Below, in pieces: positions 1 through 64,000 of a stretch of 64,000 nucleotides of DNA. The stretch covers positions 23,987,916 through 24,051,915 of the forward strand of contig CM057148.1 in assembly GCA_029964075.1 (NCBI GenBank), read 5' to 3'. Source of the DNA: Patiria pectinifera (taxonomy: Eukaryota; Echinodermata; Asteroidea; Valvatida; Asterinidae). Within the stretch, counting starts at the first letter, position 1, and each line of letters opens with the position of its first letter. The notes beneath the pieces are model-generated. The model worked only from the letters and a program-made list of their open reading frames with translations. It was not told the DNA's origin and made no database searches. The translations under genes were made by a program, and so were the position numbers.

Positions 1-525
1 TTTCCATGTGGCAAATTCATCAATCCGTTTGGCAAATTCATCTTTCCTTTTGGCAAATTCATCAATCTGTTTGGCAAATACATCATTCCAATCCGTCTGT
101 TTGGCAAATTCACCTTTCCATGTGGCAAATTCATCTGTCCATGTGGCAAATTCAGCATTCCATTCGGCAAATTCATCATTCCATTCGGCAAATTCATCAT
201 TCCATTCGGCAAATTCATTTTTCCATGTAGTATTCCTTTTGGCAAATTCATCATTCCAATCGGCAAATTCATCTATCTTATTGGCAAATTCATATTTCCA
301 TTTGGCAAATTCAGCATTCCTTTTTGGCAAATTCATTCTTCCTTTCGGCAAATTCATCAGTCCAATATGTAAATTCATCATTCCAATATGCAAATTCATC
401 ATTCCTATATCCAAATTCATCATTCCAGTATCCAAATTCATCAATCTGTTTGGCAAACCATCCTTCCTTTTGGCAAATTTATCTTTCCATGTGGCAAATT
501 CAGCATTGCTTTCGGCAAATCAATC
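1..525. repeat. 21-bp minisatellite (GGCAAATTCATC core)
   Basis: About 24 degenerate copies of a 21-bp unit with the core TTTGGCAAATTCATC. The array lies in a DDB1 intron and begins before the window. Because 21 is a multiple of 3, all three forward frames stay partly open and give long repetitive ORFs, up to 188 codons at 8-574. These are a by-product of the repeat and not a gene. Confidence 0.9.
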
Positions 526-810
526 AGCCTACATAAAGCAGGATAGACTGGCTTTGACTTTTTATGTAACTTGATACAGCTATGCTTTGACTGTAGGTGA
601 TTGATGAGCCAGCTGTGCCTACCGGTACCACTTGCCTACTTTTGACTGTCGACTGAGCTTGACTAGTCACAGTGCTTGCTTGAAATATCCAATTGTTGGT
701 GACTAGCCTAAAAGGCATGGCAGGGGAAGAGGATTGATTTTTTTGACTGTCTGCGACTGTTCAGACAGCAGGAGGGTTAATCTTTTGAATTCTGATTCTT
801 TACCTCCTAG

Positions 811-3800
811 GAAAACTGCAAGAAGTGACAGAGAAAGAAATCAAGGGTGCAGCGTACTCCATACTGGAGTTTAACGGCAAGCTTCTGACTTCCATCAACA
901 GTGTGGTAAATAACACTCAGGTTCAGCTTCAGAGATTTTACAGAGACGGCAGCCAAATGACTTGGCTGTGGCTTGCAAATTACCCATGTGCTATGGGAGC
1001 AGCGGAATCCACTTCCCATAGGACATGTGTGTTATGGTCAGTCATAGCCAAGTAAACAGGGTTCCCACATTCACTGATCATTCCTGGAAAATCCTGGGAA
1101 AAAGCTATCATGGAAAGTTCTAAAAAAAAGTCCAGGAAAAGTCATGGAATAAGGAGTATTGAGAGTTGATATTCAAAGAAACAGTAATGGAATCCTGCAA
1201 AACCCAAACATGATGATGCAAAATATTTGGCCATGGGAGTTTGCATTCCAGTTTACTATACTTCCTCTTTGTGTATGTATGCGCTATACTTGTTAACATG
1301 TCCAATGCACCATTTTGATGCTTTTGTGGTGCTCAGTGGTCTTGTGCCAAACTGGAAGGCTGAAAGTGACAGAGTTGTAACGAGTCACTGATTTTTGTGA
1401 CTCAAGTCGAGTTGGGTCATTTTAAAGAAGTGACTCGAGTCGAGTCATTAGGTCAAGAAGGTCGAGTCGAGTCACAGTGTGTAGTTGAGTCGATTCGAGT
1501 CAAGTAAAATATTTAGCTTGAGTGAATTCGAGTCACGAATAACGAACAAAAGCGAGAGAAAGTCATTTGTATCACTATAACAGTTAATAAGAAGTGAAAC
1601 TGCAGTCTTTTATGCTGGTTTGGCTTCGGGTCTAGAATATTTCCACTGATCGCTGACAACATCAAGTGAAGTTGAGACATTTCCTCGAAGTGACTCGAGT
1701 CGAGTCAAGTCATTTACCCATAGGGACTCGAGTCGAGTCACCAAAAATTGTGTCTCGAGTCGGACTTGAGTCGAGTCATTACAACTCTGGAAAGTGAGTG
1801 GCATCCCTTGCCTCTAGAGCAACAGGCTCCTAAGATGCCAAACAGCATAGGAAGTTGGTCTCGGAAGCCTTAACTTTGTCCTGGAAACGTTTTGAAATTT
1901 CGTTTTAAGATTTCTACAATGTATGGGAACCCTGTGTCATTTGTATAATGGTAGAAATAAAACATAAAAGGTATTTTGCAAGATAAAATGAAACATCTGT
2001 TTACATTTTCAGGTTCGGCTTTTTGAGTGGACACCAGAGAAGGAACTCCGGGTGGAATGCAGTCACTATAACAACATCCTAGCCTTGCATCTCAAGACCA
2101 AAGGAGATTTTGTATTAGTTGGAGATTTAATGAGATCGATCACCCTTCTGGCGTATAAGCCCATGGAGGGGTGTTTAGAGGAGGTAGGTTGAATTCAGAA
2201 TATATCCTGCTTTATTTGAGCAATATATGGCAACTTCCAGGGCATACAATAATATTGATCACTGTTTTGTATAATGGAACTTGAATCAAGGAGATATAAA
2301 TTCAGTGTTGGTTTTTACCCTTGAAATTCAAACCAAGCAGCCAAATCTGGAAAGTTCGGAGGTCGAATTATAAGAAATGTGTATTGAGTTCCGAGTCCAA
2401 CCTGAATATTGAATGTTTTCTTGCAAGCCCTCGGTAGTGCTGAGTATACAATCCTTTTGAAATTACCTTGTAAAGGACAAAGCATTTATTAAATCAGCAT
2501 ACCACTGTGTTGGCAGTCTGCCAAGTCTTCAAAATGTTTGACCTGGTGTTACTTGTTATAAGCCTAGTAACAGTACGTGTTGTGTAGCCGGTGATCATGA
2601 ATAAGAGAATGAAAAAAATCCGGGAAATTATCAAGTGAAAGATTGCATGCTTTCAGAATTTGTTAGGAAGATTTTGAAGATTTCATCCACTTTAATTTGC
2701 CCTCTTTCCCATTGTGGCATTTTGGTGCTCAGATCGCCAGAGACTATAATCCCAACTGGATGTCAGCTGTTGAAATCCTGGATGATGACACCTTCCTGGG
2801 AGCTGAGAATTCATTCAATTTATTCACGTGTCAGAAAGACAGGTGCGTTTCACAAATCTGAGTTGTTATGACTCAAGTCAATGACTCAACTTGGGCGACT
2901 CAACTTGAGTCTAGTTTTTATCCAAGACTGGATTTGCTTTTATTCCCCTAATACAGATCAGTTCCTCACAAGCGCAGTAAAAGCTTCTGCAGCTGTAGAG
3001 GCGACTATAAACAAGATGAATCAATCCAATCTTACGAACTTTGGCAGCACTACCTAGGAGATTCCAAGCATACCTCACACACATACATAACCGGAATACG
3101 GTGGGCGTGAGGTATGCTCTGAATTTCCTGGATAGCATTGTCAAAGTTCTCAAGACATTTGATTCCTGTTATTCACAGCCCCCTCAAATTAAGTCTTTGG
3201 AACTTTGGTAACACTGCCCAGGAAATTCTGAAAGTACACCACACATGTGCATTAGCTTGAATACAGCATGTGTGAGTTATGCTCAGAATGTCCTGGTTAG
3301 CAGTGCCAAAGTACCCAAAACAGCATTTGATTCATCTTTTTTTATAGTGACCTCTACTGCTGCGAAGGCTTGCCAACTATTAACTACCCTCCTCTAGTGA
3401 TGCCTGCGGGACAAGCCATTGCTCTGTATTGTGATTGGCTTGGTTTTTTGGCTGACTGAGGATCTTAATGCCGACTGACAGATTATTTGGGGGTGTCACA
3501 CCCCTGTTTGCCACAACCCTGCTTGATGCCCATGTGGGGAGGGCCTTATAGAATAGTCAATAGACCCAAGTCAAACATGTAATGACATAATGTTTGTTTA
3601 CACATGCGCATTCCTGTGGGAGCCAGGTAGTCTATGTGAGCAAATTCGCTGATTAACTAGGCAAGACAACCGCCTCTCGACCTCTTGATTTTGAGCAATC
3701 AGCGGGCGCTTTCTATATGGGGTCTTCGGTCATTCACCCGTTGCGCGTCATAGACAATGGATACAAAAAACCTGTGTCACGCACTCTGTATCATATTATG

Positions 3801-6716
3801 CGCATATGCCCCTGGCTGTTGTTGTATTACAAAACACTGCATTCGAATTTACCAATCAAACCATTTAGTCTTGATTTGGGAATGAAATGATGTCACTATT
3901 TACTAAAGTCGACTCCGATTGGCTGGCGCGCGGCTTGCATATATCTGCATGTCTAGTCATATCAGACGTTATACAGGACTTGGCTCTGTGAATAATGGGT
4001 GATACTCAGACTAGGAGCCAGGTGGGGATGCCAGGCAATCATCCCTAATTGGCTCCTACAGGAAAGTGCACATGAAAACAAACTATGACGTCATTATGTC
4101 TTAGGTCCATTGAATCAAGACTATAAAAAACTTACAAAGATTCCATGTTCATGGATTTGACTTACCTAACATCGTATCTTGAATTTTCTCTCGCAGTGCT
4201 GCCACAACGGACGAAGAGAGACAACATCTCCAGGAAGTTGGTTTGTTTCATCTGGGCGAGTTCGTCAACGTCTTCAGACACGGCTCCCTCGTCATGCAGA
4301 ACATCGGGGAGAGTACCATACCGACGCATGGCAGCGTTCTGTTTGGGACAGTCAATGGCACCGTCGGTAAGTATGACTTTTATAATACAGTCTGTATCAA
4401 GTACGGTTTTTGGAACATTGTTTGTTGGACATATGACTGGTTGTGTCCAGGATTGAATTTCATTCAGAATACCTGAAATTTTGCTAAAATTTTTTTTACC
4501 TGACCAAAACAATTTTTCACTTTGAAAAAATCTGTATAAAATCAAATGACGACGTCATCATGACATCACAAACTTTTTTAGTTAGACACGTTCCTGTCAA
4601 TGTACATCTTAAGTTTGAACACAATCAAACTTGCAGTTTTCTTAATATGGCATTAGATATAATGCAAATCAAGTGACACGTCATTTCGTCTATTAAGACT
4701 TACTGCACTTTGGGGTCTTTGTCTGTGCCTGGTTTAAAGTCTAATTATGTCAAATTTTACTAATTAAAAAAAAAAAACAACTAAAAAGTAAAAAAAAAGA
4801 TCAGTTGATGATGTCATCAGGACATCATTTCGGATTTTGCATACTAATAACATACTACCTATACCCATCAAGTTTCATGGCGATCGCGCCTACCCTTATA
4901 CTATGCTTAAAAGCCCCCAAACATATGTTTTACATAGGCCTTTTTGTGTCTGTTTTGCAGGTCTGGTAACCCAGCTCTCGGAGGAGTTTTACAACTTCTT
5001 GCTGGTGGTTCAGAGCAAGCTGACTAGAGTCATCAAGAGTGTCGGCAAGATTGAGCACTCATTATATCCTTTGATACCAAGAACGTTTTTAATTTTTATA
5101 AGTTGAACAAAGAAATTGACTGGAGCGGGGTTTGAACCTGCGACCTCCAGATTGCCGTTCCGGTGCTCTACCAACTGAGCTATCCAGCCCTATTTAGGCG
5201 GTTCCCTACTTATCAGTATCTTTGTTACAGAGTGAAAGTGGGAAGCAACAAACCTGTAAATACAATGTAGCCAGGGACCACACCCAAAGTCACGATGCTA
5301 GCAACACTAGCAATGCTGTAAACCTGGGAAATAGCAAACAGGGATCTCTTGAGAAGATACAGCTTTTTTTTATTACAATTATTAAAATAAACCATAAACG
5401 GAAACTGACTAGGTGAACAATGAAATTGTTTTAAGTTGAACAAAGAAATTTATTGGAGTAGGGTTCGAAACTGTTTGAACCGGGTTATCCTACCATTGCT
5501 AATTATTATAATTTTTTTTTTGAATTCTCCAATCACAACAAGATCCTAGCATCCTTATTATCATTTTCAAGAGACCAGGTCTTCAATAATGTACAACTTA
5601 AAGGGAAAGTACAACATTTGCAAACATCAAAAAATAAAACTACCAAATCATTTTGAAAAACCTTGCTGGACTGGTAGTGAATGACAGTGTAAAGCATCCT
5701 GTAAAATCATGGCACCTGGTATACTGTCATTTTCAAGAAAAGTGGTATTTTTGTATCATTTTCCAACGCTGGTCGGCCGACCAGCGTTGGAAAAAACTGG
5801 CTTTTTTTTCTTCAAATACTGGCCCCAATTGACCATCGCACTTGTTTGCAATCGATTACACACATATGAACGGGAACAAGCCAGCTAGACTGGTTCCCTG
5901 AAATTACAATTCCCCAATGTATGTAAACTGCTCTGTTTCTTCTTATATGGAGTCAGGGAACCAGACTACAGGAAAATGATTGTTTTTCTTGGTTTTTATA
6001 GCATTTTCGAACCCAAAACCTCAAAAAAGTCAGTGTAACTATATTTGCTATATATTTCCAACCCCCTAATTCCATCCATTTCTGAAAATTACAGCAAAAG
6101 CAAATGATGTATATTCCCTTTAATTAAATAATGGTCACAACTTTTTACATATATTTTGCTTGACTGCTTCTCACCTGGAGGTCATTCTACACCGATCGTA
6201 AGACAGAAACGGCCGAGAATTTCATCGACGGGGACTTGATTGAAAGCTTTCTGGATCTAAACAAAGACAAGATGGAAGAAGTTGTACAAGGATTACAGGT
6301 ACAATTTATACCTCCACCAAGATGAAATTTTGTTCTTGAAATTTCAAGTTGGATACAAATAACTTGAAAGGTGTGAGCCGTCTCGAAGAGATGATGAAAA
6401 ACTTCCACGGTGTTGGTTTTGTCGTTGATTTCTTCAAAATGACAGCATGCCAGAGAGAATAATTTCACACAGAGTTTAGTTCCTTTGCTATCTTTCAACC
6501 AAGTATGTTTTTCAACAATAATTACATCAGTTACTTTTGGATAGCTGCAAATGATGGACTGTAACTTTAACTGTGGTATTCCCCTAATACCTTATACATG
6601 TAATCGTTATTTTTCGTTGAACCTCATATCAACAGATCAACGACGGAGACATGAAACGAGACGCTACCGTCAACGACCTCATCAAGATTGTGGAAGAGCT
6701 GACAAGGATACACTGA
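811..6716 (+). CDS. DDB1: DDB1, C-terminal seven coding exons (partial)
   Basis: DDB1 is the beta-propeller adaptor that links DCAF substrate receptors to the CUL4-RBX1 ubiquitin ligase, and it binds DDB2 in UV-damage recognition. Coding exons seen: 811-905, 2013-2183, 2733-2842, 4197-4366, 4961-5063, 6175-6298 and 6636-6716, with the stop TGA at 6714-6716. They join in frame to 283 residues, corresponding to roughly the last quarter of the 1140-aa human protein (end of propeller C and the helical C-terminal domain). Diagnostic stretches, by comparison with remembered human DDB1, are [70 protein letters not shown] and the terminal VEELTRIH. All introns are GT-AG except the one at 5064-6174, which is AT-AC. 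The 5' part of the gene lies to the left of the window. Confidence 0.96.
1057..1934. repeat. MITE with CAGGGTTCCCA terminal inverted repeats
   Basis: The left end reads CAGGGTTCCCA and the right end TGGGAACCCTG. It lies in the intron after the first visible DDB1 exon. A related copy without the nested insertion occurs around 36310-36530 (shared blocks such as GTGGTGCTCAGTGGTCTTGT). A second element at 1370-1789 is inserted inside it. Confidence 0.75.
1370..1789. mobile_element. hAT-type MITE, CAGAGTTGTAA ends, 8-bp target duplication
   Basis: Terminal inverted repeats CAGAGTTGTAA / TTACAACTCTG enclose degenerate GACTCGAGTCGAGTCA motifs. The 8-bp direct repeat GAAAGTGA flanks it exactly (1362-1369 and 1790-1797). 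The paralogous host repeat near 36407-36420 runs through this point without an insertion. An 8-bp duplication and CAG-type ends fit the hAT superfamily. Partial relatives lie at about 2858-2915 and 11533-11592. Confidence 0.88.
5118..5189 (-). tRNA. tRNA-like sequence (Ala GGC-like), probably a pseudogene or SINE head
   Basis: Read on the minus strand, this 72-nt stretch folds as a cloverleaf: acceptor GGCTGGA/TCCAGTC, D arm GCTC-AGTTGGTA-GAGC, anticodon stem CCGGA/TCTGG with loop ACGGCAA (anticodon GGC), and T loop TTCAAAC. The loop has C where U33 is expected, and the T stem has one mismatch, so function is doubtful. It lies inside the DDB1 AT-AC intron. Confidence 0.45.
5598..6123. mobile_element. 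TTAA-flanked MITE centred on a perfect palindrome
   Basis: The element begins TTAAAGGGAA and ends TTCCCTTTAA. Two other copies in the window (32283-32813 and, inverted, 48168-48671) share its whole length. In the middle lies a perfect 36-bp palindrome at 5759-5794 with the half-site CCAACGCTGGTCGG. A TTAA target duplication, as made by piggyBac-type transposases, would fit the ends. No transposase is encoded. Confidence 0.8.
6360..6562. repeat. Repeat fragment, family of 21659-22112
   Basis: This stretch in the last DDB1 intron matches 21659-22112 in inverted orientation (blocks near TGGTTGAAAGATAG and TCATTTTGAAG) and has a weaker relative near 42060-42160. The right end AAATGATGGACT is the family terminus. 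Similar short ORFs in both copies (minus 6187-6498, plus 21725-22018) reflect nucleotide similarity. Confidence 0.6.
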
Positions 6717-7344
6717 ACAACGTAACTGACAATCCGTACACCAAGTAGGTTTATTCCGCACAACAAATCGTAGAATCTTGTACAGACTAAAACACTGTTA
6801 ATGTAACAAAAAAAAACTTACCTTCTTGGAAGGGAGGGAAACAAGTGTTCACTTGTTGGCTCTGTCTCAGTGGCAGGCAAAAATGAATGGTTTTTGGCAG
6901 GCAGGTTCACAGTTTGTTGCGTCAGTGCAACAAGGTTGTGACTCGATTCTGCAACAAAGTTGTATCTCACGCGATTACACTCCATGCAACAAGGTCATGT
7001 CTTGCGTATCGTGACGTCCATTATCTTTGTGTGTACATCCGGGTTATTTTAAGCCAGATACGACCTTTTGACATTGAAAACTCGCGTTTCACATACATGA
7101 CGTCACACACTATTTTAGGAGATACGACCTTGTTGCACGGACACACCGAATTAGTTTATCGTGGACGTGCAGTTTTCACATGTATGACTGCAAGTGTTCC
7201 TGGATATTTTGTTCAACTACCCGTGTTGGACTGGGGTAAGATTTGTCTGGATTTATGCAGGTTTCAGGACTTTTACCAAATATCTGTTGAAATCTGGAAT
7301 TTGTGAGATTTGACCATAGGTGATACCTATAAAGGTTTATACGT
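6717..7344 (+). other. DDB1 3' flank, no gene seen
   Basis: Downstream of the DDB1 stop. No AATAAA occurs before 7350. Several short direct repeats of GCAACAAGGT occur at about 6930-7010 and around 7125. ORFs in this stretch are short and not recognisable. Confidence 0.5.
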
Positions 7345-8033
7345 GTCCCAATAAACATTGTGAACGAAGAAGACGCTGACTTGCTCAAAAGGTGGTCATG
7401 CTAGCTAATCAAATTTTATATTATTTTAAAGCCTATGGTCTTGTTTATAATTGGTGAAAATATCAAGAAAATCCATCAATGCAAACCAGCGATAAAAAAA
7501 TATCGAGAAAATCCATCAATGCAAACCAGAAATATCGTTGATTTTATGAAACTATATTTTTTCGTCCGGCACAATTAGAATCCTGTAGTTAAGCCTAGGC
7601 CAAAACTTCTCAGCTGATTGCATGTTCATTCTCCCTTCGAAATCTTTGTCAAAGACTAAACACCTGATGTTAGGCATTGCAAGTAGCATTAGATTTGGTT
7701 ATGTACCCAAAATGTTATCTGTGAACACCCTTATTCAAATGCAACAAAAAGGCCATGCAATATTTCAAGCGCTGCATAACATACCAATTACCCAATAATT
7801 GGTTAACATGTATACAAGCAAATACTAAGTGCGGAAATTACATTGTGCAGGTCGAAAAATACATAGCTTTACCAAATCAAAGATCTTTGGTGTGCATCAT
7901 TGGATTTTCTTGATTTTTTTACCTGTTATAAACAAGACCCTAGGCTTAAAAATGCTACAAAATTTGATTAGCTAGTCTGACTAGCTTTTGAGAAAATCAG
8001 CGATTTCTTCATGCACAATGTTTATTGGGACAT
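7345..8033. repeat. Foldback element carrying the first AATAAA after DDB1
   Basis: TGTCCCAATAAACATTGTG at 7345-7363 is repeated in inverted orientation at 8015-8033. Sub-terminal blocks (TTGATTAGCTAG, TCTTGTTTATAA, AAGAAAATCCA) also pair between the two arms. The AATAAA at 7350-7355 lies in the left terminal repeat and is the first canonical poly(A) hexamer downstream of DDB1. Confidence 0.7.
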
Positions 8034-8084
8034 GCTGTATAAAACAAAAGAAATGTACATTTTAAGGGTGCCTTTAGACATATA

Positions 8085-8584
8085 CAGGGCGAGTTCCAAA
8101 AAAAAAGAAACCCAAATGTTGGGACCATTGTTTTAGTGAAGTTCTGCATGTAGCACTTTCAAAATCTAAGATATGAAAGCCCAATTCATAAGCTTTCTTT
8201 TAGTACAAGAATCATTCAAATCAGTCATGTACCTTTCAAATTACAAAATTTTAAACACAACCACCATTTTAAAGCTCTGTCCACGGATCACAAAAAATTG
8301 TGTGTTCTTTCAGCATAGCAAAAACAATTCACACATATCCTTATGTGATTCATTTCGATTTGCTGCAACAATGAACTTTTTGATCCGTGGACAGAACCTT
8401 AAAACAGTGACCGTGTTTAAAACTTCGTAACTTGAAAAGTACATAAGTGATTTGAATGATTCTTGTACTAATAGATAGTTTATGAATTGGGCTTTTATAT
8501 CCTAGATTTTGAAAGTGCTACATGCAGAACTTCACTAAAACAATGGTCCCGACATTTGGGTTTCGTTGTTTTTGACTCACCCTG
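8085..8584. repeat. Foldback MITE, CAGGGYGAGT ends (copy 1)
   Basis: Two arms of about 230 bp pair almost throughout, around a short loop near 8320-8350. Landmarks are ATGTAGCACTTTCAAAATCT on the left and its complement on the right. Copies lie at 30661-31033 and 50097-50581. Short ORFs starting [15 protein letters not shown] recur in the copies (plus strand at 8173 here; minus strand at 30813-31013) and follow from nucleotide similarity. Confidence 0.85.
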
Positions 8585-9338
8585 TGCAAACGTATACCAT
8601 AGATTAGATGCTGTGTTGCTCTTAGGCCCTCAGTGACCCCCAAAACCCACCGCCGATTATTTCATGGATTTCTTCATTGCCTCCCAATGTCATCCCTGGT
8701 GGGAAAGGATTGACTGAACATAATCAAATTTGGACAAAGACTTTTTCAGTCTTACATGTAATTCACAAAATAAAATCCAGGGACAGTTTTGTTGAGTTGC
8801 TCTGTTCACAGATTTCGCAGTGCAGAATTATTTTACTACAAGCAAAAACAGGCTGCTTGTGTGTCTTGTATATTACTTGTGAATCGTTTTCACTTCATTT
8901 TTGCTTATAAATTTAATTCGCCCAGATCACATTACTGTCTTGCAAATCCATCAAACTGGACCCTCAGGGTGTGAATAACTTGTTTCGTAAATGTTGTTTG
9001 TGTTAAGCAGTTATGTTATTGCAGATTGCTTTAAATATTTTGGAAGGATGTAAATGTATACGCCTTAGAAGTGGTTACGTCATACGCCACAGAGGTCACG
9101 TTGGGTGATGTGTTTACACAAAGTTGGCCTTACGCAGTGATAGCATGGTGAGGACCACTTTTTCATCAATTTTTCATCTGTTAGAAAAGAAAATAACGGA
9201 ATCTGTCACGTTCTGAGTCATTTACTAGTCAGCTCTGAGGCACTGTCCCATTTTTCGGTCGTATTTATTCTAAATATCTGAGAAATTTCAACTAGAAAAT
9301 GTTCACCTACATGTAAATTGCCTGTGCAAATCCTATGG
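8585..9338. other. Intergenic, no feature recognised
   Basis: AT-rich intergenic DNA between the DDB1 and M1AP 3' ends. I see no exon, RNA gene or clear repeat boundary. Confidence 0.4.
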
Positions 9339-9785
9339 TAAAAATGGCGGGCGAGACACTGTTTGGACTCATCACTATTGGAGACGACCCCACGTGACGT
9401 CACACTTCTAGGGCATGTAGCCTGCCAGAATAAATACCTCCTCATAAACAAGATGAGGAAACAAAATCATGCACGTACATAAACTAAAAGTGAAACTACA
9501 CTCAGCGTTTAAAATCAAGTAACGTAAGAATTGAGGTTGGTTATTCAGTTTTTGGGCACATCTTACGGTGAAAATGGCGGGGGAGACATTGTTTGGACTC
9601 ATCACTATTGGAGACGACCCCATGTGACGTCACACTTCTAGGGCATGTAGCCTGCTAAAATAAATGCCTCATAAACAAGATGAGGAAACAAAATCATGCA
9701 TGTACATCAACTAAAAGTGAAAGCTACACTCAGCGTTTTAAATCAATTAACTTAAGAATTGAGGTTGGTTATTCAGTTTTGGGCA
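9339..9785. repeat. Tandem direct duplication, unit about 225 bp
   Basis: Two head-to-tail copies begin near GGTAAAAATGGCGGGCGAGA (about 9339) and GGTGAAAATGGCGGGGGAGA (about 9569). Both run through TTGGAGACGACCCCA and GTGACGTCACACTTCTAGGG to GAATTGAGGTTGGTTATTCA. They differ by scattered substitutions and small indels. Each contains the palindromic GTGACGTCAC motif. Confidence 0.85.
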
Positions 9786-9798
9786 AAACTAAAAAAAT

Positions 9799-10223
9799 CA
9801 GGGTTTCCAGCACTTGATGAAAACAAAATTCCCTGAGTTTTTCCTGATACATCCCTGGGAAATTTGCAAAATAATTTCCAGGAGAAATATTTGTTTGTGT
9901 TAAAAGAGGATGTCGGGACGTCTGGAGGTGGTTGCAGCAAAGCAACTCAGATACTTGTTAATACACGGGCAACTTGTTGACAAGCGATGGCCTCCCTTCT
10001 CCCCTTATAGCCATCCTTTCCTCACCATATGCAACAGAGACGCACATATGCAAATCTTGCGAAAACCTTTCACTTAATATGGGTCACAGTCAAATTCCAT
10101 GAGTTTTCCCGGATTTTTGGTGTTTTTTTTCCCCACAAATTTCCTGACTTTTTTCCACTGGGGAAAAAAAAGACAACTTATTTTCAAGGTTTCCCTGATT
10201 TAAAGAGAAGCTGGCAACCCTAA
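9799..10223. repeat. MITE with AGGGTTTCCAGC / GCTGGCAACCCT ends
   Basis: Imperfect terminal inverted repeats flank a region rich in TTCCCTGA/TTTTCCCGG motifs. A relative lies at about 15228-15600. Confidence 0.6.
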
Positions 10224-11154
10224 GAATAGGCAAAAATTACAAAAAGGATCAGGGTAAAATGTCAAGCCTTGTGTGATTTATGGTTGTGAGAATTGCCTTA
10301 ATGATTGTCAAGTACTGTCAAATTTTTCAGCGTAACAGACATATAGATTGATCAAACGAGTATGAACGTGTGTTGCAAACCTGTGGTTGTAATTTACAAT
10401 TTTGAAATTGTTATCTTACTGTACTCTTTAATAGGGAGGTTGATTTGTTCAATTAAATACATCTAGATACTTACCAAAATACACGTGAACACTTTCTTGC
10501 TTTTGAAATATGTGTTTCAATGCAAATGCCAAATGTCGAAAATCTCATAACTGCAAAATCTCCAAAAACAAGCTTGCTAAGAACTGCTTTTAACATGGTT
10601 TTTTTATAAGTTGATAACTCAAGTGAAATACTCTGAAGGTGGGAAATCCTGGTAACAAAATTTCAGTTTAACAGCTTTGGTTAATTAACTAACCATTTTG
10701 ATGTACATGTGAGAAGCAAATCCTACTTAGGTAGCCATGGTAGGCTAAGCTTGGTTTCAAGTTAACCCTGGTAAATTAGATTTAGCTTTGGTTAGTCAAC
10801 CAGAATTAGTTAAACTTCTCAGATAATCATGGTTTAAGACATCAATGTTTAGATAAATCTGGGTGGAGACACCCATTTTACTCTCCCTTGCTCGATAGTC
10901 AATCACAACTATGAAATAACTGAACCAAATCGAACCTGTATTTTGGAAACATGCCTGCTTGTAAAAAAAAATTAAACAAATTAAATGTGTACGCAGAGGC
11001 CAGTTTTGAGTTCCATGAAGATCGTTTGTAAATACCACCATTTGTCTGTTTTTATATAATTAAAGTGATTGTTTTGTTCTAAAAGTTTAGTTTGTTAGGT
11101 TTCAAGTGTAAGAAAAATAAATAATGAAAATGTTAAAGAACTCTCTGGTCCACG
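10224..11154. other. Intergenic, no feature recognised
   Basis: AT-rich intergenic sequence. No coding exon, RNA gene or convincing repeat boundary was seen on either strand. Confidence 0.4.
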
Positions 11155-11160
11155 TTTATT
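11155..11160 (-). terminator. Candidate M1AP polyadenylation signal
   Basis: TTTATT on the plus strand reads AATAAA on the minus strand, 63 bp past the M1AP stop codon. It is the nearest canonical hexamer. Confidence 0.6.
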
Positions 11161-11222
11161 TATAATTTTCTTTAATAAGTCTATATCCAGAAAGACAACC
11201 TAGCTGACAGAAATTTACTACT

Positions 11223-14200
11223 TTACTCAGCATGGTGGTAGTAGGTAGTACTTTCCATAGCAAGTGGTTGGTGATATCTCTGGGTGCTAGGGGGCTTTGC
11301 ACCTCTTGATGTACCCCTGGGGTTACCCCTGGTACCCCCATGAGGGGTCCCGCGGGTGCTGGGGTATACATGTAGGCTGGAGGATCGCCCTCTTGCTTGG
11401 TACACTCTTGACGGCTGTAACAATGACCAAAAATCAGCAACTCTCTCTCGTGTGGAGAACATGAAAATCAATATTTATTGCCCTTTATACATTACAAAAG
11501 TGATTTATTGCTGCTTTATGAGATTCGAACCAAGAGTTGTAACGAGTCACTGGTTTTTGTGACTTGAGTCATTTTAAATAAGTGACTGGAGTCAAATTTT
11601 TGTATTGATGAGATCTTACTGGGATTCACTTACCGCATTTGTGTCGGGGATCTTGCGTTTGAGTTGCCTGCCGGTACTCGGCAGTTGCCTGGTGCCCGTG
11701 TTGCGGACCAACGTTCCCATCAGGCTCTTGTGTAGCTGCGATTTGTTCATCAGTGGGTTGTAAAGGTCACTGACCTCCAGCTGAGTCCGGTCAAATATTA
11801 CATGTAGAATATAGAGTTATATTTTTCAAATTAGGTTTTGCCCTTTACCGACGTTTAAACACTGTATACTCAGTGTGTTACCTCCCAAGTGACAGATGGA
11901 AAATGTCACTCGGGTGGGACTCGAACCCACAACCTCCTGCTTTCTAGTGCAGATGTCTTACCTCTCGACCACCGAGCTAACAGGATCGGTTGGCTGGTTC
12001 AAATCTGATGTACATAGCAGCGGGTACTGCATAAACTATTATAAGATGGAATTTTTGCGTCGGGGTGATATAAATCAAATTAGGTTTTGCCCTTAACCGA
12101 CGAGTTATATATTTTTTTTTAAAGTACAGAGCGCACTCCCCATTCCAAGCGCACACGTAGATGTGCCAACATGGACGCAGACCCTCATTTCGACCTCTGC
12201 CAAGTTTCTCATTTTGTCAGAACGCCTCACAAACATTGTCAAAATAAAACAAAACTACATGTAGCTCAATGCCAAAATTAACACAAGTCTCCCAAAGAAG
12301 ACAAGATCATTAATATGCATACCCTTTCTAAATGAGCTCCAATCTTCTCCGCGTAATCGGAGACTGGTAGGTCCTCGCGCCGTGAGCAGTCTGCGGGCAA
12401 CATGAGCTCCTTGACCGCGATGGGCTTGAGGAGGAGGGACAGGGTTGGGGAGGGGAGGAGGACAAAGTGGCCGTAGGGTCTTGGGGCCATGAACCCGGAG
12501 GGAGTAACATCATCGTCTAGTCTGGCTACCAAGGCCAAATTCTGGAATAATAATAATAAAATAAATAATAATAAAAGAACATTTGTAAAGCGCCGGTATC
12601 CGCCAAAAATAGGCACTCATGGCGCTCGAGGAGAAAGTCAAGTTAGGATTGTGTATTGTGAGAGTAAGCTTGTTTGTACAGGTGAGATTTTATGTTTGTC
12701 TTAAATGTTGTGATGGATGGAGATGATTTGATAGCCAGAGGGAGTTGGTTCCACACTCGGGTTGACGCTGCAGCAAAGGATCTGTCACCCCATAGAGTGG
12801 AGGTCCTGGGCTCGTGAAGCATCATGAGCTCACTGGAGCGGAGTCCGGTGCGTGCTGTTGAGTACGGGTGGATGAGGTCGATGAGATACTCGGGGGCATT
12901 GTTGTGGAGGATTTTGTATACGAATAGGCCCAGTTTGTATTTAATTCTGTATGATACTGGAAGCCAGTGGAGATCTGCTAGTACAGGAGTGATGTGAGAA
13001 TGTTTACTAGTGAGAGAGATTAGTCTGGCACTGATGACCACAACAAATTCAAGGCAGTAGTATCATTTGCTACTTGTGCATTGTTTTTTTTTTCATTTAA
13101 ATTTGTAACAATGCTTAAAATCTTATACATTCATTACATTGTACATTTATGCATAATTTGGGAACTTGGGGAAATGTTTTGGGAAAAATCGGGAACTTTT
13201 CGTAACTCAAACTTCCGATACCTCAAAATATTTATCCATTATCCATTTATCCTAGTGATTTGACTGATCGAGATTCCACTGTAGGTGCACGTAACAGTTA
13301 ACCTGTTGGATGTTTCAGCTCAGTGGAAACCATACATTTTAAGAAAACAGCGAAAACTTATGCACATGTTTGGGGTCTCATAACTGGATTCCATTTCTAC
13401 ATGTGCTTACAGACACCTTATTTTGAAACCACCATCAATGTTAGTTTTCTTCCAATCTTAAATTTGAGCAATGTTTCTGTCATTAAATGTGATGCGATCA
13501 AGCTACATGAGTCGTTTGTCGACCCTGGTCAATTTTTTTTTTATTACAGATTTGAAAAGAGCACAATCTCAGCATTACTGCTGTGAAAACTGCATGCTGA
13601 TACCATCTTTAGTTCAAAAATTATGGAAGTTGGAACACCAAAAAATGTGATGAAGTGATGTGATGAAGTGGTCCTATTTTGGCCTGTATCTCCAAATGAA
13701 AATTCCCGACAAACGACTCATTTAGCTTGATCGCATCACAAATTACTAGGTACCTTTCCAGGTAGTTAAGCATGATTCTATAGCTATTTGGCTTTAGAGT
13801 GTAACAACCGACTTCACTTTTCATAGTGTAAAAAAGTGTCTAAGTTGAGATACCGGTACAACAGATTACAAATGGCAAGGTGTTTTTCACCCATTCCAAT
13901 GTGATTTACACAGTTAATGAAAATACCCATTGCATAAAAAATGCATGATTGGGTGGTACAAATCTCTTTTACTTTCATGTGTTAATATAAAAATTAACAG
14001 GTTGAAGTGCTAGCTTTCTGTATTACCCTTGGCAAATGACCACTACTGGGGTGCTGTGGTCCAGTGGTTACGGTGTTCGACTCGTGTGCCGTGGTACACG
14101 GGTTCGAATCCAGACTGTGGGAACATGGTGCTTGTGCTCCTGAGCAAGGCGCTTTACCATTATTGCTTCGTCCTTCGGATGGGACGTGAAGCCGTAGGTC

Positions 14201-17200
14201 CCGTGTGTTGTGTAATGCACGTTAAAGAACCCAGTAACACTTATCGCCAAGACAAGGGGTTTGCCCCGGTGTTTCTGGCAGTGGCTGCTTAATGCGCCGC
14301 AGCACCTTGTAAACCATTATAAAGGTGCTCCATAATGGTTCTCATATTTCTCATGTACTTCATTTACCTGTCTCTAATAATAGACATAATTTCCAGCGCC
14401 TTGAGCACCTAATTGTTGGTAGATACGTGCGCTATATAAGACTTCAGGATTATTATTATTATTATTATTACAAGCACATAAATCTTGATAAAATTTTAAA
14501 ACGAAAACAAACAATTCATTTTGATGAGGTAATTTTTGGCGTCGATCAATGTACCATAATTATTGTACCTTTTCGTGCAGCAAGTGGCACAGTGCGTGGA
14601 AGTGCTGCTGGTTGGATTCCAACTCATCCCAATCCAGCTTCCAACAGGAGGTCGGTCTGACAAGCAGCGGCATCCCAAAGACCTACAAATGATGCCATTG
14701 TAGCGCAAACTAAACATAACTTCGGGGCCCATCTATGCTATAAGGACTCAAGGGTGGATCCAGAACACAATTTTTTTTGGGGGGGGCCCAAAAAAAATTT
14801 GGTCCCCCAAAAAAGTGGGTCAAAAAAATTACGGCTTGGGGTTCGGGGCCCGCTTAAGGGCCCCAAAATTTTGTTTGATTCTAGATGCTCTGTGGTGCGA
14901 TCTGAAGCAATTTCTGACCACTTTAACCAATGTTTTTTTGAGAAATAGATGGTTGTGTACTCATTGCCTGCCTTTATTGCGATGTCACATACAAAAAAAA
15001 AAATTGGTTTCGTTTGGGGGGCCCCGCCCCCTGGATCCGCCCTTGTAAGGACTAAGCCTATGCTGACCTTGAATGATGTATGACAAAGATGAATGACAAA
15101 AGTGAGGGGCTGAAAAGACGTGCACAATGTCTATGGGATTTGCAAAGAAATTCAAGAAAGAAAAAAAAATGAGAACAAAGAGAAAGGCTTTTCCGCAACT
15201 ATGCGGAAAAGTCAATAATAATACAATTTTTCAGGGTTCTCAGAATTTTATGAAAACAAAAGTCACCGAATTTTTCCCTGATATTTCCCTGAGAAATTTC
15301 GAAAATAATTTGGGGAAACATTTTCACTATATGAGGTTGTAATATCACACTGCTTAAACACTAAAAAAGCCACCCTAGCCGGTCAGCCAATGGCCATAAC
15401 TTGGACACAAGATGCACATACGCCAAACTGGCGAAAACAAGTTTCCCTTCAGGGTGATCACTGTCAAATTCTCTGAGTTTTCCCTGTTTTTTGGTGTGTT
15501 TTCCCAAATTCCTTGAGTGTTCCCTGACTGGAAAAATGGAATGTCATTTTCAAGGTTGTTCCTGATATTCAGAGTGGCTGATGGGAGCCTTGCAGTCTTA
15601 GGAATTCCGTTGACAACAGCACACACAAGTGCTGTTGGTTGATTTCTATCCTAGCTCAAGTCACTAGCTGACATTATTTACTATCTGTTGCTATTTAGAA
15701 TGCCATGGTCCAGTGGTTACGGTGTTTGACTCTTGTACGATGGTACGTGGGTTCGAACCCTGCCAGGAACATGATGTTTGAGCCCTTGGGCAAGACACTT
15801 AACTACAATTGCCTCTCTCCACCCAGGAGTATAACTGGGTACCTGTGACGTTAGAGGACCGAGCCAAGCTGATATCGGCTGCCACGTGGCCTTGTAGCCT
15901 GATGAATGGGGAAATAATTGTGAAGCGCTTTGAGATTGTTGATACGATGGAAAGTGCAATATAAGCATTACAATGTATTTATTTTTGTCTTGATTCTTTC
16001 CCCTAAAAATGTCTACTTACAATTGAATCACATATCCCCGCCACTTGTGCCATTTGAATTGTACGGAGCGTGATGATTGGTGCTGTGCTGGAGGTGGCTT
16101 TGCTGGAGGGTACCTGATTGGTTACAGGTTTGCCGGGAACAACACTCGCATGGATATCCTGCAAGTGAATAGATAATAAATTTAGTGACTGATTTGTGGG
16201 GATTCAAACCTGTAACCTCTTATTTGCAAGCACAGCAGTTTTAACAACTAGTTGTTTAAGATAAAGGTCAAGATTCCCACTCAATAATATTCACTACTAA
16301 CTTTATAAGTGACCGGCTCCACAAAAAGGGTATCATGTCGCAGAAAAGTGAAATTGATAAATATACATGGTTGGAAAGCCCACAATGTAAGCTTTCATTT
16401 GGTATATAATAAAGCTCCATAACCCCTCCAGTTCTGGAGATATGACGTATCTGCACAGTTCAAATTACACAACTGAGAAAACAGGCTTTGAAATAGATGG
16501 CTTTGTTGAACAGAATGATACACACAAAATAGTTGGTTTTTTTCCCACTTTCTTCATCAAAATCAACATTTCTGTGAATGAAACCTGAAACTGTAGGTAT
16601 TAAAGATGTCTTTTATGACAAAAAACGAAAATCACATTTTGACAAAATTTTCTCCCTCTCAATGTTGAGCGGGCCATTACACAATAATGCTCAGCGCGAC
16701 TTAATACCCTTTTTTGTGGAGCCAGTCACATACATTGTAGGCCCTATGTCAAAGTAGTTAATTTTCATGACTTTGCTTGGATTCGAACCTGCACCAACTT
16801 AAGTAAAGAAATGCCAACATTCATTCCATTTGTAAAAAGGTAGATGACAAGATTTCATGCTCAATCGTTCACATTTTACTAAGGTGGAGTTTGTAACTTC
16901 TGTTTAAAAACTGTGTTGCATATGTATGAAACTTGCGAGTATATTTGGGAGCAACGATTCTGCTGCGGCAACTTGTTTATTAAGAAAACTTACAAATTGT
17001 GTTTGGAAAGGAAACAGGGACGGGTTGAGGAAGCGTTCTTGGAGGTCACATTTCAGCGTCAACCAATCGTCTCCAATAGCTGCAGGACAAAATCAGTGGA
17101 GTTTCTCAGAAAACAGGGACGCATATTAAACTAAAAATGAACAATGCAAATTGCACAATTTTGAGATTTTTATTTATTTTATTTTTTTGTTTTTGTTTGC

Positions 17201-20200
17201 TCATAATAAGAAATCATTTTATATCCATGTTGTGCACTGTTTCCATTGCTATTGGATGCACACTTTTGACTTACGTGCAACATTTACCTCCTCTTATTTT
17301 AGCCCCACCCATTTTGGGGGACTGGTTTTCTCCATGATGCCTATAAGCAGTATCGCAAAAACTTCAATGGCCCTTCAGATATGACTTGTAATAGACTTTC
17401 TGATTTGATATGATGCACCTTATCATTTGACTTGTGATTTGTGATGTACCTTATGATTTGTGTTCGACCTTATTTTTTGACTTGTGATGACCCTTATGAC
17501 TTGTGATTCCACCATACGATTTGACTTGTGGTGGACCTTATGATTTGACTTATGATGCACCTTATGATTTGACTTGTGATGTACCTTATAATTTGTGTTC
17601 GACCTCATTATTTGACTTGTGATGACCCTTATGACTTGAAATTCGACCATATGATTTGACTTGTGATGGACCTTAAGATTTGACTTGTGATGGACCTTAT
17701 GATTGACTTATGATGCACCTTATGATTTGATTTGTGATGTACCTTATGATTTGTGTTCGACCTCATTATTTGACTTGGGATGACCCTTATGACTTGAAAT
17801 TCGACCATTTGATTTGACTTGTGATGGACCTTAAGATTTGACTTGTGATGCACCTTATGATTTGACTTGTGATGGACCTTATGATTTGTCAAACTCTTCA
17901 CCGAGTAATTTCACTTCACAGCACTAATCAGTTTCTTGCAGCGTCCGTTATTTAGGACATACTTGTTGGAGGAAGTCGGAGGTGAAGGTGTTCGCGATCC
18001 GTCCCAGAGTCATGAAGCCAGCCACGGAAAAAGTCTTGAAGGCTGATCTCATCTGCAAAGAGGATGGATACAAGTAAGTACAGACTTGAATCAGCTGAAA
18101 GTAGCTGTCTTCGTCCGTCATTGTTGCAGGACTCTAGTCAAGGAGACTGATGACGAACTGGGCCCAATTTCTTGGCTCTGCTTAACGTTAGTGAAAAATC
18201 CTGGCTTACTATAGCAGAAAATTCTGTGCTCAAGGTATTCCGTATTTCCCGCGTTAGCGAGGAATTTTTGCTTCTGAGCATGCGTACAGACCGTAATTAA
18301 GGATTCTGTGCTTATGGGTTAGCACAGAATGGTTCTGCTAGTGCGGTTAGCACAAAATTATTTGTGATCATAAGTGCGGAATTCTGTTGTTAGCAGAGCC
18401 AAGAAATTTTGCCTTGAACTGATGTCTCCTGATGATGAACACAGAACACTGTTCAAAACATCAAGTTAAATTAACTGGTTCTCCTCAGAACAACACAACT
18501 CAAAAGAGATATCATTCACATGGTGTTACCGCAAACCTCCCATTCATTATTCATGTCCACCATTATTCAAGTCTCATTTACATGTTTTAAGTTTATTTTT
18601 TAAGATGCTAGCCCTAATTACTTCTGGTTGCAGACCAGTAAATAAACTTCCATAGACCCCAATGGTAAATGCTCCCACTTCAGAAATTCGGGAAAATTAC
18701 TCACAACTCTCCAAGGTGTTCGAGACACACATCAAATTAAAGCTTATTTCATCATCTTTCATTTTCTTTTCAATTTTTTTGGGTCAACTGATGACTTTTA
18801 GGAGAAATTTTCATCCGAAGATGATCACCCCTGAAAATAGGCCTGAAGCCCATCGCCATGTTGAAAAACGATGCCTACACTCCATTGCAAAATAGAGCGC
18901 TTTTAGGGCCCCAATTTCATCCAAATTGAACGGAACCACATGTACAAGCTCACAGTCCTGTGCACGGCTTCCACCCATATTTTTTACAAACCCTCAAGTT
19001 CATGGCCCACAGCATGCTCAAATACTGAAGATTTTGAGGGCATGCAAATCGTGATTTGGCCAGCGTAGGCAATTTTGGACCGATTTACTGGTCTGCAACC
19101 TTCTGGGGTTGCTCCAGTGGGTAAAACATACATTTTCCCCCCATTTTTTAAAATTTCTATTTCTTTCTTTATTTCTTCTTTCTTTGTGTGTACCTTGTTC
19201 TATTGAAGTAACCTCCACAGCACCTAGTGCCAGCGGGTCGCTCCCCGGTGAGTGAGTTACAGGCGACCTAACTTCCGACTTGATGGATGGTGAACTATCG
19301 CTGTCATCTAGCATGATCGAGGGATCCAGGAACATGAGACCACTGGGTCTGCTCTGTATTGTAGCAACTTGGATCCGCTGTATGAAAGAATGGAGAAAAA
19401 ACTTTTGAAAAAGAGAACTGTACGCCTAAGGCCAAAAAAAAAAAGTCTCCGGTTTCTGGTATGCGCGCGCGTCGCCGTAGCCATGCGCGTCGGCAAAATG
19501 AAAAAGTTTTTTTTTCAATGAAAAATGATGTCTCAAAACCGCCAAACTCACTGGTTTGACTGGAATCCTGCTGCTGCACAATTTTAACGTGTTTTTGGAT
19601 GGGGTTATGATCGAGAATAAGCTTTATGTGGCCTCTCTGGACTCCCATATATTTCATCAGCCGACATCAGTCATCAGCCGACATCAGTCATCAGCCGACA
19701 TTTAAGGCCAAAAAAATCAGGTAAAAAAAAAAAAAAAGCCGCGTCGCCGCACCACTTTTTGGGCAAGCTCCATACCAGAAAACCGGAGACTTTTTTTTTT
19801 TTGGCCTAATGCTTATACATGTATGCTTTCTGTCGTATCAACAATCTCAAAGCGCTTTAATATTACCCAAGTGGTATAGCACACGTATCTACCAACAAGG
19901 TACTCAAGGTACAGGAAATTATTGTCTATTGTTAGAGACAGGTAACTGAAGAACATGGGAAATATGAGAGCCATTATGTAACACCTTTATAAGGGTTTAC
20001 ATTAAGCAGCCACTGCCAGAAACACTGGGGCAAACCCCTTCTCTTTAGCGATAAGTGTTACTGGGTTCTTTAACTTGCATTGCAAAACACACAGGACCTA
20101 CGGCTTTATGCAATAATGCAATAATGGCAAAGTGCCTTGCTCAAGAGCACAAGTACCATGTTCCCACGGTCAGGATTCGAACCCATGTACCGCGGCACAC

Positions 20201-23200
20201 GAGTCGAACACCGTAATCATTGGACCACATGCAGCACCCTTTGGGCTTTACAATACCCCCGTTCATCAGGCCACGAGACCACGCGGCAGCCGATATCAGC
20301 ACTCTTCCCGTCCTCCGCCCTCACGGGTACGCATTCAGTTTCGTGGGTGGCGAGAGGCAATTATCGTTAAGTGTCTTGCCCAAGGGCACAAACACCAGGT
20401 TCCTGGCTGGGTTGGAACCCAAGTATCAACGTTCATGAGTCCAACACCATAACCACTGACCTATGGCATTCTATCGCATTGAAACGTGGCATTTGTTTTT
20501 CAAAATTGTTTAATTACATACTGGTACTTGCATGCTGACACTTCCCAAGGTTAGGTTTTCAACATTCTTCTTTGGATTTTGAGTTTGGTCATTGGAGACG
20601 AACAAAATAAATGAAAACCAATGATCCTACATGCTGTTAAAGAGGTTGTGGAATGCTCAACTCGTTTATACTACGCTTATAATACGCTGCATTGGGAGTC
20701 CTGTTTATTACGTCACAATTTACTATGTTTTGTTTGCTGCCCCCAACGACGACTTTTACACAAATTGCACGTTCGGGTCGAAACAGGACCTGAAAAACAG
20801 CTCTGAAAAGTACCTTTTGTACTCATTTCATGACGGACACAATAGTCGTTTTTATTTCATCACACCTTAGGCTACATATACCCGAAATATGACGTAAATG
20901 TCTTTGAGCAGTCCACAACCTCTTGAAAGACACATGTTACTCACTCGTAGTGATGTTAGATCCATCTCGGGTAGAATCTCGCTGATCTGCTTGGTTACTG
21001 ATGTTCCTTGACGGCATGTCAGGATGGTGACTTCAAGCTGGGCACTAAATCCCGTCATCTGAGGAATTCAACAAACAAAGGTATTTTCATGATGACTCTC
21101 TGTTCCAGGCAGTGCATTGGCATAAATCTGTGCCTGCGAGTGGGAGGGGGGGATGGAGGATGACCAAAATCAAAAAATTGCCCCGGCCGTGGAAATTCAA
21201 AAAGTTGGGGGGGGGGGTGGTGCTTGACACCACATTACACTAGGGGGCACTCTTCAGGATATAGATGTATATCAACATGTGTACTTCCGCTTACATCAAA
21301 ACAGCGCATTTTAAAAGCTTTTGTACTTTGTTTCTCCACTTTTGAGTGCTATAGACCATTATCAGGTTGCAACCATCATGATTTTTTCCCATTCAAAGCA
21401 ACGTATATACCCAAAGCGAGGCTAGAAGGAAAAATAGTCTGGTTCCCTTTTGCACAAAAACATTATCATTTAGTACTGTTATTGGGTACAGGGAACAAGA
21501 CTGAAATGGTGGCAGCATGATAAAGGTCTATTGAATACATTCTGGTTGTTGGGATGTTCGAAAAAAAAACTCAATATAAAAAAACACCCAAAAGTGTATT
21601 TTCAGAGAGTTGAAAACATCTCAAGTTAAAAAAACAGTAGTTTTTTTCTGTTTAAAGCTATAGTCCATCATTTTCAGCCATCCGCAAAAGTAACTGGCGT
21701 ATTATTTTTGAAAAACATACTTGGTTGAAAGATAGTGAGTGGACTAAACTCCCTGTGAAATTAATCTTTCTGGCAAGCTATCATTTTGAAGTAATCAATG
21801 AAAGAAGGCCTTTCCAACGGCGCGGCTTAAGATGCACCGTAGGAAAATTTAAATTAGTAGTTCGTTTTGTTATTCGGCGCAGCACGCGCAAGCATTGGCA
21901 CAACGCACAGGTGCGCGCGGTTGCTATAATTCATCGGATCAGTGCGCGACATCGCGTATATAGCATTGAGATCCTAGAATGCTGCTTTTCTCGGAATATA
22001 CAGCTGAAGCTGAGCTGAAACTTCATCAGGTTAGTTGTTCAGTATCCTTCTTTAAATTTTGAACACTTTTGTTGCTTCAAACGAACAAAATGCACAAATT
22101 ACAAATGATGGACTCTATTTTTGAATAAAACATAAAAAAAGATACCACTTTAGACCGGATAAAGTTAAAAAGTCCAAATGAATTTTTCCTACCTGTCGAA
22201 GTGTCTGAGCCTGCCGTCGGAACTGCAGGGTCGCCTCTCGTAGTGCCTGCCCTAGATTCTCTCCTGGCTCTCTCATCATAAACCCATCTATCGGGAATGA
22301 CTTCAGCTCCTGCAGGGCGTTGTACAGCCTCTGGAAGTTGCCTTTGACGTGTTGCAGTGGGAGAAGATTCTATATTAAATAGGAGTTATAAAAATCAGCA
22401 ACAATAATAGGTACAGTTGTGTATCCGGGATTTTGCTGACAGGGTGGCCAAGGGGACTCTCTGCCTTGGAAGGTGCCAGTAGCCAGGATTTTTTTTCTGG
22501 TCAGCCCGCTGTTGCGAATAAAAAAATGGGGCGGGGGGGGGATTGGACACCATCTCACTATCAGAAGCACTACTGAAAGCTGACAATATAGGGGGCGCTC
22601 TTCTTTGCAGTAAGTAAACAAAGCTGTGAAACACCTGTTTCTTTTGTTTCCTTTTTTTAAAACTCTTTGGGGGGGGGTGAACACATATAGATGGCGCTGC
22701 TCATTACGGCAAGTAAACAAAGCTGTGAAACACCTTTTCTTAAATTGTTTCCTTCATTTTACTTTTCTGAGGGGGGGGGAGGGGGGTGTCTCTGGGCGCA
22801 ATTCAAAACATAACTCGCCAACTTTTGAATTGAAATCGAGATCCTAGAATATTGCTTTTCTCAGAATATACAGCATTCACAGAGTTAAAAGTTCATCAGA
22901 TCAGTTGTTAAGCAACCTTCGTTAGATTTTGAGCATTTTGTTGCTCGAAAAAAGTGCACAATGATACTCTACGTATCCTCTTTTAGCTCAAATCAATTGG
23001 TGTTCTCATGCACTACAGACAGTGCATCAGCGCCTTCACTGGATCAAGATGATACTGCAGGTACACACAGTCGTTTTTTGCTATGCTTCCGAGGATTGGC
23101 TTTGTGTTTTCCTTTGTTCCCTGATCTAAACCTTTCCCATAGACTTAGTGCACAAACCGGCGTTCGAGGACAATAGGCACCGTCGTTTGAGGATGAATGG

Positions 23201-24281
23201 CCCCTTTGTGCTCCTTTTGTTGTCTGTCCTCGAGCGTAATACAATACAGGAACATGTAAACTTGTACCTTTGCATCTATTCTTTAATTTTGAGACTGCAC
23301 ACTTACCTCTGCGTGTGTGCCCAGGGCATAAAGACCAAAGTAGGGGATGCGCGACGGGCCAGCCATGCTGCAGACTATAGCAAACAATTCCTCCAAGGAT
23401 TTGTGGATATTGAGACACATACCCGCTGTAAGGGGCGGGGAGAAGTCAACTAGTAAGATGCGAGCTGCATGAGGAGAGAAAATGGCACAGAACTAATTAA
23501 AATTTACTTGGAGGGGGTAAGTGGAGATTGAAAGTATCGCAGTGGCTATTGCTACGGCAGTCGACTGTCTGGTCCCCTGATCTGACAATATTCAACGTCA
23601 AGATCTTTGGCTCTTGGAACCAGACTATCAACCTAATGGTTCTTGGATTATATTTCCCTTAAAAAAAACCCCAAAGCCACAGATCACTAGGAAAAAAATT
23701 AAATCTACTCCATCAAAAAGTAGCATTTGATTAAAAACAAGTGGGGCCGTCATGGCCGTAGGGCCTACATGTATAACTATAAGCCCTTCAAAGAATTATG
23801 AGATAGTAAAAAAAAATGCCCTCCCCCCCCCCAACACTAAAACAAAATAATAAAAAAATAGGCCATAGGGCCTATAGGCCTTAAATTAAAGTTTAAGTTT
23901 AGCCCTAGCTAGGCTAAAGACCTAAGTAACATATTCTGCAGGGGTTATCTGACGGGCCTGACCCCCCCCCCCCCCCCCCCGCAAAAATTTGTGGATCCGC
24001 CTCTGCCTATATATATCACTGGTAGTCGGTACCATTAGCTAACACTTATCTCAACAGTCAAATAGAAATAAGCCATCCTTAGCATTAGACATGATTTAAC
24101 AGCATTTGTTACACGATGAAACAGAAACCATGAAAACATGGCTGCCGAAACATGTTTTTTCTTTTGACATAAATGACAGTTTTGAGCCCCAAAACCACAT
24201 GATAAATTGTGGAGAAGTCTATTCGTTTCATTTTATACCTGGCTGACGTGCATACACGACCCTTGTTGGTTGCTTGTCCAT
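11223..24281 (-). CDS. M1AP: M1AP, meiosis 1-associated protein, complete 12-exon gene
   Basis: In mammals M1AP works with the SHOC1-SPO16-TEX11 (ZZS) group in meiotic recombination, and its loss causes spermatocyte arrest. Coding exons in transcript order: 24281-24239, 23464-23307, 22369-22193, 21058-20945, 19377-19224, 18052-17963, 17079-16994, 16158-16021, 14682-14569, 12541-12323, 11780-11634 and 11414-11223. All have GT-AG borders, and the phases agree at every junction. The sum is 1632 bp, or 543 residues (human 530). Family stretches: ARILLVDF near the start, CSMAGPSRI, HVKGNFQRL, LEVTILTCRQG, GWLHDSGTDRE, LKCDLQERFLNPSL, RPTSCWKLDWDELE followed by NQQHFHALCH, and KPIAVKELMLPAD. The C-terminal exon is rich in G, R, S and T. 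Exon 1 (14 codons) is the least certain part: it was chosen because its phase and sequence fit. The start codon is at 24279-24281. Confidence 0.93.
11826..12108 (-). repeat. tRNA-Ser-like SINE (family A)
   Basis: Read on the minus strand it contains GAGCTCGGTGGTCGAG-like box A, the loop CTAGAAA typical of tRNA-Ser(AGA), and the box B GTTCGAGTCCCACC, followed by a tail ending in AACCTAATTTG. The same family is at 31718-32262 and 47178-47530. It lies in the M1AP intron between the last exons. Confidence 0.8.
12546..13050 (-). mobile_element. 5'-truncated CR1/L2-like LINE, reverse-transcriptase C-terminus
   Basis: An open frame at 13041-12643 (132 codons) carries the typical C-terminal region of CR1/L2-type LINE proteins: HITPVLADLHWLPV, then YRIKYKLGLFVYKILH, EPRTSTLWGDRSF, VWNQLPLAIKSS and TFKTNIKSHLYK. 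The 3' end is a TTATTA-type microsatellite (plus strand 12546-12575) abutting the acceptor of M1AP exon 10. There is no reverse-transcriptase core, so the copy is 5'-truncated and dead. Confidence 0.88.
13486..13740. repeat. Inverted repeat around GATGCGATCAAGCT
   Basis: GTGATGCGATCAAGCTACAT followed by GAGTCGTTTGTCG (left, 13488-13521) pairs with CGACAAACGACTC and AGCTTGATCGCATCAC on the right (about 13707-13739). It is probably the inner arm of a foldback element, whose outer limits I could not place. Confidence 0.55.
14048..14470 (+). repeat. tRNA-derived SINE (family B) with ATT tail
   Basis: Box A-like GGTCCAGTGGTTACGG, box B-like GGGTTCGAATCC, a long non-tRNA body (AACCCAGTAACACTTATCGC), then GCGCTATATAAGA and an ATT microsatellite at 14451-14470. 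Other family copies or relatives: 15702-15985, 19815-20235 (minus), 20255-20468 (minus) and 28940-29755. Confidence 0.82.
14749..15045. mobile_element. hAT-type MITE, CAAGGGYGGATCCAG ends, 8-bp target duplication
   Basis: Ends CAAGGGTGGATCCAG and CTGGATCCGCCCTTG are inverted copies. The 8-bp direct repeat TAAGGACT flanks it exactly at 14741-14748 and 15046-15053. It lies 59 bp beyond exon 9 of M1AP, upstream in the transcript direction. A single similar end (GTGGATCCGCC) is near 23991. Confidence 0.92.
15228..15600. repeat. Relative of the 9799-10223 MITE
   Basis: It has the same TTTCCCTGA / AGTTTTCCCTG motif organisation, with CAGGGTTCTCAG at the left and imperfect ends at the right. Confidence 0.55.
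15702..15985 (+). repeat. tRNA-derived SINE (family B variant)
   Basis: Starts CATGGTCCAGTGGTTACGG with box B GGGTTCGAACCC, contains CTCTCTCCACCCAGGAGTA, and ends TTGTGAAGCGCTTTGAGA. Its body matches that of 28940-29755. Confidence 0.8.
16309..16729. repeat. MITE with GTGACCGGCTCCACAAAAA ends
   Basis: The left terminus GTGACCGGCTCCACAAAAAG pairs with the right terminus TTTTTTGTGGAGCCAGTCAC. The element is 421 bp and has no coding capacity. Confidence 0.75.
17400..17895. repeat. 24-bp satellite with higher-order structure
   Basis: Repeats of about 24 bp built on GATTTGACTTGTGATG-x-ACCTTAT. Variant units (TTTGTGTTCGACC, CTTGAAATTCGACCAT) recur in the same order roughly every 190-210 bp, so blocks of several monomers have themselves been duplicated. 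Minus-strand ORFs in the array (KSNHKVHH repeats) are a by-product. Confidence 0.88.
18158..18415. repeat. MITE with CTGGGCCCAATTTCTTGGC end
   Basis: The left end CTGGGCCCAATTTCTTGGCT pairs imperfectly with AGCCAAGAAATTTTGCC on the right, and internal CTGTGCT / AGCACAG motifs also pair. The longer element at 31210-32837 has related ends. Confidence 0.7.
18626..19100. mobile_element. MITE with GGTTGCAGACCAGTAAAT ends
   Basis: The terminal 18 bp are a perfect inverted repeat. The interior (GCATGCTGTGGGCCATGAAC, GATGATCACCCCTGAAAATA) recurs at 62571-63045 in the opposite orientation, and in part at about 63405-63690. Confidence 0.85.
19428..19807. mobile_element. MITE with AGGCCAAAAAAA...GTCTCCGG ends (copy 1)
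   Basis: Ends AGTCTCCGGTTTCTGGTATG and CATACCAGAAAACCGGAGAC lie inside poly-A/poly-T flanks. A second copy at about 43690-44078 is in the opposite orientation. The shared peptide-like frames in the two copies (SEFGGFETS) follow from this. Confidence 0.82.
19815..20468 (-). repeat. Two adjacent SINEs (family B), minus strand
   Basis: The copy at 19815-20235 matches 14048-14470 in reverse (box B GGATTCGAACCC, AAGTGTTACTGGGTTCTTTAA body). The copy at 20255-20468 matches the 15702-15985 variant in reverse. They lie head to tail in one M1AP intron. Confidence 0.78.
21351..21532. repeat. Short MITE with TAGACCATTATCA ends
   Basis: TAGACCATTATCA on the left pairs with TGATAAAGGTCTA on the right. 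The internal blocks TAGTCTGGTTCCC and ACAGGGAACAAGACT also pair. Confidence 0.6.
21659..22112. repeat. MITE with ATAGTCCATCATTT ends
   Basis: The left end CTATAGTCCATCATTT pairs with AAATGATGGACTCTAT on the right. It is related to 6360-6562, and the block TCAGTTGTTAAGCAACC-type near 22900 belongs to the same or a sister family. Confidence 0.65.
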
Positions 24282-24980
24282 TTTTGATGTCCAACAACAC
24301 TGTACTCTGAAGGCCAAAATCAAAGGCCAAAATGATGCAGGAACAACAGCACAAACTCCAGCTGAAATTTTTTGAGGCAGGCAGACATGGATATTCATCA
24401 AAAAGTTTACAATGAATATTCACTTCTCTTTTTTACACACGGCTTCGTGATTGGCCCATTTGTTGACCTTCAATTTGCCGCGCGCGCGCGCCGAGTGCGC
24501 CACGTTCGGTCAAAGGTCAACCCGAATACCAACAACAAGCCCGAACATGTGAGAAGACAAGTTGCATTTTTTATGAACACGAAATTGTCTATTTTCTAGT
24601 CTATACTCTCCAAGATTTGACTGATTGATTGAAGTAGTAGGTGAAGTATGTAGGGTTTGGATATCTGTTCAGACAGGAACATATCTTTGGTGAATTGCTG
24701 TAAAGACAGAACAATATTTGCGTTCGTGTTTAATTTAATTTTCTCGATGTTGTTCATGCCAGCTCCAGGAAATACACAGCATGTATTTCGTGAAAAAAAG
24801 TTTATTGACGCTTGAAACTATGGCGTATCGTGTGTTTACGGATAAAAATTGAAATAAATTTGAGAGTGTCATTTATGTACACTCGTTTCCGTATTAATAT
24901 TGTTGTGATGGGCGGGGATTTTTCGGTTTTTTTTCCCTTTTTGGGGGGTAGGCTTAAATGGGGGTTGGTTTATTTCGGTC

Positions 24981-25947
24981 CTGTTGTGCCCATTCTTGAA
25001 AATCATGCATTCTCGAAAATGGGCAGGCACATTCTCGAAAATGTGCAACTGGATCCTTGCTCAATCTTGGCAAAAAATAACTCTTCCAGATTGAGCGCAC
25101 ATTCTCGAGAATACGCGACAAGATAACGGTCTTGTCGATGCCGAGCACCGGCTGCGCTTGGCAAGTCTAGCAGCATCTTCGTTCACTGATTCTCAATAAT
25201 TATACTGTTGCAACGCAAGGCGCTGAAAAGTAGAGTGGATATGAAAAGTATACGCGTATTGGGGGAGGGGACCGGGGGGAAAATAAGAATAAATAAGAAA
25301 GAATTCAGATTTTTGGGATAATAAAAGAGGGGGGGGAGACGTAAGAATGAAGATTGTGAAGAATGAGAATGAATACTGCGACATCCCATAGTGCTAATGC
25401 TATTTCCCATTTAAATTGCCACCAATTTATTGTTCACACCCCACCATAACGTCACAGAGCTGGATTCTATCTAGTCAAAAGAGCAATTTTGGCAGCTTCT
25501 GGACATCGTTTTTGTTCGTGGCACGCACATGATACATACAGGGACTTGTACTTGTCTAGCCTAAACAAAGCACTTCCCAGACTAGTTCCCAGTCCTCCGT
25601 TATTACAAAACTTCCCATAAGTAGGCAGGAAAAAGCAATAATAACAGGTTTAATTTGATTCAAATTATCGTAGTTATACGAGTACAGAAGCATGGAACAT
25701 TTTCTTTCCTCTTTATATGAATTGTTTCCCTTTTAACCGCTATACAATTCATTTAACATAATTATGTCGTGCAATGTTTGTTAAGATTGGGCAAAATTCA
25801 TAAATTGTGCACGTGGTATTCCCACCCAATCTTAAAAATGAGCGCTCATTTTCAAGAATGAGCGCTCATTTTCAAGAATGGGCGCTCATTCTTAAGAATA
25901 CGCGCTCATTTTCGAGAATGCGTGATTTTCAAGAATGGGCACAACAG
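24981..25947. repeat. Foldback element with ATTCTCGAAAATG ends
   Basis: The left arm CTGTTGTGCCCATTCTTGAA, continuing through ATTCTCGAAAATG, pairs with the right arm ending TTCAAGAATGGGCACAACAG over about 40 bp. Inside the right arm a unit built on GAGCGCTCATTTTCAAGAAT is repeated about four times (25838-25920). The right end abuts the next foldback element. Confidence 0.8.
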
Positions 25948-27073
25948 TCCTACTAAAGCGCGTCAACAAGCGTCAACGAGCGTCAACAAGCCTCAACGGT
26001 TGTAAACGAGCGTCAACAAATTTTGTACATGCTTTTGAACATTCAAAGTAGCTTTATATGGTAGAAAAGGCAATAAAGAACATCTTCTGTATATCAATTT
26101 AAGTTCAAATTATTCAAAAACTTGTTTTTTTAAGGTAGTGTATATTTTGCCGGAGGTAACGCCGGCAAACTCCGGCAAACTAACGTTTACTAAAGGTTTG
26201 CCGGCGGCAATCCATATCAACAGAGGGCGCTGTACTCTTTAAGATAGGGCTGAATTATAACATGTATTAAATTCCCACCATAGTTGTGTAGCACAGTTGG
26301 TGCTGTGGTTAAGCAATAGCTCTAATGAGTGGGATGTCCCGAGTTCGAATCCTGACCCCCGCCACAATTTTAAGGTGTTTTTTTTCCATCCCCAAATAAA
26401 GAAGAATATTCTTCTTTTATTATTTTAATATGTCTCAAACATTTTATTGCAGAGTATTACTTTTTCTTTTTCAGATTTGTGGCTCTGGAGGATTTTTTTT
26501 AAAGGGAAATAAAGTCCGAAATTATAAAATGGTCTGATTCCCATCTTGTTAATACAAAAATACAATGATAATATTGGCATGAAGCCAGACTAAAATTTGT
26601 CACCGGAAAATGTTTAAGTACAAAAAAACAGTAACTGCGCATGTTCAGTGCATATCCGGCAAACTGACGTTTACTGAAGGTTTGCCGTCTCCGGCAAAAT
26701 ATCCACTGCCTTTTTTTAACGCGAAATGTACGACGAATTTGTCGACTAGTGTTGGCCGCCATCTTGTTTGGATTGCGCTGTACACTTCGCGCATGCGTAG
26801 TATGGCTCTGTACACTTCACGCATGCGTAGTAGGGCTAAGCTTCACGTTTACTTTACTCGACAAATTCGCCGTACATTTCGCGTAAAAAAAACACCATGT
26901 TTTGAAATCATTTTAACTTTAATTGATATGCAGAAAATGTTCTTTGTCGCTTTTTCTACCATATCAAGCTACTTTTGATGTTCAAAAGCATATACAAAAT
27001 TTGTTGATGCTCGTTGACGACCGTTGAGCCTTGTTGACGCTTGTTGACGCTTGTTGACGCGCTTTAGTAGGAC
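25947..27073. repeat. Foldback element with repeated GCGTCAACAA in its arms
   Basis: GTCCTACTAAAGCGCGTCAA at the left pairs with TTGACGCGCTTTAGTAGGAC at the right. The arms extend about 150 bp (GTAGCTTTATATGGTAGAAA against TTTCTACCATATCAAGCTAC). Both arms carry sub-terminal tandem repeats of GCGTCAACAA / TTGTTGACGC. The interior has paired CCGGCAAACT / AGGTTTGCCG motifs and a tRNA-like SINE head at about 26285-26365 (box B GAGTTCGAATCC). Confidence 0.85.
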
Positions 27074-28115
27074 CCGTTTATTTAGCTGTGATGTGAACAT
27101 GGTGAACCTGTCTTTTTTTTCAGTCAGGTGCATTCTTAAGCCATGTAAGCCGTCAGGTCGTATAGTGCTCGCATCTGTCTACTCATGCTTGTGTACATAA
27201 GCCACTTTATTTAACCAAAGCAATTACTGCATACATACTGCGCATGCGCTCTCAAGATTCAACGCTTTACTTTTGTGGATAAACAGTTTGCCATACACGA
27301 GAAACATCATTCATAGCGGGGTACCAACTAGACCCGTGAATGTGGCTATATACATAGCCACGCTTCAATCTATAATAAAAACACTCTATTGTGATCCACG
27401 CCTGCACGGTTACTGTGATCGAGTGACCGTTCTAGCTGAATTTCGGCTACATTTGACAGAATATTTGCATACAAAAATCAGTTGTACAGAAAATCCAGCA
27501 GAATAGTTTTTTCGGCAGAATTATGTAGATAAAGGACAATGAAAAAGAGTGGAGAAATATGGGCACATTTGTTTTGAAAAACCAAACTCTTCAAAGTCAA
27601 TCTTCTTTTTTAAAGATCCCTGAAACAAACCCTTGCACAATGGAACAGCATCATATACTGGGTGACTGGTGGACTTTCGAAGTGGATTTTACACACTAGC
27701 AGAATTTTACTTGGTATTACGGTCATCCTGCCATGTAAGACTGTTAGTTGGATACCCACTGGTGGGACTCCTACCATTTTGCGCTTGCAGAACTCGAGGT
27801 ACCAGAGTGTCATGCCTGTCTTTGATTTTCTGATCATTTTGAAAACATTCGTTGTGACAAAGTTGTGCCGTATTTTACTTCGAATTTCTTGACAATGACA
27901 GATCCAACACTCGCGTAAATTCACAGGAAGCCTAACAAGTAAGTGATTTACCTATTGGCAAAATTGTGCGTGGTTATATGTAGCGGATCAAAAGATATAA
28001 TGATTTCGCTTGTATTTTATGCGAGGGAAGCGAGTGGTTTTGTATACAACGCCTCGCTCACGGGACCAACAAACTGATGGTTCATAATTTTCATGAAAGC
28101 AAGATGCAAAGTAGT

Positions 28116-28574
28116 CCCATAAATGTGGCCTATTTACTGGACTGCCTCCGTAAACATAGGCCACACATCCACATGTACAAAAATCGTGTCGACTTTGCCA
28201 AATTTTGATTTTCACATTTAGGCTTAGTTTGTAGGATTTTTTGCTTTAGAAGCATACTCACCCTCTGTATAGGCTAGTCAGAAAGTGCTGCCTTTTTCAG
28301 ATGTCTAATTTTTGTGATATTTCATGTTGAAATTTTGATACGCAAACGTGTAAAAATGAATCTGGAAATTTCACGAAAAATATACATCTGAAAAAGGCAG
28401 CACTTTCTGATTAGCCTATAAAGAGGGTGAGTATGCTTCTAAAGCAAAAAAACCCCTACAAACTAAGCCTAAATGTGAAAATCAAAATTTGGCAAAGTGC
28501 GACACGTTTTTGTACATGTGGATGTGTGGCCTATGTTTACGGAGGCAGTCCAGTAAATAGGCCACATTTATGGG
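28116..28574. repeat. Long hairpin (foldback) just upstream of XRCC6
   Basis: Arms of about 210 bp (28116-28325 and 28368-28574) are near-perfect complements. CCCATAAATGTGGCCTATTT pairs with AAATAGGCCACATTTATGGG, and AAAGTGCTGCCTTTTTCAGA with TCTGAAAAAGGCAGCACTTT. The right arm ends 64 bp before the Ku70 start codon. Confidence 0.9.
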
Positions 28575-28638
28575 GCTAGAAGCAAAGCATTTATCATGTC
28601 ATGATTAAATATTGCTGTGTTCCAGATCTCTTGGCAGC

Positions 28639-31600
28639 ATGAGCAACTGGGGTAATTGGGGGACGTCCTTCGGCTATGCAGACGGCAGTGGTGATGAGGA
28701 CGAGGATGGGGACGCGGGGTACCAGACCGCCTTTGGCACTAAGGACGGTCTCATCTTCCTGGTGGACTGCGGCGAGTCTATGTTTCAGAAGGCGGAGCCT
28801 GACGAGGACAGCCATTTCCAGCTCTGCGTCAAGGTTTGTATTTTGTCGGCTAAGGCTAGCATTTTACACACGTGCGTATGGAAAGTGGCTGAATCGACTT
28901 CCCATATGGACATATTTGTGTATTTGCCAGACGAAGCTGCGGAGCACACTGGTTCAATGGTTACAGTGTTCAACTCGTGTCGTGGCGGGTTGGAACCCTG
29001 ACAGGGCACATGGTGCTTGTGTTCTTGGGCAATACACTACTACAATTGCCTCTCTCCACCCAGGAGTACATGTAGAAAATGGGGACCTGTGAAGGCAACC
29101 TCGTCCCCAGGGTGTCGAGCAGTACGCGCCCACCACTACCTGCTCTCTCACCCTGGTATTGGATCATTTGCATGTGCAAGATTTTTGCACACGTTTGCAA
29201 ATGAGGAACAGTCTGTGCCCGGATATGCGTTACACATTAGCGTTTGTTTTGGTATGCGGTGTCTGGGGTAAAAACAGAGTCAATTCGTGGCAGCGCGAGC
29301 ACGGCGTGAGTTACGAAAACACGATTTTTGAAATCAAACTGTTACGATCTTATCGAGACAACATGCAGTATCATATTTCATATTAATATGAGTAACTTGG
29401 AAAGGAAATTATATTTTCGAGAAGGCGTGGACGAATGATCGCGAAAACACGTACTGCACGTTGTGAATATATAGCACCAAGTACACGATAAAAATCCATT
29501 ACTAGCCAATTGCGGTATCCAATCAGGATACAGGAAGAAAGTTTCCTATCCAGGGTTTACTATTGGAAACGCGGTTGGAAATAAAGTAAGCACTGGGGAC
29601 GAGGTTGCTGTGAAGGTAGATTGCGCTGATCACGAGCTGTTGCAGAAAAAAAAAACGGTCTCATGGCCTGATGAACAGGGGTAATAATTGTGAAGCGCTT
29701 TGAGACCTTTGGTATAAAAGTTAAGGGCTACATAAACACCTCATTATTATTGTTTATTATTTATTAGGCGAAGTAAAAAAAGACAACATGTTTTTCATCC
29801 CCGCCCGCTTCCTTTTTGGAGGCCGCCTGGATTTTTTTATTATTTTTTATTTTTGAAAAATGTAGGGAAAAAACACCGAAAAAGTCCACAAATTCATCGG
29901 AAAATAAATACCAATACCAATACAACTCTTAATGACACTGTAAATATGTTCAGTTCTATTGTCCAACTTGTCTTTCATTTTAAAAGTCTCTATGAACAGT
30001 GGAACACCAACGGTTGCAGGAAATTTTAAAATGGCGGCCATCTTGAAAAAAACCTTTTTCAAAAACCCCGGACGAGACACTTTTTTTTTTTTACTTCGCC
30101 GTATTAATAATTATTATCATTATTATTAATTTGTTTGCGATCAAGGTTTTTTCCGAAATGTGATTGGGGAAAAAACCCAGTGTTGTAGTGGAATCCATCA
30201 CAAGTTCATTACAAGTCCAGTCACAAGTAAAAATCAATAGTCCATTCACATGTCCAGGCACAAGCAACAGTGCGGACGTGCGAGAAACAACATTTGTGTA
30301 TTGGTGCTGAGTGACATTTGTGTATTGGTGCTGAGTGTTTAATGTGACGCACACGCAAAATGTAGCATACATTGAATAGACGTGGCTGGAAATACGCATG
30401 CCACAGAATGTCCGCCACGTTCGATGTAAACATCTGGGATTTTTTCCCCTTTTTTTTTTTGGCAGTGTGCCCGCAGTGTGTTGACCAATAAGATCATCAG
30501 CAGTGACAAGGATATGTTGGGAGTTGTCCTCTTTGGAACGGAGAAGAACAAAAACAGCGGAAACTTTGAACACGTCTACGTACTTCAGGTGAATTATTAA
30601 ATGTTTCTCGGCGTTTAAGAACAAACATTTCATTTATTTGTTGGAGAGCCTTTTACGTATAGGGTGAGCCAAAAATAGGAAACCCAATTGTTGGGACTAC
30701 TATTTTATTGGAGTTCTGCATGTAGCACTTTCAAATTCTAACATATGAAAGCCCAATTCATCAGCTTTCTTTTAGTAAAAAAATCATTCAAATCATTCAT
30801 GTACTTTCCAAGTTACAGAATTTTAAACACAACCACCGTTTTAAGGTTCTGTCCACTGATCACAACGTTTTGGTGAAAGAACACTGATCTTTTTGTGATC
30901 CGTGGACAGAACCATGAAACAGTCATCGTGTTTAAAATTTTATAACTTGAAAAGCACATGAGTGATTTGAATGATTCTTGTACTAAAAGAAAGCTTATGA
31001 ATTGGGCTTTCATATCCTACATTACTCACCCTGTAGTTTGATGCCTTATGCTTTGTTGTACTGGAGGACCAGCCTAGTTTTTCTCTTTGTACCTACATTG
31101 TACCTGCATGACTGATTGACTGATTGACTGACTGATAGACTTGGTGCCAAGTCGTTAATTGTTTAAATATTTACTAATGAATTGGCCAGATCCTCTCCAT
31201 TGTGTAGACCAGGGCCCAATTTCACGGCACTGCTAAGCACATGGAGATGGTAAGCACAGCAATAGGCACGCTTACCTCAAGAGGAAAAAATTGCTTAAAT
31301 CAGTGGTGTAACAATAGAAATCTCCATGCGGGCGCGACCTTTAGACACGGACACACTGTGAAATAGTGCTTAAGGTTAGCATATTTTTCTGCTATGCTTA
31401 GCACAACTTGTTTTATAGCGTTCGCGATTGCTTTTTGGAGGCCACCTCCTTTTTATTTTTTATTTTTTTATGTTAAACCGAAAAATTGATAAATTTTAAA
31501 CAGTGTCATCATTTTGGCCTCTTTGTCTGTTGCATCTTGCCCATATAAGGCTGGTATGTCATTTCCTGAGTCCAATGGCGGCCATTTAAAACAAGAAGCT

Positions 31601-34600
31601 GGCGGCCATCTTGAAAAATAGCCCAGTTGGGCTGCCAGTTTGGAGGAAAATAAAAAAAGAAAGGGCCTCCCGCTTCCTTGTTTTCAAAAAGGCAGGACGC
31701 TAAACATGTTTTTTTTTATAAGATGGAATTTTGCGTCGGGGTGATATAAATCAAATTAGGTTTTGCCCTTCACCGACGTTTTTTAAACACTGTATACTCA
31801 GTGTGTTACCTCCCGAGTGAAAGTTGGAAAAAATCACTCGGGTGGGACTCGAACCCACGACCTCCTGCTTTCTAGTGCAGATGTCTTACCACTCGACCAC
31901 CGAGCTAACGGGAGCCCACCCGAGTGATTTTTTCCAACTTTCACTCGGGAGGTAACACACTGAGTATACAGTGTTTAAAAAACGTCGGTGAAGGGCAAAA
32001 CCTAATTTGGTTTATATCACCCCGACGCAAAATTCCATCTTATAAAAGTTGATGCGGTACCCGCTGCTATGTACATCAGATTCGAACCGGCCAAGCGCTC
32101 CCGTTAGCTCGGTGGTCGAGTGGTAAGACATCTGCACTAGAAAGCAGGAGGTCGGGGGTTCGAGTCCCACCCGAGTGATTTTTTCCAACTTTCACTCGGG
32201 AGGTAACAAACTGAGTATACAGTGTTTAAAAAACGTCGGTGAAGGGCAAAACCTAATTTGATGTTTTTTTTGTTATTTGGCTTTAAAGGGAATATACAAG
32301 ATTTGCAAACATCCAAAAATAAAACTGCAAAGGTTTTACGGAATGCCTCCTAGGATGTCGGTAAATGACAGTCTCAAGCATCCTGTAAAATTATGGCACC
32401 TGGTGTGAAGTCATTTTCAAGAAAATGGTGTTTTTGTATACATTTCCAACGGTGGTCGGCCGTCCACCATTGGAAAAACCTAACTATTTTTCAACTACTG
32501 CTCCAAATTTACCTTTTTTTTCAGTCCAAATTTTGTTTGCTATTCGGTACATGTTCATGAACGGGTGCAGGCCAGCTAGACTGGTTCCATTACCTTACAA
32601 TTTTCCGGCATTTATAAATTGATCCATTTCATCTTTAGTGGAGTCAGGGAACCAGACTACTTGAACAGTTTTGTTTTTCTTGGTTTTTCCAGCATTTTCG
32701 AACACAAAACTTCAAACATGTCAGTGTAACAATATTTGATCTCTTATACTAAGCCCTCAAATAGTTCATTTCTGAAAATTACAGCAAAAGCCAATGATGT
32801 ATATTCCCTTTAAGCAGAGCCGTGAAATTGGGCCCTGTTACATGAGAAGACCTCCAGTGAATACTTGAGCCATTGTGAATCAATTCGTTAGATTATTGTG
32901 CACACATCAGGGACCATTGTCTTGCTTGTTTGTCTTCATTTCACATTGTTCAGGGTTTCAATTTCACTTCAAAATTTTTCAACAGGATCTTGACAATCCC
33001 AGCGCAGCACGTATTCTGGAACTTGAAAGCTTGCTAGAGGGTAGGTTATATTTGTTTTTGTTCCGTTTTTTTTTTTTTTTAAGTTCATAATCGTGTGTTT
33101 ACTGTAACTTCCTAAAAGTTATCTAGGTATGTAGCCGAGAGCCTACATGAACATGTAGTTTTATTTTGAAACTTTTTAATGTTTGTCTTTTTGATGTTTG
33201 CCTGTTTAGTGATATGCTTTAATTGATTGTTTAAATAACCAATAACACATGCATAGGGAAGACTTATTTTTTCTCATACTTTATTTTAAAGTTTGAGCCA
33301 AGGCAGTTATAAAAATTGAGGTCAAAGAGTGTGGTGACATATATGTTTTCTATTTACCCAACATTCCCAATGAATTAAGTCTTTAATTTTATTCTGTTTT
33401 TTTATTTCCTTTTCAAGATGATTATGACTTCAAGGCCAATTTTGGCCATAATGCCGGCTTCTCACTCAGCGATGCACTTTGGACATGCTCCAATATGTTT
33501 TCACAGAGGTAAAATATGTCTTAACTAATATCTGTGAATTTCTATAATAAAAAAGATTCGTATTTTAATTCCAAGAGTATATTTTTATTCCTATAGAAGG
33601 GGACTTTTTCCAAGGTAACACACTTAAATGTTCACTAAATTCTTGACATCAGATTTTGGACTTGTTCATATTTGTTGATTTATTTAATTAACACATTTAA
33701 TTAACACATTTTTCTTTAACACAACTAAACAGCAATATTTGGAGGTTTAAAAACCGCCTTTACAGAAACCTTTACTCCAGCGTGCGTGTGCTAACTTGAG
33801 GTCACATACAGAGGGCGCTGTACCATCTGACCATTAACTATTGGCCAAGTTCGGGCAAGGACCATTAGTCGACTAGTGGTTGATTTGTGACGTACCTTAC
33901 GCCTGCGCACTGATAGCAACATGCGAACGTCTCTAGTCAAACGCTGGTCAAAATGTCATCGCAAAACTTCTGGATCCTGGCTCTCTGCTAGCGTTATGAA
34001 TGTGCGCGGCTATTGGTTACCAGCGATGCGACCAACCCCATAGGCTGGTTCCAAATAGTCGACTAGCGTAGTCAACCACCGTCGACTAGACAGAGTTCGG
34101 GCAAGCTTTAGTCGAACTATGGTTAACCATTGGTCAACTATAATCCTTGCGTGAACTTGGCCCTTGTTACAATCTCTTCTTCATTCATTCATTTTCATGA
34201 TGACTTGATGAGTTGGGCCCAACTGTCCCTGTCGAGCATAGTGTTGGAAAGAGATGGACCACTCAGACCAGTTTCTAGCTCGATGGATGTTTTCAGGGTC
34301 ATGTTGGGACGACCTTTTCGTTGAGGGGCTTCAGGTTTCCAGAGGAGAACTTGCCTAGCTGGCTCATTATGTCGATAAACGTGACCGGCTAGCCGAAGGC
34401 GACGTTGTCTGATGGTGGTGGAGATAGGGGGAAGGGCACCATACAGAACAGAGTTAGGGAGATGTTGTTGCCAAGAAACGTTCTGTACAGCCCGCAACAT
34501 CCGTGTATAGGTGCCATCAATGGATGCAGAGATCTGTTTGGTCAGGGTCCAGGACTCGCAACCGTAGAGGAGGATGGATTCTACTGAGGTCTTGAAGATC

Positions 34601-37600
34601 TTAAGTTTGGTGGTCTTGGTTACAAAACGTACAAAATGGTGATATAACCAGGTAGTTTACTGAGCAGCATACATATCCCGTACCCGCACCATTTCTAATA
34701 TGTCCTGATGTGTCATGTTTACATAGCTAGTCTATTTTTTTTTCTTTTGGTCAAGCACCCAGAAAATTGGTCACAAGAGAGTTCTACTGTTCACCAACAA
34801 TGACGACCCCCACGCTAACGACCTCGCGGCCCAGCGGCAAGCCAAGACCAAGGCTAAAGATCTGCATGAGATCGGCATCGACATTGAACTCATGCATCTG
34901 GCTCAACCAGGCAAAGACTTCGACCATTCCAAGTTCTATCAGGTATGGACCCCTGCACGAATGCTAGATCGCGCGTTGTGACCACTACCGAAAACCGTAA
35001 CAGGCGGGACAGACTTCTTGGTACACGCATACTGAAATTTGTATCCTTGTGGAGACATTTCTTTGTTCTCGTGTAGTAAAGTTTTCGCGTTTGAAAGAGT
35101 AGTTTTAAAATGCTTTTATTTTAACCAGAAATAATTTCCTTGGCTGAAAATCGGACTTAATATCCCTTTTCTAAAACTCTTCCATTTGCGACAAATCAAC
35201 CCCCCTTGGAATTCCTAGTTTTTAAGTAAAATCCATATATCTATTTCGTGAAAACCATATGGAGACGTATTCATCTATAGAAATTGCCCTGTGGCGATGT
35301 GTACAATCTTTTGTTCCCTATTGTGTGCATGTCTCCAGAGGGCACGGTGTATCAGATCCGGTTAACGCGTGTGTGCCACAAAGAACCCACAACTAATTTT
35401 GTTCTGAATGCAGGATTCAGTGTAGCGTCTTCACGTGAACGTGCACTGAGATTCTCACGCCCAGTGGTCTCCCCCAACTCTCTCCTTGTAACTGTTGTGG
35501 AAATACTTGGGCTCAGATTCCATTTGAAATACATTTTGATTCAATAACATTGTACTATACAGTAAACCCTGGCTAAGTCGGCACTCTCGGGACCCGAGAA
35601 TTTGTGACGACTTACCCGAATGCCGTCATCTGCTGTAAGTCGTCATTTTGCCGACTTACATGAATGGCCTTTTGCACACATGATTCATTGCACTAATTGG
35701 CTTCGATTTACCCTGGTTTATCTCCTTAATGCTTGAGTTGATTCCAGCAAATTAATCCTCGCATTGTATCATCACGTTTAGGGTATTGTGGAGACCACGT
35801 GTACAAAATAGTAATACATATGTACGTGCACAGTAACGAATTAAATGCGTGCATGGTCCGGTATACCACGCGCACATTGACTGCAGCACTAGTCATTCAA
35901 TAAGACGACCCCAAACTGGACAGAGCGCATGCGTACAGCCTAGAGGGGGTACTGGTATTGATATGCTCACGATGCATATGCCATGTATGCAGTAGGACAC
36001 CCTTTTGCAACACCAATGCATGCAGCGATCACGGGCCGTGACACTTCTTGCCAACGGCAGTACAGGAAGTCGATGCCAATGCGTGATTTTTTAAATGCCG
36101 GCTTACATAAAGGATTTTATAATGCTTTTTATGGAAAGGGGACCGAGAGTAACACGACGACTTGAGCGAAATGGCGACTTACAAAAGCTGACTTATTAGA
36201 AATAAAAAATTCAATGGAAATGCATTACGAACAATCAGGACTTTAGTCAGACGGCCGACTTGAGCAATTTTACGACTTGTACGATGTCCACTTAGCCGGA
36301 GTTTACTGTACTTCTCTTTATGTATGTCTGCTGTATACTTGTTGCTCGTTCAGTGCACCAATCTGATTCTTTTGTGGTGCTCAGTGGTCTTGTGTCAAAC
36401 TGGAAGGCTGAAAGGGAGTGGCGTTTCTTGCACCAGGAGCATTATGCTCCGAAGGTGACTAAAGACCTTACAAGTTGGTCACGGAAAACCCTAATCTCTT
36501 TCTGGGGAAGTCATGCAAAAGTTAGGGCATTTCATTTTAACATTTCTGTGGTAACACACGTCAACAAAACCAAAACACATACAGGGTGAGTAAAAAAAAA
36601 CGGAACCCAAACCCCGAAAATTATATTTCATATTTTAAAAAAATATGTAGCACCAAAAGTAATAATGACTGGAAAGCCAAATTCATATGGTACTTCTAGA
36701 TGAAAAAAAATACTGAAATTGGTCAATCCGTTCAGAAAATATCCCCATTTTAAACACAATGACCCTAAAACCTGTACATGTTTCATTTTCAGGACATTGT
36801 GTTTTCACCAGACGACGAAGATCTTGGCGTCCTGCCAGACCCAGCCGAGAAGTTTGAGGAGTTGCTCAATCGAGTCCGGGCCAAGGACCACAAGAAACGC
36901 TCGCTGGGAAGACTGAATTTTAACCTTGGCCAAGGGTTGGATCTCGGAGTAGGAGTGTGAGTTGGTCCTACCATCTATCTGTTTGTCTGATCTTGAGAGT
37001 TTCTCCCCTTAATCATTCCTTGTTTCCATAATTTGTTGTGTCTCATCCAGTCATCCAGTGAAAATTGCCCAGCCGACTCATACATGTACATGTACTTGAA
37101 AAGGTTTTAGTTAATAATGCGATAAAGGTTATCTTATAATTATTGTTTCTTCTACATGTTTATTGTCCAATACAGGTATAATCTTGTACGACAACAGACC
37201 AAACCATACCCAGTCAAGCTGTATAAGAAAACCAACGAACAACTCAAAAGCAAGTCACGCATGTTCTGTGAGGTAGGTCAGGCTTGTGTTTTGTGCTGCT
37301 AGGAAATACGCAATTAAGAAAAGAAGTAATTACTGTGGAATTTTAATCTGGCTTTTATTCAGGTGCATGTTCACCTATAATATTCACTGCCAACAAAACA
37401 ACTTCCCAGCTTGATCATTGGCAATGACCAGTAGTGAAAAACATATGAGACTTTCGGGAAAAACTTCTTGACTGGCCGTGACAAAATTTACAATTGGTTA
37501 TATTTTTTTAGGGCCACCATGTTTTTGTAATACAACAACGGGTTACCGTGAAGACTGAATATACGTCTGAACAGGTCGGTCTAAAAAAAAGTTTACACTT

Positions 37601-40600
37601 TTTCAGACACAGATTTCACAAAACTGGGGAGTCATGTTGAAATTGTTTCAAGATATTTTTTTGACTACATGTACAAGATCTTGGTGGTTCATGGAGAAAA
37701 CAGTGCTGAAAATAACTCTGTGATAGAGAAATGGAGGTCATTTACAGAAAAATAGTCAAAAATCAGTTTGTCCACATGCGTGGATGAGATGGCTATTGTA
37801 ATTGCAGTTCTTTGTGCTATTGTTTTGACCATGCCTCGTAGACTTGCGTATGCACAGACTGGTTTTGGACAATGCTGTGAATGGCTGCCATTTCTTAATT
37901 AAGGCCTTATTTTCGATGCTGTTTTTACCATATATTTAACACCGAGACCTTGTACTTTACAAATATCTGAAAACAGTTTCAACTTGTCTCCCCAGTTTTG
38001 AGAAATCTGCATCTGAAAAAGTGTACAACTTTTTTTTTTGGGACCACCTGCAGAAGGCACCTGCTGAATGGTCAGAATCTGGATGTCTCGGTGCAGTCTT
38101 GTTTTGCATAACTAATCGCCGCATCTACCTGCAAGTCATAGACCCTTGTCGGCTGTGCTGATTGAGTAAAGAGCCTTGGTCATGGCTAGAGTATGGGGGG
38201 GAACGAACCTGTGCTCACAGGAACGGAGTGCCCATCTCTCTTTCATTAGCCATTGGGCCAGACTCATATGCTGCTGTGGGGGGGATCGCCACACCTCCTC
38301 CACAGCGAGTCTGTTACCTTCCCAGCATTGAACAATGCCGGTACCCATTTAACACCTGGGTTGAGAGGAGTAATTGAGGTGCAGCGCCTTATAATACTCA
38401 AGGGCACAACACGCATGGCCATGGCGGGGCTCGAACCCACAACCTCACGATCGTGAATCCTGTGCTCTGCCGCAAGGCCACACGTGCCCACGATTAGTTA
38501 TGCAGAAACAAGCTAGGGTATGAGTATGAGCGTTTCACCTCTGCAATTTAAGCTCAGCATGTTTCTCTCATGCATCAGGATACTGGAGAGCTACTCATGC
38601 CGACAGACATCAAGAAATATCAGATGTATGGAGGAAGGAACATCGTCTTTGAAAAGGAAGAAATCACTGAAATGAAGAACTTTGGCGAATCAGGTTTGTA
38701 ATGGATGTAGTTGTATGAGTGCTTTTTTTTCACCCTAACATCCTAGCCATTACTGGTTACATCTCTATAGTCCGACGTCCATATGTCCCATTGTATAGAC
38801 CAATGGAGCGTATCTAGACCAATGAAACGTCGGACCAATGGGACGTCAGACTTATATGACGTCAGCCTAGATGGAGATGTCCCCGCCATTACTAAGGGAC
38901 TAAGGGAATAAAAGTGTGTTCTGGAGGTATTATGAATCTCTGTTAAGACCGGTGTGAGTCTGGATTCGCCTCGGTTAATTATCACCCATCCAGACTCACA
39001 CCGGTCTTAAAAAGAGTGTTTAATACCGACGGAACACATGTTTATTCCCATCCATAAATACCTTTTCTGTCAGAAACCAAATTTTTTCGGTCCAAAAATC
39101 AAAACAAGTCAAAAAACTAGACGTTGTCAACCATTTTGTTCAACAATTTTACTTCATGTTTTACAAAACACCCCTCTGACTAAAATATGGAATGCCCCTC
39201 CACAACTCGTTACCTTATAAGGACATTGGCGTGCGCGTCGCGCGTACTGCGCGATGTCGCGCAAAATGCAGCTGGGCTGGTGTAGTGTGAATTTCGGACT
39301 ATGAAATACTGATTCACTGGTAGTACATTGCGCATGCATACGTGAGGAATGTGAACGTTCAACCAATGAAACATTAAAAGGAATCGGATTTCATGGGAGT
39401 CCAAATTTCATGTGACACTGGAAAAGTGTTTAAGACCAGCTAGCCATGTCTTTATCATCCGTTTAAGACCGGCCACATGACGGGCTCTCGACCAATAGGA
39501 ATGCGTAAACGGTCTTAGGTATTTACAAATTTGGGATAAAGAACTGAGTACTACAGAATGCTATGAGTGTTGTGCACACTTATATGCTGAAGTATTTCAT
39601 ACTACAACTTAGGCCAAAAATAATAAATAGTCGGTCTCTGGTTCGACCGAAGTTCCGGAATTGATGCGGCAACGCGTGTTTTTTTGGTGGCTTTTTTTTT
39701 TTCAAGCTTGTATTGTACAGACAAGGTGGGTACTATTTTGCTTTTTTGTGTCCTCATTATACATTGGTGTCCTCCATAATTTGCCTTGGTGCCCTTTATC
39801 ATTTGCCTTGGTGCAATTTCCCCATTCCTTGGCGTGGCAATAGAGAGCGCTGTTGTAGCTTCCGTGTTAATTTGAAAAAAAAGAAGTTTGACGCGCATGA
39901 TTAATATCGACGCGCGCGCTGACCAGTTACGGAGTATTTTTTGGGGGGGGCCTTACTGGTAGTAGTATTTTGTAGCTTTAGGTGAGGTTAGGGTTAAAGA
40001 AGCTCTAGAGTAGGGGGGATGTGGGGGTTCAAGAGCAGAGGGTTCGGCGAAGACACAATTTTCCTGTACTCGGCCTCCTTTCTCTAATATTCTCTCTCCC
40101 CTAAAATGTAACTCTCCTCATTTCGCTCGGTTTTTGTTTTGTTACAGAGATGTTGATGCCGTAAGTTTTTTGATAAGAGCTTTTTTCTTGAGACAATCTT
40201 TGAGCCACCTGTTTTTCGATCTCTTGTGTTACGTCTTTATTTACATTTTGATTATTTTCTACGTCCCTAGCGTTTGACCTGATATCTTCTTTCATGCGAT
40301 GAAACTTGCTGAATGGGCTGTTTATCAACGTGAATTCTTCATGAGTAAATAATATCCCCATCATTTCACAGCTTATGAAATAAGGTCACCTATGGTTTTA
40401 ACTTGAGAGTCATACCATGTACCATTTAGAACAAAAAGTAAGGCAAACGTATGGTTAGAAAAAAGAAAAAGACAAATGAAGAAAGAAATAATCTAACCAT
40501 TTTAAAAAGAGTGATCGGGTCGTACACACATTGTAGAAGGACACATGGTGCTGTAGTAGTCTCGTAGAATCTCTCGTAGTTTTGCAGTCATTTGGGAATG

Positions 40601-43600
40601 CATGTACAATGGAACGCCGCTATACCGAACATTCGGCTATACCAAACATCATCCTTGGCTCCCGGTTTTAATGTACAAAACGTACCGAACATCGTTGTTG
40701 AAAAAAAGTCAACAGATTAACCAAAAAAACCTACCGGTTGTACATGTATTAAACACTGTTTGGGCCTCTTTTAATTCCCGAACATCAAACCACCCATGGT
40801 TACATCGTGTTTGAATGTTGAAGAGCGATAGATGGCTATTATTTCCCCAAGGAATAAAAGGGAAAATCACCCGTTGCTAAAGTTTTGGGACAACTCCTCG
40901 TGCGGCGGCGGGATGTGAGAAATGCCAGTTCAGTGACTTCACTATTGGTCTAAAGAGGGTACCGGCGGTTCAAAATCGCTGTACCGAATGATCGTTATTA
41001 CAAACACTTTCTGTGGATCCCACGATGTTCCTTTTCGCGGCGTTTCACTGTATTGGATTATTGCACTGTTTTATGCAAACTTAAAGATAGTTTGACCAAT
41101 TGTTTGCGTATTGTTGTCTCCGGCAGGTTTAGTTCTGATGGGTTTTAAGCCCCGCTCCTCTCTCAAGCGATATTTCCACATCCGCCCCTCCCAGTTTCTC
41201 TTCCCCGACGAAAGTGTGGTCAAGGGAAGCACCAGCCTGTTTTCCGCCTTACTCCAGCGTTGCCTGGCGAGGGACGTGGTCGCCATCTGTCGTTTCATCC
41301 CGCGCAAGAACTCCACGCCATTCTTTGTCGCACTCTGTGCCCAGGTAATATACAGCGCGTCCCAAAATACCCGTAACTTTTTTTTTGGAAAGCCCCTGGC
41401 AGTTTCTCTTTCCTGACGAAAGTGTGGTCAAGGGAAGCACCTCCCTGTTTTCCGCCTTGCTCCAGCGTTGCCTGGCGAGGGACGTGGTTGCCATCTGTCG
41501 TTTCATCCCGCGCAAGAACTCCACGCCATTCTTTGTCGCACTCTGTGCCCAGGTAATATACAGCCCGTCCCAAAATACCCATAATGTTTTAGTTCTAGCA
41601 TCGGTGCGGAAACACATACCGCTGTTATTTTTAAACCATTGGAATCTGAACTTTACCCGGATGAGTATTGGTTTGATATTTAATAAGAGATTTAAAACCA
41701 CTTGTGTTATTAATAAAGACATGTCGAAAACAAACTCAACCGATTTCAAGGAAAATCGATGATGCGGTACATCAGATGCAAAATCGAGTCACACTTTCAG
41801 ACCGCTTTCTGAATAGGTACATACTTGCACGTAACCTTCAAAATTGAACTTGATACGAAGGAAACTATTGTGAAATCAATCATTTTAAGAAGTAGTCTAC
41901 GTGGTATTGTGAAATCAATCATTTTAAGAAGTAGTCTACGTGCAGTAATAAAGACTAGGGAACATACCAAGTAAAAGTCAACGAGATCATCCCATCATGA
42001 ACATGATGAACCATTTCCACATTAGAAAAAAGTGGGCATGATCAATCTTCCGTGACATCGCTTTGAGTTTTGAGCCATTACTCTCTTTAAACCAAGTAAG
42101 CTGTTGAACAATAATTTCATCAGTTACTTTTTGGATAGCTGCAAATGATCTACTCTACCTTTAACGTAGCCTTTAGTCAAGTCCCCCGCGCCTATACCGG
42201 ACCATCCGGACATGTAACGCACCCCGGATGCTGGCACTTAAAAAGACTAGCACGAGCGGCAAAGCCACGAGGGCCTTTACTATCTCGTGGAGCTAATCAC
42301 TTAACCATTTATTCACGTAAAATAAATCAAGTAATATAAACCAATCATCTAACAGTGGTTTGCGGTTACTAGCAACAGCACCCGCGCCATGGTGCGTGTG
42401 CTGTCTGGCGGCAGACGACGGCTGATTTACGTTAGTAATTCTGCATTTCCATTGGTCAATTCACAACGGGTAATGCATAATGCATGTCTACCAAATCGGT
42501 AGACAAATGTAAAGAAAAACATAAGCGTTCTCCACGAGATGGTAAAGGCCCTCGCGGCTTTGCCGATCGACGTGCTAGTCTTTTTAAGTGTCAGCATCCG
42601 GGGTACGTCACGTGTCCGGGTAGGCGCGTGGGACTTGACTAAAGGCTACCTTTAACGGCACATGGTTTAAATGTCAGCTAAGGCAGTTCAGTCCAAAGTC
42701 AGACTTGCAATATTCAATATATCATTTCTAATTCATCCCTTATCTCTGATATTACATGTTGTTGTTGTATTTCATTATCGAAATTTGAATTTCCTTTTTT
42801 TTAGGAGGAGGAGTTGGATGAGCACAATGTTCAGGTCACGCCCCCCGGATTCCATCTCATCTACTTACCCAACTCCGAGGACATCAGGAAACTGACCCTC
42901 CCTGAACAACCCAGAGGTAGTTAGCACCTTTCATACCAAAGTGAATTGACCCATGGTAGATTCATTGAGCAAGCTAAGGGACCGTGACCATTCAGCCCCG
43001 GTATGAAAAGGGCCCCCCGGTAAGCTCGTCCCCTCCCAAGAAGTCCTTTCGTACCGTCCCAGCTATCGGCCCAGGAGCTGGTCCGGTTGCTAATCAGGAA
43101 CTCCTCTATCCTGGGGTCTATTATTAGCAAGTATTGACACAAGTAATATATCCCAGAAGAAACCCGCTTGTGGTTTTCATCTTTCAGCGCGAAACAATAG
43201 AACACTTTCGTCTGCACAGATCAAAACCCCTGCCATGCGGTTTCGCGCACAATGGGACTGTAAATTACCAAGGCGTTATGGAAGGATTTTATCTTTAATC
43301 CGGTAAGTCTGCTATTGTTCTGCTCTGGACTTTCCCTGAAGGGCAATAAATTGATGCGCCTGACTGATTTCAAAACTTCCGGTCAGACAGGACCATGTAC
43401 CGGACGAGACTGGGCTGAAGACCGGACTGGCTCTGGACCGGACGAGGTACCGGGGGGCCCTTTTCATACCAGGGCTGAATGGTCACGGTCCCTAAGGGCA
43501 TGTGCAGAAACTGAAATCATCCAGGCGTCGTGATTGTAGAACCAAGCAATAGACTCATCAAACTTTGCTCGTACCCCCCACCCTGAAAACAGGATGCTTG

Positions 43601-46600
43601 AATACTTGGAAGAACCAATCAAGAACCAAACCAATAGCAATCAAAATCCAGTCTCGGACTGAGACTTGGTTAAGAAATTGTGCAAATGTATGTTAGGCAA
43701 AAAAAAAAAGTCTCCGGTTTCTGGTATGGAGCTTGCCCCAAAAGTGGTGCGGCGACGCGGCTTTTTTTTTTTTTTACCTGGTTTTTTTTTTTTTTTGGCT
43801 TCAAATGTCGGCTGATGACTGCAAATGGTGCCCGACTAAACTTAGTGCAAATATATGGGAGTCCAGAGAGGCCGCATAAATCTTATTCTCGATCATAACC
43901 CCATCTAAAAACACGTTAAAATTGTGCAGCAGCAGAATTCCAGTCAAACCAGTGAGTTTGGCGGTTTTGAAACATCATCTTGTATTGAAAAAAAAACTTT
44001 TTCATTTTGCCGACGCGCATGGCTACGGCGACGCGCGCGCATACCAGAAACCGGAGACTTTTTTTTTTTGGCTTTAAGTGTTTTGGTTTTTTTTTGTTGG
44101 CAGCGAATGTTGATCAGATCGACAAAGCCAAAGAGGTCATCAAGAAGCTGCAATTCAAATTTAAGAGCGAGAATTTTGAGAACCCAGTCCTGCAGACACA
44201 CTACCGTAACCTGGAAGCTCTAGCCCTCGATCGGGACAAACCAGAAGACATCGTAGATCATACAGGTCAGGGGTCAATAGTGGTTCATTTGTTTGTCAGT
44301 TTGTTACTCAGAATATGAAAGAAGGGGTCAGGGGTCATCAGTGTTTTGTTTGTCAGTTTGTTAGTCAGAATATGAATGAAGGGGTCAAGGGTCATCAGTG
44401 TTTTGTTTGTTCGTCAGTTACTCAGAATATGAATGAAGGGGTCAGGGGTCATCCTTGTTTCGTTTGTCAGTTGGTTACTCAGAATATGAACGAAGGTGTC
44501 ATGGGTCATCGGTGTTTTGTTTATCAGTTGGTTACTCAGAATATGAATGAAGGGGTCAGGGGTCATCAGTGTTTCGTTTGTCAGTTGGTTACTCAGAATA
44601 TGAATGAAGGGGTCAGGGGTCATCAGTGTTTCGATTGTCAGTTGGTTACTCAGAATATGAATGAAGGGGTTAGGGGTCATCAGTGTTTCGTTTATCAGTT
44701 GGTTACTCAGAATATGAATGAGGGTTCAGTTGTCATCACTGGTTGGTTTGTCAGTTTGTTACTCAGACTATGAGTGAATAGGTCAGGGGTCGTTAGTGGT
44801 TTGTCCGTTTGTTACACAGACGCTAAACCACAACTTCAAAGCCGAACCCTGTTTTGGTAAAACAGATTTTGGATTGCATGAGTCAAGGATCACAGGTTTG
44901 TTTGTCAGTTTGTTACCCAGACCACGAATGAAGAGTTACAGTTTTGAAAATCTTCGGGATGGACACTACTTCCACATCCTAGAAAGACTTAGCTGTGTAT
45001 TAAACTAAGATAAGGCCAAAAAAAAAATAAGTCGGTCTCTGGTCAGCGCGCGCGTCGATTTTAATCATGCGCGGTAGCTCCAACAGCGCCCTCTATTTCC
45101 GCACCTCCTCAATTTTTTGTACCAAAGAGCACCAAGGAATGGAAAATTGTACCAAGGCAAATGATCGAAAGCACCAAGGCAAATTGAGGATACCAAAAAA
45201 GCAAAATAGTACCTACCTTGTCTGTACAATCCAAGCTTGAAGAAAAAAAACATGCGTGGCCGCGTCAATTCCGGAACTTTGGTCTGACCAGAGACCGAAT
45301 ATTTTTTTTTTGGGCCTAAGATAGATTGTGAATAACATGAGTCAGGGGTAACAGGTGTAATTGTTAGTTTGTTACTCTCATCCTCAGACTTGTGCCAGTG
45401 AGTTCTAGTACGTTGTAAACGTACATGTCTAAGATTTGAAATCATTTTGTCTTAATAATAATAATAATAATAAAGGCATTTGTATGTAAAGATACCTCAA
45501 AGCGCCTCACAATAAAAAATATAAAACCTATAGGTGATAAAATACTTTAAAAAATGGAAGGTACTTAAAGTGCTATACAGTGACAAGTACTAAAACACGG
45601 AAGCAAACGAAACTAGAATGCAAGTTACTATGCCAAAAGAAAACAATTCAAACCTAAAAACTCTAAAAAGCCAACAGGAAATTTAAGCATTCAAAACATC
45701 AATTATTTAAAACTACTACATGCACCTTAAGAGTGCTACAACAAGAAAATGGCTACGATAGCAAAAGGTATACTGCAACTCGTAACACCAAACCAAACAA
45801 GTAAAATGCATAAAAAACTAAGCACAAAATGTATAAAAAACAGTGTATAATGTAACACAGAACAACAAACCATTAGAAACACGAAAAAGGCATAAGGGTC
45901 ATTCTATAAATTTGGGGTCCAAAGTGTGACATTTTTCCTGTCCCTGTTACCTTGGTACTTTGTAATTTGCCATTCAAGCATCATTAGAAGTGACTTCAAA
46001 TGATTGTTTATTTGTTGGGTAGGTAGTTTGCTATATTCATAATCACTCTTGGAGGATGACTGCATTAAGGAGTGCATCAGAATTATAAAATCATAGATGT
46101 CAGATGTAACAGGGACGGGGAAAAAAGTGGACCCCAAATTTATAGAATGACCCATAAACGTGGTAACAAAAATCAACAACAGGCCAAAAAAAGGCAAAAC
46201 AAATTACCAGGAAAAACTATATAACGAGAGACAGAAACACTGAGTGAAGAAAAACATGTAATAAACGAGGGAAGCAAACAAAACTAGGAGGCAAGCAAAT
46301 ATGTCAGAAAGTAAACAACTACAACTAATACAAGAAAGCCAATCAATCAATCAATCAATCAAATCTTTAATTTTCCCAACGCATACAAGTACATAATAAT
46401 ATTACTTAACATTTGAATTATTGTGTATGGCTGGGTGGAGGTCTCCAAAAAGCATAAGCTTGTCGAGACCCCCACTGTAATAAAGAACAATTACAATTAC
46501 AATTACAATAACAGTTACAATTAATTACAAGTACAAGTACAACGATAGGAGTTAAATGACAAAAACATATTGGTACAGAGCTAGTAATACGAAATAAAAC

Positions 46601-49600
46601 TAGAGTTAATTGGTCTTACAAAATTAGAAAACCACAGCAATTATGTATATAAAACCACATACTTCATTGAGAGCCCTATTGTCTTTACATTTTGATCCTC
46701 AGTGCTATTTCTTATTCTTCAGTTTATAATGTTGGGCAAGTGAGTACTCTCTCTGACTTGTTTTCCTCCATAGCCCCTGACTTTGCCATGATTACCAAGC
46801 GGGCTGGGGACAAAATTGAAGAATTCAAGGACTTGGTTTTCCCCGATGGGTATGTGCCTGGTGCCAAGCAACGTAAGGTATGCCCAGCCATTGTTCTTCT
46901 TCTAGATGCTAGACTATTGCTTTGATGGTGGTGTTATGTATTGTTTTGATTTTTTTGTATTAATAACATACATGTAGAGCCCTGCCCTCATTTGGTTGTA
47001 TCCAAGTTTTGTCATGTGCCAAGGAAAAGGACGTTAACAGCCCAAGAATGAAAAACAAAACAAAACAAAAACCTTTGGAGGTATTCTAGGTTGAAAGTTC
47101 TATGCTCCCATTTCTAAATTAAAATTCCCATACAGCTGAAATTTGACTTGTGGAATTTGTTAATATTTGATTTAAAGCAAATTAGGTTTTGCCCTTCACC
47201 GACGTTTTAAACACTGTATACTCAGTGTGTTACCTCCCGAGTGAAAGTTGGAAAAAATCACTCGGGTGGGACTCGAACCCACGACCTCCTGCTTTCTAGT
47301 GCAGATGTCTTACCACTCGACCACCGAGCTAACGGGATCGGTTGGCCGGTTCGAATCTGATATACATAGCAGCGGGTACCGCATAAACTATTATAAGATG
47401 GAAACCTGAGTGATTTTTTCCAACTTTCACTCGGGAGGTAACACACTGAGTATACAGTGTTTAAAAACGTCGGTGAAGGGCAAAACCTAATTTGATTTAT
47501 ATCACCCAGCCGCAAAAATTCCATCTTATAATAATATTTGATATAATATTGTGCATTTTTCTTTCAACGCATTACTTGATTTTGAATTTATTTCAATTTT
47601 TATGCTAACGATCTTTTACCGGGAACTCCCGCTACGTTAAACACGCGCTTAAGTGACATGATACATCATGACCTCCTTTTGCCGGGAATAAACTTGGCGT
47701 TACCTACCCACTTCAGTGGGATGTTAGCGCACTTGCAACATATTTTGTTACATTATAGTATTACATTATAGTATTACGCGCTAATGTCCTTTTGCCGTGG
47801 ACAAATAATGAAAAACTCCCTTCCGTCTTTTTCGTACTGTTTACTACGTCAGCATGACGTAGCCCCTTCAGACAAAACGTATATCAAATGAAAGCTATTT
47901 CCGTGCTCTATCGATGACCCACAATTCCGAATTGGACCTTTTAACCCATTTTTTGGCCATAAAGGCGTCTTCCACACACCCGACAGTGTCAAGGTGTGCA
48001 ATATCCGTTGTGATATTCAGAGCCTTAACAAAGACTGCCAACAAGGGGCTATATAGCTCAGCAGTTTGGTAGACTTTAAGCCACATGTCCACATTCTATT
48101 ATTTCTATCAAAATGTAACTACAGGTTGAGTAAACAAAACCCAAACCCCAAACATTATATTTCCTATTTAAAGGGATTGTACATCATTGGCTTTTGCTGT
48201 AATTTTCAGAAATGAACTATTTCAGGGGTTAGTATAATAGATCAAATATTGTTTAACTGACATGTTTGAAGTTTTGTGTTTGAAAATGCTTAAAAAACCA
48301 AGAAAAACAAAAATGTTTAAGTAGTCTGGATCCCTGACTCTACTAAAGATAAAATAGATCAATTTATAGATGTCGGAAAATTGTAAGGTAATGAACATGT
48401 AACCAATAGCAAACAAAATGTGGACTGAAAAAAATTGTAAATTTGAAGCAGTAGTTGAAAAATAGTTAGGTTTTTCCAACGGTGGTCGGTCGGCCGACCA
48501 CCGTTGGAAATGTATACAAAAATACCATTTTCTTGATAATGACTTGACACCAGGTGCCATAATTTTACAGGATGCTTTAGACTGTCATTTACCAACATCC
48601 TAGGCATGTATTTCGTAAAAACTTGGTAGTTTTATTTTTCGATGTTTGCAAATGTTGTATATTCCCTTTAAACTAATTTGTAGCACCAAACATAATAATG
48701 ACTGGAAAGCCAATTTCAGAAGCTACTTTCAGATGAAAGCAATTACTAAAATTGCTCAATCCGTTCAAAGAATATCACCATTTAAACGCAATTACCCTAA
48801 AACCTCTTTCGTCCAAAAATGCGATTTCAAGAATTGTTGTCATAATTTTCTTCAAACATCCCCAGCAATAAAAACCTATTCAACAAAGTCCTTTTGAAGG
48901 CCCGTCTTTAAAAATATATTGCATTTTATAAATCATATTGTTTGCCTAACCAGGGTTGTTAAAGATATTGTGCATTACCGTTGTTGACAGTTGTTGAAAA
49001 CAAGTGTTCTGTGTCCTTTTCTTTGTTGTTCCAAACAATTAGAATACACAATAAACTACTTTTTTTGATGAAACAGGGTTTAGGGTCATTGCGTTTAAAT
49101 GGTGATATCCGTTGAACAGATTTAGCAATTTCAGTATTTTTTTTCATCTATAAAAAGTAGCTTATGAAATTGGCTTTCCAGTCATTATTTTTGCTGCTAC
49201 ATATTTTTTTAAATATGAAATATATTTTTGGGGGTTCGGGTTCCGCTTTTTTTGACTCGCCCTGTACTTTAGTTCTCTCTGAAAAGAAAGCAAATATCTG
49301 CTCAAGAACATTTTGATTCGTGCTGAGTTAATGCCACGTTGGATGCTTTGCAGTTAATACCTGAAAAAGTATCTATCGATTTATTGTCAGAAGCTATGCT
49401 CAAGCTGAAGATAGGACTGGTATCAAACACCCTGTGAAATTATTCTGCCTTGAAGGCGGTGTCAAAATCGGGTGTACACGGGCACGCTTTGTACGTGCCT
49501 TAGCAAAGGAATCCAGTTAGGAGACCACCAAATTGTGACCTGTTCTGTCAAAAGCAGACGCTTCTGGGCAGAGAAATTGAGATAGGGCCCAAAAAAACGC

Positions 49601-52384
49601 TGTGGGGGTGATTTTTGTCGATTTTCAAATTTTTGCATATTTGTAATCCTGAACATGTCTGAAATATATAATAAAAGTTTGAAATTTGAACTCTACATAT
49701 AGGCCTACTATTTTTGATGATTTTGATAAGGTATATCAGTTAAAGAAATAACTGTTTTGTGACGTTCGTAGCCATTTTCTCCGTTTTCTACTTTTCGACA
49801 CAATGAACTTCAAAATAGCAGAACTCTGCCCAGGAGTGACCGGTTTCAAAAATTAAACCACCTATTAAAAGGAAAAAGAACATTTGTTAACAATATGTAA
49901 AAATATCATTTTCGGCCTTATGCCCAGAAAAGTCTGATTTTGACAGAACAGGTCACAATTGTTCTGACGTTTTCTCTGTTTCGTTGGAGCTGAAATAACG
50001 GGGTGAGTTGTTGTGTACCCTGCATAAGGTTGTTGCTTCTTTGACAAAAAATTGGAAAAGAAAAGAACAGCTCAATAACAGGCAAATGATCCTAAACAGG
50101 GTAAGTAAAAAAAAAAGAAACCCAAATGTCGTGACTATTGTTTTATTGAAGTTCTGCATGTAGCACTTTCAAAATCTAGGATATGAAAGCCCAATTCATA
50201 AGCTTTCATTTAAATCACTCATGCACTTTTCAAGTTACGGAACTTTAAACACAGCCACCATTTTAAAGTTCTGTCCAGGGATCACAAAAAAGGTGTACGT
50301 TCTTCCAGCAAAACAAAAAAACACATACACATCCTTTGTTTTCGTTTTGCTGAAAGAACACTGAACTTTTTTGTTATCCGTGGACAGAACCTTAAAACGG
50401 TGGTTGTGTTTAAAACTCCGTAACTTGAAAAGTACATGAGTGAGTTGAATGATTCTTTTACTAAAAGAAAGTGTATGAATGGGGCTTTCATAATATCCTA
50501 GATTTTGAAAGTGCTACATGCAGATCTTCACTGAAACAATGGTCCCAACATTTGGGTTTCGTTATTTTTTGGCTCATCCTGTATGTACATTTTAAGGAAG
50601 CTTGGACCAGTTTGCACAAGTTTTAACGATATAATTGGTTGATCTTGTTATATAAGGTTGGGGGCGATTCCAGCAGAGCAAAGCCAACAGTCGATGTGGA
50701 TATGAACCAGTACGCCCAACAGGGAAAGGTAATGTGAATTTATCAGAGATTTAGGAACTGGTGGTGGGCGCAATTAGACAGGTGACAACAACAGACAGAT
50801 GGAAACATGGACAGGTGGTCACAATGGACAGGTGTCCGCAACAGGTGTCCGTAATGGACAGGTGGTCACAATGAACTGGTGGTCACAATGGACAGGTGGC
50901 TTCAATGAACAGGTGTCCACAGTGGACAGATGTCCACAGGGACATGTGTTTGTAATAGACAGGTGTCTGCAATGGACAGATGGTCACAATGGACAGATGG
51001 TCACAATGAACTGGTGGTCACAATGAACAGTTGGTCACAATGAACAGGTGGTCACAATGGACAGATGTCTGCACTGGACAGGTGGCCACAATGAACAGGT
51101 GGTCACAATGGACAGATGGCCTGAATGGACAGGTTGACACATTCAGAAGACTTGTTAATGAACAGATGGATGCAACACACCGGTTGGCAATTTAGACATG
51201 TGGCTGCAATGGTTAGATTGGCATGAGGACAGGTTACCTCATTCGGCAGATGAATGCAACTAACAAGTGTTCACAATAAGCCAGTTCGGTACTCAAACTA
51301 CGCATGTGTACAATGATACGGGTCACGGGTCATTGGGGATAATCGAAGGCGCAAGTATGCGCACGGACCCGGCTGCACGGCGCTCGCATGTTAATTTGCT
51401 TATCCCCGTTTGCGAGTTAGCCACGCCGCTTAGACAACCCTATGGAGTTTTTGTACACTTAAGTTTTGTTTGTCTCAGATTTTGCGCGTTCCGCGTCCAT
51501 TTGTATATCATGTAATTGGACAATATTTCACAATCTACGTTGATGCGATTTTAACGCGATTCTACCGCGATAGGTCAATTACAAGCAGAATAGGTGTACG
51601 CGTAACATCGCATATCATCATGTCGGCGATTTAATTCCGAATGACCTTTGACATGGCTACTTCATGAGATACCAAACCAACCTCGTCCCCAGTGCTTACT
51701 TTATTTCCAACCGTGTTTCCAATAATAAACCCTGGATAGTCAACTTTCTTCCTGTATCCTGATTCGATATTGCAATTGGCTAGTAATGGATTTATATCGT
51801 GTACTTGGTGTTGTTATTCACAACGTGCAGTACGTGTTTTCACGATCATTCGTCCACGCCTTTCCAAAAAATTCCTTTCATTGTCCAATTTGTTCATATT
51901 AATATGAAATGTGATACTGCATGTTGTCTCGATAAGATCGTAACAGTTTAATTAAATAAATCGCGTTTTCGTAACTCACGCTGTGCTCGCGCTGCTACGA
52001 ATTGACTCTGTTTTTACCCCAGACATCGCATACAAAAACAAACGCTAATGTAACGCACATGTAGGCACCAGACTATTCCTCATTTGCATGCGTGTTCAAA
52101 AATCTTGCACATGCAAATGATCCAATACCAGGGTGAGAGAGCAGGTAGTGATGGGCGCGTACTGCTCGACACCCTGGGGTCGAGGTTGATACCAAACTGG
52201 CTTATTGGCCAGTGTCTGTCTTAAGCAGGTGAAATAGTAATTACCGTTCCCTGAATTTTTTTTTTCTCAGCTGGGTAAGTTGACCGTTGCTGTCCTGAAG
52301 GAATTCTGCTCCAAGAACGGTCTCTCCACTGCGGGCAAGAAAAATGATCTCATCGAGACCGTCTCAGGTCACTTTGGTGTTTGA
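28639..52384 (+). CDS. XRCC6: XRCC6 (Ku70), complete 14-exon gene
   Basis: Ku70 pairs with Ku80 to form the ring that binds DNA ends and recruits DNA-PKcs and ligase IV factors for non-homologous end joining. It acts in the nucleus. Exons: 28639-28833, 30466-30588, 32986-33040, 33418-33508, 34756-34942, 36793-36956, 37176-37272, 38579-38693, 41127-41344, 42805-42916, 44104-44265, 46774-46877, 50657-50728 and 52271-52384. All are GT-AG with consistent phases and sum to 1809 bp, or 602 residues (human 609). Domains: an acidic N-terminus, a vWA-like domain starting [13 protein letters not shown] (about residues 35-250, including [13 protein letters not shown] and [13 protein letters not shown]), the Ku core beta-barrel (about 255-435; [23 protein letters not shown]), the C-terminal arm ([19 protein letters not shown]), and a C-terminal SAP domain ([19 protein letters not shown]). 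A second copy of most of exon 9 lies in intron 9. The start ATG is the first in frame with the conserved domain. Confidence 0.97.
28940..29755 (+). repeat. SINE (family B) split by a MITE
   Basis: The SINE head (GGTTCAATGGTTACAGTGTT, box B GGGTTGGAACCC, CTCTCTCCACCCAGGAGTA) ends at about 29094 and resumes after 29607 with the expected 3' part (GGCCTGATGAACAGGGG, GTGAAGCGCTTTGAGA, ATTATTATTG). The block between is the MITE at 29095-29607. Confidence 0.85.
29095..29607. mobile_element. MITE with CAACCTCGTCCCCAG ends, 8-bp target duplication (copy 1)
   Basis: The 513-bp element has ends CAACCTCGTCCCCAG / CTGGGGACGAGGTTG. It is flanked by CTGTGAAG at 29087-29094 and 29608-29615. The second copy, at 51677-52188, is inverted relative to it, similar over its full length, and has its own 8-bp duplication. 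Insertion into a SINE shows it is younger than that SINE. The 8-bp duplication is hAT-like. Confidence 0.92.
29767..30100. repeat. MITE with GGCGAAGTAAAAAAA ends
   Basis: The left end GGCGAAGTAAAAAAA pairs with TTTTTTTTACTTCGCC on the right. The interior includes AAAATGGCGGCCATCTTGAA. Related interior motifs occur at about 31418-31710. Confidence 0.7.
30661..31033. repeat. Foldback MITE, CAGGGYGAGT family (copy 2)
   Basis: Same arms as 8085-8584 (ATGTAGCACTTTCAAATTCT and the CTGTCCAC...GTGGACAG pair), but the right arm lacks its outer part. The right terminus CTCACCCTG remains. Confidence 0.83.
31718..32262. repeat. tRNA-Ser-like SINE (family A), head-to-head copies
   Basis: A minus-strand copy (31718-31911, box B region GGTGGGACTCGAACCC) is followed by a plus-strand partial tail copy (31912-32045) and a plus-strand copy with a full tRNA-like head (32046-32262; GTGGTCGAGTGGTAAGAC, CTAGAAA). 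The opposed copies would form a long hairpin in the transcript. Confidence 0.82.
32283..32813. mobile_element. TTAA-flanked MITE (copy 2)
   Basis: TTAAAGGGAATATACA / TGTATATTCCCTTTAA ends. The central palindrome (about 32444-32475) has decayed but is recognisable. Same orientation as 5598-6123. Confidence 0.85.
33843..34162. repeat. Short inverted-repeat element, GGCCAAGTTC ends
   Basis: GGCCAAGTTC at the left and GAACTTGGCC at the right, with several internal TAGTCGACTA palindromes. It lies in XRCC6 intron 4. Confidence 0.6.
34195..34625 (-). mobile_element. LINE fragment, end of reverse-transcriptase ORF
   Basis: Minus-strand frame with the C-terminal LINE signature: [45 protein letters not shown], then [18 protein letters not shown]. 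Only the end of the ORF remains, antisense within XRCC6 intron 4. Confidence 0.85.
35560..36308. mobile_element. pogo/Tigger-like MITE with TA target duplication
   Basis: CAGTAAACCCTGGCTAAGTC at the left and CTTAGCCGGAGTTTACTG at the right, flanked by TA on both sides. Ends of this type and TA flanks are typical of pogo-like Tc1/mariner derivatives. No transposase frame is present. Confidence 0.75.
38097..38512. repeat. TIR element containing a tRNA-like segment
   Basis: TTGTTTTGCATAACTAATCG (left) pairs with CGATTAGTTATGCAGAAACA (right). A minus-strand tRNA-like head (box B GGGTTCGAGCCC) lies at about 38420-38490. It is in XRCC6 intron 7. Confidence 0.65.
38942..39010. repeat. Perfect 23-bp inverted repeat (hairpin)
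   Basis: Arms 38942-38964 and 38988-39010, with the core GACCGGTGTGAGTCTGG, enclose a 23-nt loop. It lies in XRCC6 intron 8 and may be part of a larger foldback element. Confidence 0.75.
39605..39925. repeat. MITE with GTCGGTCTCTGGT ends (copy 1)
   Basis: Shares AGTCGGTCTCTGGT, CAATCC/TTGTATTGTACAGACAAG and TTGCCTTGGTGC motifs with 45013-45320, which is in the opposite orientation. The right terminus here is eroded. Confidence 0.7.
40101..40364 (-). other. Unrecognised 87-codon ORF antisense in XRCC6 intron 8
   Basis: The frame is rich in E, K, Q and N in its second half ([19 protein letters not shown]), with helix-like spacing. I recognise no family and see no repeat copy in the window. 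It could be a decayed retrocopy exon or chance. Confidence 0.2.
40596..41052. repeat. pogo-like MITE, ACAATGGAACGCCGC ends
   Basis: TACAATGGAACGCCGCTATA at the left and GCGGCGTTTCACTGTA at the right, both bounded by TA. Internal repeats of ACCGAACATC resemble Tigger-type ends. Confidence 0.65.
41391..41585 (+). other. Tandem duplicate of XRCC6 exon 9 (3' 150 bp) and its donor
   Basis: The segment 41183-41378 is repeated 208 bp downstream. The duplicate carries 50 codons (41403-41552) that follow an AG preceded by poly-T (TTTTTTTTGGAAAGCCCCTG). They enter and leave in phase 0 and end at a conserved GTAATA donor. Against exon 9 the 50 codons differ at six bases in five codons (TTC/TTT, CCC/CCT, AGC/TCC, TTA/TTG, GTC/GTT), all synonymous. 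Included after exon 9, it would repeat 50 residues of the Ku core in frame. Used in place of exon 9, it would shift the frame. Confidence 0.85.
42160..42655. repeat. Foldback element with arms of about 125 bp
   Basis: GTAGCCTTTAGTCAAGTCCC pairs with GGGACTTGACTAAAGGCTAC. GACTAGCACG and GGCAAAGCC-type blocks pair through to TATCTCGTGGAG / CTCCACGAGATGG near the centre. It lies in XRCC6 intron 9. Confidence 0.85.
42978..43492. mobile_element. PIF/Harbinger-like MITE with TAA target duplication
   Basis: GGGACCGTGACCATTCAGCC and its complement at the right end form terminal repeats of about 45 bp, reaching GGTATGAAAAGGGCCCCCCG. TAA flanks both sides (42975-42977 and 43493-43495), the 3-bp target of PIF/Harbinger elements. 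It lies in XRCC6 intron 10. Confidence 0.82.
43690..44078. mobile_element. MITE with GTCTCCGG ends (copy 2), abutting XRCC6 exon 11
   Basis: Same family as 19428-19807, inverted. Its right end (CCGGAGACTTTTTTTTTTGG) lies about 25 bp before the exon 11 acceptor at 44102-44103, so the element and its poly-T are where the branch point and pyrimidine tract of that exon should be. Confidence 0.82.
44266..44800 (+). repeat. 57-bp minisatellite starting at the exon 11 donor
   Basis: About nine units with the consensus GGGGTCAGGGGTCATCAGTG, then TTTTGTTTGTCAGTTGGTTA and CTCAGAATATGAATGAA. The first unit starts with the splice donor itself (GTCAGGGGTC). Because 57 is a multiple of 3, both strands hold repetitive ORFs (plus 44315-44773). 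Confidence 0.92.
45013..45320. repeat. MITE with GTCGGTCTCTGGT ends (copy 2)
   Basis: AAGTCGGTCTCTGGTCAGCG at the left and GGTCTGACCAGAGACCGAAT at the right, in poly-A/poly-T context. Inverted relative to 39605-39925. Confidence 0.78.
45446..45900. repeat. LINE/SINE-type 3' end with AAT microsatellite
   Basis: An AAT run at 45455-45474 is followed by GGCATTTGTATGTAAAGATA and CCTCAAAGCGCCTCACAAT, a reversed GCGCTTTGAGG-type end like those of the LINE at 12546 and the SINEs. The rest, to about 45900, is AT-rich with no frame I recognise. Confidence 0.5.
46322..46560 (-). mobile_element. CR1/L2-like LINE 3' end with GATT-type tail
   Basis: Read on the minus strand it ends in a GATT microsatellite (plus-strand CAATCAATCAATCAATCAAA at 46341-46360), preceded by a conserved-looking 3' UTR (GGGTCTCGACAAGCTTATGC). 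There is no coding sequence. Confidence 0.55.
47178..47530. repeat. tRNA-Ser-like SINE (family A), minus copy plus inverted tail
   Basis: The minus-strand copy 47178-47398 contains GGTGGGACTCGAACCCACG and GGCCGGTTCGAATCTG. It is followed by a plus-strand tail copy 47399-47530. The arrangement resembles that at 31718-32262 in XRCC6 intron 2. Confidence 0.8.
48121..49265. repeat. Inverted-repeat element split by the TTAA MITE
   Basis: Left ACAGGTTGAGTAAACAAAAC and right TTTTTTTGACTCGCCCTGTA are the ends. CCAAACCCCAAACATTATAT, TAGCACCAAACATAATAATG and GACTGGAAAGCC are shared with the half-copy at 36576-36740. The TTAA element at 48168-48671 lies inside the left arm, between CATTATATTTCCTAT and GTAGCACC. 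Confidence 0.75.
48168..48671. mobile_element. TTAA-flanked MITE (copy 3, inverted)
   Basis: TTAAAGGGATTGTACA and TTGTATATTCCCTTTAA ends. The central palindrome is near-perfect, with half-site CCAACGGTGGTCGG and a 4-nt spacer. It is inserted in another repeat. Confidence 0.87.
49530..49960. repeat. Inverted repeat AATTGTGACCTGTTCTGTCA
   Basis: A 23-bp arm at about 49530-49554 is repeated in inverted orientation at about 49935-49959. The interior is AT-rich. Confidence 0.65.
50097..50581. repeat. Foldback MITE, CAGGGYGAGT family (copy 3)
   Basis: Full-length relative of 8085-8584. It ends 75 bp before XRCC6 exon 13. Confidence 0.85.
50780..51250. repeat. Minisatellite, about 18-bp unit (GGTGGTCACAATGGACA)
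   Basis: About 25 degenerate copies of ACAGGTGGTCACAATGGA begin some 50 bp after the exon 13 donor. Frames through it are repetitive and non-coding. Confidence 0.88.
51677..52188. mobile_element. MITE with CAACCTCGTCCCCAG ends, 8-bp target duplication (copy 2)
   Basis: 512 bp with termini CAACCTCGTCCCCAG / CTGGGGTCGAGGTTG, flanked exactly by ATACCAAA at 51669-51676 and 52189-52196. It lies 82 bp before the last XRCC6 exon and is inverted relative to 29095-29607. Confidence 0.93.
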
Positions 52385-52751
52385 ACCCGACCTATGACCT
52401 CGCCAGACTTTAACACTTCCAACTACTGTTCATCTCTGTTTTCTTTATAGTCTGGTGGCATATGGTCGGAGTTGTGACCGACTGGTCCAAATCACCAAAC
52501 ATGGCAGATAGATTCTTATAGCCCTAAAGAAGATCTTTCTTCGAAGGGGTGACATCTAAAACAAATTTCGGAAGGGTGCCTAATTTGCATAAATCGTTAA
52601 TACCTGCCGTGATATATATTTGATTCCCATATTGGTTACGTTTTTATTTTATAATTTTTTGAAAAGTATATTCTGGGAATTCCACTTACATATCCTTACT
52701 TCAATAATATTTCATAAAAGCATAACAGAGACTGGATGATTACGAGGACAT

Positions 52752-52757
52752 AATAAA
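52752..52757 (+). terminator. Candidate XRCC6 polyadenylation signal
   Basis: AATAAA 368 bp past the stop codon. I noticed no earlier AATAAA downstream of the stop. Confidence 0.5.
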
Positions 52758-52890
52758 GAAAATGGCTACCATCATACCCTAAAGCTGCGTGCATTTACCA
52801 TTTTTTCAGATACCATCAAGTTGTCTGGCCAAACATCGGTATTGATGAATGTCATGAAAGAAGTTCATCAGGCTGGTGAAATTTCAACTT

Positions 52891-53357
52891 TGTAAATGAA
52901 TTTTCTATAAACACAGCCAATTACTTACGTAGTTTCGTTTACGTTTCGACTAGTTTCACTAGTCATCCTCAGAACGAAGCACCACCAGTCGGTTGGTGGC
53001 GCTGTTTCCTGCTGCGGCCACTAGATGGTGGTCTGGCCGCTTGTGTCCTCCCCCGGGGTGGTACTTGGGGTATGAGGGGGTCCCATATGTGTGACAGTTC
53101 ATACCCTCCCTCATCTCTGTTAAGAGTTGATCGTCGTCTCCTTATCCATAGACTTTCCCGTATCCAACGTCTAAATACCCCAAGTACCCTGGGGGAGGAC
53201 AAGCGGCCAGACCACCATCTAGTGGCCGCAGCAGGCAACAGCGCCACCAACCGACTGGTGGTGCTTCGTTCTGAGGATGACTAGTGAAACTAGTCGAAAC
53301 GTATAAACGAAACTGTGTATGTAATTGGCCGTGTTTATAGAAAATTCATTTACAAAA
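52891..53357 (-). mobile_element. Penelope-like retroelement remnant in a large inverted repeat
   Basis: Arms of about 165 bp (52891-53056 and about 53190-53357) are near-perfect complements carrying TTTCGACTAGTTTCACTAGT and CGACTGGTGG. The loop on the minus strand encodes the signature WIRRRRSTLNRDEGGYELSH, which I associate with the extreme C-terminus of GIY-YIG-bearing Penelope-like elements in marine invertebrates. The reverse transcriptase is absent. Confidence 0.72.
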
Positions 53358-53461
53358 TCAGTATTGATGAGCTTCAAATTCACAAAGTTACTCACTGGCA
53401 CAGTCACCCTAGCAAAAATCATTGGGACGTCATGTGAAAATTATAACTTATTGATAATTAT

Positions 53462-53924
53462 TAGCCCCCCCCCCCCAAAAAAGGGGGGGGGGGCGGGGGA
53501 AATGAGGTGTCCGTAAATTGGGTTAACAGTTAGGCGAAGGGTTGCCTAAGGTGGGGGACTTGAACAAGTCCAAGGAAATCCCCCAAAATAAGAGATAATT
53601 CTTGGTTATCAACATTATGTCTACATCAAAACGTTTTCTTAGCAATAATTTTGGGAATTTCCGTGAACTTGTTCAAGTTTCCCTCTATTTAGGCAACCCT
53701 TCACCTACTTTTAAGTCCAATTTACGGACACCTGTTTTTTTTCCCTCATTTTTGTTTTTTTGGCTAAATAATACAATGTTGTTAATCATTTTCCATAAAG
53801 TTTTAATAGGGTAACTGCGCCAGTAAACAACTTGGTGAATTTGAAGCTCATGAGTACTGAGGTTTGGCAAGACTACCTGATGATATCTGGAGACAAGGTA
53901 AATGCGCGCAACTTTAGGGTATAA
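53462..53924. other. Low-complexity and inverted segment, no gene
   Basis: Poly-C/poly-G at 53466-53500 is followed by an imperfect inverted repeat (GTCCGTAAATTGGG / CCAATTTACGGAC, and GGCGAAGGGTTGCCTAAG / AGGCAACCCTTCACC). It is probably a MITE at about 53508-53732. Confidence 0.5.
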
Positions 53925-54178
53925 TAGTAGCCGAGCAGTTAGAGCGTGGAGCTACGGAGTGGAAGGTTGGCGGTTCGAATCCCATTTGGACCAAAAACTG
54001 AAAGACTCTCTGACGACCCAACAGTAACATGGGTACCTGATTCGTTCAGGGAAGGTAAGACGGCGAGAGGAGAGGACTGGGCCCCGCCACTCATATGCCG
54101 CGCCTCAGACACAGTGGACCTCTAACATCCCACTGCCCCTACGGCCAGTGATGGCTATGGGTACCTTTACCTTTTTCT
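53925..54178 (+). repeat. tRNA-derived SINE (family C)
   Basis: Box A-like AGTAGCCGAGCAGTTAGAGC, box B-like GGCGGTTCGAATCCC, a body with CATGGGTACCTGATTCGTTC, and an end GGGTACCTTTACCTTTTTCT. Confidence 0.78.
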
Positions 54179-54799
54179 CTTAAGTAGCCATTGTGGATCG
54201 TTACTATATCCTCATAATTATTCAGTCACCTATCTGCTTAGAAAATGTTATTGCAGTAAGAATGTGTAAGCAGAATCACCCCCCCCCCCCAAAAAATATA
54301 TATTACACGATTTATGCGAATTAGGCACCCTTCCCAAAAGAATTTCAGGTGGCACCCCTTCTAAATATCATCTCTAGTTTATCTAGGGCTATAAGAATCT
54401 ACCGTATCTGCCAAGTTTGGTGCTTTGGACCAGTCGGTCACGATCTTGTCAAAAAGTGGGTCTGAGCCACCTGACTGTTAACATTGGTTTAGCTGGTCAG
54501 ATCAGTACGAAGTAAGGGAGAAACATGTGTTTTTAATTTAGTTCCTTATGAAAAACTCGAACATAAAAGTTCTGAAAATATTTGCAATGATCATGAAATT
54601 GTATTAATTTTTTATTCCTTCTTAAGTCAACCACTTTGAATCTTGTGATAAATAGTTCCTAGTATCAGGTTTCATTTAAAGGGGTAAAAAGAGACAATTT
54701 GGACTATGTTTGTTTAGAGTCCCAGAGATGGTATAGACCATGGTTTGTTTGGTACTTTCAAATAATTGATCTGACAAATAAAAGTGCTGCAATCGATTG

Positions 54800-55275
54800 C
54801 ACTGCATTACATTCCTTCACGGTTTCTGTCGATTTTCGAGATTCTTGAGTCAAATATCATAGCAAAATATTGGACGCAATATCATTTCAATGCAATGTGC
54901 TTTTCTTGAGTTTTCGATCACACAATAAGTTGGGTGACATCGCGAATATGGACAGAAGTCGGCGCGGTAAACAGTGTTTATGTAGCGCGCCCTCTTTTGG
55001 AAGAAATTGATAAGGATAAAATACTGAGTGTTACACTGCAATTTCCTTAAATTGTAATACATTCATTCCTTCACGGTTTCTGTCCGTTTTCAAGATTCTT
55101 GAGACGAATATCATAGCAAAATATTGGACGCAATATCGTTTCAATGCAATGTGCTTTTCGAACATCAATAAGTTCGTTTACATCGCGAATGGACATAAGT
55201 CGGCGTGGTAAGCAATGTATATGTAGCGCTTTTTTTTTTTTCGGAACGATTGATGACGACAAAATACGGAGTGTC
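54800..55275. repeat. Tandem direct duplication, unit about 250 bp
   Basis: Two copies (about 54800-55050 and 55064-55275) share ATTCCTTCACGGTTTCTGTC, AAATATTGGACGCAATATC and GGACAGAAGTCGGCG-type blocks. Confidence 0.82.
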
Positions 55276-55289
55276 GTACCTCTAGTATA

Positions 55290-56590
55290 CCTCTAGGGTT
55301 TGACCGCTAGTGGTCGCCCCTAGAGGAAGTGCCTCTAGGGCCCCTAAAGGACGATTTTGGGTAAAATCAGTCAAAAATAATGATTTCCCCCCCCCCTAAA
55401 AATCGATGATTTTTGCCCAAATCTTAAAAATATTCGGTGTTTGAATGATGATTGATGCTCCTCTTACCTTTAAAGAATTTCTGCACAATTTGAACAAAAG
55501 TGGTCGCCCATAGAGAAAGTGCCTCTAGGGGCAACCACAAGTGGTCACCCCTAGCGGAAGAGGTTTGGGTAAAATCAGTCAACAATAATGATTCCCCCCC
55601 CCCCCTAAAAATCGATGATTTTTGCTCAAATCTATTAAAATATTGGGTGTTTGAATGATGATTAATGCTCCTCTTGCCTTTAAAAAGAATTTCTGGATAG
55701 GTTTAAGAAATTCGTTTTCTGGCCAAATTTCATAAATAAAGTAAGGGTTACCCTTGTGGGTTTTTGGGGGGTTTTTTTTGGCCAAAAAATAAAATCGCTT
55801 CAAATTTGCTAAAAAGATGCCTAAAGGACCCTGGAACACATCCTAATTCGATTTATGGACAGATATGCTTTTCAAAATGAAATTTCGACGAGAATTTGGG
55901 GGTGAAATCAGTCAAAAATAATGATTAGTTTTCCACGAAATATCGATGTTTTTGGCCAAAATCTTCAATTATTGGGTGTTTGAATGTTGATTGCTGCTCC
56001 TCTTGCCTTTAAAAGAATTTCTGCATAGTTTGAAGAAAATTCATTTTTGGGCCAAATTTCATTAGAAAAAGTAAGGCTTAATACTTACCCCTTCAATTTT
56101 GGCCTAAAAAAGAAATCGCTTCAAATTTGCTGGAAAGATGCCCAAAGGACCATTGAACGCATTCAAATTCGATTTCTGGACAGATGTGCTTTTCAAAAAA
56201 AAAAAAATCCCGAAAATTTGGGGTGAAATCAGTCAAAAATAATGATTTGTTTTCCTACAAATATCGATGATTTTTGCCCAAATCTTCAATATAATTGTGT
56301 TTGAAGGTTGATTGATGCTACTTTTGCCTTAAAAAGAATTTCTGCATAGTTTGCAGAAAATTCATTTTTGGCCAAATTTCAATTTATGAACAGATGTGCT
56401 TTTCAAATTAAACTTCGACGAACATTTTGCGTGAAATCTGTCAAAAATAATATTTCTTTTCTCTAGAAATCCAGGATTTTTGGCCCAAATCTTCAATATA
56501 TTGCTTGTTTGAATGTTGATTGATGCTCCTTTTGCCTTTTAAAAAATGTTTGCATAGTTTGAATAAAAGTCATTTTTTGGTCAAATTTCG
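55290..56590. repeat. Degenerate tandem array, unit about 200-330 bp, five copies
   Basis: Blocks containing AAATCAGTCAAAAATAATGA, AAATCGATGATTTTTG, GTTTGAATGATGATTGATGC and AGAATTTCTGCATAGTTTGA recur at about 55360, 55570, 55905, 56225 and 56430. The copies diverge by indels, with poly-C tracts in the first two. Confidence 0.82.
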
Positions 56591-57139
56591 TAAAAAAAAA
56601 GTAATGCATGGTCGGGCAAATGATTCCCCGACAACTGTTAAGAATTGTTTTGATAAATCGATATCTACTTTTAAATGTTCTTTTCGATTAAAAAAAAAAC
56701 AAGAAGCGAATGTATAGGCCCGCGCCCGGGCATGTACCATTATTGTTTTAAATCTTACATTTCTGACTTTAATCCCGAACAATGATCTGAAATTGTGTTC
56801 TGTGGCCTTTTAGATATTGGTATGTCTGTATTGACGAAGTGTCAATAAACACAGTCTTGTGCTGGGAAACTTGGCGTGGATCGCACATATTTATCTCGGA
56901 TTAGAAGGTAACAAAGACAAACAAATAGACATGCGCGTGAGTTTGAAAGCTGGAGCTACATTTTCATCAAACATGGAACTGTCTCCCCTTCATGGACAAA
57001 TACTGCACCAAATTAAAAGCTGTGTGTCATTATCCCCGCATGATCGAAAAGTTGGACACAAAACAGAGGCAGTAAACTCACCAATCTATATGTTCATCGT
57101 GGCTTGAGCAGCCTTTTATTCTCACAATTAAATTCGGCA

Positions 57140-57640
57140 AAGTCTAAAGTTTCCGGTCGATGCTAACTCGCGAAACTGCAATTATCATAAGGTAAACATA
57201 TATGAACTTAAACATAATTCTATGTGCAATAAATTGTTTCCGGTCGAAGCTAACTCGCGAAACTTTTCAGCACAATATTGGCAATATTTTGTTTCCGTCC
57301 AAAGCTTGAAACATCACGGCATATAATTGCAATATGTAGTTTCCGGTCGATGCTAACTCGCGAAACTTTTCAGCATACCATTTGCAATAATTTGTTTCCG
57401 GTCGATGCTAACTCGCGAAACTTTCAGCATAATATTTACAATATTTGTTTCCGTCCAAAACTGGAAACATCACGGCATATAATTGCAATATGTTGTTTCC
57501 AGTCGATGCTAACTCGCGAAACTTTTCAGCATACCATTTGCAATAATTTGTTTCCGGTCGATGCTAACTCGCGAAACTTTTCAGCATAATATTTGCAGCA
57601 TATTTTGTTTCCGGCCGAAGCTGGCTCGCGAAACAGCTCA
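57140..57640. repeat. Tandem array with GTTTCCGGTCGATGC / CTCGCGAAAC units
   Basis: About nine units of 50-60 bp, each carrying TTTCCGGTCGATGCTAACTC followed by GCGAAACTTTTCAGCATA. The start (GTTTC) and end (GAAAC) of the core are complementary. Some alternate units have the variant TTTCCGTCCAAAGCTTGAAA. Confidence 0.88.
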
Positions 57641-58882
57641 ATTCATTGACAAAACTTCAGTGCAAGTACATATCATATATTGTTAAACAAGACTGTTCTC
57701 GTTTAATGCAATTAGCAATATTAATCAAGTCGCATTCCTGGTACAAATTGTAATTGACCCCCTTCATAAGTTTGCCGCTCAAAATGTGTACAGTAACCAC
57801 CACCGGATTTAGGAAGTGTTTATCCCATCCATGCCCTGCAGCAAATGAAGTATTGATTTTATGGCAAGCACCTGAGGCCTATTGGGGGTCTTGGAATGCA
57901 ATTCCCGCACGCACACCTTGCCGAGACCGAGGGAGGCGAAAACCCCTTAAAACCAAACGAGGAGAAAAAATGGGAAATTCCTTCCTGGCTCCGCAAAAAC
58001 AAATGGCAACCAAGTAAATCAGACTCCAGAATCAGCAAGGTTGTAAAAAGTAAAAGGTCGTGATGAAAACGCAAGTACAAATCAAAGAATCACAGGTGGC
58101 AATGCACGGGGTGGTGGAGGGAATTTTTCAGAATTTCTATGCAAACGAAATAAATTGGGTATAACTTCACCCTTTGGCTGCTCAAGCAATCATGAACTTT
58201 GCTCGTAAAACCTGGGTACATATAGTCCAACCGCCCGTCAGTTTGGCAAGCCAAGGTAATAAAACATTTTGTCTTGCGGTCAAATCTGGAGGGCCACCTT
58301 TCGACCCCTACCTGACCAGCCTCAGTGTCCAGCTGGGATAAATTATTTGAAGCCAAAGTTATGGCCTCAAATCGATTAAAACGCAATTATCGTAATTGCT
58401 ATGAGCTGTCGCTACTGAATAACGGCACCATAACAAAAAATGCAATTTAAGCCGCCGGCGGTTCCTTTAGTCAAGGCTGCGTAGAAGCTAATAGCGCGTG
58501 AGGGTTGCTCTGAAAGTGAAGACAATTTCTTATTGAAGAGAATAGGCAACCACTTTGCATTATTAGCTGATTAATGCCTCTCCTGTAATTACCCTTTTTT
58601 TTTTAATTAAGAACCCACCAATCATTCATTGATCTAATGCATGACCTTGGCCCCGTGTATGCATTTGGTAATTATCCAAATAGAAGCGCTCGACTGTGTC
58701 CGTGAACAAATTCTTAACTATAAGCTATGGAAAGCCAACCTGGTTCGATCTTAAGCAATCTGTACTCCGTCGATGCATGCGCGTTGGATTGTGCGCGCCA
58801 CAGGTTTTACATTTGTATGCTGGTATAATACCCGTTTGTTGCCGGTTTAAACTTACAAAGCTTAAAACCTCTCAAGTAGAAT
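57641..58882. other. Upstream region of the C-type lectin, no feature recognised
   Basis: Short ORFs occur on both strands (for example plus 57754-58017, minus 58090-58386), but none resembles a known family and no exon structure is evident. The lectin promoter should lie in its right part. Confidence 0.4.
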
Positions 58883-59222
58883 ATGGAACACGTGTTTCTC
58901 ATCAGAATTGCTGCCATCACTCTGGCTTCTCTTGCAATGGTTGGCGTATGCCAAGCCGCATGCTCCCCGTGCCCGTTTCAATGGATGGAGCATCAGCATC
59001 ACTGCTATCGCTACTTTCCTGTTTCTCTCTCGTATGATGAAGCTGAGGCGTACTGTCAGCGTTATTCAAAGCAAGGCGGGTCAGGTGGTCTTACAATGGT
59101 CAATTCCCTGAAGGAGACGATGTTTTTGATTGACTACGTTGGAGGAATCCTAAATGGAACAACACAGTTGGGTAATACCACCAGCTTTGTGCGGTTGGCT
59201 AAGGGATCAAAGGAAACGTTCG
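58883..59222 (+). CDS. Secreted C-type lectin, first coding exon (partial gene)
   Basis: Starts with a signal peptide (about residues 1-25: a short polar start, the hydrophobic LIRIAAITLASLAMVGV, then CQA), followed by the start of a C-type lectin-like domain: C27-S-P-C30-PFQWMEHQHHCYRYF, the helix-1 segment SYDEAEAYCQRY with its conserved cysteine, and a beta-strand-like LTMVNSLKE. NGT and NTT are possible N-glycosylation sites. The exon ends at a GTAAGT donor at 59223 in phase 2, after KETFG. The second half of the domain, with the calcium and sugar motifs, must be in later exons. I found none before the LINE fragment at 59690, so specificity cannot be judged. Such lectins often belong to large invertebrate families used in immunity. 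The start is the first ATG in frame and is followed directly by the signal peptide. Confidence 0.85.
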
Positions 59223-59689
59223 GTAAGTTATACCAATTGCAATGGCTTTGAAATGTAGTCGCTATACTGCTTGCTCCCAGCGGCGTCGGTATAGGTGGAT
59301 GGGGTCCTCCTAGCCCAGGTTGGACTCCTCCGTTGTTGACACGCGACGGCGTCCAGGGTATAAACTGCTGTTGCCCTGGCGATTATAATTATTACAATAT
59401 TTGTTTTCATATTTTTTAATGATGGAGGAAGTTGATTTTTTCGTTTACATATGCATTGTGTCCAGAATTACAAAGATGCTTAGTTTAGAAAAAGTAAACT
59501 TATCCGTCGGCGACGTGTTTACCGAAAATAAATCGCAGATCCACGCCTTCGTCGTAAAGATCATCAGTTCCCTGCTCATTATGAACTTCTCCTGTGAAGA
59601 CCAACGCACGCGTATGCAACACAGTTGCTATCCGGTTCGCGATAAACAACTATCTGCCGTACTTTGTGCGCTTTCCTATGGAGCATGGT
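59223..59689 (+). other. Lectin intron or flank with a possible membrane-protein fragment
   Basis: The plus frame from about 59430 has a hydrophobic-basic pattern (FFVYICIVSRITKML, then HAFVVKIISSLLIMNF). This loosely resembles the end of TM5 through TM6 of a class A receptor and continues in another frame as NTVAIRFAINNYLPYFVRFP. The resemblance is weak, and a frameshift is needed. Confidence 0.2.
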
Positions 59690-60008
59690 CGGAAATTGAA
59701 GAAGCATTTAACAACTACCTTGTGAACATCGGCAGTAGCCTCTCCAGAGAACTCCCGTTATGTAACAGTTACTTTAATTCGTTTCTATACGCAACAAATG
59801 TCCAAATTCACTGGGTTTTTTTTTACACCTTTTACCAAGGAAGAGGTTGTTGATAACTTTAACAAAATACCTTCTGGGAAGGCCCCTGGATTTGATGGTT
59901 TAAGTTCTTCTGTCATCAAACAAGCACGATATTCTTCAGCTCAGCCTTTGGCTGACATTTTTAACAAGTGTTTGACAGCTGGAATTTTTCCCGATGATCT
60001 AAAAATAG
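59690..60008 (+). mobile_element. LINE reverse-transcriptase fragment, frameshifted, cut by the gap
   Basis: One frame gives AFNNYLVNIGSSLS up to about 59815. After a run of T at 59817-59825 the next frame gives FFTPFTKEEVVDNFNKIPSG, then KAPGFDGLSSSVIKQA and LTAGIFPDDLKI. This is the hallmark start of the reverse-transcriptase domain in CR1/Jockey-like LINEs. The frame change at the homopolymer is either a mutation or a sequencing error. The rest is hidden by the N run. Confidence 0.88.
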
Positions 60009-60508
60009 NNNNNNNNNNNNNNNNNNNNNNNNNNNNNNNNNNNNNNNNNNNNNNNNNNNNNNNNNNNNNNNNNNNNNNNNNNNNNNNNNNNNNNNNNNNN
60101 NNNNNNNNNNNNNNNNNNNNNNNNNNNNNNNNNNNNNNNNNNNNNNNNNNNNNNNNNNNNNNNNNNNNNNNNNNNNNNNNNNNNNNNNNNNNNNNNNNNN
60201 NNNNNNNNNNNNNNNNNNNNNNNNNNNNNNNNNNNNNNNNNNNNNNNNNNNNNNNNNNNNNNNNNNNNNNNNNNNNNNNNNNNNNNNNNNNNNNNNNNNN
60301 NNNNNNNNNNNNNNNNNNNNNNNNNNNNNNNNNNNNNNNNNNNNNNNNNNNNNNNNNNNNNNNNNNNNNNNNNNNNNNNNNNNNNNNNNNNNNNNNNNNN
60401 NNNNNNNNNNNNNNNNNNNNNNNNNNNNNNNNNNNNNNNNNNNNNNNNNNNNNNNNNNNNNNNNNNNNNNNNNNNNNNNNNNNNNNNNNNNNNNNNNNNN
60501 NNNNNNNN
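60009..60508. other. Assembly gap, 500 N
   Basis: Exactly 500 N, which is often a placeholder length, so the true distance is unknown. A LINE fragment enters from the left and a GPCR exon from the right. Confidence 0.99.
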
Positions 60509-60802
60509 TGCAAGGTGTGCCAAGTACAGAGTGGTGTGAGATATCCTCTGCGGAGCACGAAACACAACAAACAGAAAACTGGAGTTGGTGATGACACCGA
60601 GGCACAAAATGATCGGGAAGAGGACGGTGAGAATAACAGTTTCTATTGGCGTGTACATTAATTCCATAGCCCAGTCCTCATCTACGTAGATATATTCAAC
60701 GCAGTTGCCATCTGATGAGTTGTATTTAATTGCAAAATTTAAGGAAATATCACTGGAGTATTCTTCTGATGACAGGTTGGATTCCATCGTGTTTAAAAAC
60801 AA
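60509..60802 (-). CDS. Class A GPCR, N-terminus to TM2 start (partial)
   Basis: The frame starts at 60802 with an extracellular N-terminus of about 50 residues bearing acidic stretches and N-glycosylation sites (NLSS, NSSD). It is followed by TM1 (TVILTVLFPIILCLGVITNS, then SFLFVVF), which carries the conserved Asn of TM1. Next come a short intracellular loop (RAPQRISHT) and the beginning of TM2 (TLYLAHLA), where the gap cuts it. This layout fits peptide-type rhodopsin-family receptors, but the ligand class cannot be told. A second Met six codons in is an alternative start. The rest of the gene would lie in or beyond the gap. I see no matching exon on this strand to its left. Confidence 0.75.
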
Positions 60803-61455
60803 CCCTGTACTGCCAAGTGCTGACTTTAATTAAGTGTTTATAATAGATGTTTCTAACTGTGCCAATGTCTTAAGGTTTATAAGCGGCAAACGTCTCGGTC
60901 GTGCAGGTTTCTAGAAGTCCGCACACATTTGGCGACGGGTCAGTGCTTTTTACTCACAATCAATCTATGCCTGAATTAATGTGTCCCGTTTTAATTTTTT
61001 CTAGACGATTCTTTCTGTCGTGTCGATGGTCCAGAGATACGACAATTCAGTTGTTCAGAAGTCGCCTCCAATACGAGTCACGTGATGTAATGGAGAGATG
61101 ACGGTAGCTACCTCTAATCGTAGTTGATATAAATTTAAAATCATGAACTGTCGGATGTTATGTTTAAACCAGCACTGCAATCAAACCAACACTTGTGTCT
61201 CTCCGAAGTTTAAGTCTGCTCTGTTGATTTCTCAGTTTATTAAGTATCAATGTCTTCAGCACCACTGGATGCGACTGTGCCAAAACTAAGGCTTTTTTTC
61301 ACAAGATAACGACGACCGCACGTGCGTTCATGATATACGCTGATGCTCTCAGCATCTGATGCGTGGCTGGAAATCCAACAATGGCTCCAGCAACAATTCT
61401 TGTCAGCATTTATTAAGGTTTTCCCTAATGTATATTTTTTTCTGAAGAGAAACTG
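60803..61455. other. GPCR upstream region, no feature recognised
   Basis: No exon or repeat boundary was identified. It should contain the promoter of the minus-strand GPCR. Confidence 0.35.
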
Positions 61456-61866
61456 ATGGGAAATGTTTGCTCCATTATTACTACTTCATTATCCAATGAT
61501 TGCTTTTCTTTTCGGAGAACGGACGTCCAATTAGAGTCAAATGGGAAGTGGTTTACTCTATACATGATTAGAATGGTGTTGAATTTGAAGTATATTGCTT
61601 TACGGCTGGCTGATGGGATTGTCGCGTTAATAATGCATGCAACGCCAGGAACTGGCACTGTTTTACTCATTATAGAAACAATACAGGGTCAATCAGTTGA
61701 AAGCGTCTCATTAATGTCATGCATTAATGACATTGAAAACATTCTCAGCATAAGTGATCTACCAAAACATGGTTTTATTTTAATTGATGATGGTGAACTA
61801 ACACAACTCAAAGCCTGTCATATTTTGGTGCCTGCTTCCTGTCCAACAAATGAGATGTCCAGTTAA
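61456..61866 (+). CDS. Hypothetical ORF, 136 codons, unrecognised
   Basis: An open frame with non-repetitive composition, longer than most chance frames here. It contains a hydrophobic middle (ALRLADGIVALIMHATPGTG) and an acidic end (HGFILIDDGELTQL). I recognise no domain. It could be a fragment of an unknown repeat or a chance frame. Confidence 0.25.
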   Translation: MGNVCSIITTSLSNDCFSFRRTDVQLESNGKWFTLYMIRMVLNLKYIALRLADGIVALIMHATPGTGTVLLIIETIQGQSVESVSLMSCINDIENILSISDLPKHGFILIDDGELTQLKACHILVPASCPTNEMSS

Positions 61867-62503
61867 TTTAGTTGAAAGCTGGCGTTGATGAATAAACGAC
61901 TCATCGTTTATTGCTGCATGTGATGATTTGGAAGCACTGGATTACTGATGTTCATTCAGGGCGAATCTAGCTTCAGGAAGGGGGAGGGGGTGTGATATAG
62001 TGGGAGTTGAGGTGATATAGTGGGAGTTGAGTCTCGGGCGTGGCGAAGGCAAGCCCTGCTAGGGGTGTCCGGGGCAATCTACGATGATTTCTCCTGCAGT
62101 CGAAGGCAATTCAATAATACATTTTGGAACCTAAGCATTATCAAGAGAAATCGGAAAATACTTGTTTAAATAACATAACCAAAATAACGGAGTGGGTTAA
62201 GCTCGAAAATGCCAATTCAAAAATGTCAAGTTTTATGGAACAAGAACAACATACTCGTTGTGGGGACAATAACTCAAGCAATACATTTTATATTAAACTG
62301 AAATGGTATCGAATATTTATAGTCTAAATAGATAAAACACTTTATGTGAATAACAAGGCAAATTGTCAAATGTTTTTAAATGATAAACAGTTTTTCACTT
62401 GAATAGTAACTACAATTTTCTTTCATTCATACATCATGAACAAATTGGGCAAATATCCTGTTGAGTTTTTTGAAGAGACGATATGTTGGCAAATTTGTTG
62501 TCA

Positions 62504-62540
62504 CCCCCTACCCCCACCCCCACCCCCACCCCCACCCCCA
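62504..62540. repeat. Microsatellite CCCCCA
   Basis: Repeated CCCCCA hexamers. The segment preceding the 62571 MITE copy is low-complexity. Confidence 0.9.
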
Positions 62541-62570
62541 TCAAATCAGCGTAGCGCCGCTCATGGGTGC

Positions 62571-63045
62571 AGACCAGTAAATCGGTCCGAAATTGCCTGC
62601 GCCGGCCAAATCACGATTTGCATGCCCTCAAAATCTTCGGTATTTGAGCATGCTGTGGGCCATGAACTTGAGGGTTTGTAAAAAATATGGGTGGAAGCCG
62701 TGCACAGGACTGGGAGCTTGCAGTTCTGTGTAATTTTGATGTAATTTGGACCCTAAAAGCGCTCTATTTGGCAATGGAGGGTAGGCATCGTTTTTCAAAA
62801 TGGCGATGGGCTTCAGGACTATTTTCAGGGGTGATCATCTTCAGATGAAAATTTCTCCTAAAAGTCATCAGTTGACCCCCCCAAAAAAAAAATTGAAAAG
62901 AAAATGAAAGATGATGAAATAAGCTTTAATTTGATGTGTGTCTCGAACACCTTGGAGAGTTGTGAGTATTTTTCCCGAATTTTTGAAGTGGGAGCATTTA
63001 CCATTGGGGTCTATGGAAGTTTATTTACTGGTCTGCTACCTATTA
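62571..63045. mobile_element. MITE, GGTTGCAGACCAGTAAAT family (copy 2)
   Basis: Matches 18626-19100 in inverted orientation, from GTGCAGACCAGTAAATCGG to TTTACTGGTCTGCTACC. The interior blocks are conserved (GCATGCTGTGGGCCATGAAC). Confidence 0.85.
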
Positions 63046-63690
63046 TAGTTTCAAAATGGCGCCTTTCATCGTTTGTTGTCAAATGTTTACGGAGTGGGTT
63101 TTTTTTCAGGGGGGCGGAACCTGGGAGGGGGGCAGCGTTTCAATAGGGGTCACCAATGGCGGTTCCGCAACAAATGCGCCCAAAATCTGAATAGGGCCGA
63201 TGGATCGTCGTCCGATCACAGCAATTTCGAGCGAACAAGGGGGGGGGGTAATTTGGGGTCGGAAGGAGCAAAAACTCAATTAACGCCCGTTGGGGGCGCC
63301 CTGCAGTAAGGTAGCCGCAAACAGAGGGCTTGTTTTCAGGCCAGAAATCGCAGTCAGAGATTTTTTTCTTGCAATTTTTTGATGAAATATGAGTCACGCT
63401 CTATTTTGCAATGGAGTGTAGGCATCGTTTTTCAAAATGGCGATGGGCTTCAGGACTATTTTCAGGGGTGATCATCTTCAGATGGAAATTTCTCCTAAAA
63501 GTCATCAGTTGACCCCCCCCCCAAAAAAAAAATTGAAAAGAAAATGAAAGATGATGAAATAAGCTTTAATTTGATGTGTGTCTCGAACACCTTGGAGAGT
63601 TGTGAGTATTTTTCCCGAATTTTTGAATTGGGAGCATTTACCATTGGGGTCTATGGAATTTTATTTACTGGTCTGCTACCTATAGTGTGT
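63046..63690. repeat. Second partial MITE copy after an unrelated insert
   Basis: 63405-63690 repeats 62765-63050 almost exactly (AGGCATCGTTTTTCAAAATG through TTTACTGGTCTGCTACC). The intervening 63051-63400 has GGGGGG-rich ends and paired ATGGCG motifs. Together they look like a tandem duplication of the right half of the MITE with inserted sequence. Confidence 0.78.
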
Positions 63691-63899
63691 TCCGCTTGTT
63701 TTACGCGGGCGCTGAATGTAGACTTGGCTCGAGTCGGTTGTTGCTCTTGGTATGTGCAGTGTGCGTACATGTACATGTACACACAATGAAGACTCTACGT
63801 GTGCATTTTTGGCACAGCGTTGATGATGGAATTCAGGGGTGGGCTGTTATATATGGTGTACTATAAAGGACACCTATATGTTATCGTCGTGCGTGTGGG

Positions 63900-64000
63900 G
63901 AGGTCCGTCGTGTTTGTGAGTAAAACCGTTGTGCCTGTGAGTAAAACCTTCGTGCCTGTGAGTAAAACTTTACTCACAGGCACGACGGTTTTACTCACAA
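63900..64000. repeat. Direct then inverted repeats of GTGCCTGTGAGTAAAAC
   Basis: Three direct units (about 63911-63969) with spacers such as CGTT and CTTCGT are followed by the complement TTTACTCACAGGCACGACGG up to the window edge, where the array may continue. Confidence 0.8.

Follow-up and report, generated by a model that had tools for sequence, protein, structure and literature searches.

The Ku70 gene in the stretch of DNA analysed here carries a head-to-tail duplication of 208 bp that combines the 3' part of exon 9 with the left end of a putative non-autonomous Tc1/mariner-like transposon. As a result, the final 50 codons of exon 9 occur once more in intron 9, as a copy that we call exon 9b. 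The transposon was inserted first and the duplication came second. We tentatively regard exon 9b as a candidate cassette exon, which would sometimes be included in the message and whose protein sequence would have been kept by selection. This reading is drawn from the genomic sequence.

The window, i.e. the whole stretch of 64,000 bp, corresponds to C20:23987916-24051915 of a 613.5-Mb assembly with 1020 contigs. With human Ku70 as tblastn query, clear matches to Ku70 (XRCC6) were obtained in order on the + strand from 28639 to 52375, in a list that also includes many chance matches. The ordered exons span human residues 1 to 607, in agreement with a Ku70 ortholog; stretches of the human protein without a clear match are an edge at about 73-64, residues 121-130 and 156-159, and the linker 543-572. 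Exon 9, the ninth segment matching human Ku70, is located at 41127-41344 (+ strand) and consists of a split Gly codon followed by 72 codons, equivalent to human residues 344-416. The match has 56% identity and coordinates 41126-41344, while the true start of the exon is 41127, behind the acceptor AG at 41125-41126. The end of exon 8 was read by eye as phase 1. A phmmer comparison of exon 9 with the PDB Ku70 chains provided a best E value of 1.2e-22. Exon 10 (42805-42916, + strand, end approximate) follows the acceptor TTTTTTTTAG and starts with GAG GAG GAG in phase 0. Further downstream, starting about 23 bp past the end of exon 11, a 57-bp unit is repeated about 9 times (44288-44804). It contains GGTCAGGGGTCA, which resembles the exon 11 donor region, and it may hold decoy donors. 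Of the four matches to the Ku Pfam family in the assembly, three fall in the Ku70 gene described here and the fourth, on C4, is presumably Ku80.

A repeat search placed the two copies of the duplicated unit at 41184-41382 and 41392-41590, with 94% identity and a spacing of 208 bp. Tandem Repeats Finder reported a period of 208 with 1.9 copies and a score of 732. A chance repeat is excluded by this identity and score, which are far beyond chance. An earlier sequence-only reading of the window had described a 208-bp head-to-tail unit comprising 150 bp of exon 9 and its donor, and both searches bear this out: the unit contains the last 150 bp of exon 9, the donor and ~40 bp of intron. Copy 1, with the exon 9 part, the donor and the left end of the transposon, extends over 41184-41390 (+ strand), where the right edge is accurate to about 10 bp; for copy 2 the repeat search and Tandem Repeats Finder give 41392-41590 (+ strand). 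The duplication junction reads TTTTTTTTTGGAAAGCCCCTGGCAG; its two sides do not overlap there and it contains no N. The two copies are identical over a tract of 75 bp (41282-41356) that takes in the 3' portion of exon 9, its donor and the initial 4 bp of the element. A CC/GG difference is found at 41190-41191, where copy 1 has TCC (Ser) and an allele with the copy-2 sequence would carry TGG (Trp).

Exon 9b (41403-41552, + strand) was found inside a tblastn match to human Ku70 at 41394-41552. The 23 residues at the start of exon 9 are missing from it, and it is equivalent to human residues 367-416, a segment that we take to lie in the Ku core barrel. Being a same-strand intronic copy with an open frame, bordered by AG at 41401-41402 and GT at 41553-41554, the candidate has the genomic features of a tandemly duplicated exon. 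The AG after a poly-T and the phase 0 at both ends had been read correctly before.

What is new here is the origin of the intron part of the unit: judged by its similarity to dispersed copies, it is the left end of a non-autonomous Tc1/mariner-like transposon that starts 8 bp after exon 9. In copy 1, the TA target site (41351-41352) and the left terminal repeat occupy 41351-41387 (+ strand), and the sequence leaves the element after the poly-T. From copy 2, the TA and a longer remnant of the same transposon extend over 41559-42070 (+ strand), as aligned to the copies from 28 loci. Starting at 41353, the best matches to dispersed copies had 93-97% identity over 35-44 bp. Copy 1 departs from the element after ~35 bp and is joined, after the poly-T, via GGAAA to the stretch matching GCCCCT..CAG of exon 9, while copy 2 continues to about 42070. 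The ends of the element start with CAGCGCGTCCCAAAATACCC. They are preceded by the TA typical of a Tc1/mariner-like target site in 37 of 42 distinct ends and by AA or TG in 5, and the element has terminal inverted repeats, seen as paired ends about 650 bp apart in dispersed copies such as L002, L003, L005, L007 and L008. The superfamily name Tc1/mariner-like is our assignment from the end sequence and the TA site, and mobilisation by a mariner-type transposase is putative.

A right end of the element in the window was not found within 3 mismatches. In the whole assembly a 27-bp form of the end has 75 exact matches, a number that counts ends and not elements. Among the 40 of 86 candidate matches that were scored, only one place in the genome fully matched the exon 9 unit; the other 39 were limited to query positions 161-217, which are the transposon end and a few neighbouring bases. 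No second Ku70 copy, retrocopy or haplotig with exon 9 was found in the assembly within this scored set. A scan of viral_contigs revealed no relatives. Contig C1015, which holds the sole other exact match to the 27-bp copy-1 form of the transposon end, turned out to be an ordinary transposon copy, with no exon 9 match in the fetched 8000 of its 15038 bases. The remnant in the window also contains an exact 39-bp tandem duplication (41866-41942), about 280 bp downstream of the unit. This duplication looks private to this copy of the element, with most columns that are gaps in the majority lying within 41879-41949.

Both window copies have the insertion site in common as well as a C-to-T change that occurs in 0 of 42 ends from the 28 fetched loci and at one other place in the genome, within an otherwise ordinary transposon copy, where it apparently arose in parallel. 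Since site and change are common to both copies, the transposon insertion preceded the duplication. Compared to the majority of the copies from the 28 loci, the copy-2 element differs at 51 of 442 scored sites, of which 7 of 34 fall in the end and 44 of 408 in the body, such that the end is more changed than the body. At these 34 sites of the end (41351-41384 and their counterparts), copy 1 is off the majority at 1 site, which is also changed in copy 2, while copy 2 is off at 7. Copy 1 is nearly majority-like, and most of the change at the shared sites therefore came after the duplication. This suggests that the duplication, given a simple tandem duplication, is not very recent. The private changes in the transposon end amount to 6 for copy 2 and 0 for copy 1 (two-sided binomial about 0.03), in a small sample in which the alignment is soft at two of the six sites, situated in the poly-T. 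The asymmetry would fit, weakly, either a constraint on the mini-intron described below or chance.

Exon 9 and exon 9b are separated by a candidate mini-intron of 58 bp (41345-41402, + strand), about 60% of which is transposon. It has the layout GTAATA ... CGTAAC TTTTTTTTT GGAAAG CCCCTGGCAG, and the splice signals are present in outline: putative roles can be given to the donor GTAATA, a branch-point-like CGTAAC (41372-41377) situated 26 bases before the end of the stretch, a T9 tract (41378-41386) and a CAG (41400-41402). A competing AAAG (41389-41392) precedes the CAG and lies 16 bases past the presumed branch point. If it were used as alternative acceptor, the exon would be predicted to resume at CCCCTGGCAG with a shifted frame. 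By comparison, 39 gaps that separate adjacent exon matches in HSP90 and myosin genes measure 114-1544 bp, each of them more than 58 bp; they were taken from all 27 HSP90 matches and from 39 of 75 myosin matches chosen as neighbours. The gap lengths are rough values, as a single match may span a very short intron. According to a report on ultra-short introns (PMC8363638), the 56-nt intron 7 of human HNRNPH1 is spliced, so that 58 bp is not prohibitive in principle. The two lengths are similar, but splicing was seen in human cells in that case while the stretch described here is a candidate.

The phases restrict the possible outcomes. Substitution of exon 9 by exon 9b is ruled out, because the intron before exon 9 has phase 1 and exon 9b starts in phase 0. 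The two do not form a mutually exclusive pair: in frame, exon 9b can follow exon 9 but cannot take its place. Retention of the 58 bp shifts the frame and leads to a stop at 41416. Skipping of exon 9b would give normal Ku70. The same would hold if the AG/GT at 41551-41554 acted as a recursive site, by which one 208-bp unit would be removed. The predicted junctions are GTGCCCAG joined to TTTCTCTTTCC for exon 9 to exon 9b and GTGCCCAG joined to GAGGAGGAGTTGG for exon 9b to exon 10.

The two copies of the 50 codons (41195-41344 and 41403-41552) encode the same peptide while five codons differ at six bases (TTC/TTT, CCC/CCT, AGC/TCC, TTA/TTG and GTC/GTT). Six silent differences, together with about four in the adjoining intron, had been claimed from the sequence; both counts hold, with the four intron differences in 41345-41382 being at 41357, 41373, 41377 and 41378. 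In four of the five codons a single third position has changed. The pair AGC/TCC is a two-base switch, for which single steps go via Thr (ACC) or Cys (TGC), and it represents either a double mutation or hidden replacement steps. In the PDB alignment human Ku70 has Thr at this position, so each copy may have moved by one step from an ancestral ACC. Due to this switch the term "only synonymous" applies to the end state, not necessarily to the path.

About a quarter of the possible exon changes are silent. We simulated the divergence by introducing random changes into either copy up to a total of 5 or 6 differing bases, with 8000 runs per setting. When both copies drifted, zero amino-acid differences resulted in 0.04-0.3% of the runs. 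When copy 1 alone was constrained and exon 9b was free, they resulted in 0.45-1.9%. The simulations speak for a coding constraint on both lineages during the divergence and disfavour an unconstrained second copy. The constraint would have acted either on two tandem exons or on two alleles of one exon before its duplication.

The explanation that we tentatively favour is the following: A non-autonomous Tc1/mariner-like element inserted 8 bp past the end of exon 9, and a later 208-bp tandem duplication joined this element, just past its left-end poly-T, to the interior of exon 9. The last 50 codons were thereby repeated behind a 58-bp stretch that could act as an intron, with the transposon supplying the branch-point-like motif and what would be the polypyrimidine tract of the exon 9b acceptor. 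As a phase 0-0 cassette, exon 9b could be skipped or its intact AG/GT could serve as recursive splice point, both of which would yield normal Ku70, while its inclusion would yield Ku70 with 50 repeated residues. We infer that exon 9b is included at times and that its protein sequence was kept by selection. In favour of this explanation are the anatomy, the insertion of the transposon before the duplication and the rarity of replacement-free outcomes in both simulated settings. In addition, the departures from the transposon majority (1 of 34 sites in copy 1 versus 7 of 34 in copy 2) resemble what conservation of the mini-intron copy would leave, although this asymmetry is weak and the end of copy 2 is also more changed than its own body. 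Against a use of exon 9b speak the shortness of the 58 bp, the competing AAAG and the placement of 50 repeated residues in the Ku core, where they would probably disturb the fold and would likely be harmful or at least different. Since the structure would be duplicated next to itself, constitutive use of exon 9b is less likely. That a new, selectively kept cassette exon has arisen from a transposon end combined with the duplication of part of an exon, which would give this animal two forms of Ku70, appears rather doubtful to us.

A used alternative exon, gene conversion and an assembly join of two haplotypes were the options named by the sequence-only reading. They are the right ones, although the transposon, from which most of the mini-intron derives and which provides a rough order of events, could not be seen in that reading, and the interpretation as a whole is partly supported. 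A real duplication may also have formed by unequal exchange or repair between divergent alleles, with exon 9b being young and spliced out together with intron 9. We consider this quite possible. The differences would then be old allelic variants of a single functional exon, and their being silent would call for no use of exon 9b; a used cassette exon and a duplication between alleles thus both account for the silent-only pattern. The window is rich in tandem repeats (45 partly overlapping entries from Tandem Repeats Finder), and a pair of HSP90-family loci with 91.8-96.5% identity would reveal a high allelic divergence if the two are haplotypes rather than paralogues. The divergence between the copies would, however, have to be high, with 6 changes in an exon in which about a quarter of the possible changes are silent, and with differences at 6 of 34 transposon-end sites, a high value for alleles. 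Furthermore, the CC/GG difference would give the copy-2 allele Trp in place of Ser, unless this change occurred after the duplication.

Silent-only differences are likewise the expectation for two alleles that were joined head to tail during assembly, and with 40 of 86 candidates scored the exon has only one match in the assembly, hence no second haplotype is at hand for checking. We nevertheless regard such an artefact as improbable. The junction is not an overlap of its sides and contains no N, 208 bp is a small unit for a join of haplotypes, the change from CC to GG would mean a Ser-to-Trp replacement in an allele, and the geometry of the transposon disfavours a join. Equally little credence is given to a real duplication with an unused exon 9b whose similarity to exon 9 was maintained by gene conversion from the latter. 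Conversion accounts for the identical 75 bp at 41282-41356, but it confers no preference for silent over replacement changes on those accumulated since, such that the 0.45-1.9% still applies.

If exon 9b is used, the locus would clearly illustrate how a cassette exon can be made from a transposon end plus a small tandem duplication, and a repeated segment would be placed in a very conserved repair protein. If exon 9b is unused, the locus would serve as a warning that tandem duplications from two divergent alleles can mimic selected exons.

In Alu exonization an antisense poly-T is used as the polypyrimidine tract of a new exon. A transposon poly-T would have the same role here, whereas the body of the exon is duplicated host coding sequence and the poly-T belongs to the remnant of a DNA transposon. 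Tandem exon duplication with alternative splicing (PMC9741552, PMC9013439) is similar in that an internal exon has been duplicated in head-to-tail order together with its splice sites and an open frame. It differs from the present case, in which the exon copy is partial, its phase permits addition only, most of the sequence in front of it is transposon and both copies encode an identical peptide. Tandem exon duplication is thus a known kind of event, and the unusual part here is a transposon end as most of the mini-intron. In intron gain by tandem genomic duplication, as reported for potato RdRp (PMC4974935) and reviewed in PMC3443670, a duplicated AG/GT boundary provides new splice options; in a similar manner, excision of exactly one 208-bp unit would here restore the normal message. 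In contrast to these cases, the AG/GT here was already the end of an exon, and most of the new intron-like sequence comes from a transposon end. We found no report of a Ku70 exon duplication in the open-access literature searched, which is no proof of absence.

Some further features of the window and the genome were observed. An HSP90-family gene occurs as two oppositely oriented copies on one contig, separated by about 830 kb (L038, C21:27187500-27194500; L039, C21:26357000-26364900). Four main blocks of coding and noncoding sequence are 91.8-96.5% identical between the two loci, which represent either a recent duplication or retained haplotypes. The sole N run of the window (60009-60508), which stands for withheld or unknown bases, lies between a reverse-transcriptase-like frame and a receptor-like frame on the opposite strand, both labelled by eye. 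At the very start of the window (1-520) there is an array of about 21-bp units (TGGCAAATTCATC...). Another tandem repeat with a period of 208 is located at 56211-56589, and its consensus unit is different from that in Ku70.
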